A stretch of 64,000 nucleotides of DNA from Dichotomocladium elegans (Eukaryota; Mucoromycota; Mucoromycetes; Mucorales; Lichtheimiaceae): NCBI GenBank assembly GCA_025716815.1, contig JAIXMN010000005.1, forward strand, positions 1,488,001 through 1,552,000. Direction: 5' to 3'. Each line of letters starts with the position of its first letter. Position 1 is the stretch's first letter. A program made the position numbers and the translations under genes. Of the stretch, positions 1-64,000 are shown in pieces. A model generated the notes under the pieces. That model did not search any database, had not been told where the DNA came from, and was given only the letters and a program-made list of their open reading frames with translations.

Positions 1-478
1 CCCGCCAGACGGTACTCAGGCCAGACAGCCGTCAGCGCCTCATCAACTGTGGACGGGAGAATTTCAATGACGCGGTTGTGCTGTTGACGGATTTGATGAC
101 CAATAAAGGACGGTAGTTTGGCGATACATGCATCTGCAAACAAACAAATGAGAATGAATTTTGTCTTAACAAAAAAAAAATATACATACCGGACCAAACA
201 TGCTCCATCTTCCCATTTCCTAGGGACTGTGATTGACTACGCAGGAGAGGTAATCGCTTCGGACGAGGTGTTTGAGTCAGTCGAACAAGAAGATCTTCGG
301 TATGGGTGCTCAGGACGTCATCAACGACGGTCCGGTAAAATGTCTCTACGGTATCCCGAATAACGTCGGCTCGGGCATCCCACTCAGGCTGTTCCTGGTG
401 TTGTATACGAAAGTCCTCTGACACGACAAAGGCGGCAGAGATGGTTGCCAGGGCAGATAGGATGAGAGCAAGACGCAT
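1..478 (-). CDS. Small secreted protein, 3' end cut by window edge
   Basis: Starts at the ATG at 478 and runs off the left edge. Exon 1 is 190-478 and exon 2 is 1-133; the intron (134-189) has a GTATGT donor and a TTTGCAG acceptor on the minus strand, and joining them keeps the frame open to the edge. The first 16-20 residues are a hydrophobic stretch (MRLALILSALATISAAF) typical of a signal peptide, so the product is probably secreted or enters the ER. The rest is polar, rich in charged residues, with no domain I recognise. An AT-rich TTTAAATA motif about 80 bp upstream (557-565, minus) could be its TATA element. Function unknown; reality of the gene is supported by the clean intron and signal peptide. 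Confidence 0.6.
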
Positions 479-2086
479 TATATCTTGAAAAATATATGGA
501 GATGTTGATGGGTAAGCTCAGGTGGAGGGGGAAGAAGGAGAATAAAAAAGACGGGGTATTTAAATGGATTGTTGCGCATAGATCTCGTGATCTCCCAAAC
601 TACTCAAGTCGACATTTCAGGTAGGTCATTTATCCCATTGTTGTTGCCAAGGACCGCTGGAATGCAGGATAATTGACTATCAACAGACCTCAGTTCGTGA
701 AACCCGACGTCGGATGATAAGTCTTATTCCATTCACTGCTCTAAGTTATGTGCGCACGATCCTTTATCCTTCCAAGAACAATAAGCTGCTTTCTTTATCG
801 CTTTCGCACTTGATCAGGAGTGTATTTCTCGCTCGTGCGGCAGGGGGTTCCAATGAACGGGGAACACAACGGACGGCGGAAAATAAAAAAAATGAACGGT
901 ACAGGATACGGAATGTCCGTAAATTACACACGCACGCACGCACGCACGTACGCACGCACGCGCGAAGTGCGGAAATGTGACCAAATTGTGTTTTTCACAT
1001 ACACACACTTCGCCAGTTCTATCAAACCCGTGGTTTATGTGGCATTCATTAAACGAAAAGAGGAAACTATAGAAATTGGAAGCAAGCGACAATATCCCCT
1101 AAAGCAATCAGGTATTCCGCTCGCAACCAATCGAGTCGGCTGCGAAAAGAAAAAAGAATAGTTCTAGGGCATCTATTCGTACTCAGCTACGGCCGGCTGC
1201 AACTTCTTCCCATCCCTTCGCAGCACACCAACCCCTGGACCGGCCTGTTTTTTCCTCTCTGTCACCCATGCACTCTTCCTTCACCTCCTATCCCCCTCAC
1301 TTCTGCACTAGCACTTTGCAAGCCGTGGCTTTGCCTCCCTAACCAGTACGCTTAACTATGTTACAGAAAGCGTCCCCTTTAACTAGCGAAAAACTTGTCT
1401 TCATGCTGAGCTATCAAGACCGGACAAACATACGCCTGGATTGTGCAACAGAGGGCCCACTCCCGATTCAGACATTGACATGAAAACTCAGCAAAATATA
1501 TGTGAATTTCCTTTTTCATCGATACCTCCCGTCTTTCCCGTGCGTCTCTCTTCCTCGTTCCTCTGTTGTCGTTTTTTTTTCTTCCGGATGTCAAATATTT
1601 CTTATGTCTCGATAGCCAATGCACAGACGCCACAGATTCCGGGATTTGTGCGAGATGAGAAAATTAGGAGGTAGCATTCTTTTTTTTTTAGCGAGTGGGT
1701 GGGGGAGGGGTGGATGATTGCTGATCAAAAGAGACCCAAAGAAGGAAAGGTTAAGAACACGTACCCTTTGCTGAATTTCAAAAGGAGCGACTACCGTCCT
1801 TTTGCATTATGCAAAGTGTGGAGGCAATGACGTTTGTTTGTTGTACTTTTATCAACATCAGCAGCCTCTACTCAATATACGTACTGCAATCACTATTCAT
1901 GAGATATGTATACCGGTTTGTGGACGGTCCCCATATTCTCGGATCGCCAGTCTCTGGCTTCAACGAATACCCCACTCACATGCTTTAATGGGTGGAATTG
2001 CAAAGATTTGGCTTTGGCCACTTCATGGGATTGTTTCAGCAAGGAATGACCTAGGATGATTTTAGTGTTATTTCCGGAGGCTTCCA
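479..2086. other. Gene-poor intergenic region
   Basis: No open frame here has a recognisable domain or convincing splice structure. Short overlapping frames on both strands are low-complexity. It contains a CGCA microsatellite (927-964) and several pyrimidine-rich tracts (about 1200-1310 and 1500-1580). The right end is the promoter region of the glutamate decarboxylase gene. Confidence 0.5.
927..964. repeat. (CGCA)n microsatellite
   Basis: About nine tandem CGCA units with one CGTA variant, seen directly. It inflates Arg/Thr/His- and Cys/Val-rich spurious frames on both strands. Confidence 0.9.
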
Positions 2087-2093
2087 TATAAAA
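2087..2093 (+). promoter_or_regulatory. TATA box of glutamate decarboxylase gene
   Basis: TATAAAA lies 56-62 bp before the ATG at 2149, followed by a pyrimidine-rich leader. Position and match support a core promoter element. Confidence 0.55.
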
Positions 2094-2148
2094 GCGGTTT
2101 CTCCAGTTTTCACCTACCTCGTCTCTTTGTACCAACCAGCATCCCGCA

Positions 2149-3944
2149 ATGCTCCAGAAAAGTATCAATCCCGACTTGGAAGAAAGTGGCGCGGACAACT
2201 ACGTCAACCAGCTCGCATACGGATCTCGCTATGCCACTGAGGAGATCCCAAAGTTCAGGCTTCCAGAGAAGTCGACCCAGTCAAAGATTGCGTATCAGCT
2301 AATACATGATGAACTCGAACTCGACGGCCGGCCGGCCATGAATTTGGCCAGCTTTGGTAAGTTAAGATATCCAACTCACCTCATGGGTCTCTCTGTTTAT
2401 TACTCGCGCTGATATGCCCATTTCTGAAGTGCATACATGGATGGAGCCTGAAGCAGATCAACTCGTCATGGAAAACATCTCAAAGAACCTTTCGGACCAA
2501 GACGAGTATCCTGCCACAATGGTGATACAGGGCCGCTGCATCTCGATCATTGGTAATCTGTGGCACGCTGACGAAGCAGTGGGAACCCCGACCGTCGGAT
2601 CATCCGAAGCGATCATGCTCGGCGGCCTGGCGCTCAAGAAGCGGTGGCAAGAGAAACAGCGCAAGGCTGGCAAGGACGCGTCGAGGCCCAATATCATCAT
2701 GGGAAGCAATGCACAGGTAGCGCTCGAAAAGTTTGCGCGATACTGGGACGTGGAGGAGCGGCTGATCCCCGTCTCCGAAAGTAGCCACCACGTGCTTGAC
2801 ATTCACAAAGCCGTCGAGGCTTGTGATGAGAACACCATTGGCATCTTTGTCATTCTCGGGTCCACGTACACCGGCCATTTTGAGGATGTCAAGGGACTAT
2901 CGGAACTCCTGGATGCGTTTGAGCAAAAGACCGGTATCGACGTTCCCATCCACGTCGACGCCGCCAGCGGTGGCTTTGTGGCGCCTTTTGCATTTCCAGA
3001 TCTCGAATGGGACTTTAAGATCCCTCGCGTCGCTTCCATTAACGCATCCGGCCACAAGTTCGGTCTCAGTTATGCGGGAATCGGGTGGGTCCTGTGGCGG
3101 TCGTCCGAGTATCTCCACAAGGATCTTGTCTTTGAACTCCATTACCTCGGTGGCACTGAGTACACTTATAACCTTAACTTCTCCCGACCAGCCTGCTTCA
3201 TGGTATAAAGAAAGAACAGCCCGATGGCATCCCGCTCGCTAACAATCTCTATCGCTTCTAGATTTCACAATATTACAACTTCATCCGCTTGGGCGTAGAG
3301 GGCTACACGCGTGTCATCAAGAATGCCCTCCACAATGCCCGACACCTCGCTTATCTCCTTGAGGATTCGGGCTACTTTGATGTTGTTTCTGACCTCCACC
3401 GCTCCAATGGCTCCTTCGGATGGCGCAACAAAACAACCCGTCCGAAAAGCATTGATGAAAACAAGAGTTATAACCCTTCCCTTCCGGTCGTTTCCTTTAA
3501 GCTGACAGATCAATTCAGGGAGAAGAATCCGGCAAGTATCTTCAGTCGTTATTTCTGCTAACCAAAACGTTCTAACATACTCTGTCTCTCATCGTCCCTC
3601 CGACCCTCGCCTCCCTCCCCATCAACTTTGCTTTTGTATAGCACGTGAAACAAGCGGCCATCAGTACCTTGTTGCGTGCCAAGGGCTGGATCGTGCCCAA
3701 CTACGCTCTTCCTCCAGACGAAGCCAAGATCGAAATCTTGCGCGTCGTCGTCCGTGAATCCCTGACGCTCGACATGGTTGACCGACTTGTGGAGGACGTC
3801 AAGTCCTGCGCAAAGCAACTTGAAGAGACAGAAACTGAAATGAACGAGGCCCTGATTGCCATCACCAAAGTCTCGAATCGTCACCGTCACAAGCCCCATT
3901 CCAAAAACGAAAACAAGATACAGACTCACCCGGGCACATGCTAA
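2149..3944 (+). CDS. Glutamate decarboxylase (PLP-dependent)
   Basis: Converts L-glutamate to GABA and CO2 in the cytosol, feeding the GABA shunt. Four exons: 2149-2356, 2430-3202, 3262-3531, 3642-3944, giving 517 residues, close to fungal and plant GADs. Group II decarboxylase hallmarks are visible: the N-terminal block NLASF-VHTWMEPEAD (around residues 64-78), the GSSEA block, the HVDAASGGF block that contacts the cofactor, and the PLP-binding lysine in SGHKFG at about residue 279. The family block before and after intron 2 (NFSRPA...QYYNFIRLG) is restored only by the chosen splice sites. Intron 3 (3532-3641) uses a GC donor (GCAAGT). The last 20 residues are basic and His/Lys-rich; whether they bind calmodulin, as in plant GADs, cannot be seen. 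The gene is tail-to-tail with Aim24, with only 50 bp between stop codons. Confidence 0.93.
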
Positions 3945-3994
3945 TAATGTCCCTCGTCTCATCTTTCTTTCTCTCTCTTTTCTTTTCCTCTTTT

Positions 3995-5766
3995 TTACTC
4001 GTTAGCAACAAAGATAACTTTGCCCTTGGGGCCAACCTCTGCATAAAAAGTGGGCTTGCCATCGACAGATGTGCGTGTAGCATAGCCCGCACTTGGATGT
4101 ACTGAACGCTTCTTGGTGCCATATAAGAAATTCTGTTCGGCTGGAGCAGCTGGGAATAAGGCAGAAGGCTCAAAAGCCTGCGTGAGCGAATCATTTGTCG
4201 CCGCCAAAGCATTCATTCTGACACAACAAGTCAATAAAATCCCGTACACTGTTCGATCATACTCGACTAGACTCACATTCGTGCACGCTCAAAACGGGGT
4301 TCTACTCGGGAAGCAACAAATAGATCGCCTGGGCCCTTGACACGCACGAAATCCTATTCATCACGATCAGCTGGGTCAATTGACGCAAGAACAGGCTTAC
4401 AGGTGCGCCCAAAACGTAGTTGCGAAGGGCTTTTACAATGCTAGCCGCGTACTGCAGCTTTGGTTGCAAGGAAGGACTGTCGGCCACGTTACGCACGACG
4501 GCGTATCTTCTCAATGGCGAGCGCGGCGAGGGTACAAGGGGATTTGCTGGATGGAGCTTGGTAGGTTCCGTCCGGACGTCCCACATGATAAGATTCCTCG
4601 GGTTGACCAAATACTCTTCACCAGCAGCCAACGAAAGACGGTAAAGACCACCATAGTGTGTAATGGCGATGGTACCTGGTCCGCTAACCGTGTGGACCAG
4701 CTTATTGACGAGGCCCTGTCAGACGACGAAGGGAGACAATGGTACATGGGTTATATGCACATCACCTATGTACTCTTTTTCTACCGCTATATTTACCATA
4801 TCTTTGCCACGTAGACCATCCCGACCAAGACTCAATGTAACCTTCTCGGTTTTTGCCAAAAAGGCGTCGCGGCGAAGAGCATACTTCGTGCTCCCACGCA
4901 CGTTCACAATCGCAATCTCGCCAATGCGCGACGGTGCCAGGAGGATATCACCCGCCGATTGCTTCGTGTAGTACTAAAGAAAACAAAGTGGTGAAAAACA
5001 TGCGTGTAGCTTCATGATCACGCGGTACCGTACCTTTTGATAAAACACCGGTTCGCCGATCAGCTTGCCTGCTACTGCTTTAACGGCAGAATGATCGTCA
5101 AGCGAAAGCTTGGATGTGACCTTGCGATCGAAGAGGTGAGGGAAAACTCAACAGAATATCCGCATACTCGGGCAGCATGAATATGACTTACGCGCGTCGA
5201 TGCCCCAACGGCCGATCCGGTAGCAGCCGTGATGGTTGTATCGGGAGGTAGCTAGTGGTATTAGGAAATATTTACGGTGAACATTATGCCATGCATTCGG
5301 TCCCTGTTGTACCTTAACCAAGAGGGCTGAGCCTATATAGATATGTAAATCCCAAAAGAGCGTTGAGCAGCAGATTCTTTCGCTAGCTCACAAAAGAAAA
5401 CAAGGAAGGGGTACTTTACCTACACCTGAAGATATCACCTGAAACACAGGCTCAGCATCGCTGGCGGTTGGAGCGTCTGGTTATTTCATGCTCCTTCATT
5501 TAGTACGCACTCCCCAAATTCGTTGCATTATCGCTCTAACCTTGACCGAGGGCGGAAATGCTGCTGGAAGGCGTTTTGCCGGACAATGCCGAGTGATGCT
5601 GGACATCACGATCGATGGTTTGCACACCCATGACATTGTTTGCTGAGCGTTCAGGCTGCGCACCTTCATGATATGCTAAAGCAACATAGCATCGCCGCTG
5701 GTATTGGTTGTGGTGCTGCTGCTGTTGCTGAAGCACGCGCGTCGGCAGGCGCATGCGTCGCATCAT
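3995..5766 (-). CDS. AIM24: Mitochondrial biogenesis protein Aim24
   Basis: Aim24 is a mitochondrial inner-membrane protein needed for integrity of the MICOS complex and respiration. Nine exons on the minus strand: 5541-5766, 5420-5476, 5313-5332, 5192-5251, 5034-5120, 4797-4973, 4401-4715, 4277-4353, 3995-4217; all phases agree and give 413 residues. The start at 5766 (MMRRMRLPTRV) gives a basic, Gln-rich leader fitting a mitochondrial presequence; an in-frame ATG at 5889 would add a less likely extension. Aim24-family blocks are clear: LPPDTTITAATGSAVGAS, LLAPSRIGEIAIVNVRG, the Gly-rich VSGPGTIAITHYGGLYRL, and GEEYLVNPRNLIMWD. Exon 3 is only 20 nt long. It shares a very short 3' interval with the convergent glutamate decarboxylase gene. 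Confidence 0.88.
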
Positions 5767-5922
5767 GGTGTATCTATTTTGAAAACTTGGGGACGAGCCG
5801 GCGTTTTTCGCTTTGACTGCCCAAAAAAAGTGAGCGGACTTTCCCAAGTAGGATTTTTTTTTGGGTATGGTGCCTTGGAAAGATTCCAAAGATGACGTCT
5901 TCTCTTTTCATATATTCTAAGG

Positions 5923-5948
5923 ATATATATATATATATATATATATAG
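5923..5948. repeat. (TA)n dinucleotide repeat
   Basis: A run of about 12 TA units between the 5' end of Aim24 and the stop of the LIM-domain gene. Confidence 0.9.
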
Positions 5949-5963
5949 ATATTATGCATTGGT

Positions 5964-7731
5964 TTACAGACATGGAGAGTTATTTACAATATGTTCATCC
6001 TCAAACAGGGTTTGGTGGTTTTTGGACCGATGCTGATAGTCATTTCGGCAGAAGATGTGGTTTTCAGACGTGTAGTAAATATCGGTGATGTAAGTATTAC
6101 AAATACTGCATCTGAAGCACTGGGGATGGAATCGCCATCCCTCAGACGTCTGGGCGCATCGTCCCTCAACAGGCTCGTTGCATCCTTTGCACAGTGAGTT
6201 ATTCATCTGGTGATAGTGTCGTCGGCAGTACGGCATATTGTTATACACGTAAAATACATTGCTGGAAAAGGGTTCGTGACATGCCTGGAAGAGAGAGAGA
6301 GTATGTATAGTCAATAATAACCGTTGGAAGTGGGTCAATAAAAACAAAAGTGGTACAGACGTAACAATTGAAGCAGTGCTTGTGCCATCTCCCTTGCAAC
6401 TTCCCATCCGCGGAAGACACTGCTTCTTTCTCAACAGCTCGGCCACAGCCACGACATTTAGGCAGATACATGGTGTTGAAATCTGGCCTGCAGAAGATCT
6501 TGTTCTTGTGTTCCACCAGACCCGTCATATCAGGATCGACGGGCTTCTTGCAGTGGAAGCAGCGGAGATGCTCTGGGTGATATAGCTTCCCGAACGCACG
6601 CGTAGGACGCACATGGGGCGCAATCGCTTCACCGCTGGGCGTTTAGGGCGGCGGAGAGTGAGAACAAAACTTACTTGGGATCCCAAGGATATGATCTCCT
6701 TACCATGCTGCACAGGATGGCTGTTGCTTGACCATGATATTGTAGTCCATCTCGCAATATGGCCGCCCCTCATATTCGAGCAGCCCTTTATCCAGCTGGA
6801 GCTTTTTTCGACATGTGTAGCATGAGAAACATTGTGTGTGATAGACCTAACGCAGCATTCTGGATTACTTTTCTCTCTCAATCATCTTCTTTTTCGTGAC
6901 CATCTTTACCCCGCGGCTGACTCGTATAAAGCCCATGCCGTCCGCAACTTCACGACGACATCGCAAGCATGGCCGTCTCTTGTCATTAAAGAACGACTCG
7001 AGTGGATTTCGGGGCGGGCCATTGGGTGTGCGCGGTGAATGTGACCCTTCACTTGAGGATGCTGTCGAGCGAGCTTCTGATAAACGAGGATTTCGCAATA
7101 CTGATCCACCGGGAGCGATTCGAACAGAAGACGTAGGTGAAATGTTGTTTTTACGTTGATGCAACGTCGTAGCTGTGGTGCCACTCCGCAGTGTTGACGG
7201 AAGTGGTGCTGATGCTGTTGCGATAGGAGTCGCCCGGGCATGTATAGATGTTGGGGAGTCGCATAATTTATTGGTCATCCTGTGTCCATAATACCAACGT
7301 ATAAGCATATGCCAGATAGATGGGCCCACCTTTCTTTTTTTTTTTTACTTGTCATAAATGGGATGTCGGTCCATAATGCTCCTCTGTACGAAAATAAAAA
7401 TTGGTCATTCTTTGCTGTCTCAACCATATTCACATGCCAGTATCACCATGGTATTGGGCACCGATATGTCTGGAGATAAGTCTGTCGTGATGGCGTGTTG
7501 GTACCGAACGTTCGAGGTCACCGAAGTATTAGAATTCTTTTTGTTCACGTTCCGGAAAACATCTCTTGCTTTGTCCGCCCAAAATTGAAAATTGAACTTG
7601 GAACCTGAAGAGCGCGTTGAGATATTCAGAAAGCGAGGGAGGATATGATCAATCTTTTCTTTGCGGGGATGGGTGGGCGGTTGGGGAAACGAAAACTGCA
7701 AACGTACCACTTGATGGGGAAGCACTTTCAT
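5964..7731 (-). CDS. Four-LIM-domain protein (paxillin/Pxl1-like)
   Basis: LIM domains are double zinc fingers that mediate protein contacts, commonly at actin-rich cortical sites. Six exons: 7447-7731, 7349-7383, 6910-7279, 6704-6846, 6361-6634, 5964-6284; phases agree and give 475 residues. The N-terminal 220 residues are Ser/Thr/Pro-rich and probably disordered. Four consecutive LIM domains follow, each with the CxxC...HxxCxxC...C pattern: CLRCRREV, CAACGEAI, CRGCGRAVEK and CKGCNEPV begin them, and each ends with a PYC/IFC block. Domains 1, 2 and 3 are each interrupted by an intron, and only the chosen splice sites restore the cysteine spacing. The start (MKVLPHQ) is the least certain part; exon 2 is only 35 nt. 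Closest functional guess is a fungal paxillin-like cytoskeletal adaptor; the exact orthologue is not established. Confidence 0.85.
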
Positions 7732-10106
7732 TACTTCGGTTGGACAGTTTACGACTACACAAGGCTGTTTCTACAGTTTTAGAATGATATCACGTTTTAT
7801 TGTATACCGGAATGAGATCTCCATTACATGTGTCAACGGTAATCGACTGTTTAGGCATTCGTGATGCAGCGGTGCAGTTGTGATCACGGATTTGTCTGGT
7901 TTGATTGCAATTATTGCATTTTGTAGCTGATGTCGTGGTGTGGATGTGCGATTCCTCCATAGGAGTAAAAAGAAAAGGAAAGAGGATAGCGAGCGTTTAT
8001 TGTTATTCACATCTGAATTTAGTTCAGCATGTGTTACACCCAGAACAATCGAATCCCATCCGTCTGGATAGCAAGTAAAAATAAACTATCAGAGCTCATT
8101 CGAGATCCGGGTGGGGGGGAGTTCATGGACAACGTTCTACTGACAAGAGAAATAAAAGAGTCGATTGTCGGAGAGGATATCTCTCTTCCAGAGAGAAAGG
8201 TAAGCAACGCGTGAGTAATGGTTCATTTGCCATGCGACAAATCATTGTGTCAACATAGGAGCACTGATTCTCGCTCTACACTCATAAATTGCGTGTGTGT
8301 ATGTGTATGTGTATGTACGACAACCCAGTGGGACCGAAATGTGTAACGCTAAAAATTATTGCGCCATATTAGGATGTTGCTGCAGGATGATCCGATGGCC
8401 CGTTCCCCTTGGCATACGTTTGCTACTCCGAATGTGTAGAGGGTTCCCCCCCTGTCGAGATCTAATTTTGCTACATCCAGTTCGTTACGTCCCAGGCAAA
8501 GGACATTGCTTGCTTAACCGCGACTCGAGGATTTTCACGATCAATGCATGCACGCATGACTTGATCTATTGCGACAATTCTAATTTCTTATAGCAATAGT
8601 CGGGAACGGACAATGCAGATCTCCAACCTGTGGACAGTAATGCTGGGGGTTCCCTACTCCTGGCCACGTAACCGTCTTCTGTAAAAAAAAAGTCTGATTC
8701 ATAACAGGACAGAATATGCTATTCCGGCAGACCTAGAGGAGGCCATCTATTTACTATGGCTTTTATGGGTTGTGCCTTGAGCGTAACGGGTGCATAACGA
8801 TTAAGACTTGTCTCTAAAAGGGTTTGACACGAAGCAGCAATGCTTAAGATGAAGTAATTTGTCGTAAACAAATAACTGTATTCAAAGACTGCGAATGCGG
8901 GGGTTCTGGAGAAGAATTGAAACAATGACTGAGTTACAACCCGCAGCGGAGATAGCAGACAGAAGGATCCATGGCCTAACGCCAGAACAAGCACCCATTC
9001 ATTGAACATGGATAGGTGGGGTCCAGTCAGGGCGCATCCTCGAAAGTAGTTATGTCAGCTCAGACATGATGAGAATAAAGGGGTTAAAAATCCAAAACAA
9101 GCAAATGCTCATACACAACATAAAATATGTATAGGTGGTAGCCTTTGATAGAAAGCCATTTGGGAAACAATAGCAATATAATGGAAGAAACTGTTGATGG
9201 TATCGTGGCAAGGATGTAGTCCAATCGTAGTGAAAGACGAAAATGTCTGCTAATTGGGTACCTACTAAAGTAAAAGACGAGATCCAGACTGAGTCACGAA
9301 TCATCGGAGCTAGCTGGTAGTACAATACGATCATGATCTGACTCCCGGAAGATGTCATGTCCGCCTTGTTATTCGCTGTAGAATACCTCATCATTCGCAC
9401 TAAGCCGTTCTCAAAATCAGATCTCCATATTTCGCCTGCCTCGGGGACGTGCTAAGATATATAATGACGAATATAGGTGTTTGTCTAGAATTGCCACACG
9501 TCTCATCAACATTGCTGCGGACTGAACGATTCATAAATAGTCCGCACGATAGTAGAACCCGGGCGTAGTTCGTGCTATGGGTTATTTGTCATGGATTACT
9601 CGGCTTGAGTAAAAAATGTCCTGAGAATGTATACTATAGTCACAAACTGGGGCATGTTGGTTGATCCGTTGATGAAAATGAACTTGGCAGTCAAAGGGAG
9701 ACGTTGACTGATGAAACCGGGCTGGATTTGCCCATTTCTGAGATACCAGTGAGCATACTTTAATTCAGATATTGTAGTCGAAGTCTTACGCTTTAATATA
9801 CATACGGTGAGATCGGATTGGTTAAGCATAGTAACGGTATAGGTGGATGTCTAGCAACTACTCAGGGCTTGATCGTTCTTGAGGAAAATTCATTGATTAA
9901 AGGAATATAAAGAGCGACCGACATCCGGCACATTCCCTGTATGAGAATATACAAAGGCGTGCTTAGTTATGCGAGTCCTCTGCTGTCCTTCAGCTCGACT
10001 GGTGCCGTAATAAGGCAGCACTAGCGGCGCAACAAAGAACGGAAGCAGTACGGCAACATTCGCCTTCGCTTGTTTTCATCAAGTCAAATCAACCACAGAT
10101 ACAATA
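7732..10106. other. Gene-poor region with possible decayed coding sequence
   Basis: AT-rich spacer. No complete gene found. On the minus strand between about 9829 and 8719 several frames are rich in hydrophobic residues and look exon-like: a stretch at 9596-9829, another at about 9100-9260 in a shifted frame (reading IPSTVSSIILLLFPKW), and one at 8719-9009. I could not join them with believable introns, so they may be a decayed multi-membrane-span gene or chance. A short TG repeat lies at about 8293-8318. Confidence 0.35.
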
Positions 10107-10271
10107 TACCTTATTTTCAAAAATAAATTTCGTAAGGGAGGAAAATTATGACGCATATAAAGTGTCGCATAAAAACATAAAATTTGTCGCACGGATAAAG
10201 AAAACCGTTAGTTAACAGGAAATATCAGCCCTTTCCTTACTCTTTAGCTTACCCCGAAGGTAGCTAGGTCT

Positions 10272-10291
10272 GTGCCGGTGGTAACCGGCAC
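10272..10291 (-). ncRNA. Conserved terminal hairpin of element A
   Basis: Perfect 7-bp stem (GTGCCGG/CCGGCAC) around a 6-nt loop, read outward on the minus strand as TTACCA. The same hairpin position in the Fanzor element has a different stem that still pairs and a related loop. It is followed outward by an imperfect stem capped by TTCG. Whether it works as RNA or DNA is inferred. Confidence 0.5.
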
Positions 10292-10771
10292 GGAAGAGAG
10301 GAGGAAAGGAATGATCCGGAGCTGTTGAGCGTCGACGGCAGACGTGACGACGGAAGGGTTGGAGGAAGGAATGAGGGGGGTCGACAACGGATCAACGATA
10401 ACACCTGCGGCAGAAGCATCGGAGGAAGCAGACGAATAAAAGCACCTCGACGAAGCCATGGTGGGAGAACTGCGCGGGTGCAGCCAAATCACGGTCCCAC
10501 CCAAAGCCCATATCCTCTCCTCCCGAGGCACTTGAGTTAGGCTGATATCATTATCTACAGAGGATCCGGAATATTAGAGGATTGCAGAATGGAACAAGCC
10601 AGTATGATAGCGTTGTATACTGTTCAAGGCACAACGTCTCCCGAAATACAAGACCCTTTACACACGCAATGTTGTATATAAGAAAGTGCTTATTTAATTA
10701 TTTTTATCCTTGATAATAGCTTCTCTACTTAACTTCCTGTCCCAATATATATATGTATAATACAATATCTC

Positions 10772-11158
10772 TCTTCATTTTCTGGGTGATGTCCCTAAAC
10801 AAAATAGTAGATGCCCGGCTATAACCACTTTAAGCAGTACGTAAGTGCGAAAATCCGGAATAGTTTGGATTGACCAGGTTAGACCCATAGTCATAACCCG
10901 TGCAAAAGAGACCGCCAGCTGCAAGAGTGAAATAATTTGGAGAATTGGTAACACGCAAACAATCATACAATATCAGAAAGAGAGGTAGGGCGAACTAGGT
11001 ATAGCAAAATGTCCCGTGTTAAGCCAACTTTTGGAAAGTTCTGTTTTGCCAAATCCCTTGTTTTCCATGGTGATTGAACTGGATATGATTCACAGCAAGG
11101 TATCGACGTCAAAACGCACATTTTCAAAGTTCTTCTCATGGACTAGGCTAAAAGGTTA
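10772..11158. repeat. 390-bp repeat R, copy 1 (inside element A)
   Basis: Begins near CATTTTCTGGGTGATGTCCC and ends near GACTAGGCTAAAAGGTTA. Near-identical copies lie at about 26293-26697 and 32645-33057 in the kelch-gene spacers. No coding potential was recognised in any copy. Confidence 0.8.
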
Positions 11159-11781
11159 CTGTAGACACTTGAGCAATCTGCTTTCTTCATTAACTACATC
11201 CTGATCCTCTCGTCCATGGTCTTCGCCAGTATGATCACGATAATATTAAATTCTTTGATTGCAATCTAACATCCGCTGTTCTTTGTAGGTATATCAACCG
11301 TACCAGTACTCGATGAGCCGTGGAAGAGAGGAGATCCTGGACATCCTTCCGCTCTTTCTACTCTTTTTCACTGTCGCCTCTGTCCTTCTCCTTTCATTTC
11401 TTTTCACCGATGTCACTGGTCTTTTCCCCTGCCACTGTTGGCCTCCTCTACCTTTTCCGTCTTAATAATCGCTAGGACACCGATACTGCTCTTTGGAGGT
11501 GATGTTTGTTTTGTCCAACATGTTCAAATACGTGGATCCGAAATTATTGTACCTATTGATACGACAACTTTCTGTGTCATTATTTTGTACATTATTTATC
11601 TCATCCACGAAATTTATTTTGGAAAATCAAGTAAATGCTGAGGCCTTGGGTATATCGCTCTCTCTACCTATTCCTTATACGACAATACTGAAATGAATTA
11701 CACGATAAATCATTGTGTTGCTTTTCCTTTTAGGATACATGCAACAATAAACATTTAGGTCATATATTTTTCTTTCTCTCT

Positions 11782-13651
11782 TTACTGGTAACGTTGAACA
11801 ATCACTGTATTCATCAACCCTGCCTCCTTCAGAGTCGCTCTATCGTCTTTCAGTTCCTTGACAGGAAACGTGGTCTGTAGAATATATGGCACGTTTGTCG
11901 GCCGGTTGCTTTTGTTATCAAACCCACAGCCGTGTGTGAGTAACAACCACAGTAGCATGATCTATTACAACCTCTTGTATCATACTTACGCATCAATGTA
12001 CCGTCGAATGTCTCCGACCGTGTGTGTGTGATTGAGCTTGGTCACCAATCTGATAACAGCAGGTTAAGTTACATAGGTACTAGCCGGAAACTTCACAATG
12101 TTTTTTTACCTAGTTCCATCTCCAAGACGGATTTGTATCTGCGTCATAGGTTGCGATTCATCCACAGTCAGGGTCTGAGCTGGTGTTGACGGCGAAGAAA
12201 CAGCTGCAGATGCAGATGGGAAGGCGCCCGGTGTCGAGGCTCGCGAAGAGCCTTCTGATGCAACTAATGGGCTTCCCAGGCGATGTCCAGCACCTTCAAA
12301 AGGCTTTGGGGGGGCTTTGGGGGGCGCCACATAATCCTCGTCCTGACGGCGTGCCACGCGGACATCCACAGGCTGGCCATGACGTACATTCAACAGCGAT
12401 AATGGCGCCCGGCTATCCTCTCTTCCCGTCAGTATAACCCATCCTCAGACTACGTTGAATAAAAGGCTTACTTACCCACTATTGATTGCTGTGAGCATCG
12501 TCTGGTTTGCTGGATCATCGTATCGATAAAGCGGACCATCATCCACGCTAAAGCCATTGCGCCAGAATGTAAGATATCGCGTCACCTATAACGATATTAT
12601 CTCTCTTAGGAAAGGGCATACACCCATACAAAATTCATATTTCTGCTTCAATCCTTACAGGCTGTAGATCAGTATCTTCCTCCTCAACTGACTCAGTTCC
12701 AACTGTTTCCGAAGGTTCCTCTTCGCTACCGAGCTTGTAGCCTGTGCCCTTGAAGAATTCTGGTTTTTTAGAGGTCGGGCTGAGCTCCTCTGGTGCACTG
12801 CCTCTCCTGGAACATACGTGCACAAAAAGTTAATCAGCTAGTCACAGCCCCAGAGGTCGCAAATGAACCCACTCTGCAGCTTTCTTGAGAATCTGATTAA
12901 CAATATCATTGTCTCGGTTTGGCCCTTGTACGACCATTCCACTGTATGAATTCAAGTGAGTGTTTAATGGAACTACCTATGCACACGCGCACTTTCTGTA
13001 AAAAATGCTTACGATTTTTCGCCACCAGCGAAGAAGTTTTGATGCTGATTGCCGTCGGAATCATCATTATCATCATCACCACCCAAATCACTCAACGTGC
13101 GCACCTTGGAGCTGCGATACGCCGCGCATATACATGTGCAAAATTGGAACAATATTCTTCACCTTTACCGACGCTCCTTTTTCGTGTTGCTAACCTGTTT
13201 TTCTGAGAAGTCGACGTCTTCTTGCTTGAACTACTGCTGGAAGCAGGGCCACCGAAAGCAGCTGAAGCGGAAGGAGCAGCACCAGCAGCAGCAGCAGCAG
13301 CAGACATTGAAGGTAATCGGCCGCTACCCAGGGTCTGTGCTGCATTGGTACTATCTCCACTACCAAACTCGTAAAATTGGTCGATGGCCACCTTGTTGAG
13401 AAGTCAAAGAAAAAAGTAGATAATAAGTCTGATATGTCCAAGATGTTTTGTTTACAAGATCGATTGCGCGTGTGCTAACACGTTTGTATGCATGTGTACG
13501 TGTGTGCCATGCATATTTGAAGACTCTGCCACGTCATTGGATTCTGTACCTTGAGATCCCAGCCTGACATTTCTAAAAAAAACTGAGCCCTGTCCATACT
13601 TTCGCCAGTGGTGTGTACAAATTGCTGAATGAGATCATCATGATTAGCCAT
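11782..13651 (-). CDS. SHP1: Shp1/p47-type UBA-SEP-UBX cofactor of Cdc48
   Basis: Adaptor of the AAA ATPase Cdc48/p97 in membrane fusion, ERAD and PP1 regulation. Nine exons: 13550-13651, 13195-13391, 13013-13111, 12873-12941, 12659-12806, 12476-12585, 12110-12412, 11990-12049, 11782-11908; phases agree and give 404 residues. Order of domains: N-terminal UBA ([11 protein letters not shown]...[10 protein letters not shown], residues 1-45), Ala/Ser linker, an acidic segment, the [12 protein letters not shown] motif characteristic of p47 proteins, the SEP domain ([21 protein letters not shown]...[12 protein letters not shown]), a second [10 protein letters not shown] block, and a C-terminal UBX domain ([16 protein letters not shown]...[11 protein letters not shown]) ending VIVQRYQ. 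The UBX loop reads TTFP, close to the FPR-type Cdc48-binding loop. The family is certain; fine function is inferred from orthologues. Confidence 0.93.
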
Positions 13652-14382
13652 TGTGTTTTCGCTTCTCTTTTTCTCGCGAGAGAGGGATTGTGCTGATGTT
13701 CAATAATCAAAAAGATTCTTTAGACAGGCAAAGCGAACCAACACACGGTCTATTTTTTAATGCGAGGTCCACATCGAGAACTCCGCAAATCAGTGTTTGT
13801 CGTCCGTTGGCTGACGTAGTCTAGAAACTCACTTCACATGAGGAATTCTCTTTCCCGCGCTCCCATCAGGAAGAAAAAGGACATGTACCTCATCACTTGT
13901 GGCATCAGACTTCCATAATAGGAATCTGAGAGAGTGTATGCACTGTGAATTTTAACCGTAGAACCATTCGGCACCTTGTGTATCTTTATAGAAGATGCTG
14001 CTTTTGCTTCGCATCGCTTCTGGCTCACATGACTCTGGAAGACTTCCACGTCACAGTCAAGGAATACAAATACCCGCCGTGCGCATTTAAAAACACAAAA
14101 GCATGATCCTATTCTCTAAGTAGCCTCGGAAGATGCAACTTGACTTCTTTGCTCTTTAAGAACGCTACAGCAGATCCTACATCGAACCGTAGTTAGTACA
14201 ACAAAAGAGTTACTGAATGATGAGCAATTGCCGGCAAGGCAAGTACAACGTATTCGCCACCCAGATTAAGTTATCCTTAACGATAGCCTCGTTCAAGAAG
14301 GTGTGTGCAATGTGGTATGCACCGTGAATAATGAGAGAGATACGTAATAGGTAATGATATGTGCAACACGACAAATCCTCAC
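13652..14382. other. Intergenic region without recognised gene
   Basis: Upstream region of the Shp1 gene plus unassigned AT-rich sequence. A 71-codon frame on the minus strand (13834-14049) has no recognisable domain or conserved neighbourhood and is not called as a gene. Confidence 0.5.
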
Positions 14383-14508
14383 CCTGTAGATCATGTCGAT
14401 CGCGACGTGCTCGAGTTTCTCAGGTTCAGAGCCGAGAGACAGAGTAGCTTCATCAAAGAGCAAGACTTTGGGTGTGCGGGTTAGACACCGGTAGGCTTCT
14501 TGAGAAAA
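14383..14508 (-). pseudogene. ABC-transporter nucleotide-binding-domain relic
   Basis: On the minus strand an open stretch reads RTPKVLLFDEAT followed by SEPEKLEHVAID. This is the Walker B and D-loop region of an ABCB-type ATPase (usual form: KPKILLLDEATSALDSESE). The ABC signature just before it and the H-loop after it are absent and the frame is closed on both sides, so this is a fragment, not a working gene. It lies immediately beside element C. Confidence 0.6.
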
Positions 14509-14611
14509 CGAAGAAGAGAAGTGTAACCAACGAAGTAAGCAGGTGCGGCGTTATTGGAGGGTGGGAAGGACGCGATTTTGGTGAGCTTGCAGACAGCGCA
14601 AAGGCGCTCTG

Positions 14612-17191
14612 TAGATGACGTAGAATAAATCTGACTCTACTATAAATTTTGTATACACGAAGTAATGTCGCTAGTAAACAGAAAACATTATCCCATTCCC
14701 TTTACACTTTGACTTACCGATCCGGCTACACCAGGCATATTCAGCACATGGCAATCATGAGGGATTATTGGCGGTGCACCAGGGGCAGAGGCAGTAGCAA
14801 GGACACTCAACGCCAGAAGCAACGGCAAAAGCACGCTGGGGACACAGTAGCAGGCAGGAAGATAGCAAAGGGCGGGGCATCGGCAAATTACACCGAGTGA
14901 GCGCGGGAGCAAGGAAGACGACAGCAGCTAACTGCGGCCCCAGTGGATGATGCGATTCCGTCTTGATCTCTCTTCCATGCTTCATCAAGTACGGTACGAT
15001 CGGTCTATCTACAGATACTGAATGTGTTAGATTCCAATAACAAGCAAGTCAATATAAAGTCTCATACCAGATAGCCCATGGAAGAAAGGCCAAGGGCGGA
15101 TTTGATAAAGAGGGAATAGTTCGCTCAGAACTTCTATTATTTCGGAGAAATCACCCAGCCATGTAATTGACAATCCTGAAACAACGTATTAGATGATATA
15201 GTCCTTCAGAAGGCTTACATATACGACTCTCATAGCTGCTATTTCATGATGCTTCTTGTTTATCAACCCACAGACTTGTTGCAGACAAGTTTAGATGGGC
15301 CATTTGACTTTATCGTATTGTCAATATGAAGATCAAAATCCACGTAGGCGATAAGTGAACTGCAAAACATTAGATCAGAGGTAACCAACTTATCAGAATG
15401 TGAAAGACAAAGTGACGTTATTTGATTACGAGACAGCAGGAGAGTTCATGTTGCTGTACGCCACGGGCTGCCCATTAAAATCACTACTGCATCAGACTTA
15501 TTGTCTCATATCAATGAACATGTGTGAAACTATGCACTTATTATCAATAATAAACAACACACTCTCCATAGAGAACTCACAGCAATACAAGCTCTTCATC
15601 ATCTCTTTCGCTGATGAGTTGTTCTATACAATCAGACAAGTAACCATTCCCCCGTCATAGTTATAGAAGCTACTTCGTTCTACCCGAAGTCTGACCTAAT
15701 ACTGCATAATTGCATTAGAAGTAATGCTCTTTATTTCTCCATAATCCTTTCAACATATCCAAAGAAATCCGGGATCCGATACCTTCTGATATTTACCTTT
15801 TTCCTCTCTTTTTAATACATTCATACAGTATGCAAATACATAGCGTGATGATCTCTATAGACTTATCACAAGTCGGACCAAAGTTTTCTCCCATTACGAT
15901 AGTTAATTAGACTCCTGTAAGAACGAGAGACGAGTCTTTAGAAATCACACAACTTTAAGCTATTCGATGCTTCACTGATACGGATCACCAGTGCCTTACT
16001 TTCAAAAAACTTATTATGTTTTACTCTACTCTTTACAACCAACCAAAACTGTTCAAATAGGACTGAGTTCAGCCGAATAAGATGTATGATAGTTGCATCG
16101 ATATCCTCAAGGCTTGATGTATTTAGAGATATTCTTAGCCTTATGAATAGGTGCATTATGTATCACCAATAATGGATCTTCATATGTTCATACTTGTCAA
16201 TTTCGTCCATGGTAGCCTTAAGAAAGCTGAGATAATGCCCTTTTTACAAGTCCTTTGCTTGAAGCCATGGACTGTCCTGCTCTTTTCCCTTTTTTTTGGC
16301 CGGTGGTTGTGGAAGTCTCAAGCTATATTAATGATGCCCGACGTCGAAATTGCCTCCAAGATGGTAGTTGTTTTCATAATTGAGTTTGGGGGGGTAACTA
16401 CAGCAGAAGTTGTTTTCTCGGACCATGCCATGCTGCGCTTCATATTAAAATGGAAGCCAAGCTCATCAACGGAAGCACGTTTTTTTTTTCTAAAGTCAAT
16501 GTCAGTCCTGCCCCGTCAGCGCACCCATTCAAGGCGCTCTTGGATCTTTGCATTACTATGCCTGCCTACAGGCTGAAACCGGGCCTTTTTCAGTGACAAG
16601 TTGCATTCATTTTCATAAATCGACGTGTTTCGATATTATAAGACCCTCAGAACAAGTATTTCATCCGTTGCTCTAGGGCAATTGACAGATTCTTGTCAAC
16701 GCATTCTAAAATAGCACTCTTATGCTCTTTGTTGAGCATACGTGAGCGACCACTGTATATACGTTTCTGAAAAGTGCTGTCAGGATCCTCATCTTTATCG
16801 GTATACATCGTGTAGCCGCGCTTAAAGTTTGCTTCTTTCATCTGAATCGTTTCGCGTAGTAACAAGGTCAGTATTACCCCTACAAGATAGACTACGCAGA
16901 TATCCTGTGAGAACAAACATATTGGAAAGAGTACAATTCCTCATCAATGACATAGACCATAGGTTTAGGGCAGCCATGCTCATCAGCGACATGACCTTGC
17001 CCATCGTAGTAAAAGAATTGATTGCTCATTTCAGAATGTAAAATGAGTATAGAGATGGATTTGCTAAGCTTTTTCATGCGACATCTTCCGCCGCGCATGC
17101 GACATTTGGTTTGTCGTCATGCGTAAAGACTTCCGGGCAAAACGCGGCTTCTATTTTTGTAATTTTGCGACTTGAGAACAGCTAGGATGCA
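14612..17191 (-). mobile_element. Element C: decayed Tc1-like element with a Fanzor-family end
   Basis: Inverted, longer copy of element D (41753-43584). The right end (17050-17191) has repeated TGTCGCA motifs and a CTAGGATGCA terminus matching D's left end. The left end (about 14612-14700) resembles the Fanzor-element TIR in degraded form (ATGTCGCTAGTAAACAG). The interior carries a Tc1-like transposase relic on the minus strand and, at 14.7-15.1 kb, a subterminal block shared with D and, more distantly, with the Fanzor element around 55.97-56.1 kb (CTCTTCCATG...TCATCAAG). Boundaries are approximate on the left, and no TA duplication is visible. Confidence 0.65.
15938..17029 (-). pseudogene. 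Tc1/mariner-like transposase relic
   Basis: Successive frame-shifted stretches on the minus strand follow the order of a Tc1-like DDE transposase. They are an N-terminal MSNQFFYYDGQ block, a helix-turn-helix region with FKRGYTMYTDKD and MLNKEHKSAILECVDKN, a first catalytic region around FHFNMKRSMAWSEKT, the NAPIHKAKN motif, and SVLFEQFWLVVKSRVKHNKF near the end. The residue normally Asp before NAPIH reads His here (IHNAPIH). Multiple frameshifts and stops show it is dead. It lies in element C and would once have supplied the element's transposase. Confidence 0.75.
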
Positions 17192-17286
17192 TTTGATTTT
17201 GGAAACTAGTGTATTACATGCAAGTGAAGAAGAATTTTCAAAGGTAATGGTTTTGCTACGAGATGTACTCCAACTTCCACCTTCCT

Positions 17287-18501
17287 TCATAGCTTTCGCT
17301 TGCTGAATGATGCTGGTGTGCTTGAATGTTGTTGTTGCTGTGCTTGAGACGAGCTGCATGCGTCATGGGCTCTCAGGATGTGATAAACAAGGCCTTCGCG
17401 AGTGGCGTATAATTTCGGATGAGAACATTCGGGGAATATGCATCTATATGGTTCCTCGCCATAATGGTCGTCTGTTAGATGCTTGATGACATTAGTTTTG
17501 CGTTTAAAATGTTTGAGACAAGAAGGGCACTGTAGCGGATGGTACACTGCGTTGAGCCTCGCGTCAATATCCGGCGAGAGAACAATCTTTTTTGATCCAC
17601 GGGGAGCTCTCGATGTTTGGATTTTTGAAAAAGATGAAACGCGCCATGTGGGTGACCGAGGTTTCTTTGGGGGAGAAAGGGTAGGAACCAGGGTACAGAA
17701 AGATGATGCTGCTTGTAGAGACGGTGAGGATGACAGGCTGCGGTTTTGGCTATCTTTGTCGTCGTCATTCTCATCATCGTTGTCGTCGACGTCGTCGTCA
17801 CCGGCGTAGATGGCTGAAGGGAAAGAGGATATCATATTTGTGAGAGTAGTAGCGGTGGCAGTAGCAGTCGTGGGTGAGGAGGAAGAAGAGAAAGAGGAGA
17901 GAGAGGAGGAGGAGCAGGAGGATGACGTTGCGCAAGAGATGAGGGGAGGAGCGGTTGCGAGCGTTGCTTGGACCACCAAATGTGAATGTTGTATGTGAAA
18001 GAGAAGCGCGGTTCTTGTGCGAAAGATCTTTTCACAGTGAGGATGGAGACACAGAAGCGCTTGGCGATGTTGATGCCTCCGAGCTTCTTCGGTTGTGAAC
18101 GAGACGTGATCGCATGCGGTACAGTGAAGCGGAGGATACACAGTATCGATTAATGCCATGAGAGAGCTGTGAGAGTTGTAGATAGTCAGTGAACGAGATT
18201 CATCAGTGGATGTTTTGAATCTCTTTGCGGAGAAGGGGGGAAGGTTTGGCGCGCTTGTGGGTATCATTGTTGTGGTTGTCGGCGGAAGCTGCTTGTGCCG
18301 TGAAGCCTTATGCACTTTGAGCATATTAGCTTTGTCCTGAAAACCAGACTCTTCAGTTCCCGCAACGCTCATTTCGAAATGGGTCGTCTCAATTGCAGGG
18401 TAATGCACTCCCTCTAGGCTGCTCTGCTTCATAGATTCGCACACCATTTGAGGTGAGAGGGAAAGACAATAAAAAAAGCCGAGAGGTGACTTGCTGACCA
18501 A
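17287..18501 (-). CDS. C2H2 zinc-finger protein
   Basis: Probable nucleic-acid-binding nuclear protein; target unknown. A single uninterrupted 404-codon frame. Two zinc-finger pairs are visible. The first pair is at about residues 126-175 (CTACDHVSF...HQHRQ and CLHPHCEKIF...HIQHSH). The second is at about residues 322-380 (CPSCLKHFKRKTNVIKHLTDDH and CIFPECSHPKLYATREGLVYHILRAH). Both pairs are preceded by an alike motif (DTVYPPLHC and NAVYHPLQC), suggesting an internal duplication of a double-finger module. Between them lie a Ser-rich run, an acidic Asp/Asn run (around residues 232-250) and a basic segment, features of disordered regulatory regions. The first ATG gives a hydrophobic leader that looks unnatural; a start at one of the next ATGs (for example MVCESMK at 18447) is as likely. 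Confidence 0.75.
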   Translation of the reverse strand: MVSKSPLGFFYCLSLSPQMVCESMKQSSLEGVHYPAIETTHFEMSVAGTEESGFQDKANMLKVHKASRHKQLPPTTTTMIPTSAPNLPPFSAKRFKTSTDESRSLTIYNSHSSLMALIDTVYPPLHCTACDHVSFTTEEARRHQHRQALLCLHPHCEKIFRTRTALLFHIQHSHLVVQATLATAPPLISCATSSSCSSSSLSSFSSSSSPTTATATATTLTNMISSFPSAIYAGDDDVDDNDDENDDDKDSQNRSLSSSPSLQAASSFCTLVPTLSPPKKPRSPTWRVSSFSKIQTSRAPRGSKKIVLSPDIDARLNAVYHPLQCPSCLKHFKRKTNVIKHLTDDHYGEEPYRCIFPECSHPKLYATREGLVYHILRAHDACSSSQAQQQQHSSTPASFSKRKL

Positions 18502-18912
18502 AAAAAAAAAAAAAGGCTCCTGCCAGTTTGGTCGAGAGACTTTTTTTTTTTTTTAACTCAACCATGAACAATTTCTTTAATGTCTAGCTCCCCCCTCCTC
18601 CCCCCTTGCCTTCAGCCCATCTTGATCCGGTTGCTGAACTGTAAACGAGACAGTCCATATAATACGCGGCTGATCCATCAACTACGTCCCATGAAACAGC
18701 AATGGCAATCCCATTGGAGAATAACGGGACTCCTAGGATGTTCTTGAAAGAAGTTGAGTCAAGCGAACGTCCAAAGGTCAGTAAGGCTTCGGATAAATGG
18801 GGAGGAATAAATGGAACAGAAAACAAAAGCGTCGTTTTGCAGTTTTTAGGAGGACCAATGACGTTTAATTGCAGACCTATTTTTACATTGCGTTCTGTCC
18901 GACAATGAGCCG
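18502..18912. other. Intergenic region
   Basis: Divergent upstream regions of the zinc-finger gene and of the gene at 18999. Two T/A homopolymer runs (18501-18514, 18541-18554) lie at the zinc-finger 5' side. No gene recognised. Confidence 0.5.
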
Positions 18913-18919
18913 TATAAAA
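18913..18919 (+). promoter_or_regulatory. TATA box
   Basis: TATAAAA located 80 bp before the ATG at 18999, with a CT-rich tract (about 18966-18998) running right up to the start codon. Confidence 0.55.
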
Positions 18920-18998
18920 TGGACCAAGGAGACTGCGGTCCTCTCAGGGCGGAACAAATCCGATCCTTTCTCTTTCTCTTTCATCTTCTTTATTCTTC

Positions 18999-19463
18999 AT
19001 GTCCTTTTTTAACGCAACAATCGCTCTCTTTCGCCCATCGCTCCCTGCTGCCCGTCTTATCTCGGTTCGCTCTGCCTCTGTCCTTGCCAGTGTACCACCA
19101 ACACCGCTTGCTGAGGCAAGCGCCGGTCCAACCAGCAGCACCTCTTCTCTGCCAAACCAAGATCATATCGTCACCCCTGCCTATGCCCCACTTACAACAC
19201 CTTCAAACAATGCCTTCCATCCAGACTATATACCTAAGCCTGTGAAGGCTAGACTTACCCTGGATGAGCTCAAGCAGGTTCTCAATACCAGCAAGGCCCT
19301 TCTCAACCACCTTCAGTCAGAATACCTCGACCATCAATCTCTCCAGAACACCCTTGCGCAAATGGCCAAGGACCAGGAAGAGCTTCTCAAAACACTTGCT
19401 CGGCATCGACAGCATCTTTTTGAAGACGACAGCAATGACGATGGGAAGGACCGGAAGCAGTAG
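18999..19463 (+). CDS. Small protein with mitochondrial-type presequence and coiled coil
   Basis: A single 154-codon frame. The first 40 residues are rich in Arg, Ser and Ala with no acidic residue (MSFFNATIALFRPSLPAARL...), a typical mitochondrial targeting sequence. The second half (about residues 85-140) is a predicted amphipathic helix of the form LTLDELKQVLNTSKALLNHLQSEY with heptad-like leucines, then an acidic/basic tail. It has its own TATA box and pyrimidine-rich leader. I do not recognise the family; the reading that it is a mitochondrial coiled-coil protein rests on composition only. Confidence 0.65.
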   Translation: MSFFNATIALFRPSLPAARLISVRSASVLASVPPTPLAEASAGPTSSTSSLPNQDHIVTPAYAPLTTPSNNAFHPDYIPKPVKARLTLDELKQVLNTSKALLNHLQSEYLDHQSLQNTLAQMAKDQEELLKTLARHRQHLFEDDSNDDGKDRKQ

Positions 19464-19818
19464 AAAAAGAAGGGGGTGTACCGGAAAACAATCATTCTAT
19501 TATACAACTTTCACCCCTCGTTCCTTATTTTTCCTGAGCCGCCCCGGCTTGTTCCGCTATTCATTGCCGTTATCGCTTACGCCCCTCAACCTGTTTATAC
19601 ATCAGCATCACATCCTTTTTAGTTAATCATCATCATCACCATCATCACCATCATCATTCTTTTGAACGCTCATTAGATAACATCATAGACATTCACTTCT
19701 CTCATATAGTTTGCAAATAATAAGAATAGTATAATATTGAAAGATCATCTTATTCGGAGGAGGGAATATCATATGGGAAAATGGCTACTTCTCTTCTTTA
19801 TGCGGTAGGGAAAGAGCT
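19464..19818. other. 3' intergenic region
   Basis: 3' flanks of two convergent genes. Contains a (CAT/CAC)n run at about 19627-19662. No gene recognised. Confidence 0.5.
19627..19662. repeat. (ATC)n trinucleotide repeat
   Basis: About eleven ATC/ACC units seen directly. Confidence 0.85.
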
Positions 19819-20285
19819 TTATAATCTGGTCAAGAGGCCAAGTGCATCTTCCATGTCATTATTTGTTTTCTCGTATTCGCGTTGGGCTGCTTCGAGTGCT
19901 AGCCTGTCATCTACCTGCTTGGGTTGGGGGGGGGGCAAAGCAGAAACATACAGACGGAACAAATTATAAAGCTCAGCAAACTTTCATATTCCCCTCTCCC
20001 CCCTTACCCCCCACCCACTCTGTTCACCTCGGGATCTCTTACCGTTGGTGCCAACTTTTGCTTTTGCTTCTTTTTGTTAGTCAAATGGGGTGTGAGATCG
20101 TCCATGAGTCCGTCAAGTTGATTGGCAAGGGCCTCGTCCTTTATTTTAATTGATCGCTTTGTAGATTTGGATCGTTTTGATCCTGTACCGCCAACTGAAT
20201 TATTATTGTTCGACTTGGTCGGTGTGGGTTTGGATCGTGAGTACGGCTTTGATTTCAGCTGTTGATCTTTGGTAATTTTTGGCAT
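19819..20285 (-). CDS. Small lysine-rich protein, possibly nucleolar
   Basis: Two exons, 20043-20285 and 19819-19914, joined by a GT-AG intron (20042 down to 19915), give 112 residues. The N-terminal 55 residues are Lys/Ser/Thr/Asn-rich (MPKITKDQQLKSKPYSRSK...) with a KKKQKQK cluster near residue 77. The rest forms a mixed-charge helix (ALANQLDGLMDD and DDRLALEAAQREYEKTNND). Such composition is common in small ribosome-biogenesis factors, but I do not recognise the family and give no symbol. The start at 20285 is preferred over an in-frame ATG 21 nt upstream because the upstream residues are hydrophobic and out of character. Confidence 0.65.
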
Positions 20286-20439
20286 GGCGAAAGATGAAAC
20301 TATCAAGAATTTTTTCTTCCCTTTTTTATCCGCGGCCTTGGTTTCTTATTGTATTGCGCGCGATGCGCGGTCGGGGAAAATCTGTGGAACATGTCCTACA
20401 GAGTATGCGATTGATGGGGAGACATACATCGTTTTCCAA

Positions 20440-21136
20440 TAGGATCGCTTCATCCTTCTGCCCTCGTGTGGCTTGAACGGTATGTATAGCCCTATCATAT
20501 AGCCCTGTTCCATTCTGCAATCTTCCAATATTCCGAATCCTCTGTAGATACGGATATCAGCCTAATTCATGTGCCACGAGAGGGAGGACAATGGCTTTAG
20601 AGGGGAACGCAATTTGGCTGCATCCGAACAGGTCTTTCCACCATGGTCTCGTCGAGGTGCTGTTGTCTTCCGCTGCTTCTGCTATTGGTCCGTCGTCGTC
20701 GTCTCCTCTATCCTTCCTGCGACTCTTCCACCGTCGCATCCTCCATCGATGCGCAACAACTCTGGCATCCCTTCCTCTCTGTCCCGCCGTTGTTACCGCA
20801 ATGGCACATCCAGCCGCCTTCGGAATGAGTTAAAGAGTACGAAGGAGGGCTGATGTTTTCTGTTGACTAACGAGTATCTCTCTTACCTTCTTTATCCATA
20901 CGACAATTCTGTATTTTTATGACACCCATTACATTTTCTTGTGACATCTACTTTACTTTGAACGCGCCATAGTTTCACTCTCTTTAATCTCTCTATTCCC
21001 TCACAGGGTATCCGACATTTCAGCCGACAGATGCCAAATGTTTCTATCCATCGATACAACAACTTATTACAATTTGCGTAGAATTTTTCACCATTATTCT
21101 ACTTTGTCCACGAAGTTTATTTAAAAAAATAATGTA
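20440..21136. mobile_element. Element B: solo right end of the Fanzor-element family
   Basis: The right terminus (about 20850-21134, then TA) matches the family TIR, including CTGTTGACTAACG and CGACA/TGACA repeats. The adjoining 20470-20840 block matches the left end of element A in inverted orientation, including a short frame beginning M(A/V)SSRC with a shared IDAQQL/VDAQQL motif. No matching left TIR was found before 20.4 kb, so only one end survives. The left boundary is approximate. Confidence 0.6.
20786..20805 (+). ncRNA. Conserved terminal hairpin of element B
   Basis: Stem GCCGTTG/CAATGGC with loop TTACCG. Six Watson-Crick pairs and one G-U wobble if read as plus-strand RNA. Same position relative to the TIR as in A, D and the Fanzor element, with a different stem sequence. 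Confidence 0.5.
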
Positions 21137-21352
21137 ATAACTAGAACAGATGTGGTGTAATCATGGGGAAAAGCCATGTATGTAATGTGTTTATTTCGTT
21201 CCTGGCTAATGCCTCTTCCCAACGATTTTCATAGGTAAAAGCAAATTAAACGGCTTACTAATAAATAAATATCGATACAAGTACAAAACGGCGGTAGGTA
21301 GATAGAGTGTGTTTATATCGCCATGTCGCATTAGAAAGGAGGCGTTGGATGA

Positions 21353-23475
21353 TTATTCACCGTCTGGTTTAACGGACGGCATAAACATGTCCGGTTTGTT
21401 CACTGCTGTCGACGGCTTGTTTGCTGCCGCTGGCGACCGTACATTGGAATATTCGACGGTATTGCCATCTGTAGAGACGAGGCGTGCTTGAAAATGAAGC
21501 GGCCTGGCGGGGTTGTTGCCCTTGTCATGGAAATGTTCTGTGTTGGTAGCCATAGTACCCGATTGATCATCGTGTATACTGTTTAGGTCAATGATTTTAT
21601 CCTTGACTTTCTCGGCCTCATGGGGAGAGGGTTGACTCTTCCTCTTCCGTCTCATAAAGAAGATTGCAGCCGCGATCAGAGCAACCTTCATATATGCTGC
21701 GTGTTAATATTTTTGGTATCTATCAATTTTGAGTTATTACTTACACCGGCGACACCTCCGACAACACCACCAGCGATTGCGCCAGTATTGCTCTTCGATC
21801 TTTCCCCATCATTTGGGTTGGTGGTATCAGTCGAATTATTTGGCGTTATGGCTGAACCCGCAAGACCTGGATACCTCTCCATCCAGCTCCATGTAGATAT
21901 GTTTAGGACATGAAAATCGTTGTATAATAAAGCTTCATTCACGCTGCCAAATAGGATAAATACCGCTGAGTTATTCGCAAAAACCACTACAGAGAACAAT
22001 TGACAATGAGTGTATGTTTGAACAAATGATGTGAACGTACTGGAATGCGAGTAGCGTGGCCCAGCACCGCCGTCGGCAAGTTCGATTCGCTCCCACTGGA
22101 GTGTATCCAAGTCAAGAGTGTAGCAATAGTCGGATACAGCAGTGTTATTCCCTGTTTATTAGTTGAAAGGTTAATCACTGTCCATTTTTTTTCCACGAGC
22201 GCACGTGAGAATACACGACCATCTCCACCACCATAGATAAGAACAGTGTTCGTTCCCGGAACTAGTTGGGGGCTCGATTAGCACAAATCAAGCGAAAGCT
22301 TGAAAGAGAGAAAAACCCAGAATCAAAGCATCCTACTTCTTTCGCTCGTATGAAATCTCCGCCTTGTTGGGGTGACGCTGGATGTAGTGTTGACTGAACC
22401 CCACTGCGAGGCTGTAGTGTCAAATGTTACGATATTAGACATATCAACGCCGCTAAGTGTATATCCAAAACTAGCATTGACGAATTGGTAGTTGAAACTG
22501 CCGCCAAAGAAGTAAATGGTTTTGCCGTCGCTGCTCAGCGCTGCAGAATGTTGGAGGCGGCCAGTCGATTTATCCGGATAAGGGATTAAGGTCCATATCA
22601 TAGACTGTATATACGAACGGCCTTTCTACTCAGTTGTTGTATCTTAGACAAGTCACCAAACTAGATCAACTTGCCTGAAGATCGAGAATTCGCATATCAT
22701 TGGGATAACTCGTATTTTCTGCACCTACCAACTCGTCACTATACACAATGAATCACGAGTTAAATCAATACAAATATAATATAACAGGGTCAATTAATTG
22801 TGGTGGATAAATACAATGTGAAAGAGAGCGCATACCTGACACCACCCCAAAGGTAAATCTTGGCGTCGTTTCCGATTACCATGGCCGAATCGTATCTAGA
22901 AGAATGAATCTGAATTCAATATGGTATTCCCAATTTTTGTGACAGATAAACTACATTTCGGTCTGATTGACAGTGTCAATGGTGCTCCATAATCGGGTTA
23001 ATACATTAAACATCACGGTCTGATGAGCGGGTGCATTACTGAACAGACCGCCCATGCCGCCACTCACGACGAAACTGTCCCTATATGGGACTGCTACCAT
23101 CGAGAAATGAGCGTTTGTGTCGCTAGACAGACCACCTACAGGCTCCACTTCGGTCCAGTTACTACGTGCAGTGGAGACAGAGAAGTTGGACGCGATATCA
23201 AGACTCATGATCGCGGATGATCCGAGGCCGTTCGTTTTACCACCCTCCAACGTCCCTCCGTAGCAATAAATCTTTGTATCAAGCAAGACGCACCCTGAAC
23301 ACCTCCAAAAAAGAAACAAAGGTAAGGTAAGGTTATCTTAATGCTTATGTACGTTTCTGCGTGTGCTCAAAATAGCCGTCGTTATTGTAATACCTCCTCC
23401 AGAGATTGCAGCATGTGGCACTGCGAGTACTGACCCGACGAAAAGATAGGAAAGAAGCAAGAGCAAAGATTTCAT
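21353..23475 (-). CDS. Kelch-repeat type I membrane protein, array copy K1
   Basis: Nine exons: 23394-23475, 22955-23294, 22836-22895, 22675-22738, 22337-22604, 22220-22261, 22041-22151, 21745-21986, 21353-21685; phases agree and give 513 residues. A signal peptide (MKSLLLLLSYLFVGSVLA) is followed by a beta-propeller of kelch blades, each marked by a GG motif: IYCYGG, FVVSGG, IYLWGG, IYFFGG, VLIYGG and VFILFG. A Ser/Thr/Asn-rich stalk leads to one membrane helix formed across the last intron (GAIAGGVVGGVAG-VALIAAAIFFM). The basic stop-transfer MRRKRKSQ and a 95-residue polar tail ending NKPDMFMPSVKPDGE follow. Predicted topology: propeller outside, tail in the cytosol. Intron 4 has a GC donor. 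It is not galactose oxidase, since no copper-ligand or catalytic domain is seen. The ligand is unknown. Confidence 0.85.
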
Positions 23476-23647
23476 TGGGAGATCAAAGGGATAGGAAACA
23501 AATCGAGCGGAATAACACGATGGCAAAAGGTAGAGAGAGGGAGGAACGGAAAGGTGTGGGTAAGGATGAATTAAGAGCATCAACTCTGAAGAAGGTCAAG
23601 TTGAACTGCGGCTGTGCTGTGAGACATGAGGGTTTGAAGCTATACTC

Positions 23648-23655
23648 CTTATAAA
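23648..23655 (-). promoter_or_regulatory. Conserved TATA-like element of kelch genes
   Basis: TTATAAGG on the minus strand, about 175 bp before the K1 ATG, embedded in a block kept in front of K2 (around 29243) and K3 (around 35606). Distance to the ATG is long, so the transcript would have a leader of roughly 140 nt. Confidence 0.4.
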
Positions 23656-25627
23656 TTGCTAATTAATTTTTGTTCAACCAACTTCAACTTGGAGAGCTTT
23701 TCAAGTTCATGTAAAGTAGCTCTTGTCTGTATCCTTCATGAAAATTATATCCTAGAGTTGTGAACCATTGATTCTACCACGAGAAATATTGCAAAACTAT
23801 CTCGCTAGGGAAGCAGGAAAGCCTTGAAGAGTGATCGGCCTTTGCAATTTAAGCTGTGGATCCAGATACCCCCTTTTCCCAGTGTAGACCGTGTGCAACG
23901 TCAATGTAGTGTCACGTGAGTATGTCGGAAGCCAGATGTTACTACTCTACCCCATCTCCTAATGCCATCATGGCTGTTCCCACTAAACATCACAAACCGC
24001 CGGTTATCGCCTCAGACATTCGCAAAGTCGTCTTCTATGCTAATTCTCTTCTGATTCTCTCGCATTTAATTGGATATAATTGTACAGAAACCTAATCAGC
24101 CATTATGGCACCTGAGAGCGAGATTATCCTCCCCCGAAACAATTCCCAATCCGAATAGATAACCCAAAGTTCTCAGCCTAACATCTGGTGTATGGGCGAC
24201 TCACCCGCTTCCTCTGGCAATATTCTTACGGATATCAATACGTGTACCGGGCACATGAACAAACTCGCGCCTGCCATACAAATCAGATTTTTAAGCAACC
24301 ATGTTTACATCGTTGGGGATTATAGTGATCGCGTATAAATATCTATCCTCGTTTTCAAAACGGAGTGCGGTCCAGCTCATTTTCGTGGGTGATGCTGTTT
24401 AGTGGTCAGTACCGCTCTCAATTTCGACCATCCACCTTTCGGCTTTTATGGCCATGGACGTTCCTTTGCGTTAAGTTTAATTAGATATAGCTTAACAACA
24501 GCCAGTAAGGATGTCTTTTGTCCATGTTGATGTCGAGAGAGAGATTTACCTTTTTCCAACACTATTGGCGTGGCAATGTTTTAGTTTGCTAACCTGCCAC
24601 AAAAGTTGTCTGTACTCGGACTCTAAATTTATGCCTCAGTTTTCTAATCATCTCGGCTTTTATAGTAACTGCCGTTGATTGTTCAAGGCAGTTGAGTTCC
24701 ACAGCACGTTGCCAGAATGCACCTGGATCAGCCTTTGAGCTTATGAGCTTCTTTAGATTTCCCGTGACACGCTCCATAAAAAACTGCAAGACTTGGGTCT
24801 GAGGTCTGCAAGGTCTTGTGGATATGTATTAGACAATCCTGGTTAGTAGTGGATGTGTTTCGCAGCAATGTTACCAGCTTCTATTTGGGCTTTCAGACAG
24901 TTAATCCACTTCAAGGCGGCCGTTCCTACGGTGTTAATATGGTTGCCATTAATTTCTCTTCTGGATATAGTGCTGTATATCGGCGTAGAGATAACACAGT
25001 TACTCTGGCATTATCGTCCTCAATTGTATTGTAGGACAAGTGTCCGCACAAAATATTACATGAAGCAAATCTGATTAGCCGCTTAGTAGAATGGTTGCTG
25101 TTTTACTTTCTGATGTCCTGCAAGAACGGGAGAAGCCTGAATATACCAGAACATGACAGTTGGCACCCCTGCCGGCCGATGATACAACATCAAGGTGGAC
25201 TTCTATAGATATGTGTGTTGTTGTGTAGAGAGAGTTAGTTGCAAATAGGAAAACCAATGGGTCAAAATCGAGTCTTTGAGACGGGATCCTCTGTATTGAA
25301 TAAAAACAACCCTCTTTTTATATGCGTTGGGATGGGCCAGGTTAGCTTTGACGGAACAAGTGTTAGCCGTTGACACCGCTTCTCCGCTACTCTCCATCTC
25401 TAGTTATTGTTCCGGGCGATTGTTCCCTCCGCCTTCATTAAGAGGAAATCACCGATTGGATAGATGTGAGATGGAAGAAGTCAGGGCATCAAGACGTACT
25501 TGCGGGAATTGTTGGATGAATAGCAGTTCCGCTCACTACTGACTGTGAAAGTGCAGTGTCATGAACATAATTCTTACAGATAGATATGCGCTAACTTAGA
25601 GAGATAGAGTCAGAAGGACAGAATTAT

Positions 25628-26130
25628 ACAATGCAACGCACAATAGGCTCCACATATCACCAGACAAGAAGCACGACTTTACCCGGTCAAACAGTATCTC
25701 GGAATCTATCACTGATGTTGTACGCCGCATTTATATACATCTTACCCATGGCTATTCTACAGCCGATATTCCCCTAGCCTATCTCTCACAACATTTTCAA
25801 ACCACCCAACGTTGGAACTCCCACCAAGTGGTACATACCGTACCCTACATAACAAACTTCCATCTCGAAGCCAGCTCCATTGACTAGGCCCAACTTCATC
25901 ATTTCGTCCACATATGGTATCCGTAAGCAACACGCGGAGACCACCGAACACTTTCTGATACGATGCCCGAGAAGAATATGCCGTGGCAACATGCTTGGTA
26001 GGATTTCCTCCGTAATGATCTTGACGACATCACCATCCTTTCTGGAGGGGTTTCTTGGAATTCCTCAAATAATCAGTCTTGTCTCACAAACTGACAAAGT
26101 GGTCCCCACACCCTCCCGGAAGAGATGACG
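25628..26130 (+). pseudogene. LINE (non-LTR retrotransposon) 3' relic, copy 1
   Basis: A frame on the plus strand contains AETTEHFLIRCPRR, matching the C-terminal zinc-knuckle region of fungal and animal LINE reverse transcriptases, where ETxxHxLxxCP follows the polymerase domain. No polymerase motif is left. The other copy at 32058-32530 keeps a longer open frame. Confidence 0.6.
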
Positions 26131-26292
26131 CACTGATTGGACTTTCCTCTCTGTGGCGTGCCTTTCTGTCCATCTGATGTCTTAACGGAAATCAGATGCA
26201 GTTCTTATCAAGAACTCCAGCCACGACAGAAATTTAAAATCGCTGTAGTCAGTCATCATGTTCTCATGCCTTCTCTCCACCTCTCATTAATA

Positions 26293-26697
26293 CCTCTCTC
26301 CATTTTCTGGATGATGTCCCTAAACGAAATAGTAGATGCCCGGCTATAACCACTTTAAGTAGTACGTAAGTGCGAAAATCCGGAATAGTTTGGATTGCCC
26401 CAGGTTAGACCCAAAGTCATAAGCCGTACAAAAGAGACCGCCAGCTGCAAGGGTGGAAAATTGGTATTAACACGCAAACAACCATATAATATCAGAAAGA
26501 GAGGTAGGACAAACTAGGTATATCAAAATGTCCCTTATTAAGTCAGCTTTTGGAAAGTTCTGTTTTGCCAAATCCCTTGTTTTTGGAGGTGATTTGTTGT
26601 ATTTATGGGTGATTGAACTGGATATGATTCATAGCAAGGTATCGACGTCAAAATCGCACATTTTCAAAGTTTTTCTCATGGACTAGGCTAAAAGGTT
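26293..26697. repeat. Repeat R, copy 2
   Basis: About 400 bp, closely matching copies inside element A (10772-11158) and at 32645-33057. Here it sits just beyond the LINE relic and before the K2 3' flank. Confidence 0.8.
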
Positions 26698-26944
26698 ATG
26701 TCAGGTAGAAAGTGCACATATCTCAGGCCATGATATGAACGCCCCGGGGGGACATGAATACAGCAGAGCTGCGCGTGTTGGTAAAGTAGCGAATATAGCA
26801 ACCGATTGAAGTTTATATTATACGCAAGTGCAAAAGAAATAGCTTGTAATAATAAATTATACATCGATACAACTACAAAACGACAACAGCCAGAGATTGT
26901 GTGTTTATATCGTAATGTCGCATTATAAAGGAAGCGTTGGATGA

Positions 26945-29067
26945 TTATTCCTTGTCTGGTTTAACCGATGGCACAAACATGTCCGGTTTGTTCACTGCTG
27001 CTGACGGCTTGTTTGCTGCCGCTGGCGACCGTGCATTGGAATATTCGACGATATTGCCATCTGTAGAGACGAGACGTGCTTGGAGAGGAAGTGGCCTGGT
27101 GGGGTTGTTGCCCTTGTCATGGAAATGTTCTGTGTTGGTAGCCATAGTACCCGATTGATCATCGTGTATACTGTTTATGTCAATGATTTTATCCTTGACT
27201 TTCTCGGCCTCATGGGGGGAGGGTTGACTCTTCCTCTTCCGTCTCATAAAGAAGATTGCAGCCGCGATCAGAGCAACCTTCATATATGCTGCGTGTTAAT
27301 ATTTTTGGTATCTATCAATTTTGAGTTTCTACTTACACCGGCGACACCTCCGACAACACCACCAACGATTGCGCCAGTATTGCTCTTCGATCTTTCCCCG
27401 TCATTTGGGTTGGTAGTATCAGTCGAATTATTTGGTGTTGCGGTTGAACCAGCAAGACCTGAATAATTCTCAATCCAGGTCCATGCGGATATGTCTAGTA
27501 CATGAAAATCGCTTTTGGTTGCTTCGTCAGCTCCGATACCAAATAGCACGAATGCGGTTGAGTTATTCACAATAACCACTATAAATAACATGCGTCAATG
27601 GATAAGCTTTTGTAAAAAGGACGTAAACGCACTCGAATGCATATAGAGTGGCCCAGCACCGTTGCCGGACAATTTGATTTGTTTCCACTGGAGCGTATCC
27701 AAGTCAAGAGTATAGCAATAGTCGGAAACGTGATCTAAACGTCCTATATATTCCCTGAATGGTTAGTCAATGCCAAATCTGTTTTCACTAAAGAATACAA
27801 AATATACAACCATCAGCACCACCATAAAGCAGAATGGTATTCGTTCCTGGAACTGATGATAAAGCAATCAGCGCACGGTCAAGTGTATGCCTGAAAAGAA
27901 AAGGGAGATTCAAAGTGTCCTACTTCTTTCGCTGGTATGATACATCCGCTTTGTTGGGATGACAGTGGATGAGGTGTTGACTGAACCCCACAACGAAGTT
28001 GTAGTGTCAAATGTTACAATATTAGACATTTCAGCACCGTCCATCAAATATCCATAACTAGCATTGACGTATTCGTAGTTGATACTACCGCCAAAGAAGT
28101 AAGTGGTCTTGCCATCACTGCTCAGCGCTGTTGAATGCCCAACACGGCCGATAGATCCATCCAAATAAGGAACAAAGGACCACTTCATAGTCTATACGTA
28201 CGAACAGCTTTTCTACTCAGTTGTTCCATCCTAGGCAAGTCACCACATTAGACCTACTTGCCTTAAGATCGAGAATTCGCATATCAGCAGGATAAGTTCT
28301 GTTTGTCGCACCTATGGACGCGTCACTATACAAAATGAAAAGACGAGTTAAATCAATGCAAATAGAATATATCATAGTCAATTAGTTGTTGTGGATGAAT
28401 ACAATGTGAGATGTAATGTGAAATTTAAATGCGTACCTGATTCCACCCCAAAGATATATCTTGTCGTCGTTTCCGGCTACCATGGCTGAATTGTATCTAG
28501 AGTGAACCCGAATTCAATATGATATTCCCAGCTTTTATGGTGGATAAACTACGTTTGAGTCTGATTGGCACTGTCAATGGTGTTCCATGATTGGGTTAAT
28601 ACATTAAAAATCATAGTCTCATATAGGTGTGGAGATATGTGTTGATCGTAAATGCCGCCATATACAATGAAGCTGTCTCTAGGTGGGACCGCTACCATGG
28701 AGAAAAGAGCGAATTGTCCACTATCGATATCGCCTTTAGGCTTTACTTCGGCCCAATTGTTGCGCGCGCTCGTGACTGAAAAGTTGGACGCGACATCAAG
28801 ACTCATGATCGTAGATATTCCCCTGTCTAAGAATCGGTGTAACGCCCCTCCGTAGCAATAAATCTTTGTATCAAGCAAGACGCACCCTGAACTCCCCCCC
28901 AAAAAAAACAAAGGTAAAGTAAGGTTATCTTAATGCTTATGTACGTTTTTATGTGTGTTCAAAATAGCCGGCGTTATTGCAATACCTCCTCCACAGGTTG
29001 CAGCATGTGGCAATGCCAGCACTGACCCGACGAAAAGATAGGAAAGAAGCAAGAGCAAAGATTTCAT
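26945..29067 (-). CDS. Kelch-repeat type I membrane protein, array copy K2
   Basis: Nine exons: 28986-29067, 28553-28886, 28437-28496, 28262-28325, 27924-28191, 27811-27852, 27633-27743, 27337-27578, 26945-27277, giving 511 residues with every phase as in K1. Signal peptide, propeller, membrane helix (VALIAAAIFFMRRKRK) and tail are all intact. The tail exon differs from K1 at only about 9 of 112 positions, and the signal-peptide exon at even fewer, but the first propeller exon is far more different (for example ALHRFLDRG replaces TLEGGKTNGLG, and GGIYDQHISPH replaces GGMGGLFSNAP). A GC donor is kept in intron 4 (after CTTAAG). No premature stop is seen, so K2 looks functional. Confidence 0.85.
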
Positions 29068-31165
29068 TGGGAGATCAAAGGGATAGGAAACAAATCGAGC
29101 GGAATAACACGATAGCAAAAGGTAGAGAGAGGGAGGAACGGAAAGGTGTGGGTAAGGATGAATTAAGAGCATCAACTCTGAAGAAAGTCAAGTTGAACTG
29201 CGGCTGTGCTGTGAGACATGAGGGTTTGAAGCTATACTCCTTATAAATTGCTAATTAATTTTTGTTCAACCAACTTCAACTTGGAGAGCTTTTCAAGTTC
29301 ATGTAAAGCAGCTCTTGCCTGTATCCTTCAGTAAAATTATATCCTAGAGTTGTGAACCATTTATTCTACCACGAGAGCTGCTGCAAAAATATCTCGCTAG
29401 GGAAGCAGGAAAGCCTTGAAGAGTGATCGGCCTTTGCAATTTAAGCTGTGGATCCAGATACCCCCTTTTCCCAGTGTAGACCGTGTGCAACGTCAATGTA
29501 GTGTCACGTGAGTATGTCGGAAGCCAGATGTTACTACTCTACCCCATCTCCTAATGCCATCATGGCTGTTCCCACTAAACATCACAAACCGCCGGTTATC
29601 GCCTCAGACATTCGCAAAGTCGTCTCTATGCTAATTCTCTTCTGATTCTCTCGCATTTAATTGGATATAATTGTACAGAAACCTAATCAGCCATTATGGC
29701 ACCTGAGAGCGAGATTATCCTCCCCCGAAACAATTCCCAATCCGAATAGATAACCCAAAGTTCTCAGCCTAACATCTGGTGTATGGGCGACTCACCCGCT
29801 TCCTCTGGCAATATTCTTACGGATATCAATACGTGTATCGGGCACATGAAAATTCGCGCCTGCCATACAAATCAGAATTTTAAGCAACCATGTTTACATC
29901 GTTGGGGATTATAGTGATCGCGTATAAATATCTATCCTCGTTTTCAAAACGGAGTGCGGTCCAGCTCATTTTCGTGGGTGATGCTGTTTAGTGGTCAGTA
30001 CCGCTCTCAATTTTGACCATCCACCTTTCGGCTTTTATGGCCATGGACTTTCCTTTGCGTTAAGTTTAATTAGATATAGCTTAACAACAGCCAGTAAGGA
30101 TGTCTTTTGTCCATGTTGATGTCGAGAGAGAGATTTTACCTTTTTCCAACACTATTGGCGTGACAATGTTTTAGTTTGCTAACCTGCCACAAAAGTTGTC
30201 TGTACTCGGACTCTAAATTTATGCCTCAGTTTTCTAATCATTCCGGCTTTTATAGTAACTGCCGTTGATTGTCCAAGGCAGTTGAGTTCCACAGCACGTT
30301 GCCAGAATGCACCTAGATCAGCCTTTGAGCTTATGAGCTTCTTTAGATTTCCCGTGACAGGTTCCATAAAAAAAACTGCATAGACTTGAGCCTGAGGTCT
30401 GCAAGGTCTTGTGGATATGTATTAGTCAATGCTGGTAGGTTGTTGTGTTGTTGTGTAGAGAATTGCTAGGTATGAGAACCATTGGGTCAAAATCGAGTCT
30501 TTGAGACAGGATCCTTTTATTGAGTAAAATAATTTTCTTTTTATACTCATTGTGATGGACCATGTTAGCTTCAAATAAACGTGTTAGCTGTTGACACCGC
30601 TTCTCCGCTACTGCCCATCTGTGATATTATTCCGGGGCGATTGCTCCCTCCGTTCTCAATAAGAGGAAATCACCGATTGGATAGATGAGAAATGGGAGAA
30701 GTCAGGGCGTCAAGACGTACTCGCGGGAAATCTTGGATGATCAGTATTTCCGCTCGCTACTGACTGTGAAAGCGCAGAGTCATGAACAGGAGGACTACGA
30801 CAGTAGTGAATATGATTCGCAGCAATGTTCTCAGCTTCTATTTGGGTTCAGCCAGCTAATCCATTCCAAGGCGGTTGCTCCTATGGTGTTAATGTGGCTG
30901 TCATTAATTTCTCTTATGGATATACCACTACATGTCTGCATAGAGATACCACAGTTACTCTGGCATTATTGTGCTCGAGGTATTACATGATAATTGTCCA
31001 TACAAGTTGTTGCGTAAGACAAATCTAATTAATCGCTCGGTAGAGTCGTTGCTGTTTTACTTTCTGATGTCCGCAAGAACAGGAGAAGTCTGAAAATGCC
31101 AGAACATTACAGTTGGGAACCTGCTGGCCAATGATACAACATCAAGGTAGACTTCTATAGATATG

Positions 31166-31985
31166 GCGGGTTGCCATCATTGCTAGCTGACCTATGAGTA
31201 GCTTTCAGAATTGCTTCCCAATACCAGAAAAAAGAGGTACATTGAATAGCGAAGAATGACGGTTTGTGAAATCTTTGTACGATTATAAACAGGCTAGGTC
31301 ACTGTCCGGCACCGTCATCAATAACCACGTAAACGGTTACTTCTGCATTTTACGATCTTCAACGTTTTATGGTTAACATAGAGGCCAGATATGGTACAGA
31401 AAGAGTATCCTCAATAACCGTCATGACGCATGGTACATGGCTGCCACTCATTTTACACTGCGGGAGTATTACGTCCACAAAAAGGGGTTCCGCCTTCACT
31501 GTCACAATTTCGCAAGTGTTCAGTCGAAGCCTCATCCCTTGGACAGATGAACGGGCGGGGTAGATAACTGATGAATGGAGCCATGAAGCTGTCAAAATAG
31601 GGCGTCCCAGGAGCTGGACTGACAGAAACCTGCTTGTGGTTTTCTCGCGGTATTCTATCTGCGGCGGAATGGCCAGTACCAATGCATGCACAAAGAGTCA
31701 TTGAGATACTCTTCCCACGCTTTAATAACTGAAAGGCGTCGGTAAAACGGCCAAGGGAAATACCGAAGTCGCCATCCCGCAAGAATTGTGTCTTGTCATA
31801 TATACGGCTATCGTAGATAACAGGACGGTTCTCAGATATAGTATCACGCTCTTCTGGGTACAGCAGCTACTTGTGTGATTCTTGCTTCGTTACAAACAAG
31901 ACAAGCCGATCAACGTGCAAAATCAGCTCAATCGTTCGTCCACGTGCACGGCTATCTTGGTGCTCACTCAGTTCCTTGTCGCTAT
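31166..31985 (-). pseudogene. Unit-2-specific insert with coding relics
   Basis: Present only in unit 2. On the minus strand from about 31860 a frame reads YDSRIYDKTQFLRDGDFGIS then LGRFTDAFQLLKRGKSISM, which looks like real protein rather than chance. It continues in other frames to 31359 with stops between. I do not recognise the family; it may be a fragment of a captured or transposon-borne gene. Confidence 0.4.
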
Positions 31986-32057
31986 ACAAACTACTAATAA
32001 TTCTTACAGATAGATATGCGCTAACTTAGAGAGATAGAGTCAGAAGGACAGAATTAT

Positions 32058-32530
32058 ACAATGCAACGCACAATAGGCTCCACATATCACCAGACAAGAA
32101 GCACGATTTTGCCCCGTCAAACAGTATCTCGGAATCTATCACTGATGTTGTCCGCCGCATTTATATACATCTTCGCATGGCTCTTCTACAGCCGATATTC
32201 CCCTAGCCTATGTCTCACAACATTTTCAAACCACCCAACGTTGGAACTCCCACCAAGTGGTACATACCGTACCCTACATAACAAACTTCCATCTCGAAGC
32301 CAGCTCCATTTGATTAGGCCCAACTTCATCATTTCGTCCACATATGGTATCCGTAAGCAACACGCGGAGACCACCGAACACTTTCTGATACGATGCCCGA
32401 GAAGAATATGCCGTGGCAACATGCTTGGTAGGATTTCCTCCGTAATGACCTTGACGACGTCACCATCCTTTCTGGAGGGGTTTCTTGGAATTCCTCAAAT
32501 GATCAATCTTGTCTCTGTCCATCTGATGTC
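32058..32530 (+). pseudogene. LINE (non-LTR retrotransposon) 3' relic, copy 2
   Basis: Same relic as at 25628-26130, with a 157-codon open frame containing the AETTEHFLIRCPRR motif near its middle. Duplicated together with the kelch unit. Confidence 0.6.
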
Positions 32531-32644
32531 TTAACGGAAATCAGATCCAGTTCTTATCAAGAACTCCAGCCACGACCGAAATTTAAAATTGCTGTAGTCA
32601 GTCATCATGTTCTCATGCTTTCTCTCCACCTCTCATTAATACCT

Positions 32645-33057
32645 CTCTCCATTTTCTGGATGATGTCCCTAAACGAAATAGTAGATGCCCGGCTATAACC
32701 ACTTTAAGTAGTACGTAAGTGCGAAAATCCGGAATAGTTTGGATTGCCCCAGTTTAGACCCAAAGTCATAAGCCGTGCAAAAGAGACCGTCAGCTGCAAG
32801 AATAAAATACTTTGGAAAATTGGTATTAACACGCAAACAACCATACAATATCAGAAAGAGAGGTAGGACAAACTAGGTATAGCAAAATGTCCCTTGTTAA
32901 GCCACTTTTTGGAAAGTTCTGTTTTGCCAAATCCCTTGTTTTTGGATGGTGATTTGTTGTATTTATGGGTGATTGAACTGGATATGATTTACAGCAAGGT
33001 TTCAACGTCAAAACGCACATTTTCAAAGTTCTTCTCATGGACTAGGCTAAAAGGTTA
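32645..33057. repeat. Repeat R, copy 3
   Basis: Closely matches copy 2 and the copy inside element A. Lies between the LINE relic and the K3 3' flank. Confidence 0.8.
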
Positions 33058-33304
33058 TGTCAGGTAGAAAGTGCCACATATCCCAGGTCATGATATGAAC
33101 GCCCCGGGGGGACATGAATACAGCAGAGCTGCCCCTGTTGGTAAAGTAGCGAATATAGCAACCGGTTGAAGTTTATATTATACGCAAATGCAAAAGAAAT
33201 AGCTTATAGTAATAAATTATATATCGATACAACTACAAAACGACAGCAGCCAGAGATTGTGTGTTTATATCGTAATGTCGCATTATAAAGGAAGCGTTGG
33301 ATGA

Positions 33305-35428
33305 TTATTCCTTGTCTGGTTTAACGGATGGCACAAACATGTCCGGTTTGTTCACTGCTGCTGACGGCTTGTTTGCTGCCGCTGGCGACCGTACATTGGA
33401 ATATTCGACGGTATTGCCATCTGTAGAGACGAGACGTGCTTGGAGAGGAAGTGACGTGGTGGGGTTGTAGTCCTTGTCATGGAAATGTTCTGTGTTGGTA
33501 GCCATAGTACCCGATTGATCATCGTGTATACTGTTTAGGTCAATGATTTTATCCTTGACTTTCTCGGCCTCATGGGGGGAGGGTTGACTCTTCCTCTTCC
33601 GTCTCATAAAGAAGATTGCAGCCGCGATCAGAGCAACCTTCATATATGCTGCGTGTTAATATTCTTGGTATCTATCAATTTTGAGTTTCTACTTACACCG
33701 GCGACACTTCCGACAACACCACCAACGATTGCGCCAGTATTGCTCTTCGATCTTTCCCCGTCATTTGGGGTGGTGGTTTCAGTCGAATTATTTGTTGTTG
33801 TGGTTGAACCAGCAAGACCTGGATAATTCTCAATCCAAGTCCATGTAGACATGTCTAGGACATAAAAATCGCTTTTGGTTGTTCCATCAGCTCCGTGACC
33901 AAATAGCACGAATACGGTTGAGTTATTCACAATAACCACTATACGTAACACGCGTCAATGGATGGCTTTTTGTAAAGAGGATGTAAACGCACTGGAATGC
34001 ATATAGAGTGGCCCAGCACCGTTGTCGGGCAAATTGATATGTTTCCACTGGAGCGTATCCAAGTCAAGAGTATAGCAATAGTCGGAAACGTGCATCATAT
34101 GTCCTATATATTACTTGAATGGTTAGTCCATGCCAAATCTGTTCTCGCTAAAGGATACAAAAATATACAACCATCAGCACCACCGTAAAGCAAAATAGTA
34201 TTCGTGCCAGGGACTGATGATAAGATGATTAACATACAATCAAGTGTACACCTGAAAAGAAGAAAAGACATTCAAAGCAACTTGCTTCTTTCGCTGGTAT
34301 GATATCTCCGCCTTGTTGGGATGACAGTGGATGATGTGTTGACTGAACCCCACAACGAAGTTGTAGTGTCAAATGTTAGAATATTAGACATTCCAGCACC
34401 GTCCTGCCTATATCCATAACTAGCATTGACGTATTCGTAGCTGATACTACCGCCGAAGAAGTAAACGGTCTTGCCGTCACTGCTCAGCGCTGTTGAATGC
34501 TCACTACGGCCAGTAGATCCATTCAGGTAAGGGACAAATGACCATTTTGCAGCCTATATATGCATGGTCTTTCTACTCAGTTGTTATATTCTAGACAAGT
34601 GACCAAATTAGGCCAACTTGCCTTAAGATCGAGAATTCGCATATCAGCAGGATAAGTTATGTTTGCCGCACCTGTGTCCACGTCACTATCCAAAATGAAA
34701 AGACGAGTTAAATCAATACAAATAAAATATAACATAGCCGGTTAATTGTGGTGGATGAATACAACGTGAAAGGTAATGGAAATGAGAGCGCATACCTGAC
34801 TCCGCCCCAAAGGTAAATTTTGTCGTCGTTTCCGGCTACCATGGCTGAATGGGCTCTAGAAAGACGAATCCGAATTCAGTATGGTATTCCCAATATTTGT
34901 GACAGAAAAACTACGTTTGGCTCTGATTGGCGCTGTCAATGGTGCTCCATAATTGGGTTAATACATTAAAAATCATAGTCTGATAAGGGAGTGGAGATTT
35001 GTATTGATCGCTCCAGCCGCCATACACGATGAAGCTGTCCCTAGATGGGACTGCTACCATGGAGAAATGAGCGTTTGGCCCACTAACGATGTCGCTTGCG
35101 GGCTTTACTTCGACCCAATTGCTGCGCGCGTTTATGACCGAAAAGCTGGACGCGACATCAAGACTCATGATCGTAGATATCTTCTTGTCTAACCGACCGT
35201 CTATCGCCCCTCCGTAGCAATAAATCTTTGTATCAAGCAAGACGCACCCTGAACTCTCCCAAAAGAAAACAAAGGTAAGGTAAGGTTATGTTAATGCTTA
35301 TGTACGTTTCTGCGTGTGCTCAAAATAGCCGGCGTTATCGCAATACCTCCTCCAGAGATTGCAGCATGTGGCAATGCCAGCACTGACCCGACGAAAAGAC
35401 AGGAAAGAAGCAAGAGCAAAGATTTCAT
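33305..35428 (-). CDS. Kelch-repeat type I membrane protein, array copy K3
   Basis: Same nine-exon architecture as K1 and K2; exon 1 is 35347-35428, exon 2 is 34915-35248 and the tail exon is about 33305-33637. Signal peptide, kelch GG motifs (IYCYGG, FIVYGG, VYFFGG), the GGVVGSVAG-VALIAAAIFFM helix and the tail ending NKPDMFVPSVKPDKE are all present. The fifth exon has no methionine at its start and opens with AAKWSFVPYLNGS. Besides the GC donor shared with K1 and K2 in intron 4, the donor after exon 5 reads GCAAGT where K1 and K2 have GTAGGA, so it may be a second GC-AG intron. No premature stop seen. Confidence 0.82.
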
Positions 35429-38340
35429 TGGGAGATCAAAGGGATAGGAAACAAATCGAGCGGAATAACACGATGGCAAAAGGTAGAGAGAGAGGTAGGA
35501 ACGGAAAGGTGTAGGTAAGGATGAATTAAGAACATCAACTCTGAAGAAGGTCAAGTTGAACTGCGGCTGTGCTGTGAGACATGAGGGTTTGAAGCTATAC
35601 TCCTTATAAATCGCTAATTAATTTTTGTTCAACCAACTTCAACTTGGAGATCATGTAAAGTAGCTCTTGTCTGTATCCTTCATGAAAATTATATCCTAGA
35701 GTTGTGAACCATTTATTCTACCACGAGAGCTGCTGCAAAAATATCTCGCTAGGGAAGCAGGAAAGCCTTGAAGAAAGATCGGCCTTTGCAATTTAAGCTG
35801 TGGATCCAGATACCCCCTTTTCCCAGTGTAGACCGTGTGCAACGTCAATGTAGTGTCACGTGAGTATGTCGGAAGCCAGATGTTACTACTCTACCCCATC
35901 TCCTAATGCCATCATGGCTTTTCCCACTAAACATCACAATCCGCCGGTTATCGCCTCAGACATTCGCAAAGTCGTCTTCTATGCTAATTCTCTTCTGATT
36001 CTCTCGCATTTAATTGGATATAATTGTACAGAAACCTAATCAGCCATTATGGCACCTGAGAGCGAGATTATCCTCCCCCGAAACAATTCCCAATCCGAAT
36101 ATATCCCCCGAAGTCCTCAAGCCTAACATTTGGTGTATTGACGACCCCAAGCGCTTCCTCTTGCAATTTTTTTACTGATACCAGTACCTGCATCGGGCAC
36201 ATGAACAAACTCATATCTGATGTCGCTAGCTAATCTCCTCACGATTACGATATGCATATTACACGCGAGGACATTTTATACTGGTAATCTTCAATTCACC
36301 TGACTGCCGGAAATCTGAGCGTGGTTAAAGATTGCTCTTTCAAACGCTACCGTCATTGCATGCTTGTCGCTCACCGCATATGCCAAGTGTTGTAGTTATC
36401 ACTCTAGAGTGTCTGATCCTGACTAATGCTATCCTGCAGTGTACCCCCTTGCAGTAATACGGTTTGTGTTGGCCCTTGGTCCGGAGTTCACATGACCTTC
36501 TTAGCAGCTCGTGAAACACTGCTTACCAATTTGTTATAGCGAGGCAGCTCATGGTACAATAAAGAGCACCTTTATCCAGTCTCATTTACTTCCACTCGTG
36601 ATGAAACACCCAGATCGTTAGATTTGGCTAAACCATCTTTCCTCAGGATCCCTTCGATATTTGTGCATGAGATTCTTCAGAGCATTGACATCCTTGACTT
36701 CGCAATATACCAACATGCGTAGTCGGACATCCATGCGCAATGGATTCGCCGTGCTCAATTGTAGTCTCCATGGTGAGCTACTTGTCAGAGACTTGGCGTG
36801 TGGCTCAATTTCTGCATCGCATCCGATAGCTTTCCTCACCTCGGCCGCCGTGCCCTCTGCATTATTTCGGATATTTTTTAAACTGGCCATCATGTCAGCT
36901 AAGTGCTCCGAACAAACCCCGCCGCTTCTGCTCTTTCTGGATACGGTGGAATTTTACGACTGTCATGAGAAATCCACCTGCGATTCAAGGAGCCATTCGA
37001 TATCCTTTCCTCATCTTGAAAATTGAAAGACTACTGGATTATAATGAATTTGACGTGATCACACGAGCCACTGACGATGACAGCCCTTGGATGTCCTTCT
37101 CAAACCGACCGGCGGATCCACCGAGGATGTACTCTGCTGTTTCTCTACAAACAAGGCACAGCAGCGTCTTGTATATGACCTAAAACTGTGTTCAGGGTGC
37201 CAAGGGACACATAATTCCCCTGAACTGGCATAAGATTTACAATATTCCATGCGCAATCACAGCCATTGCTACAACTCTTGATACCTCTGAGCAAAAGCCC
37301 TTTTGCAGCTTTTACAAAACCGATTTACCGTCGATCACTTATGTCCTCAGTCCCAACGGAATTATTGAGATCAGTTACGGGACAATGCCCACCTTCATGA
37401 ATGCAACGCAGACCATTTCTTCTAATAATCGATTACCATGATCAAAAACAATCTACAAAAGATCCTATCACTTGGATCTATTAATAGCCTACGAAAAATA
37501 CTTAACAATCTTGGCGCCAGAGCAAAAATCTTGCATGAGAACCGAAGAAATAACCCAACCTAGAACAGTTTAAGACGTTGGTTTCCAAGTGCCTAGAAAC
37601 TGTACTGAGAAAATCGTAACCTAGAATATTATTATGTATAATTGCATCACAAAACCCCAAGAGTAATAGCCATGATGAGCAATGCCTATATTTCTGTCAT
37701 TGACTTGTCCAGGTAACAAGATTACCTTAACTACATTCTAGAAAAACAAGTACAAAATCTGCAGTGCTATTGACCCACTTTCTGACCAAAAGTTACTGAA
37801 TATGACCTAAAATTTAAATGATTTCGCTCCACCTAAGAAACGAACTCCTGCCTTTATCAATGTTCCAGCTCGATTCTTCGATATGTTCCGTTCCACTTAA
37901 ATACCAAACTGTTGATTATACATACGACCCCTTGGTTTTATACAACCTACATAATAGCAAGGATACCTAGCGATCTTCCAGATTTTGAGTACAAGGAATA
38001 TTCATTGTGGATGCACTCCTTTCCTTCATTTTGTATCGTACTATAATTGATTGAACGTGAGACCGCTCATATTTGGATATTCCTGATTAAATGCTTATGG
38101 CAGCTAAATAACACCTCATATCACGGATCTCAAAATCGATGATCGGAGGAACATGATTACAGCAAAACTGCATCTGTTCGAAAAGTTGGTTTAGCGAATA
38201 GTGTGACTACTTGAAGTTATATATTTTAGTGAAAAGATAAGAAAACGGCTTATATTAATAAATGAATAAATTATACATCGCCACGAGACAAAGGGTCAGT
38301 TTGGTAGGGTGTGATTGCATTGTTATATCCTATTGAGCGA
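35429..38340. other. Spacer between K3 and K4
   Basis: From 35429 to about 36120 it matches the promoter side of units 1 and 2, then similarity ends. 36618-36893 is an unassigned coding relic (listed separately). 37200-38250 is AT-rich with no gene or repeat that I recognise. Confidence 0.6.
36618..36893 (-). pseudogene. Unassigned coding relic
   Basis: A 91-codon minus-strand frame with higher GC than its surroundings, containing RMLVYCEVKDVNALKNLMHK. Upstream at about 36900-36960 another frame reads SRKIPPYPERAEAAGF. It looks like a fragment of a longer protein, perhaps from a mobile element. Family unknown. Confidence 0.3.
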
Positions 38341-40349
38341 TTATTCACCGTCTGGTTTAACGGACTGCATGACGATTTTGGACTGTGGAATGAACATATC
38401 AGGTTTGTTTACAAGAGAAGCAGATGACCTGATGGTATTGGGATCCTTCTCATAGGAGGATTCTGTGCCATCGGGTTTATTGCGGGATGCGCCCATTTTG
38501 TCAATGTCTTGTTCGGCCTCATTCGGAGGGATCTGACTCTTCCTCTTCCGTCTCATAAAGAAGATTGCACCCGCGATCAGAATAAGCTGCATGTGTGCTG
38601 CGTGTTAATATCTTAGGTATCTATAATTTTGAGTGTTTACTTACACCAGCAACACCTCCAACTACACCACCAGCGATTGCACCAGTATTACTCTTTGGCC
38701 GTTCCCCATTGTTTGGGTTGGTCGAATTGTTCGACCCATCTGTTGGAAGTGTGGCTGAACTGACAAGACCTGTAAAATTCTGAACCCAGGTCCAGGTAGA
38801 TATGTCCAGCACACCAAAGTCGCTTTTGTAGAAGCCGTCAGTTCCCACACCAAATAGGATGAACACGGTCGTGTTGTTTACAAAAACCACTACAGGAACA
38901 CTTATCAGCAGATGTATAGTGATACTGAGGATGTGAACATACTGGAATGTGAATAGCGTGGCCCGAAGTCGCCTGCAGAGATTTTGATTCGTTCCCATTG
39001 GAGTGTATCCAAGTCAAGAGTATAGCAATAGTCGGAAACATGAACTACATATCCTATATATTCCCGAATGGTTAGTCAACGCCAATTCTGTTTTCACGAA
39101 AGGATGCGAAAATGTACAACCATCAGCACCACCGTAGAGCAGAATTTTATTCGTGCCAGGAACTGATGATAAGATGATTAGCACACGATCAAGCGTTTAT
39201 CTGAAAAAGGGATTCAAAGCATCCTACTTCTTTCACTGGTATGATATATCCTCTGTGATGGGACGACACTGGATGATGTGTTGACTGAGCCCCATGACGA
39301 GTTTGTAGTATCAAATGTTAAGAGATATGACATCTCAACGGCGCCACGCCTATAGCCATAGCTAGCATTAACGAATTCCGAGTTGAACATGCCGCCAAGA
39401 AAGTAGATAGTCTTGCCGTCATTGCTCAACGCTGCTGAATGTGCAACACGACCAATAGATCCATCGAGGTAAGGGACGTAGGACCATGTCTTCATCTATG
39501 CATGCGGCCAAAATTTCTACTGAGCCATTATTTCTAGGAAACCCTTCGGGTTGGAATAACTTACCGTAAAATCGAGGATACGCATATCACTAGGATAGCT
39601 CTGATTTGTTGCGCCAGTAAGCCTGTCACTATATATCACGAAAAGAAGCGGAGTTAGAGCAATACAGTATAGAATATAGTCAATTGTGAATAGAGGGAAA
39701 TCATAAAAGAAGTAATAAAAATAAAGTTCTTACCTCAAACCACCCCAAAGATAAAGTTTGTCGTCGTTTCCAGCAACCATGGCTGAGAGATATCTGCATA
39801 AATGGATAAGAAATCAATATAATTTTTCCATCTTTTGTGATGGATGAATTACGTTTGGTGTCGTTTGTCGCTGTAAATGCTGGTCCATAAGTTGGTTAAT
39901 ACATTAAACGACATCGTCTGGAAAGGGAGAGGGGTGCCAGTATTATAGCCAACGCCCCCGGTGACGACGAAGCAGTCCTTAGACGGGATTGCCACCATGG
40001 AGAAAGCTGCATTTGGTACGCTGACGAGATTGCCTGTGGGCATCACTTCAACCCAGTTACTGCTGGCATTAGAGACGGAGAAGCTGGAAGCGACATCCAA
40101 GCTCATGATTGTAGATGACGTGCTTCCCGCTTCACCAGTGCCTAACAATCCACCGTAGCAATAAATCTTTGTGTCAAGCAAGACACATCCTGAGAGACAA
40201 ACAGGGGTAAGATCGTGTTTATGCTAGTGTTTATGTACATTTGCGTCCTTTGTTATTATTGCAATACCTCCTCCTGAGATTTTCGGGTGTGACAATGCCA
40301 CCGTCACTCCGACGAGAGCTGAAGAAAGAAGCAATCGCGAAGCTTTCAT
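38341..40349 (-). CDS. Kelch-repeat type I membrane protein, divergent array copy K4
   Basis: Same layout as K1-K3 but clearly older. It starts at 40349 (MKASRLLLSSALVGVTVALS); exon 1 is 40268-40349, the main propeller exon spans about 39849-40185, and the tail exon is 38341-38586. Kelch motifs IYCYGG, FVVTGG, IYFLGG and VFILFG are present, with the stalk SKSNTGAIAGGVVGGVAG and the helix LILIAGAIFFMRRKRKSQ. The tail is shorter (82 codons against 111) and lacks the middle segment, but keeps PPNEAE near the membrane and NKPDMFIP...SVKPDGE at the end. The intron that has a GC donor in K1-K3 has a normal GTAAGT donor here, which dates the change after the K4 split. Confidence 0.82.
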
Positions 40350-40410
40350 TGGGAGACTAAATAAAAATAAGTAACTGGATGGAGAGAGTCGACAAAATGA
40401 GAGAGAGAGA

Positions 40411-40441
<31 letters not shown>

Positions 40442-41752
40442 CGATAGAAAAGGAATAGCTGAAAAGCATCAAACTCTAAGAAGAGTGAAGTCCGATTCCG
40501 GTTCCACAATAAAACGGGGTAGTGGGACGTGAGTAAGGCATGCACATAATCTTATTCGACTGTGATACGCCTCAATCTCAGCCTACTGTACCATTTATAC
40601 AGTAATTCCAAGCCGTTTCTTGTCTTAAATGGCATGAGTTATTCATTGGAACAGAACCCAGTACGGTGCTCCACAAATTTTAAGCCGCACTCTGCGACGT
40701 TTCACGAGTCGCTTTTCTCGAAAAATCCCGGTCGCACATTTTCCCACTGTACAAGTATCCCTATAGAATTGGCTAACTAAACGTTGGATAAACACTCAGT
40801 TTGATTATGGCTGCAACCCCAGCAATCTTGCATATTACCCTTGGCCACTTTCTGGAACTACTCTATAGGATTCAATTCTGATGGATAAAGCCATTGATTC
40901 CTCGGGAATGAATATATTTGACGATATTCTTGTGCTGATGAATTGGATTACTATTCATCAACAAGAAGTGGATTTTTATAGCCGAGAACTTATTTATCCT
41001 ATCCAAGATGGCTTTAACGAAACATTGCTTATGGAGCCACCATTGCTCTTCCTTTTCTTTCAGCCTTAGTCATTGGGGATTTGAAGATTTCGTTTTCACC
41101 CTTTGGTCCAGCCGAGATTCCGGCTCATATTTATATCGAATGTTGACTATCAAGAAAAAGCCTAGTTGGAAGGAGGGTTAGTAATTAACGTTGACTTTCC
41201 TCCAATGTTGTTATCCGAGTTTATCTTTCACCGAGATCCCCTGAACATTTTTTTTGCGTGCTTTCTTACGGAATCCGCAGTACGCTTCTTCGGCTCTTCC
41301 GACAAATATCGACGCTTCACGAATCCGGTTTCTTCTCCATCAGCAACACTCAAGTGGTCCCTTGGGAGGAGATCTATCAGAATAATCCAACAACTACCTC
41401 TTGTACATAGTCGTTGCTGCCGGAGACTTTTCTGCCCTCGCCCGCAACCATGATGAGCAACTACCGACCTCCACTTACTGCTTCATAATCTTGTACTCCT
41501 CATTTCGACCTCATTTCCATGGTCGATCAACCGCTGGTACACTACGCCCCCACGCTGAAATCTTTCGGTCATCACCATGTCTTTAGGTTTAGGGTTCCCG
41601 ATCTGGGCAAGAAATGTGACGGTTCAACCAAACCCTTCTTCCAGAATCGTTCCCGCTGTGATGTACTTTTTCTTTTGTCGGCTCTGCCGAGAAGCACCTT
41701 TCTACTGACTGCCTTGCAACGGCATGGTACACACCGTTTTCCAAAATTTATA
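40350..41752. other. Gene-poor region
   Basis: Upstream region of K4 (with a GA repeat at about 40396-40442) and unassigned sequence. Plus-strand frames between 41166 and 41788 are longer than average but overlap in several frames, have no domain and are not called. Confidence 0.45.
40396..40442. repeat. (GA)n repeat in K4 leader
   Basis: Two GA runs interrupted by GATG, just upstream of the K4 start codon. Confidence 0.85.
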
Positions 41753-41914
41753 CTGCGTCCTAGCAGTTTTGAAGTAGCAAGATCATAGAAACCGAAATCG
41801 TGTTTTCCTGGAAATCTTTACGCGTGATGACAAAGCAAATGTCGCATCCACGAGGAAACATGTCGCACAAAAAAGCTTGCCGAAATCATCTCTATATTCA
41901 TTTTACATTCTGAA

Positions 41915-42520
41915 ATGAGCAACCTTTTTTTTTTTTACGAAGATGGGCAAGATCACATGGTTGACGAACGTAGCTGTCCTGGATATATGGACATTGTCGT
42001 GGATGAAGAAATGTATTCTTTCCAATATGTTTGTTCTCACATAGAATATCTCCGTAGTCTACCTTGCGGAGGTAACACTGGCCTTGTTGCTACGCATATC
42101 TCCAAGCGAAAGGATTCAGATGAAAGAAGCAGACTTTAAGCGTGGCTATACAATGTATACTGATAAAGATAAGGTCAGATTTTTCAAACTGTTTGACTGC
42201 ATCAGCTGCCGCATAATAGCCAGTAATCCATGCTCGGTCAGGCCAGCGATGAACATCACAGTACAAAAAGGATCCTGACAACAATTGTAAGAAACGTAGT
42301 GGTCGTTCACGTATGCTCAACGAAGAGCATAAGAATGCTATTTTAGAATGAGTTGATGAGAATCCGTCAATTGTTATATCAGCTTTCTTAAGGCTATCAT
42401 GGATGAAAGATCCATTGTTTCGTAATAGATAATGCACCTATTCATAAGGCTGAGGAGATCTTTAAATACATCAAGTCTCGAGGATATAGATGCACCTATC
42501 ATCCATCCTATACTTGTCAA
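41915..42520 (+). pseudogene. Tc1-like transposase relic with central deletion
   Basis: Reads MSNLFFFYEDGQDHMVDE, then FKRGYTMYTDKDK, then an LNEEHKNAILE block, then VIDNAPIHKAEEIFKYIKS and GYRCTYHPSY. The first catalytic region between the helix-turn-helix and the DNAPIH motif is missing, and the SPExNPxEQFW region after it is lost. The catalytic Asp of DNAPIH is intact here, unlike in copy C. Not functional. Confidence 0.7.
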
Positions 42521-43394
42521 ATTGTATAGAACAAGTCATCAGCGAAACAGATGATGAAGAGCTTTTTCTTGCTATGAGTTCTTTGTGGAGAATATATGTT
42601 TATCATTGATAACAAGTGCATACTTGCATCCATGTTCATTGATATGAGACAATAAGTCTGATGCAGTAGTGATTTTAATGGGCAGCCCGTGGCGTACAGC
42701 AATATGAACTCTCCTGCTGTCTCGTAATCAAATAACGTCACTTTGTCTTTCACATTCTGATAAGTTGGTTACCTCTGATCTAATGTTTTGCAGTTCACTT
42801 ATCGCCTACGTGGATTTTGATCTTCATATTGACAATACGAAAAAGTCAAATGGCCCATCTAAACTTGTCTGCAACAAGTCTGTGGGTTGATAAACAAGAA
42901 GCATCATGAAATAGCAGCTATGAGAGTCGTATATGTAAGTCTTCTGAAGGACTATATCATCTAATACGTTGTTTCAGGATTGTCAATTACATGGCTGGGT
43001 GATTTCTCCGAAGTAATAGAAGTTCTGAGCGAACTATTCCCTCTTTATCAAATCCGCCCTTGGCCTTTCTTCCATGGGTTATCTGGTATGAGATTTTATA
43101 TTGACTTGCTTGTTATTGGAATCTAACACATTCAGTATCTGTAGATAGACCGATCGTACCGTACTTGATGAAGGATAGAAGAGAGATCAAGACGGAATCG
43201 CATCATCCACTGGGGCCGCGGTTTAGCTGCTGTCGTCTTCCTTGCTCCCGCACTCACTCGGTGTAATTTGCCGATGCCCCGCCCTTCGCTATCTTCATGC
43301 CTGCTACTGTGTCCCCAGCGTGCTCTTGCCGTTGCTTCTGGCATTGAGTGTCCTCGCTTCTGCCGCTGCTCCTGACGCACCACCCATCATCCGC

Positions 43395-43410
43395 CATGGT
43401 TATCGCCATG
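43395..43410 (+). ncRNA. Conserved terminal hairpin of element D
   Basis: Stem CATGG/CCATG with loop TTATCG, the same loop as in the Fanzor element. In copy C the matching site has lost the loop and keeps only a CATG/CATG pairing. Confidence 0.45.
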
Positions 43411-43567
43411 TGCACACCTGAATATGCCTGGTATGAGCCGGATCGGTAAGTCAAAGTGTAAAGGGCATGAGGTGATGTTTTCTGTTGACTAGCGAAATCT
43501 TTTTTACCTTGTGATACGACAATTTCGTATGATATTACGCAACATTCTTTTTGTATTTTAAACGAAT

Positions 43568-45665
43568 TTATTTGGAATACAAAGTAAAATCATCCTTGAA
43601 TCCATCGAATTTGCGCATCAGCCACCAAAACCGCGTGACTGTGCTTGACCATAATGCAGTGACCTGATGGGGCAGGACAGAGGCTCAGAAACTCCCGTCC
43701 ATTGTATGAGTCATTTCCACTATCAGTTGTACTTACATTGCCTTTGGAGTCGACATACCACGAAGAACAGTTTCCCTTCCAAACCGTCTTGTCCAAATCC
43801 TTCTGCAATTCCGCTGCATATGCGTCCTGTGCGTCTTGCGTCGGTTCGAAAGCAGCAATGTCTTCCTTGATCATTCTGCGGATCATTTGGCAGGCGAAAG
43901 CGACTTGGCTAACATGTTCATGAGCAAAGGGGGAAATTCGAATGCATTGAGTAACCCGTTTTGATGTGTACATCTCTCTCAATACGTTTACCATTCCATC
44001 ATGATTAAGACTGAGCTATGGCCCAGAAGACTGGACGGGCCGAGAATCATGAAAAGGTTGGGATAGCCATGGATGGCTAGTGTCTTGTAGGTAGCCGGGA
44101 ACTTGTCACGCCATGCTTCATTTAATGTCAGTCCCTCCCTGCCTTGCACTAAGGGAGAAAAATAGGTGACGCGAGTTGAAATGCTATGAACATCAGTCCT
44201 ATGGACATAAGACAACGTTACCTTCCAGAGAACCCAGGAAGCCCTGGACGTCGAATCCGGTTGCCAAGCAGAGAATATCGAACTCTTCCTTGTTACCATC
44301 TGCCGTTGTAATAGTCTTTCCCTTCACGGAAATGATGGGGTTGCGCTCGATAACGACATTCGGTTGACACAGAGACTCGAGATAATCATCTGTGACGACA
44401 ACACGCTTGCATCCGAGTGGATAGTCAGGGATCAGCGCACTGACGAGATCCGGTCGACCTTGGGCAATGATGCGCCTTCGCATCTCCCCCTCGATCTGTC
44501 GACAGATCAGCCTTGCGCCGATACCTTTGTAATATCCAAAGACCAAAAATGTAATTTCCATCTATCACAAAACCATTGAGGATCCTAAAATATACTCTTC
44601 CTTGCAACGTCCTATGCATATGCGTATATGTGTTTTGACGCTTGTCATTTCTTCTTACCTTCACATAAATATAAAAGCGATAGAATCGGGCAATCAGAGG
44701 CACCCAGCGAAAGAGAAATTTAACAAGGCGCGAATAGGAGTACTGTCCACGGAGCCTGCACCAGATCGGTGTGCGTATGTAGTTCACCAGCGATTTTGCC
44801 TCCTTGACCAGAGCCGGGATGGTTTGAACTGCACTTGCACCGCTACCGACCACAGCTACCTTTTTGCCAGTGAAGTCAACGGACGAATCCCAGCTGGCGG
44901 TGTGGACAATAGGTCCTGTGAATCCTTTGAATTGCTCTGGAACCTTTGGAACTCGGATGGATCCCACCGCCACAAAACTTGGAAACACATAAAGCATCAT
45001 ATCAATGTCATGTTCCATCGCCCTAGGCCCTTTCTTTTGCAATGCATGCACCCACGCAAAGCGGATAGTTGTAGACACCCTGACTCACACGATGCTATAT
45101 TTTTCGCTAGGGAGGGGCTTGTTTGTTCTAGCGTCCTGAAGGTCAAGAAGCCATTGTCGTTCGTTGTCGATCCATGTTGTCTTGATCACGCGGGTCTGGA
45201 GACGGGTCTGCTCATAAAGGTTGTGTTTCTTTGCAATATTCACTTGGTATTCATGGATTTCCTTTTGGGGGCTGTACAGCTCTGACCAGTCTAAGGAATA
45301 GAGACACGAGTAGGCAGCACAGGCATGAACATTAGTCTCCCTCAAGCTCTCTGGTTTCTCATCGTGTCTTTTTTTGCCTTGCCTGGATTGAGCTCATGGC
45401 TAAGCGAGTAAAGATGCGAAGGCACGTCGCATGCGCAGTTTGGGTATGTGTTGACATGCCACGTCCCGCCAATGTCATTTGATGCCTCGAAGATCTGCGC
45501 TCGGATACCGAGCTCCTGCTTTACTTTGATGGCTGTGTGGATGCCACTGAATCTAGAACCAAGGAATGAGAAGAAAAGAATATGAAATGGGGCTTGTCGT
45601 GTTCTTCTTCTTGATCGTGGATCCTACCCGCCACCAATGATCGCTATTGTGGGTTTATTATTCAT
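43568..45665 (-). CDS. Baeyer-Villiger-type flavin monooxygenase
   Basis: FAD- and NADPH-dependent oxygenase of the class B/FMO family; substrate unknown. Eight exons: 45628-45665, 45383-45552, 45089-45290, 44659-44977, 44222-44561, 43992-44148, 43737-43908, 43568-43663; phases agree and give 497 residues. Motifs: the FAD Rossmann GxGxxG (IIGGGFSG) split by intron 1, the Baeyer-Villiger fingerprint FxGxxxHxxxWD (FTGPIVHTASWD, about residue 160), the NADPH-binding GSGASA, the LATGFD motif, and the ILGPSSLLGHSS block. Intron 2 has a GC donor. The last exon reads to a stop inside element D: codons from the Thr onward (TLYSK, then stop) come from the transposon end. The C-terminal region may therefore be altered; the core domains are complete. 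Confidence 0.9.
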
Positions 45666-45730
45666 TTCTTCTCTTTTTTTTGATACAGAAGAGTATAATG
45701 AAAGTTGGGTTGATGTTGATGAAGACGAGC

Positions 45731-45737
45731 CTTTATA
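45731..45737 (-). promoter_or_regulatory. TATA box of flavin monooxygenase gene
   Basis: TATAAAG on the minus strand, about 66-72 bp before the ATG at 45665. Confidence 0.5.
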
Positions 45738-47807
45738 CTTTCATCTCCGTCTGGTGCAGGTTGTACAGAACTTTTTTTTTGCAATTAGGTAGTAGCATGT
45801 GAACAGCATTTGAGGGACGCGGAGGTTCCCCAGGATCTCTCTGTTGGCATGAGCGGCCTATCACTTGGAGTCCGCCAACTGTACATCTACCTTTCATGGA
45901 ATAGGGTTTGTCGAGCGGCGTACACACGCAACTTGCGCATCCTGACGTTCGAAATTTTTGACTCGTTTGGAAGCAATGCCTTGGAGGTCAACCCATTTCT
46001 TTACCCATATTGGTCCTTTTTTTCGATTTCTCTTTTGAACGAGACCAAATATTGAGCGAGCTATGTATCATAAAGAAGCGTTATGTAGCCGAGACTTATG
46101 AACATACATCAGATCTTTTATTCTAAATTCTGAAAACAGAAAAAAAAACTTCCAGATTATGAATCACCGCAACGCGCTACAGGTTGCCATTGATGGCTAA
46201 ATCACCATGAATAATCGTTTGTTAAAGTTAAAAGGCAGCAAACAAGCAATGCCGATATCGGATATTACTGGATCCTTGAAAGGAAAAGAAAAATATGAGA
46301 CCGCAGTTCCACCCGCGTTGATCGTTCTACATGTCCATCTACCAAGTGTGTTATAGTCTTTTTAGGGAGTTGCTCTTGTCGGCCACACATACACGTAACT
46401 GGGATGATCACATTATTATTTAGATAAAATGGTTCAAAGCAAACTATGCAACATAAGGGATGAAGAAATTTGTGGATGAAAGGGGAAGTGCCTGCGCGAT
46501 GAATGATGAAACGCTCCATACACGTGATGGCTGAAGAACTGTTATTGTAACGGCATCAGGTGACCCAGTAGCATTATGTTATAAAGGAAGAAACTATGCG
46601 CATAAACAACTTATAAAGCTACCAAATTGATATGTCATTATTTCAGCAAAAGATATGATCCCTTCCCCATATGCGATAACTGATCTTCTGGACGCCACAG
46701 CACTTGGAAGTCATAATACGCACGGAAGTCTGCGGATATGGGACTTCTTAGATGTACAGGCTCGGGAAAAAAAGATTAAAAAGAAGCAGTACTCATTCAT
46801 AAAAGATATCTGGATCGAACGCTGCACGTTTAATGCATTGTTGTATAACAACGACAGCCGTTGGCGTGCCGACGAGCAATTCATCCTAAAGTATTTGACC
46901 AGGAAAGAAAAGTAGACTCTCAGACATATCCCAGGAACTCGCCATTCCCAAACCTTTTTGTCATTACTGTAGTTGCACACGAAAACATGGCAATACGCCT
47001 TGTGAAACTCAAAGTAATTGCTGATGCAATAGATATATTCGGACGATTTCCTCCTGCCCGGTACAGTTCCAAGTTTGGACGTACGTATTCCGTAGGTGTA
47101 TATGAATAAAGGCGATCTTCTTCCGTACTGAAGTTTTTACATAGCGCGATTCAAGTGTTCTATTCTCAGGAGAGATTATGTGGAAGAGAACTCTCCTCAC
47201 GAACATTTGATATCGATGAGGAAGAGATTTGTGTTGTTAAAGAATCTATCCAATCGGCGGTCCCTTTGATGAAGGAGAGCCATGGAGGCCCTGGCTACAG
47301 TAAAAACGACCCTGCTATCTCAACCACTGCTCCGCCTCCCTCCAAAAAAAAGCGACGATCCGACACCATTCTGTGTCCGTGCTTTGTTCCCCCGTTCATC
47401 AATATGAAGTAAAATGTGGAGTGCGGAGGCCTTAGGAGTGTATGGTGACGCTTTATGCAGTGGGTCAGCCGAACGGATTGAATAACCAGCATCATCTGTG
47501 TTACACACTCGAAAAACAGTTACCCGCTATCCTTCCAATACTCTACCCAGCCCTGTTTTCGTAATCTTCATGCTTGGCCGTGATCCAAGGGTCAGATTCC
47601 CCAATCTTCATGCCACTTTCTTTGGGCCCTTTTTATTCTGACCTAACAATGTAATCTTAGGTGAATCTGAAGCGGGCCACCGCCCGGATGAATTCTTTTT
47701 TATTGGAATGCCGGGCCTTTGCGTCGCTGCGGGTAATAGAGCTGAATTAGCTCCCAAGAAATCAGGAAGACACAACACTCATAAGGCGATGGCGTTGTAC
47801 ACTTTGC
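45738..47807. other. Gene-poor region with unassigned frames
   Basis: No recognised gene. Two plus-strand frames could be exons of an unknown gene: 46655-46915 (86 codons, beginning MIPSPYAITDLLDATAL) and about 47155-47412 (85 codons, ending in a KKKRRSDTILCPC segment). I could not link them through splice sites and see no domain. Confidence 0.4.
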
Positions 47808-48643
47808 ATGAAAAAGGGCTTTAAATACTTTGACGTGCTCCAGCGAAGTCGTGAAGAATTCCTCCTCTTCATTCCTCGAAACAATGATGTTCAACGCAGT
47901 ACTTCCTCTTTGCTCCCCCCAAACGTAGCGGCAGCCCACTCTGCATCACCACCAGCAGCGGCAACGGCAACGGCAACGGCAACGGAAACAAAGGATGAAT
48001 CATCTATAGAAGCGCAGCAGCATCGGCCGCCAGCGATAAATCCAAGGGACGAGGTCTTGAAAGAGGTGTGTGTTCGCGTGCGGGGGTGCGGCATATGAAT
48101 AGACATTGAACTGGAGCAGATGAATGATAGGTACACAGTAATATTATTCACTGGCTATCTTCGGTATATGTGTCCATACATCTATGTACGAAATCGAAAT
48201 GGGGGTTGTGGTGGGGGGCGAGAACGGTGGATGGGGAGCCTGCAACAAAGAAGGTTTGGAATATTGACCATCGATGGCCAGCAGTTTCGGTCGTACCATG
48301 AAGAGGGTACCAATTTCGATGCGCCTTTCGAGCTCCAGACTACCTTGGATTGGAGAAGAAAAGGTGCGTAGATGAACTGAGGATGATAGCCTGAGCACTT
48401 ATCAACACCACCCCTTCCGTAGACGTCGAACTTTGGGAGATGGTGATCGAGGTGCTCTCGGTAATCCTAAAACCCTGTCCTCCTAACCCTTTTCAAGTCG
48501 ATTTGGCATTCATCGACAAGCTACCACTGGAGGAGGGCCTTCTCTTAACAGGCGCTCTCCTGAATTTCCTACAGACTGTGTGGGCCCATGCGACCCCTAG
48601 CAAAGCAAGCTTACTTGACGCCGGTAAGGGTTGCCTGAATTGA
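47808..48643 (+). CDS. Hypothetical spliced protein
   Basis: Proposed exons are about 47808-48066, 48120-48363 and 48420-48643. The last junction is good: GTGCGT donor after an AAAG and a CCGTAG acceptor join LQTTLDWRRK to DVELWEMVIEVLSVIL in frame. The first intron (GTGTGT...GGAGCAG) is less sure, as is the start, since a TTTAAATA motif overlaps the first codons and a later start is possible. The N-terminal part is Ser/Pro/Ala/Thr-rich with an Ala-Thr repeat; the C-terminal 75 residues form a leucine-rich helical domain. No family recognised. Confidence 0.45.
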
Positions 48644-49290
48644 GATAACCTATACCGGCTCTATCTGATCAATGAATTGCTAGTATACGAAGACATAAAA
48701 GCATTACAGACGCGCCATTTAAGCCACATGTATCAATATTCGATCGAGAGTCAACCATTGCAATAGTCAATAAATTAGTACGCTTCGTGCTACTCTGAAC
48801 ACTGGCCAATATATCGATTTACCCCATCCGCTCTGATATCAAACATCAGCGAAATTATGTATAAGTAACCTAATCGATCGGCAAAGGCACGTCCCTTTCT
48901 CATCCCTGCGGATAGGTTACGCCACTGTGGACCATGTCGTCTTCGCCCTGCACTGGCCTTATCTGACATGGCTGTGCAGATGGCTCTGGTTTCCAAGTTA
49001 CGCAATTGGCCTCCGCTCAAATTTTGGTATTAATTGATCTCTGGAACCTATCGAGCGAAAAACGGGTCGCACAGAGATCGTCTGCTTCTTGCCATTCCTC
49101 CCCAGCACTTTCTTTATACACCTTTCTCCCTCTCTCCTCCCGAACCTTTCCCCCCCTTTCATTCTTTTCTATCTCTTTCGAAGCTACTTGAGATCGCAAG
49201 CATCCGAAATCAATCGCAAACGCTCCTTCCAAACCGCTCACGCCCGCTTTCCCTCCCCTTTCCCCCTCTCGCTCTCGTACTTAATTCACC
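48644..49290. other. Intergenic region / 5' leader of the SLC41-type gene
   Basis: Contains a strongly pyrimidine-rich tract (about 49100-49290) directly before the start codon at 49291, typical of fungal promoters. No gene recognised on either strand. Confidence 0.5.
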
Positions 49291-51453
49291 ATGGCTGCTT
49301 CGTATATTCAAGCATCCACAACGGATACCATCGAACTTGATAGCGCAACAGAGAACGGAGAATTGAAATCTCATCTTAGCGCTCGACCCACTCGGAAACA
49401 TGCACGGAGCGCATCGTCCTCATCGTTCATTCATTTCAAAGTCCCTGTCCATCCCGACCCACCGAATGAGGACAGTGCCTCTCACTCCGAAGTGAGTCGT
49501 GGGACTCGGTTAGCTGCAGAGGTAGTTACAGGATCAAGGTCGGCAGCAGTGTATATATCACAACAGCATCTAAAATGGCCGTACTTTTTCTTCTTTCTCT
49601 GCAGGCTTTCCCTTCACTGATCATGTCGGTGGTGGGTCTTGTCGCAGCAGGATGGATGATGGATATATTCCAAGTGAGTAAACATGCAACATGCGCTCAC
49701 ATTTTGGAGTGAACGATTCAGATTCATGTTTTTTTTTCTACCTAGCATTGGGAAGTGTTCATCGAAGTATCCGAACTATTTATTCTCGTACCAGTATTAT
49801 TGAACCTAAAGGGCAACCTGGAGATGAATCTTGCAGCGCGTGTATCCACATCGGTAAAGTGATGGTGCAAATAGTAAGAGAAGGCGCTGGTTGGGTGACG
49901 GGTGGTGTAGCTGATATCGAGGATTGAGGGGGTGCAAGAGTACGAGCTAAGTTTAAAAGGGATTTTTTCTTTTCAATTTAGGCTAATCTAGGTGAATTGG
50001 ACCGTCCCGACACGCGGAATTCGCTTGTTCTCGGCAACCTGGCACTCATCCAAGTTCAAGGTCTTGTTGCAGGCTCGATTGCAGGCTGCTTTTCGTTCTT
50101 CCTCGGCGTCCTGGAACATCCGGATGAGCCAGCGACGGTCGCTGAAAGCATTCTGATCATCGCCAGCTCCATGATTTCCGCGGCTGTGTCGAGTCTTGTT
50201 CTAGGTGTGTTTATGTGCCTGCTCATTATCGTCAGTCGAAAGTTGCGCATTGACCCTGGTAAGGAAAGGATTATACTCTTTCATATTCGTTTTAAAAGCT
50301 CACACCTTGTTGCTTACTTTTCCTCCTGAATCTAGATAATATCGCATGTCCTATGGCATCCTCACTCGGCGATGTCGTGACCCTTGGTATCCTTGCTGGA
50401 TGTGCACAAGCTCTTCTTGGGAGTGTGGGTAAGTGCAGTTGTGAAGGGAAAACGAGGGAAGCATTGCTGTAGCTACTGCTGCTATTGCTTCTGCTTCTTC
50501 GTTCCTAATGCAGCGGAAGTAACAATATTAATTCCCGCATTTAGACTCGATGCTGAGTTTGGGGCTATTTTTTGCAATGGTCGTTTCTGTACCATTCTTT
50601 GGTCGCGCAGTGTGGAAAAACAATTTTGTCAAAGAATTGCTCTTCTCGGGCTGGTCACCGATTATCTTTGCCATGTTTATTTCGAGTCTGGCCGGTCTTG
50701 TACTAGAGCGCTACGTCGAGCAGTTCAAAGGCCTGGCTATGCTGACGCCTATTCTTTGCGGCAAGTGGAGTATAAAGAGAGGAGCAGGGAATGTGTGCGT
50801 GTGCGTGTTCGTGTGCGTGTTCGTGTGCGTGTGCGAATTCAAATCTTGGGGAGGCGGCTTTGCTAACCTCATCTTCCACAGGCCTTGCTGGCAATCTGGG
50901 TTCGATTTATGCGTCACGGATAAGCACTTGTCTACATGCAGGAGTACAGGAGCAGTATCGCACCACCGAATGGACTCTGATGGCAATGAATATCCCGGTC
51001 CAGGCACTCTTTCTTGTTCTTATTTGGATCCTCGAACTTGGTCATTTAGACTTCACATTTGCATTCGCCTTCACCTACTTCATTGTATCCATGATCTGTG
51101 TATGCACATATTTTTTTATATCTCTATCTGACTTGTGCTTGCGGCATTCTAACAATCGATGGATGATAGACTTTGCTTGCACTCAAAATGGGCAAATCCA
51201 TGACTCTTGTATGCTGGAAACGCGGCTACGACCCCGATAATTACGTACTTCCATATCTGTAAGTTTTGGCAGAATGACAGCCTTGTTTCCTATTGGCAGA
51301 TAACTGACTCATCAACCTCCGTGGAATCTTCCACCTCACTCCAGGACTGCCCTCATAGATGTTATTTGCACCAGTCTTCTGGTCATTTCCTTCTCCTGGT
51401 TATCCAGTAGCGGCTACGCAGACCTTGTTACCTCGCGGAGCGCATCGCAATAA
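49291..51453 (+). CDS. SLC41/MgtE-type divalent cation transporter
   Basis: Membrane transporter of Mg2+ and related divalent cations. Nine exons: 49291-49491, 49605-49673, 49746-49853, 49982-50258, 50336-50428, 50545-50760, 50882-51099, 51170-51258, 51345-51453; phases agree and give 459 residues. After a 65-residue polar cytosolic N-terminus come two similar halves, as in SLC41. Half 1 holds [21 protein letters not shown], the signature [22 protein letters not shown] and several membrane helices. Half 2 holds [20 protein letters not shown] and the matching [21 protein letters not shown]. The paired GNL(E/G)xxLAxRxST motifs are the family hallmark. Intron 6 (50761-50881) has a GC donor and carries a GTGTGC minisatellite. 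Which membrane it serves cannot be read from the sequence. Confidence 0.9.
50793..50835. repeat. GTGTGCGTGTTC minisatellite in an intron
   Basis: About four imperfect units inside intron 6 of the SLC41-type gene. Confidence 0.8.
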
Positions 51454-51590
51454 TGACGACCAGCCCTTGTATTTATTAAATAAAATGGTGTACATACAGA
51501 TACATTTCTGAATCATTTGCACGCATTAAAGAATTTCTCACGGCGAAAAAGACAGTCGGCTTGACTTAACCCCCTTCTTCCGTTTAACTA

Positions 51591-53072
51591 ATGCTGAGGT
51601 GCTCTGGACTGCCGAGCCATCGCTTGGCATTCGTCAGACATTTTGGTTCACGGATATTTGAAAAGCCTGCTGCCCATGCCTTTTACGATGACAAGATTGT
51701 GACCGTAAGCTCAGGTCCTATTTCGAGCGACACATTGCTTGCTCATTTGACACCTACATACAAACCGGTTCCGATTCCCCCCTCCCCAATGTCGGTTCTC
51801 TTTTTCTTTCTGTAGTACGCCAATCGGGCCATCAAACCCTTGACCTTGAGCCAGCTCGTACGATTCGGCCAGCCTCCGCTAACGGATGACCGCCTGCGGG
51901 AATGTGCGCATTATGCGCGGACGGAGCTGCCTGTTCGATTAGCACGACGAGTACGCGCTTTCCAGACACTGCCATTCATTGTTGGCACCAATCCGTATAT
52001 CAAAGAGATCTATAAACTCTACTATGAATCATTTGAGAGCCTGGAACCTTATTCACACGATCACGCGGGAAACAATGACGTGGAGTACACTGAAAAGCTC
52101 AAGGACCTTGTGGACCGTCATGCAGATAATATCCCCACGCTTGCGCGAGGTACCCTTTTTTTATTTATGCATGCAACATACACACAAGCAGGCAGAAAAT
52201 GGCGGCTGTTCTCACCCGTTATCCCCGATTCGTAGGTTTTCTTGAATGCAAGCAATATATGGTACAGGACGACCAGGCAGCTTTCCTCGACGAGATGATC
52301 CACGCCCGTATCGGGATCCGGCTGATTGCCGAACAAATGATTGCCCTGGTAGGCCAGAAACAGAGCACCGGCGCTTGCGACACGAATCCGCACATCGGCA
52401 TCATTGATACCCAGCTCAACCCGGCGAAGATGGTCAGATCGTGCTCTGAATTCGTGGCTGAGCTGTGCGAATTCAACTATGGCATGCATCCCGAGACAAT
52501 CATTGACGGCCATACAGACGCAACATTCACCTATGTGCCTGTCCACCTTGAATATATCCTTACAGAACTCCTCAAGAATGCTCAGCGAGCAACAATCGAG
52601 CATGCCAAAAAGAACAATGCACTCGACAGTCATAATGACGAGATACCACCGATTCGGGTGACCATCAGTCATGGCAAGGAAGACATTGGTATCCGGATCC
52701 GCGACCAGGGTGGAGGCGTTTCTGAGAAGGATCTGAATCGCATATTTGAATACTCGTATACGACTGTTGCTAAGGCATCGGACGATCAAGATCCGAATAA
52801 TATCTTTACAGGCATCTCGGAAATGGCTCTCCAGAGCGGCATTGGTGGCCCCTTGGCAGGCTTGGGGTAAGTCAAAAGATGGGCATCGAAAAAATAGAGT
52901 TGAACACTCATAGTGGCTCTGGTCGGTATTTAGTTTCGGTCTACCATTGGCACGCATGTACGCTCGGTATTTTGGTGGCTCATTTACATTGGTATCGATG
53001 AACGGCTATGGTTGCGATGTCTTTTTGAAACTTAAGCATATCGACAAGTCCATGGCAGAGCTAGAAATTTAA
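51591..53072 (+). CDS. Mitochondrial PDH/BCKD-type kinase
   Basis: Histidine-kinase-like protein Ser kinase that switches off pyruvate dehydrogenase or the branched-chain dehydrogenase in the mitochondrial matrix. Four exons: 51591-51704, 51816-52149, 52236-52866, 52934-53072; phases agree and give 405 residues. An Arg/His-rich leader (MLRCSGLPSHRLAFVRHFG) fits a mitochondrial presequence. The family N-terminal domain follows (LTLSQLVRFGQPP, RTELPVRLARRVRAFQTLPFIVGTNP, DEMIHARIGIRLIAEQMIAL). Then comes the GHKL ATPase: N-box LEYILTELLKNAQRA, G1-box IRIRDQGGGV, and G2 FGLPLARMYARYFGGS. Fungi have two paralogues of this family; I cannot say which dehydrogenase is the target. Confidence 0.9.
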
Positions 53073-53757
53073 GAAAATCTCTCAAGATTTTTTTTTTTAA
53101 AAAAAGGACCATTTAGATCCACTCCCTGAACAAGGCATTTGTTTCGATTGTGCTACGATTGGATCGGTTGTTTACTGCCCTATGATGATGAGGCATCCGA
53201 CAACAGTTCGTTGATCGTACGGCCTCGAAAAGGGCTGGTTAGATCATCACTGCAAAAGAAGTCATTGCTGAGGTATGATGTAATCGATCGGCAGGGGGAG
53301 GGGATGGAAGGAGCAGGAAACGGTGTAAACCACGCCATCTTCAACGCGTCCTTCCATGGTGACACACTACAACGAGCCGATGGTTTGTCCTGAAGGCATG
53401 AATACAGTGATTCCTTCTTTCTGTCCCCCATTCCTCTACTGATAGGGCTGGGGAGCCTCATCCACACAATGTCTTCCCTCTGTCCTATTCAGGCATCCGT
53501 CATGCAACAGAGAAGAAGAATGCGGAAGGAGAACCGAGAGAGAGAAAATGGAGCTCATGATCGGCATCCGAACCTTGAGAAATGACGATCACTGCCGAAT
53601 GGAGTGAGTATCAGCCGGTAGAATAGATCCCGTTGCACTGCATGATATTTTGGTTTATTCAGCTTTCTACTTTTTCCATGGGCCCAAAGAAAGAAAAAAA
53701 CCGGAGAGGATGAGCAATTAAGAGACACACACAAAAAAGGTGCTGAGAAGAGTCGGA

Positions 53758-53790
<33 letters not shown>

Positions 53791-53901
53791 GCACATGGCG
53801 GATGTTGATTTTTAGAAAATGAGTGTGATACCAGAAACGGCATTCATCCTTCGTCCTCCTCCCTTCCTCTCAGGCGGTCTCTTCCTTTGATTTTCGGTGC
53901 A
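53073..53901. other. Intergenic region
   Basis: 3' flank of the kinase gene and promoter of the G-beta gene. Contains a (GA)n run at 53760-53784. Frames on both strands lack recognisable domains. Confidence 0.5.
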
Positions 53902-55117
53902 ATGCACGACAGCGACGTTGCCGAGCGCATTGCCGCTGCACGTCGCGAAGCAGAGGCGCTCAAGGACAGAATAAAACTACGAAAAGAAGCGCTTGCCGAT
54001 GCCACATGCAAGTGTTGATTCCCCACAAAAAGCGAGGAGCCAAGGGAGGGGAGAGGGAAACGAAAAAAAAAAACCAAACTCACCGTTTTTTCCTGTGCAT
54101 GGGCAATCAAACAGTGCAGGGCATGGCCAAAGAAGTAGAAGCATTACCTCGAACGACAATGAAAGTACGACGGACGCTACGAGGCCATTTAGCAAAGATA
54201 TACGCAGTGCATTGGTCGAGCGACAGACGACACATTGTGTCAGCAGCCCAGGATGGCAAATTGATTGTGTGGGATGCATACTCGAGCAACAAGGTGAATG
54301 CGATTGTTTTACGGTCATCGTGGGTCATGACGTGTGCATACTCGCCTTCGGGACAGTTTGTAGCGTCGGGCGGCCTGGATAACATTTGCTCGGTGTACAG
54401 AGCGCGGGAGCGGGATGCGCGTGCGCTCCGTGAGCTGGCGGGCCACACGGGGTTCCTGAGCTGTGCTCGTTTCATTAGCGACCGAGAAATCTTGACAGCC
54501 TCGGGCGATAAGACCTGCATTCTATGGGACATTGATGCAGGTGCCAAGCTTGCTGAATATGCAGATCACTCCCAAGGTGTCATGGGGTAACAAAAAACCT
54601 AGTCAGCTCGCCCTCCCCCACCCGCCAAGCCAATCGCTCACTCTTGTCTCCTAGTGTCTCCTTGTCTCCAACGGATCCAAACATGTTCGTCACCGGTGCA
54701 TGCGATGCGACGGCCAAGGTGTGGGATAAGCGTGTCAGCAAGCGCTGCGTTCAGACATTTGCAGGACACGATGGCGATATCAATGCGGTCCAGTTCTTTC
54801 CAGGCGGCGATGCCTTCGTGACTGGCTCCGATGACGCGACGTGCAAGCTCTATGACATCCGCGCAGACGCTGAGCTCATGACCTTTGCGCACGAGTCCAT
54901 CAAGGAGGGCATCACCGCCGTTGATTTTTCGCTCTCAGGGCGCCTTCTGTTTTCCGGATCGAACGACTATCAATGCACCATCTGGGATACCCTCAAGGGC
55001 GAGCGAGTGGGCACCCTCAGCGGCCATGAGAATAGGGTCTCCTGCGTTGGTGTCGCCCCAGATGGCATGGCCTTGTGCACTGGCAGTTGGGACGCTACCC
55101 TTCGTGTATGGGCTTAA
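53902..55117 (+). CDS. Heterotrimeric G-protein beta subunit
   Basis: Seven-bladed WD40 partner of G-gamma and G-alpha in receptor signalling (pheromone, nutrient or hyphal growth pathways in fungi). Three exons: 53902-54007, 54115-54586, 54655-55117, giving 346 residues, the usual G-beta length. The N-terminal helix for G-gamma pairing ([26 protein letters not shown], read in pieces) leads to the propeller. Typical G-beta strings are [103 protein letters not shown], and the C-terminus [11 protein letters not shown]. Intron 1 has a GC donor (GCAAGT); using it restores the family sequence ADATLQGMA. Fungi often have several G-beta genes, so no symbol is given. Confidence 0.94.
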
Positions 55118-55582
55118 CATTTTTCGTACTCTCAAAAAACATGGCATTCGTTTTTGTTCTCTCGTTTCTGTAGTCTTTGTAGCATTGTCTGACCGACCCT
55201 CTTCTCCTGTTCTCGCTCTTTTTATCGCTATTTACTATGTATACTTCATTCCGTCCTCTCCTCTATCTCTCTCTCTCCTCTTGTTTAATAAATTACTTAG
55301 TTAGTTGCAATTCTCTTTGCCCGCAGCTCATTCCTTTCCTCAAATCATAAGAAGAAGGTGCGATTCCTTTTATGTTCGCAGACTCAACTTGTCCGTCTCC
55401 ATTCACGGACCTCTGCGTATCACTCTTGTACTAACGTCCATGTTGAATTATTGGAACGACAAACCTTTTAATACGCTTTTTTTCGTTTCTGATGCTCTCG
55501 ATATGGTTATCTGAACAGAAATACTCAAATATCCAAAAATCACCCACGTTGTCTCCCCCCCTTTTCTTACAGATACTGTATA
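55118..55582. other. 3' flank of G-beta gene
   Basis: Pyrimidine-rich and AT-rich sequence up to the TA that precedes the Fanzor element. No gene recognised. Confidence 0.5.
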
Positions 55583-55584
55583 TA

Positions 55585-55740
55585 CTTTATTTTCAAAAAT
55601 AAATGTCGTAAATAAGATAAAATAATGTCGTGCAAAATACAAAAAAAATGTCGCATTGAATTATATAAATTTGTCGTATCAATAGGCAAAAAGATTTCGC
55701 ATCCATGGATTAAAACCTGTTAGTCAACAGAAAAACACTA
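55585..55740 (+). repeat. Left terminal inverted repeat of the Fanzor element
   Basis: Matches 59210-59344 in inverted orientation, with four TGTCG-type motifs spaced along it and one 23-nt extra segment. Confidence 0.9.
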
Positions 55741-55782
55741 CTCCTCCATACGCTTTAAACTTACACTCAAGGGCCCCGAAGA

Positions 55783-55823
55783 ACCCAGGAGTTATCCTGG
55801 GTAGTCCCGGCGATAACCGGGAC
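55783..55823 (-). ncRNA. Double hairpin at left end of the Fanzor element
   Basis: Two adjacent perfect stems. The first is ACCCAGGA/TCCTGGGT with loop GTTA (55783-55802). The second is GTCCCGG/CCGGGAC (55804-55823), whose loop reads TTATCG on the minus strand. The right end has the same arrangement in inverted orientation with a different second stem. Function as RNA is inferred. Confidence 0.5.
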
Positions 55824-57039
55824 GGAGAGACAGGAGGAGAGAGCCAGCACACCAGAAGAGACAGGCGGCGGCTGCCAGGGCGCCAAACGAGGGAATGGCG
55901 GCGGCGGAGGGAAAGAGCGAAATGGGGCCTGCGGTGGCAGCGAAAAAGAGCGGAAGGAGCGGAAGGGTGTTCAGGAACTCCTCTCTTCCACGGCTCATCA
56001 AGCACGGGTACGATTGGTTAATCTATAAAGGACAGTGGATGTCAGTTGCAATAAAATAATTTGGTATTACAGCGATCATACCGGATAAGACCATGGAAGA
56101 GAGGGTCGGGATGAACTCGATGGAGAAAGGAGATTTCTCAGTTGTCCATTATTTGTAGGAAATCAAGGAGGAGCAGAAGAAATTTCTTTGTGATAAACGA
56201 TTTTCATAACTCGCTGATCCTTTAATCGGTACAGGAGCTTGGAAACGTCCTGTTATTGCATTCCGAGAGTACTTGCATAATTTCTTTGTGATGAACGATG
56301 CTGCAGTAAATACAACGGCGGGTCACATGCTCTTTTCATTGACGATTTCCATCATTTATTGATACTGTTTATTTTGGTTTTTTTAGCCCTAGGCGGTTCG
56401 CATAGCGTATTTCAGCAATCGATATACCGTCCGTGGTGCTGTTAGAAACGAAATTGTATTGGGCGTATTCAGAGGTCGGCTTGATAAGAATTGGATGTCC
56501 TTTTATGTTATAGTGACCGCCTGTTATAGTGATACCATCGGTTCCAGGGAATCGCATCACTATAATGAATTATCACTATAACGAATTGGAATAAGCCCTA
56601 CCTGGCAATTTTGTTCTTCATAAAGTGTATCACTATAACAAGCGGCCACTGTAAAACCTCATTAAAGAACTCAGTGGGAAAAAGAAAAAGACCGTGGAGA
56701 TGGATCATTGCTGACACTATAAACAGTGATGCTCAAGCAAACTGTCCCTTTCCATTATCCACATACAAAACTAGAGCCCATACAGCCTACAGAAAATAAC
56801 ACAGCACCACATTTACGGTTGAAGGTAATACGGCCGCTTTCATACTCGGCTCCGCGATACTAAGAAATAATATACCCTAGGTCTTCCCCCACCAAATAAC
56901 CCAACCCCACCGCCCCGTCATTCCCGAAGGCATGCGCACTGGCCACAACATTGACCACACTGGCCGTATAATTGGGGTGAAATCGTCCATACGGGGCATC
57001 GGCTGTCGCCAGCCGATGCCCCGTAAAGTCTGTATCAGT

Positions 57040-59086
57040 TTGTCGACCTTGTCCACAACACCACAACGCAGGCGTACGCGTTCGCCAAATATAGTTTCAT
57101 CAACGAGACAGTGTGCGATCCAAATTTTAACATCCAGGAAAACATCACGAAGAAGTTCTTTTCAGAAGTTCGGCTCTCCATGGTTAACAAAGCCGAACGC
57201 CGCAGCCAAGGTGAAACTGCCCACATCCGAGAACTAATTAATCGCCACAAGGATGAGTACCTTCGGATATCCGGATACGACAGGCCTGCGTTCCCTTATT
57301 CCCAGCAATGTTCTTCTTACGAAGGCACCAAGATTTATACTGCTTACGTGAATAATGCCCACATGCGGTTCGGGCAAACACCTTCGGCGTGTCATCAATG
57401 TCATCCTGAATCTTCGTCAGCGAAAAGCCGACCGCAAGCGGGAGTTAATCGCCTAGGGCATAAGCCCCGATCAAGTACGCCAGGACCTTTATGAAACCAT
57501 CGCCCGGCATGCCGCAGGATTCAAGCGAGCAATTGCCCGTCGAGGTGTTTTGAGGGAAGACATTAATGACGAGCCTGGATTTCTTCGGGAAGCATACGAT
57601 AACCTACAGCCTGTCTTAAACGCTTACCACCCGAAAGCACCAATTTCAACACCAGAGTATCTATTACGAAGCCAAGGCCAATCCTGTTAAGCATTTCATC
57701 GCCTTCTTCCAGCTTGCACGTGTTTGTCAACAGAACGGAATACGCGGATTCAACTGTTTTCCACTTCGTCGCTCGTGGTCACCATGCTACATGGAGATCG
57801 ATACGAAAATCCTTTGCTACCATATCCTGGGCTGCAAAATGGAATCCCACAAAAACAATATGGAGTACTGGAGACCGGCTGTAAACCTGAAATCAAGAGC
57901 TTTCAAACCCCAAGAATCCGAGCTGCTCCAATTCCGTGGGACTATTCACACCGACGGCGACGGCGTTACTGTGTTCAAGAAGACCAATGGCCTTCAATCG
58001 GGTTTCGGACATAGATTTGGCATCCAGAGCGAAGATATCGAGTACGTCAACCCACAGATAGTCCGGAATGAAGATTATAGAGGACAATGGGTCACCATTG
58101 ATCCTGGCAGAAGGGACCTGTTGTATTGCGTTCATGAGAACTCTTCACCCAACAACCACCAGACATTCCGATATACAAAGCAGCATCAAGATCATACACA
58201 GAAAACCAAACGGTACCACAGACTCCGAGAACGACTCAAGTTAGAGCGACTCGAGGTCGCGTTGGCTGAGCAGACTCTATCTCAATTTCAAAGTCATACG
58301 CTTTCCGTGCACAACTACGACGGATACCTCGGTGCCAAGAACCGGATCTCTGTAGTTCTCAAGTCTTTCTACGCGACAACCACTACGAACCACCCGCACC
58401 CGCAATTTCTTTTTCGAAAACTTCGCCTATCCGCATTTTACAAAAAGCAGCAATGAAAAGCTTCACGACTCTTTGAATGCGAAGTTTGGCAGTAGGTCCG
58501 TTTTCGTGATGGGAAATTGGTCTGCGCCGCATACCAGATATCAAGAGCCTATCCGTGGTCTCGGCTTCCGGCGGCTGTTGAAGAACAATTGCAATATTTA
58601 TTTGATCGACGAGTACAAGACAGGCAAGTGCTGCCCTGTATGTGACAATGAAAGCCTTGCTACCTTTAAAATGGTTCCTAATCCACGCCCATATCGACGA
58701 CCCGACGACCCGCTCACGATCTGCCACGGCCTGCTACGGTATGAAGGACGGGCATGGTATGTTATATTTCCAAAAGATTCTAATATTTTGATGTTTCAAT
58801 AGATGCACAAATCAAAACTGTACAGCAGGCAAGGCAGAGGATGTTCGTCAACCAAGGTTATGGAACCGGGATCTGGCGGCGACTCTCAACATGCATCATA
58901 TCCTCCGGGGTCTTTCGGGAAGATGGTATCATCCCAGCAAGGTTTCAGAGAAGAAATGCTGCACAAGCGTCCGCAGCTGGTGGAAGGCCACGCTCACCTG
59001 AACCAGAACAGCGTAGCGTGATACCACGACGGGTAAGGCCAGGAAGGTCACGACGTACACGCTCTGGCGGGTCGAGACGACCGTAA
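57040..59086 (+). pseudogene. Fanzor (eukaryotic TnpB-like RNA-guided nuclease), decayed
   Basis: Fanzors are RuvC nucleases guided by an RNA from their own element. Blocks in order: VHNTTTQAYAFAKY, ISGYDRPAFPYSQQCSSYEG, HIAFF-like FFQLARVCQQNGIRGF, FPLRRSWSPCYMEIDT, then RuvC-I WVTIDPGRRDLLYC (Asp kept), MGNWSAPHTRYQEPIRGLG, the LIDEYKTGKCCPVC zinc-finger start with its Glu, CHGLLR, CTNQNC, and RuvC-III LWNRDLAATLN (Asp kept). A GT-AG intron at 58739-58802 restores CHGLLRCTNQNC. Damage: frame changes near 57380, 57655, 58450 and 58910 and a TAG at 57462-57464. The shifted C-terminus keeps REDGIIPARFQRR and an Arg/Ser-rich tail. All three catalytic residues survive, so decay is recent. The start is not determined. 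Confidence 0.88.
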
Positions 59087-59106
59087 CCCCCGACCAAGAA
59101 TTTTCC

Positions 59107-59175
59107 GCGTCAGTTATCGCTGACGCACCCAGGATAACCACATCCCTTCGGGGCAAGCCCCCTTCCTTTGGAAGG
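59107..59175 (+). ncRNA. Candidate Fanzor guide-RNA scaffold (omega/fRNA-like)
   Basis: Just downstream of the Fanzor reading frame on its coding strand. Three hairpins in a row: GCGTCAG/CTGACGC with loop TTATCG (59107-59126), CCC/GGG capped by TTCG (59144-59153), and CCTTCC/GGAAGG with loop TTT (59161-59175). Known omega RNAs lie in this position. The distance from here to the element end is about 170-240 bp, which is longer than in well-known cases, so the role is a hypothesis. Confidence 0.5.
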
Positions 59176-59209
59176 ACGGTGTGTTGTAAGTTAACGGGAT
59201 TGGAGAAGG

Positions 59210-59344
59210 CGTAGTGTTTTCTGCTGACTAACAGGGTTTAATCCATGGATGCGAAATCTTTTTACCTATTGATACGACAAATTTATATAATTCTATGCGA
59301 CATTATTTTATCTTGTTTACGACATTTATTTTTGAAAATAAAGT
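59210..59344 (-). repeat. Right terminal inverted repeat of the Fanzor element
   Basis: Inverted match of 55585-55740, ending GAAAATAAAG next to the TA duplication. Confidence 0.9.
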
Positions 59345-59346
59345 AT

Positions 59347-60659
59347 GTCTCCTGTTATTTTATGCTGTCGAGTTCGACGACCCTACGACACTGATTGGTG
59401 TCCTATTTCTTGGTCTGCTAACGAATAGTCCCAGCTTGCGATATTCGTCCACGTACACACTATCCTGGTTGTTCTTCAACGATATACATGAAACTACACG
59501 ATTGGGCGCGTTAAGCCAAAATATGGATCTTCAAATTACTGTCACGTAGCAGTGCAATACCTTAGCACATGTGTCCATCCCATCCGCAATTTTCGCCTGC
59601 GACGTAACTATCAATCCAACGAAATATATCTTTTGATGTCAAAAGAGATTCGGGAGTCAGCTGTAGACTGGGGCTTCGTCTGTATTAAATGCGAGCGGCA
59701 TACGTACCTAACGGATGCAAATAAATGTAAAATGGATATGTGTAGATAGTGCGAGAAAGAGCTCTATCTTGAAAGGATATCAACGTTTTCCTTTCCTGCC
59801 CTTGTTTTCACTTCCTATGATGGCTAAGAACAACTGCCCTTTTTCATTTGATCCCGCAATATCGTATGTATAGAGGAACTAATATTTTAGAATTACTATC
59901 TTAAGCAGAATACATTGCTTATGAAGCATTGTCTTTGCTTAATATGGATGAGCCACCCATTACCTTTTCTTTTCTCGAGTCAGCTGCTGATGTGATACTA
60001 TGATAAGATCCGTGGACGCTAAGCTGTTCAATATTGACATCAAATGCGCTTTGTTACAAGGTTTCTTGGAGTGTAGGCACGCATTATGGCTATTTAAAAT
60101 CTTTCTGTTCGTAATAAGCATGTATCAACCGTGACGTTCTGGTGATGCAGGTACAATGGCGTCATGTGACATGCATGGGATGTATTCATCTGGAAAATCT
60201 TTTAGCATTGCCATTTAACGCGCTAGCAATGCAGCATTCTATGGCGAGTTTTTTCTTGAGCTTCTGAGAGCATTCATACGTTCGATTACTCTCAGTGTGC
60301 GGGACATAACGTACATTCCACTTTTTGAAGATCCCCGTCCATTCTTAATCTACTTTGCGTTCGCACACCCACTTTAGAACAAATGACGGTATATTTTCTT
60401 GAGTGTTGTATCTATCGTTATAGGTATGACCTGGCCATGATCACCATTCGAAAATGTTGCACCACTACCTCGATTTTATCACAAACTCGTCGAATCCTTT
60501 TTGACAATTGTGAACGATATATAGCAGGACGGTGCACTAGTAATAAAGCTCAAATGTCGTCTGGGGATACCGACCGTATATTTTTTCGAAGTTTAAAAAA
60601 CTCATCAGCAATAGCATGCACTGTATAGACTGAAATCGAGGCCCCTCCCTTTTATTTTA
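59347..60659. other. Gene-poor AT-rich region
   Basis: No recognised gene. Short frames only. The right part may include further decayed transposon sequence adjoining the relic at 60660-61230. Confidence 0.4.
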
Positions 60660-61230
60660 ATGACAGGTTGCATTCATTTTTTTTATATGAATCGCTGGAG
60701 TATTGTTTTGGATACTTTGAGACCCCTCTGGAGCAATTGCTCTACAAGTCTGCTCGAAGGGCCCTGGATGGATCCTCATCAACGCATTCCAAAACAACGT
60801 CCCTGTGCTCTTTTACGAATACGCGAATGACTGACACCCCTGCTTCCACATTTCTTACATAAAAATGCTATTAGGACCTTTTTTCTTACTGATATGCGCA
60901 TCGCTGTCCTGAGCGAAATGGGATTCCTAGATGCTCTGCAGGAGCTGATGCACTCCAACGACAACTTGAAAAACCCTGATCTGGCCTTCGTCAGTTGTGC
61001 AAGATGCACGTATGTGGAAACTGCTTCTTTCATCAGCATGTCTGTGTCCTTTTGCCTAGGAATATATATGTATGGCAGCAATGTTAAAGTTACCATTGTA
61101 ATAAGATACCGTAGACTGAACAAAGTACGTCTCCTCATCATTCACATCAACAACATGGTCCTGCCCATCATAGTAAGGAAAGCAGATTGCTCATCGCAGA
61201 ATGATGAAAATGTATAGAAGCAAAGATTTC
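60660..61230 (-). pseudogene. Third Tc1-like transposase relic
   Basis: Near 61190-61110 the minus strand reads FPYYDGQDHVVDVNDEETY, matching the N-terminal block of the transposase relics in C and D. Further along, degraded frames down to about 60660 follow the same order but with many stops. No inverted repeats were found around it. Confidence 0.5.
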
Positions 61231-61407
61231 TTGGCAAATGTGGTTTTATGTTCTGATGCGGACCATTCTATTATTGCCTTCCCCCAACTGTGCATCTGTG
61301 GATGTTTCACGACTGCATATATCTTTCAAGTTGCGTATATATTAATATATTTATTAAGTCAATAGCCCCCTCCTCTCTCTCTCTCTCCCTTTCTCTCGCA
61401 CCCCCTT

Positions 61408-61828
61408 TTATGCGAATAATGCCCGGATCAGGAATCCACCATCCTGTGGTGCCTGTTTTCTTGCATTTTCTTTCGACGCCACCGATATTAAAATTTCCTG
61501 GGCTGATGATCTACGCTGGAGCCGAGGAGATATGGATTCAAAGGAGGCAATTGAAGACGCCGAGGGCGACCTGGACGAGGACGAAGGGAAGGGAAAAGAA
61601 TAAGGATATGCTCCTGTTGCAGCTGCTTGCTGCAGGACAACACGGCGAAAGGATTCCGCGAGTGGATGCTCAAATTGCCTTATGCACCTGTATTCTCGAT
61701 TGACTCGCTCCAGTTCTTTTGTTAACCTTCGCATATTTTCTGGATGATTCACATCATCCTTGTCATCCGCAAGGAAACATTGCCGCTGTAACATCAGCTT
61801 TTGTTGTGTTCGACTCAATGGCTGCTGT

Positions 61829-61863
<35 letters not shown>

Positions 61864-62178
61864 TTGTTGCATATGTCTACGGTTGCTACTTGTTGCTGTC
61901 ATCGCTGCCGTCCCCAACGACTTGCTGCTGGGCAGCGGCAACGAGCGCAAGGGCGGCGAGGGCGGCGAGAGCGCATGTACTGTATAAGGCGTGAGCTGGG
62001 TAGTGGCCGCTACAGCAACATTCGCAGAAGCATATCTCATATTGGGATGGCTTTGCATAGGCCGAAGCCTATGCTTGCCGATGTTTGAGTTTCGAATAGT
62101 GGACGATGCGTCGGCATTGCACAATAGATCTGCCTTGAGAGGCTCTGAATTGGGTAATTGAACAGCAGACATGCTCAT
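61408..62178 (-). CDS. PolyQ protein, possibly Tco89-like (TORC1 subunit)
   Basis: A single 256-codon frame. A 17-Gln run lies near residues 104-120, encoded mainly by CAG/CAA. Immediately after it is LSRTQQKLMLQRQCFLADD, then a charged helix PENMRRLTKELERVNREYRCI. The SRTQQKLxLQR motif followed by such a helix is what I recall from the fungal TORC1 subunit Tco89; this is a weak match by memory and the rest is Ser/Pro/Ala-rich and disordered. The frame ends shortly before a CT-rich run. If correct, the protein acts at the vacuole in nutrient signalling. It could instead be an unrelated low-complexity protein. Confidence 0.55.
61813..61870. repeat. CAG/CTG trinucleotide repeat (polyQ)
   Basis: Mixed CTG/TTG run on the plus strand encoding the Gln tract of the gene at 61408-62178. 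Confidence 0.9.
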
Positions 62179-62417
62179 TTACAGGAGGGAAGAAAATAAA
62201 AAAAGAAAATAAAGAGAGATAGAGAGGCAAAACGGGGTGTAGTGAGGCGGGGGGGAAAAGGGGTGGGGGTTTATGAGACAAAAGGAAAGAGGGAGACAGT
62301 GAGATGGATCATGTGGAATAGTTTACGATTGATATTATGGCACGGTCATGTGGCGATTGTGCTTCTTAAAGGTCATCTCTTTCTCTCACCCTCACTCCTT
62401 TGGGATGTCTCGCATGA
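62179..62417. other. Intergenic region
   Basis: Short spacer between two minus-strand genes, purine-rich near 62180-62300. Holds the leader of the polyQ gene. Confidence 0.5.
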
Positions 62418-64000
62418 TCAGACCAGGATTTTACTTATAGTAAGCCGAAGCCGTGTTAGCCGCCAATACTTCGTAATTTGTCCGATAATTACATACGCGA
62501 TCGGACTCTTTCGCTTGTACAGAGCAATGAACATAATAAGGGCCATCAACAAATTCACAGCAGCATGCTTCAATGCAGCCTATACATACATGAAAACAGT
62601 CAACGCAAGCCCTCTTGCATTCTATCCTCAAAAATAGGAAACTTACCTTGACAACCCATTTCCACCCCTCTAATCCATCGCTGTCATCCTCGTCGGGAAC
62701 ACGGGGTTTTACTGGCACCATTCGCCTCTGCTGGTTCCGTTCGATAAGCTCCTGCCGGAGCCCATCGATTCGTTCATTCAGGGCAACAATCTCAGCTTGC
62801 AGGGTATCCAGCGCCCGCTTTGTTGCCGGCCCGAGCGCAACCACCGACGTGTATTGTTGTTCTGTTAGTAACTGGTTATTTCCCATATCCGTTGGCGCTC
62901 GTGGTACTGTTGGCGTGGCGGTCATTGAAGATGCCGCGCTCGAGCCGTGGTAAGGTGACTGGAGGAGCTGAGATGATGGTTGCTGCTGCTGCTGCTGCGA
63001 TTGCTCTAGGTGAACAGACGTTGCAGAAATGACTGGAGAGGGTAACTGGACTGGTTGACCTCGGCTATTGCCATCCTCACCATCATTGACGCTGTGACCG
63101 TCATCCACCCTGTATCTGCGTGGCGGTTGCTGCGCCCATGGGTTCACGTGAGGATCAAATGGTTCCTCGTCAAACATGGGTCGTCCAATCCGCGCCGTGG
63201 GCGGCGGTAACCTCCCGCCTTTTGTTATTGTAGATGATGCTGATGGCGGCCGTGCGATGGGTGTGGTCCTGACTGATACCTGGCCCGACTGTGTAGAAGC
63301 AACGGACGGTGCTCGACGAGGCTGATGCTGATGTTGGTATTGCACCGGGGTTTGGCGGGGGCGGGAACCTGAGGAGCGCGACAACGCAGGCGACGCTGGT
63401 GGGCGGATGTGTCCTGCCCCTACTCCAGAGCGCACGGATGATGCAGGGGTCATAGCTCGCTGGCCACGGCTGTCACGCTGAATTTCTAATAAGTACGCCT
63501 GCTCCTCAGTGTCTGCAGAACCAACACTTGAATCTAGATGTGTATATCATGAGATGAAATGAGCTGGCTTCAATCCAAATATATATGTATTTGTCATCGG
63601 GATGGGCGTACCATCATCCGTGCCGGCTTCATCGTCATCACTGTCGTTATCTGCTGACGATGGTTGCATGGTTGTAAACGCCTGAATTATCTGATGTGCC
63701 TGAGCCTTGCTGACAGGCTTCTTATACGCCTGGTATGACAGATACATAACGCCGGTAGGTTGGATGTGTGCCTTACATTTTCTCATTCTCTCATTTCCCC
63801 CCACCACTTTCTCTGTGCCTGTATCGGCCTGTGCATACCTCTACCGCAAACCGCAATAGTGCTTCTACATAACGATGTTTGGCTTCCAACGAAGAAAGCC
63901 CTTCCAATTTCTTCCATGCGTCCCTATTTATCAGTTGAATGGTATGAATTGATACGGTCATCCTCATCGACATTGATAATGACCATTCCAGTTACCATTT
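62418..64000 (-). CDS. Acyl-CoA-binding-domain protein, tail-anchored (ACBD4/5-like), 5' end outside window
   Basis: Binds long-chain acyl-CoA; tail-anchored members sit on peroxisomes or ER. Visible exons: 63996-64000 (last five bases of an upstream exon), 63839-63923, about 63612-63729, about 62647-63534 and 62418-62594. Joining the first two gives KWDAWKKLEGLSSLEAKHRYVEALLR, read in parts, which is the third and fourth helix region of an acyl-CoA-binding domain, including the KW motif. A long Ser/Pro/Gln/Arg-rich linker follows. Then comes a coiled coil (KRALDTLQAEIVALNERIDGLRQ in parts) and finally GWKWVVK-AALKHAAVNLLMALIMFIALYK, a single C-terminal membrane helix with a basic tail. Order and topology match animal ACBD5 and its fungal relatives. 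Confidence 0.82.

Follow-up and report, generated by a model that had tools for sequence, protein, structure and literature searches.

A hairpin with the constant loop TTAYCR and a stem that changes from family to family recurs at transposon ends of Dichotomocladium elegans, five times in the window (the whole 64,000-nucleotide stretch of DNA analysed here), and selection maintains it as a folded RNA (or single-strand) element. Because its length, place and company match, its best reading is SL1 of a Fanzor1 omegaRNA, an identification that we regard as very probable on sequence comparison. Between the hairpin and the element end lie a splice donor, a branch-point-like block and an AG-free stretch, which go beyond what the earlier, sequence-only reading of this DNA had noted. 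We propose that the guide RNA beginning with this SL1 may be matured by splicing at the AG that terminates the element, and consider this somewhat better than an even chance.

The hairpin and its covariation

Five hairpins in which the loop stays TTAYCR and the differing stems still pair had been described from the letters alone, and all of them are present in the window with stems of 5-7 bp (Table 1). That such pairing is unlikely to be preserved by chance holds for the 7-bp hairpins, which are far above chance: stems of at least 7 bp are found at four of the 107 TTAYCR sites in the window and at none of the 1424 sites of 12 permuted loop words. It does not hold for the 5-bp hairpin of element D, the weakest of the five, which taken singly is not above chance. 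Stems of at least 5 bp occur at six of the 107 TTAYCR sites and at six of the 1424 permuted-word sites. A comparable stem is kept in most of the 20 relatives of D that were fetched. By type, SL1 has 7 bp in R and L (the right and left units of the Fanzor element in the window), F2, A and B; it has mostly 5 bp in D, with 7 bp in the copy D_L098. A sixth hairpin in the window (7832-7847, minus strand; loop TTACCG; 5 bp including one G-U pair) is at chance level, and no known element end lies there.

Retention across further copies, named in the sequence-only reading as a check, was found. Among 60 fetched ends (L009-L068), 55 carry a hairpin of at least 6 bp, against 0-2 for six permuted loop words. 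The 7 bp are kept in all 30 R copies (one with a G-U pair) and 6-7 bp in 25 of 30 L copies, both sets having been selected by similarity to the window ends and hence not being a random sample.

Covariation was scored with one row for each of the six types (R, L, F2, A, B, D). In this set 95.2% of the cells pair, and five of the seven stem pairs are changed on both sides with the loop constant. The covariation score of 0.829 compares with 0.271 +/- 0.092 after shuffling, none of 500 shuffles being as high; the families are related and hence are not independent witnesses. With the pairing partner slid the score is at most 0.181, and 13 cells are changed on both sides against 4.8 in the shuffles. 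Three of the five measures exceed all 500 shuffles; the count of two-sided pairs (five) was matched by 42 of the 500, and that of further pair types (eight) by 130. The earlier claim of a folded nucleic acid under selection is thus upheld, and the larger alignment that had been called for also covaries: across 62 rows 79.5% of the cells pair, and 66 are changed on both sides against 25.3 +/- 3.4 when shuffled. The A/B and D rows were aligned via flanking sequence and not via pairing, and the R, L and F2 rows were placed by hand; four gapped rows and A_L077, which lacks the TTAYCR loop, were left out.

Many of the changes within A/B and D copies affect one arm only and disrupt pairing, which dead copies would be expected to show, so the covariation signal comes mainly from differences between families. 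The stem arms of A/B have conservation values of 0.79 and 0.73, below the mean of 0.86, and the loop has 0.91; in D the stem part CCATGG has 0.89 and the mean is 0.82. Taken together, the pair-breaking changes within copies and these conservation values indicate that selection has acted mainly in the lineages that spread.

Table 1. Positions in the window of the hairpins, the Fanzor1 gene remnant and the associated sequence signals
Feature	Position	Strand	Description
SL1 hairpin, R unit	59107-59126	+	GCGTCAG-TTATCG-CTGACGC, 7 bp
SL1 hairpin, L unit	55804-55823	-	GTCCCGG-TTATCG-CCGGGAC, 7 bp
SL1, element A	10272-10291	-	7 bp
SL1, element B copy	20786-20805	+	7 bp including one G-U pair
SL1, element D copy	43395-43410	+	5 bp
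Fanzor1 gene remnant	57027-59083	+	Frames broken; last frame 58784-59083, stop TAA 59084-59086
SL2 region, R unit	59134-59185	+	ATAACCACA to predicted exon end TGTGTT; includes CCC-TTCG-GGG hairpin; folding mixed
Predicted 5' splice site, R unit	59186-59191	+	GTAAGT
Branch-point-like conserved block, R unit	59217-59232	+	TTTTCTGCTGACTAAC
AG-free terminal-repeat stretch, R unit	59235-59341	+	AG at 59233-59234 touches block
Terminal AG, predicted 3' splice site, R unit	59342-59343	+	
Target-site TA and flank, R unit	59344-59365	+	Predicted exon 2 with guide
SL2 region, L unit	55765-55795	-	ATAACTC...GAGT; can pair across predicted junction
Predicted 5' splice site, L unit	55759-55764	-	GTAAGT
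Branch-point-like block, L unit	55719-55735	-	TTTTTCTGTTGACTAAC
Terminal AG, L unit	55585-55586	-	TA at 55583-55584
Donor word, element A	10247-10252	-	GTAAGC
Block, element A	10207-10218	-	CTGTTAACTAAC
Terminus, element A	10109-10127	-	Ends AAGG, not AG
Block, element B copy	20856-20871	+	Splice donor mutated in window copy
Donor word, element D copy	43446-43451	+	GTAAGT
Block, element D copy	43478-43493	+	GACTAGC
Terminal AG, element D copy	43583-43584	+	

Fanzor genes, their transposons and known guide RNAs

The R hairpin had been placed just after a Fanzor frame on its coding strand, where an omegaRNA or fRNA is expected, and this is borne out: SL1 begins 20 nt past the stop. The gene itself is disrupted by frameshifts and stops, and a piece of it matches Parasitella parasitica Fanzor 1 (PpFz1; PDB 9cf0) at E 1e-21. 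The copy L011, with an open frame of 403 aa, matches PpFz1 at E 2.4e-82 and a Spizellomyces Fanzor at E 4e-40; about 94 residues of the PpFz1 chain are without a match in L011, and these we take to be its FRI insertion. Pfam PF07282 matched the Fanzor protein only at E 0.01, below the cut-off. Related Fanzor proteins also occur in Rhizopus, Mucor and Syncephalis. The 39.4-Mb genome holds at least 113 Fanzor matches (103 scored of 674 candidates), and a 639-aa open frame without a stop is present in 16 among the 113 matches listed. Inside the Fanzor element of the window, an inverted repeat with TTATAGTGACCGCCTGTTATAGTGATAC arms (56508-56654) resembles a small inserted element, and a perfect 16-bp inverted repeat, TACGGGGCATCGGCTG, to which a microRNA model gives a weak match, lies near the Fanzor start (56990-57025). 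An Rfam search of 55400-59600 returned only mir-5985-like matches (E 0.57 and 0.77), located at a palindromic sequence within the element.

The carriers are TA-target Tc1/mariner-type transposons, and TA stands outside both termini of the window element (55583-55584 and 59344-59345). An apparently complete element, L181 (G000:C57:1657700-1664800), has an outward-facing B-type SL1 unit at its left end, a Fanzor frame of 609 aa from which the unit, lying upstream, faces away at a distance of some 2 kb, and, encoded on the opposite strand at its right end, a 475-aa transposase (DDE_3, E 1.8e-30). R-type elements may move in trans through transposases such as this one. To sample the opposite ends, stretches at a distance of about 3.8 kb were fetched for ten hairpin ends, five R-family and five L-family. 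All ten stretches encode the N-terminal portion of a transposase, together with the DDE part in the five from the L family, and no hairpin of at least 5 bp was found in any of them; hairpins at element ends, as reported earlier, are present, but as a feature of one end. The R-type elements fetched (L129-L133, L140) have only the N-terminal part of the transposase, and the transposase fragment of L139, taken alone, matches DDE_3 only at E 0.15.

The Fanzor element in the window is a composite of an L-family left part and an R-family right part, and both its ends are therefore hairpin ends. The left and right hairpins ascribed to it do both exist, but the left one is a copy of another family whose unit stands upstream of the gene and faces away. 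Among 30 L-type loci, the window copy apart, a Fanzor-like stretch runs away from the hairpin in 10.

Further Fanzor families carry the same unit. Among 20 diverged Fanzor copies, 45-82% identical to L011 in protein sequence, 13 have an SL1-type hairpin in the 3' flank: nine F2, two perfect R and two damaged R hairpins (L152, L156). At the protein level these nine F2 copies share 45-60% identity with the R type, and the F2 stem is formed by GTGTCGG or GTGTTGG with CCGGCAC. SL1 lies closely 3' of the gene in both R and F2, loop and length being equal and the stem different; the F2 distance from stop to SL1 is 6, 6, 6, 12 and 24 nt in five of six copies, and the remaining copy is out of frame. 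The seven 3' flanks without SL1 are L154, L146, L148, L150, L151, L155 and L160. The terminus of L154 lies 52 nt into its piece, which contains no SL1; L146 has its unit upstream, and L148 and L151 have an L-type end upstream. The SL1 unit of the L and B families likewise lies upstream of Fanzor and faces away.

All three solved Fanzor1 omegaRNAs, those of PpFz1, SpuFz1 and GtFz1, have an SL1 of 7 bp and adjoin the Fanzor1 gene at a transposon end, as here; in PpFz1 and SpuFz1 SL2 likewise precedes the guide, and PpFz1 has the smallest scaffold, with an SL2 of 4 bp and guide nucleotides C50-C58 (PMC11423790, excerpts). The present units differ from these three in that an intron-like stretch of terminal repeat separates scaffold and guide, and in that they can stand upstream of Fanzor, facing away. 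In published systems, as far as the available portions of PMC10711439 and PMC11423790 describe them, Fanzor guide RNAs run straight through the transposon end, the scaffold ending at the element boundary and the flank becoming the guide. For the present units, a scaffold that ends at the boundary would require either removal of the repeat by splicing or an exceptionally long RNA. The reRNAs of SfAV and other viral Fanzor1 are similar in that target-site bases are predicted within the scaffold, and different in that the terminal repeat is part of it there (PMC10711439, excerpts) and would be removed in our proposal. Fanzor1 was described in Tc/mariner elements in 2013, with the same mariner transposase and TA target sites; the available part of that paper contains no guide-RNA unit, no splice signals and not the word intron (PMC3627910). 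IStrons also combine splicing with an IS-type DNA transposon, but there group I self-splicing removes the element (PMC4227781, excerpts), whereas here the signals are spliceosomal in wording and the product would be a guide RNA. Ghost elements of Spizellomyces have retained the omegaRNA and lost the protein (PMC10432273, excerpts). The A, B and D ends of the present set were fetched without their interiors, except for L181.

In TnpB and Fanzor2 the reRNA forms a pseudoknot in which the SL1 loop pairs with bases beside the guide, and this pseudoknot is reportedly lost in Fanzor1. Read by eye, the SL1 loop GTTATC of R and L is complementary over 6 bp to GATAAC 6-7 nt downstream, a possible pseudoknot; in the window R unit the loop of 59107-59126 is complementary to GGATAACC at 59132-59139. 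The complementarity at that place is 4 bp in F2 and D and absent in A/B, also by eye.

Splice-signal words and the missing AG

From the hairpin outward the families share one order: SL1, a short part of SL2, GTAAGTY, TTTTCTGNTGACTAA, the terminal repeat, a final AAAG and the target TA. Judged by their words, GTAAGTY, TTTTCTGNTGACTAA and the terminal AAAG would be a spliceosomal donor, branch-point block and acceptor. The donor word is found in 29 of 30 R copies (GTAAGT/C), 30 of 30 L, 6 of 9 F2, 26 of 40 A/B and 16 of 20 D; the three F2 copies that lack it also lack the block. The ACTAAC block is present in 27 of 30 R, 28 of 30 L, 22 of 40 A/B and 8 of 20 D copies, and is the best-conserved 8-mer of A/B (0.94 vs 0.86), tying with repeat words in D. 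In all six F2 copies that have the block it reads ACTAAA, not ACTAAC, which counts against splicing. SL1 starts 237 nt from the element boundary in the window R unit, 195-197 nt in four F2 copies and 102 nt in the F2 copy L143. The block lies about 60-140 nt from the terminal AG (109 nt in the window R unit), and the mean zone lengths are 119 nt for R, 130 for L, 102 for A, 88 for D, 62 for B and 108 for F2.

AATAAA occurs at 59337-59342 of the window and at the same place in other hairpin ends. It was present in every terminus found (R 27/27, L 23/23, F2 4/4, A/B 13/13, D 2/2), the search word itself nearly demanding it, and was absent from the transposase ends read. As a poly(A) signal it could fix the 3' end of the RNA within the flank, at a guide length from the element. 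The terminal repeat of R also has indel variants of about 23 nt (L009-L038; about 59298-59310 in the window), and the inserted piece is without AG.

Across five aligned family consensuses AG is absent past the first two columns, and the other 15 dinucleotides are all present. The consensuses have accumulated 69 parsimony substitutions in this stretch with no AG gained. Decaying A/B and D copies have gained 38 AG in 353 substitutions from consensus (25/218 and 13/135, respectively), and at this rate 7.4 AG would be expected in 69 substitutions, giving P(0) = 3.9e-4 on an assumed tree and with consensuses written by hand.

AG was counted between block and terminus in single units, namely the 68 of 136 that have both anchors. 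Among R units 28 have one AG and one has two; among L units 18 have one, four have two and one has none. The four F2 units have none, A has none in four and one in two, B none in three and one in one, and D none in one and one in one. The usual single AG of R and L units touches the block. An AG beyond the block-touching one, which speaks against splicing, is present in 4 of 23 L, 1 of 29 R, 2 of 6 A, 1 of 4 B and 1 of 2 D units. Composition predicts 2.6-5.0 AG per stretch. GA is common in the AG-free stretch, and AG is common just upstream of it, with a mean of 3.0-4.8 in the 20-31 nt from donor to block. In a further comparison with composition, which took in five of the nine F2 copies and excluded the block-touching AG, the A/B and D copies still fall short (40 vs 122 and 39 vs 81 AG), a deficit that inheritance from a parent lacking AG would produce. 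The stretch of the autonomous L181 is 140 nt long and holds one AG, at its second base, and the fraction of shuffles with one or none is 0.028. The transposase ends do not provide a clean control: L ends have 6, 7, 8, 8 and 3 AG against 6.5-8.2 expected (five copies), but R ends, which share repeat words, are also AG-poor, with 1, 2, 1, 3 and 2 per 120 nt against 6.1-7.3 expected.

Host introns were read by eye in chaperonin genes (n=20). Eight of the 20 start with GTAAG and a few with GC; most end in TAG or CAG, and AAG, at two of the 20 ends (L176, L178), is a rarer acceptor. The intron of L176 contains CAACTAAC, and ACTAAC occurs in one of the 20. These introns measure about 40-120 nt as a whole, and in the present units the segment between block and AG by itself takes up about 60-140 nt, so the distance from branch to acceptor is not that usual in the host. 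This long distance is the main argument against splicing. Long AG-free distances do occur in other eukaryotes.

Folding across the predicted junction gives weak support to splicing in these models. With the target TA included and the junction written as ^, the joined form can pair as AUAACUC/GAGU^UAU in L, AUAC/G^UAU in D, AUACC-UUCG-GG^UAU in F2, UACC-UUCG-GG^UA in A/B and AUAA.CACA/UGUG.UU^UAU in R. When the donor was slid, the true donor ranked 1 of 79 in L, 1 of 68 in D, 2 of 50 in A/B, 3 of 50 in F2 and 6 of 96 in R by closing-pair probability. In minimum energy the joined form is better in two of the five families (L, D) and worse in three (R, F2, A/B), in which the unjoined form is favoured, since the donor's GTA can take the place of TA. 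When the whole scaffold is folded, L and D show the junction stem if TAT follows the junction but lose it if TAC does; R lacks it in both cases. Folding energy was therefore rejected as proof of splicing, its results being mixed across families. Also rejected was a general rule of a Y after the target TA, which is seen in 27 of 27 R units but in only 7 of 23 L units (A in 14 of 23). A search of the genome with the F2 pattern, allowing up to two mismatches, found no genomic copy of a spliced F2 product; its sole match, ending GGGTAA, looks like the loss of one G and not like splicing.

Proposed maturation of the guide RNA and its alternatives

From the hairpin, its covariation, its position with respect to Fanzor and the transposase end, the splice-signal words and the absence of AG, we infer transcription, splicing, Fanzor binding and guide use along the following lines. 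A unit at one end of each element would be transcribed outward. On the transcript SL1 (7 bp, loop UUAYCR) would be followed by the first portion of SL2 and a spliceosomal donor GUAAGU, then by CUGNUGACUAA with the branch point, by the terminal inverted repeat and lastly by AG, the final dinucleotide of the element before the target-site TA. Splicing would then excise the terminal repeat as an intron and join the scaffold directly to TA and the flanking host sequence, which would be the guide; UA from the target site would close SL2 over the junction. The predicted product, a scaffold of about 40-90 nt followed by the guide, would have the layout of known Fanzor1 omegaRNAs, and every new insertion would automatically splice the Fanzor scaffold onto the adjoining host sequence. 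That the transposon uses the spliceosome in this way to make its guide RNA, with the terminal inverted repeat as the intron and the last dinucleotide of the element as the acceptor, we put marginally above an even chance. Confidence in splicing is reduced by the F2 block, which reads ACTAAA, and by the absence of a junction stem with TAC in full-length folds of L and D. Among the titles and abstract openings listed from open-licence literature, none concerns splicing of a Fanzor guide RNA; in the available text of PMC10711439 "splic" and "intron" occur 0 times, and in that of PMC11423790 splicing occurs once, about cyclophilins.

The same unit could yield an unspliced, long omegaRNA that runs from SL1 through the whole terminal repeat (mostly about 195-240 nt) into the flank, with the terminal palindrome TTTATTTT-TG-AAAATAAA as a stem beside the guide. 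Precedent exists in other Fanzor1 reRNAs, where terminal repeat and target site are predicted in the scaffold (PMC10711439, excerpts), and in the variable length of omegaRNAs, 75-150 nt (PMC11423790, excerpts); AATAAA in the last bases of most termini would suit an unspliced 3' end, and the energies of the unjoined SL2 are better in three of five families. An RNA of this kind would, however, be far longer than the solved Fanzor1 guide RNAs, in the F2 copy L143 SL1 is only 102 nt away from the terminus, and a similar palindrome at the transposase end may mark a transposition feature. GTAAGT, the GACTAA block and the missing AG would also be left unexplained. We consider the unspliced RNA unlikely, yet still deserving of serious weight.

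Three further explanations are much less probable. If the stretch were an ordinary last intron of the 3' UTR, with SL1 regulating or ending the Fanzor mRNA and the intron serving, for example, mRNA export or decay, R and F2 units would be well placed, just past the Fanzor stop on the same strand, but L and B units lie upstream of Fanzor and face away, and an acceptor exactly at the transposon boundary would be unexpected; we judge this very improbable. The hairpin might instead act as single-strand DNA in transposition, as at IS200/IS605 or Helitron ends, and element-end hairpins with compensatory changes are indeed known from Helitron2 (PMC3627910, excerpts). Here, though, it is confined to one end, lies 217 nt inside the R end of the window element and accompanies a transposase that is a DDE enzyme. 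DDE transposases bind double-stranded repeats, and the chance that the hairpin serves transposition in this way is slight. Comparably slight is the chance that the element is spliced out of host transcripts to spare the host, as for IStrons, with the terminal AG serving host genes. An acceptor at the exact boundary would permit this, but the donor lies inside the element past SL1, so that the host message would retain SL1 and Fanzor, and no group I intron was matched in Rfam at E 1 or better in 55400-59600.

If splicing of the guide RNA is true, the scaffold would be freed from sequence that the transposase needs, which would be a new solution to that conflict, and a transposon-encoded RNA-guided nuclease would depend on splicing, with guide production tied to the splicing machinery of the host. 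Should the element end be an intron, searches for guide-RNA genes only beside the element boundary would miss such families. Even without splicing, the hairpin provides a covariation-backed SL1 for Fanzor1 guide RNAs in several families of one genome, and demonstrates units that stand upstream of Fanzor and diverge from it.
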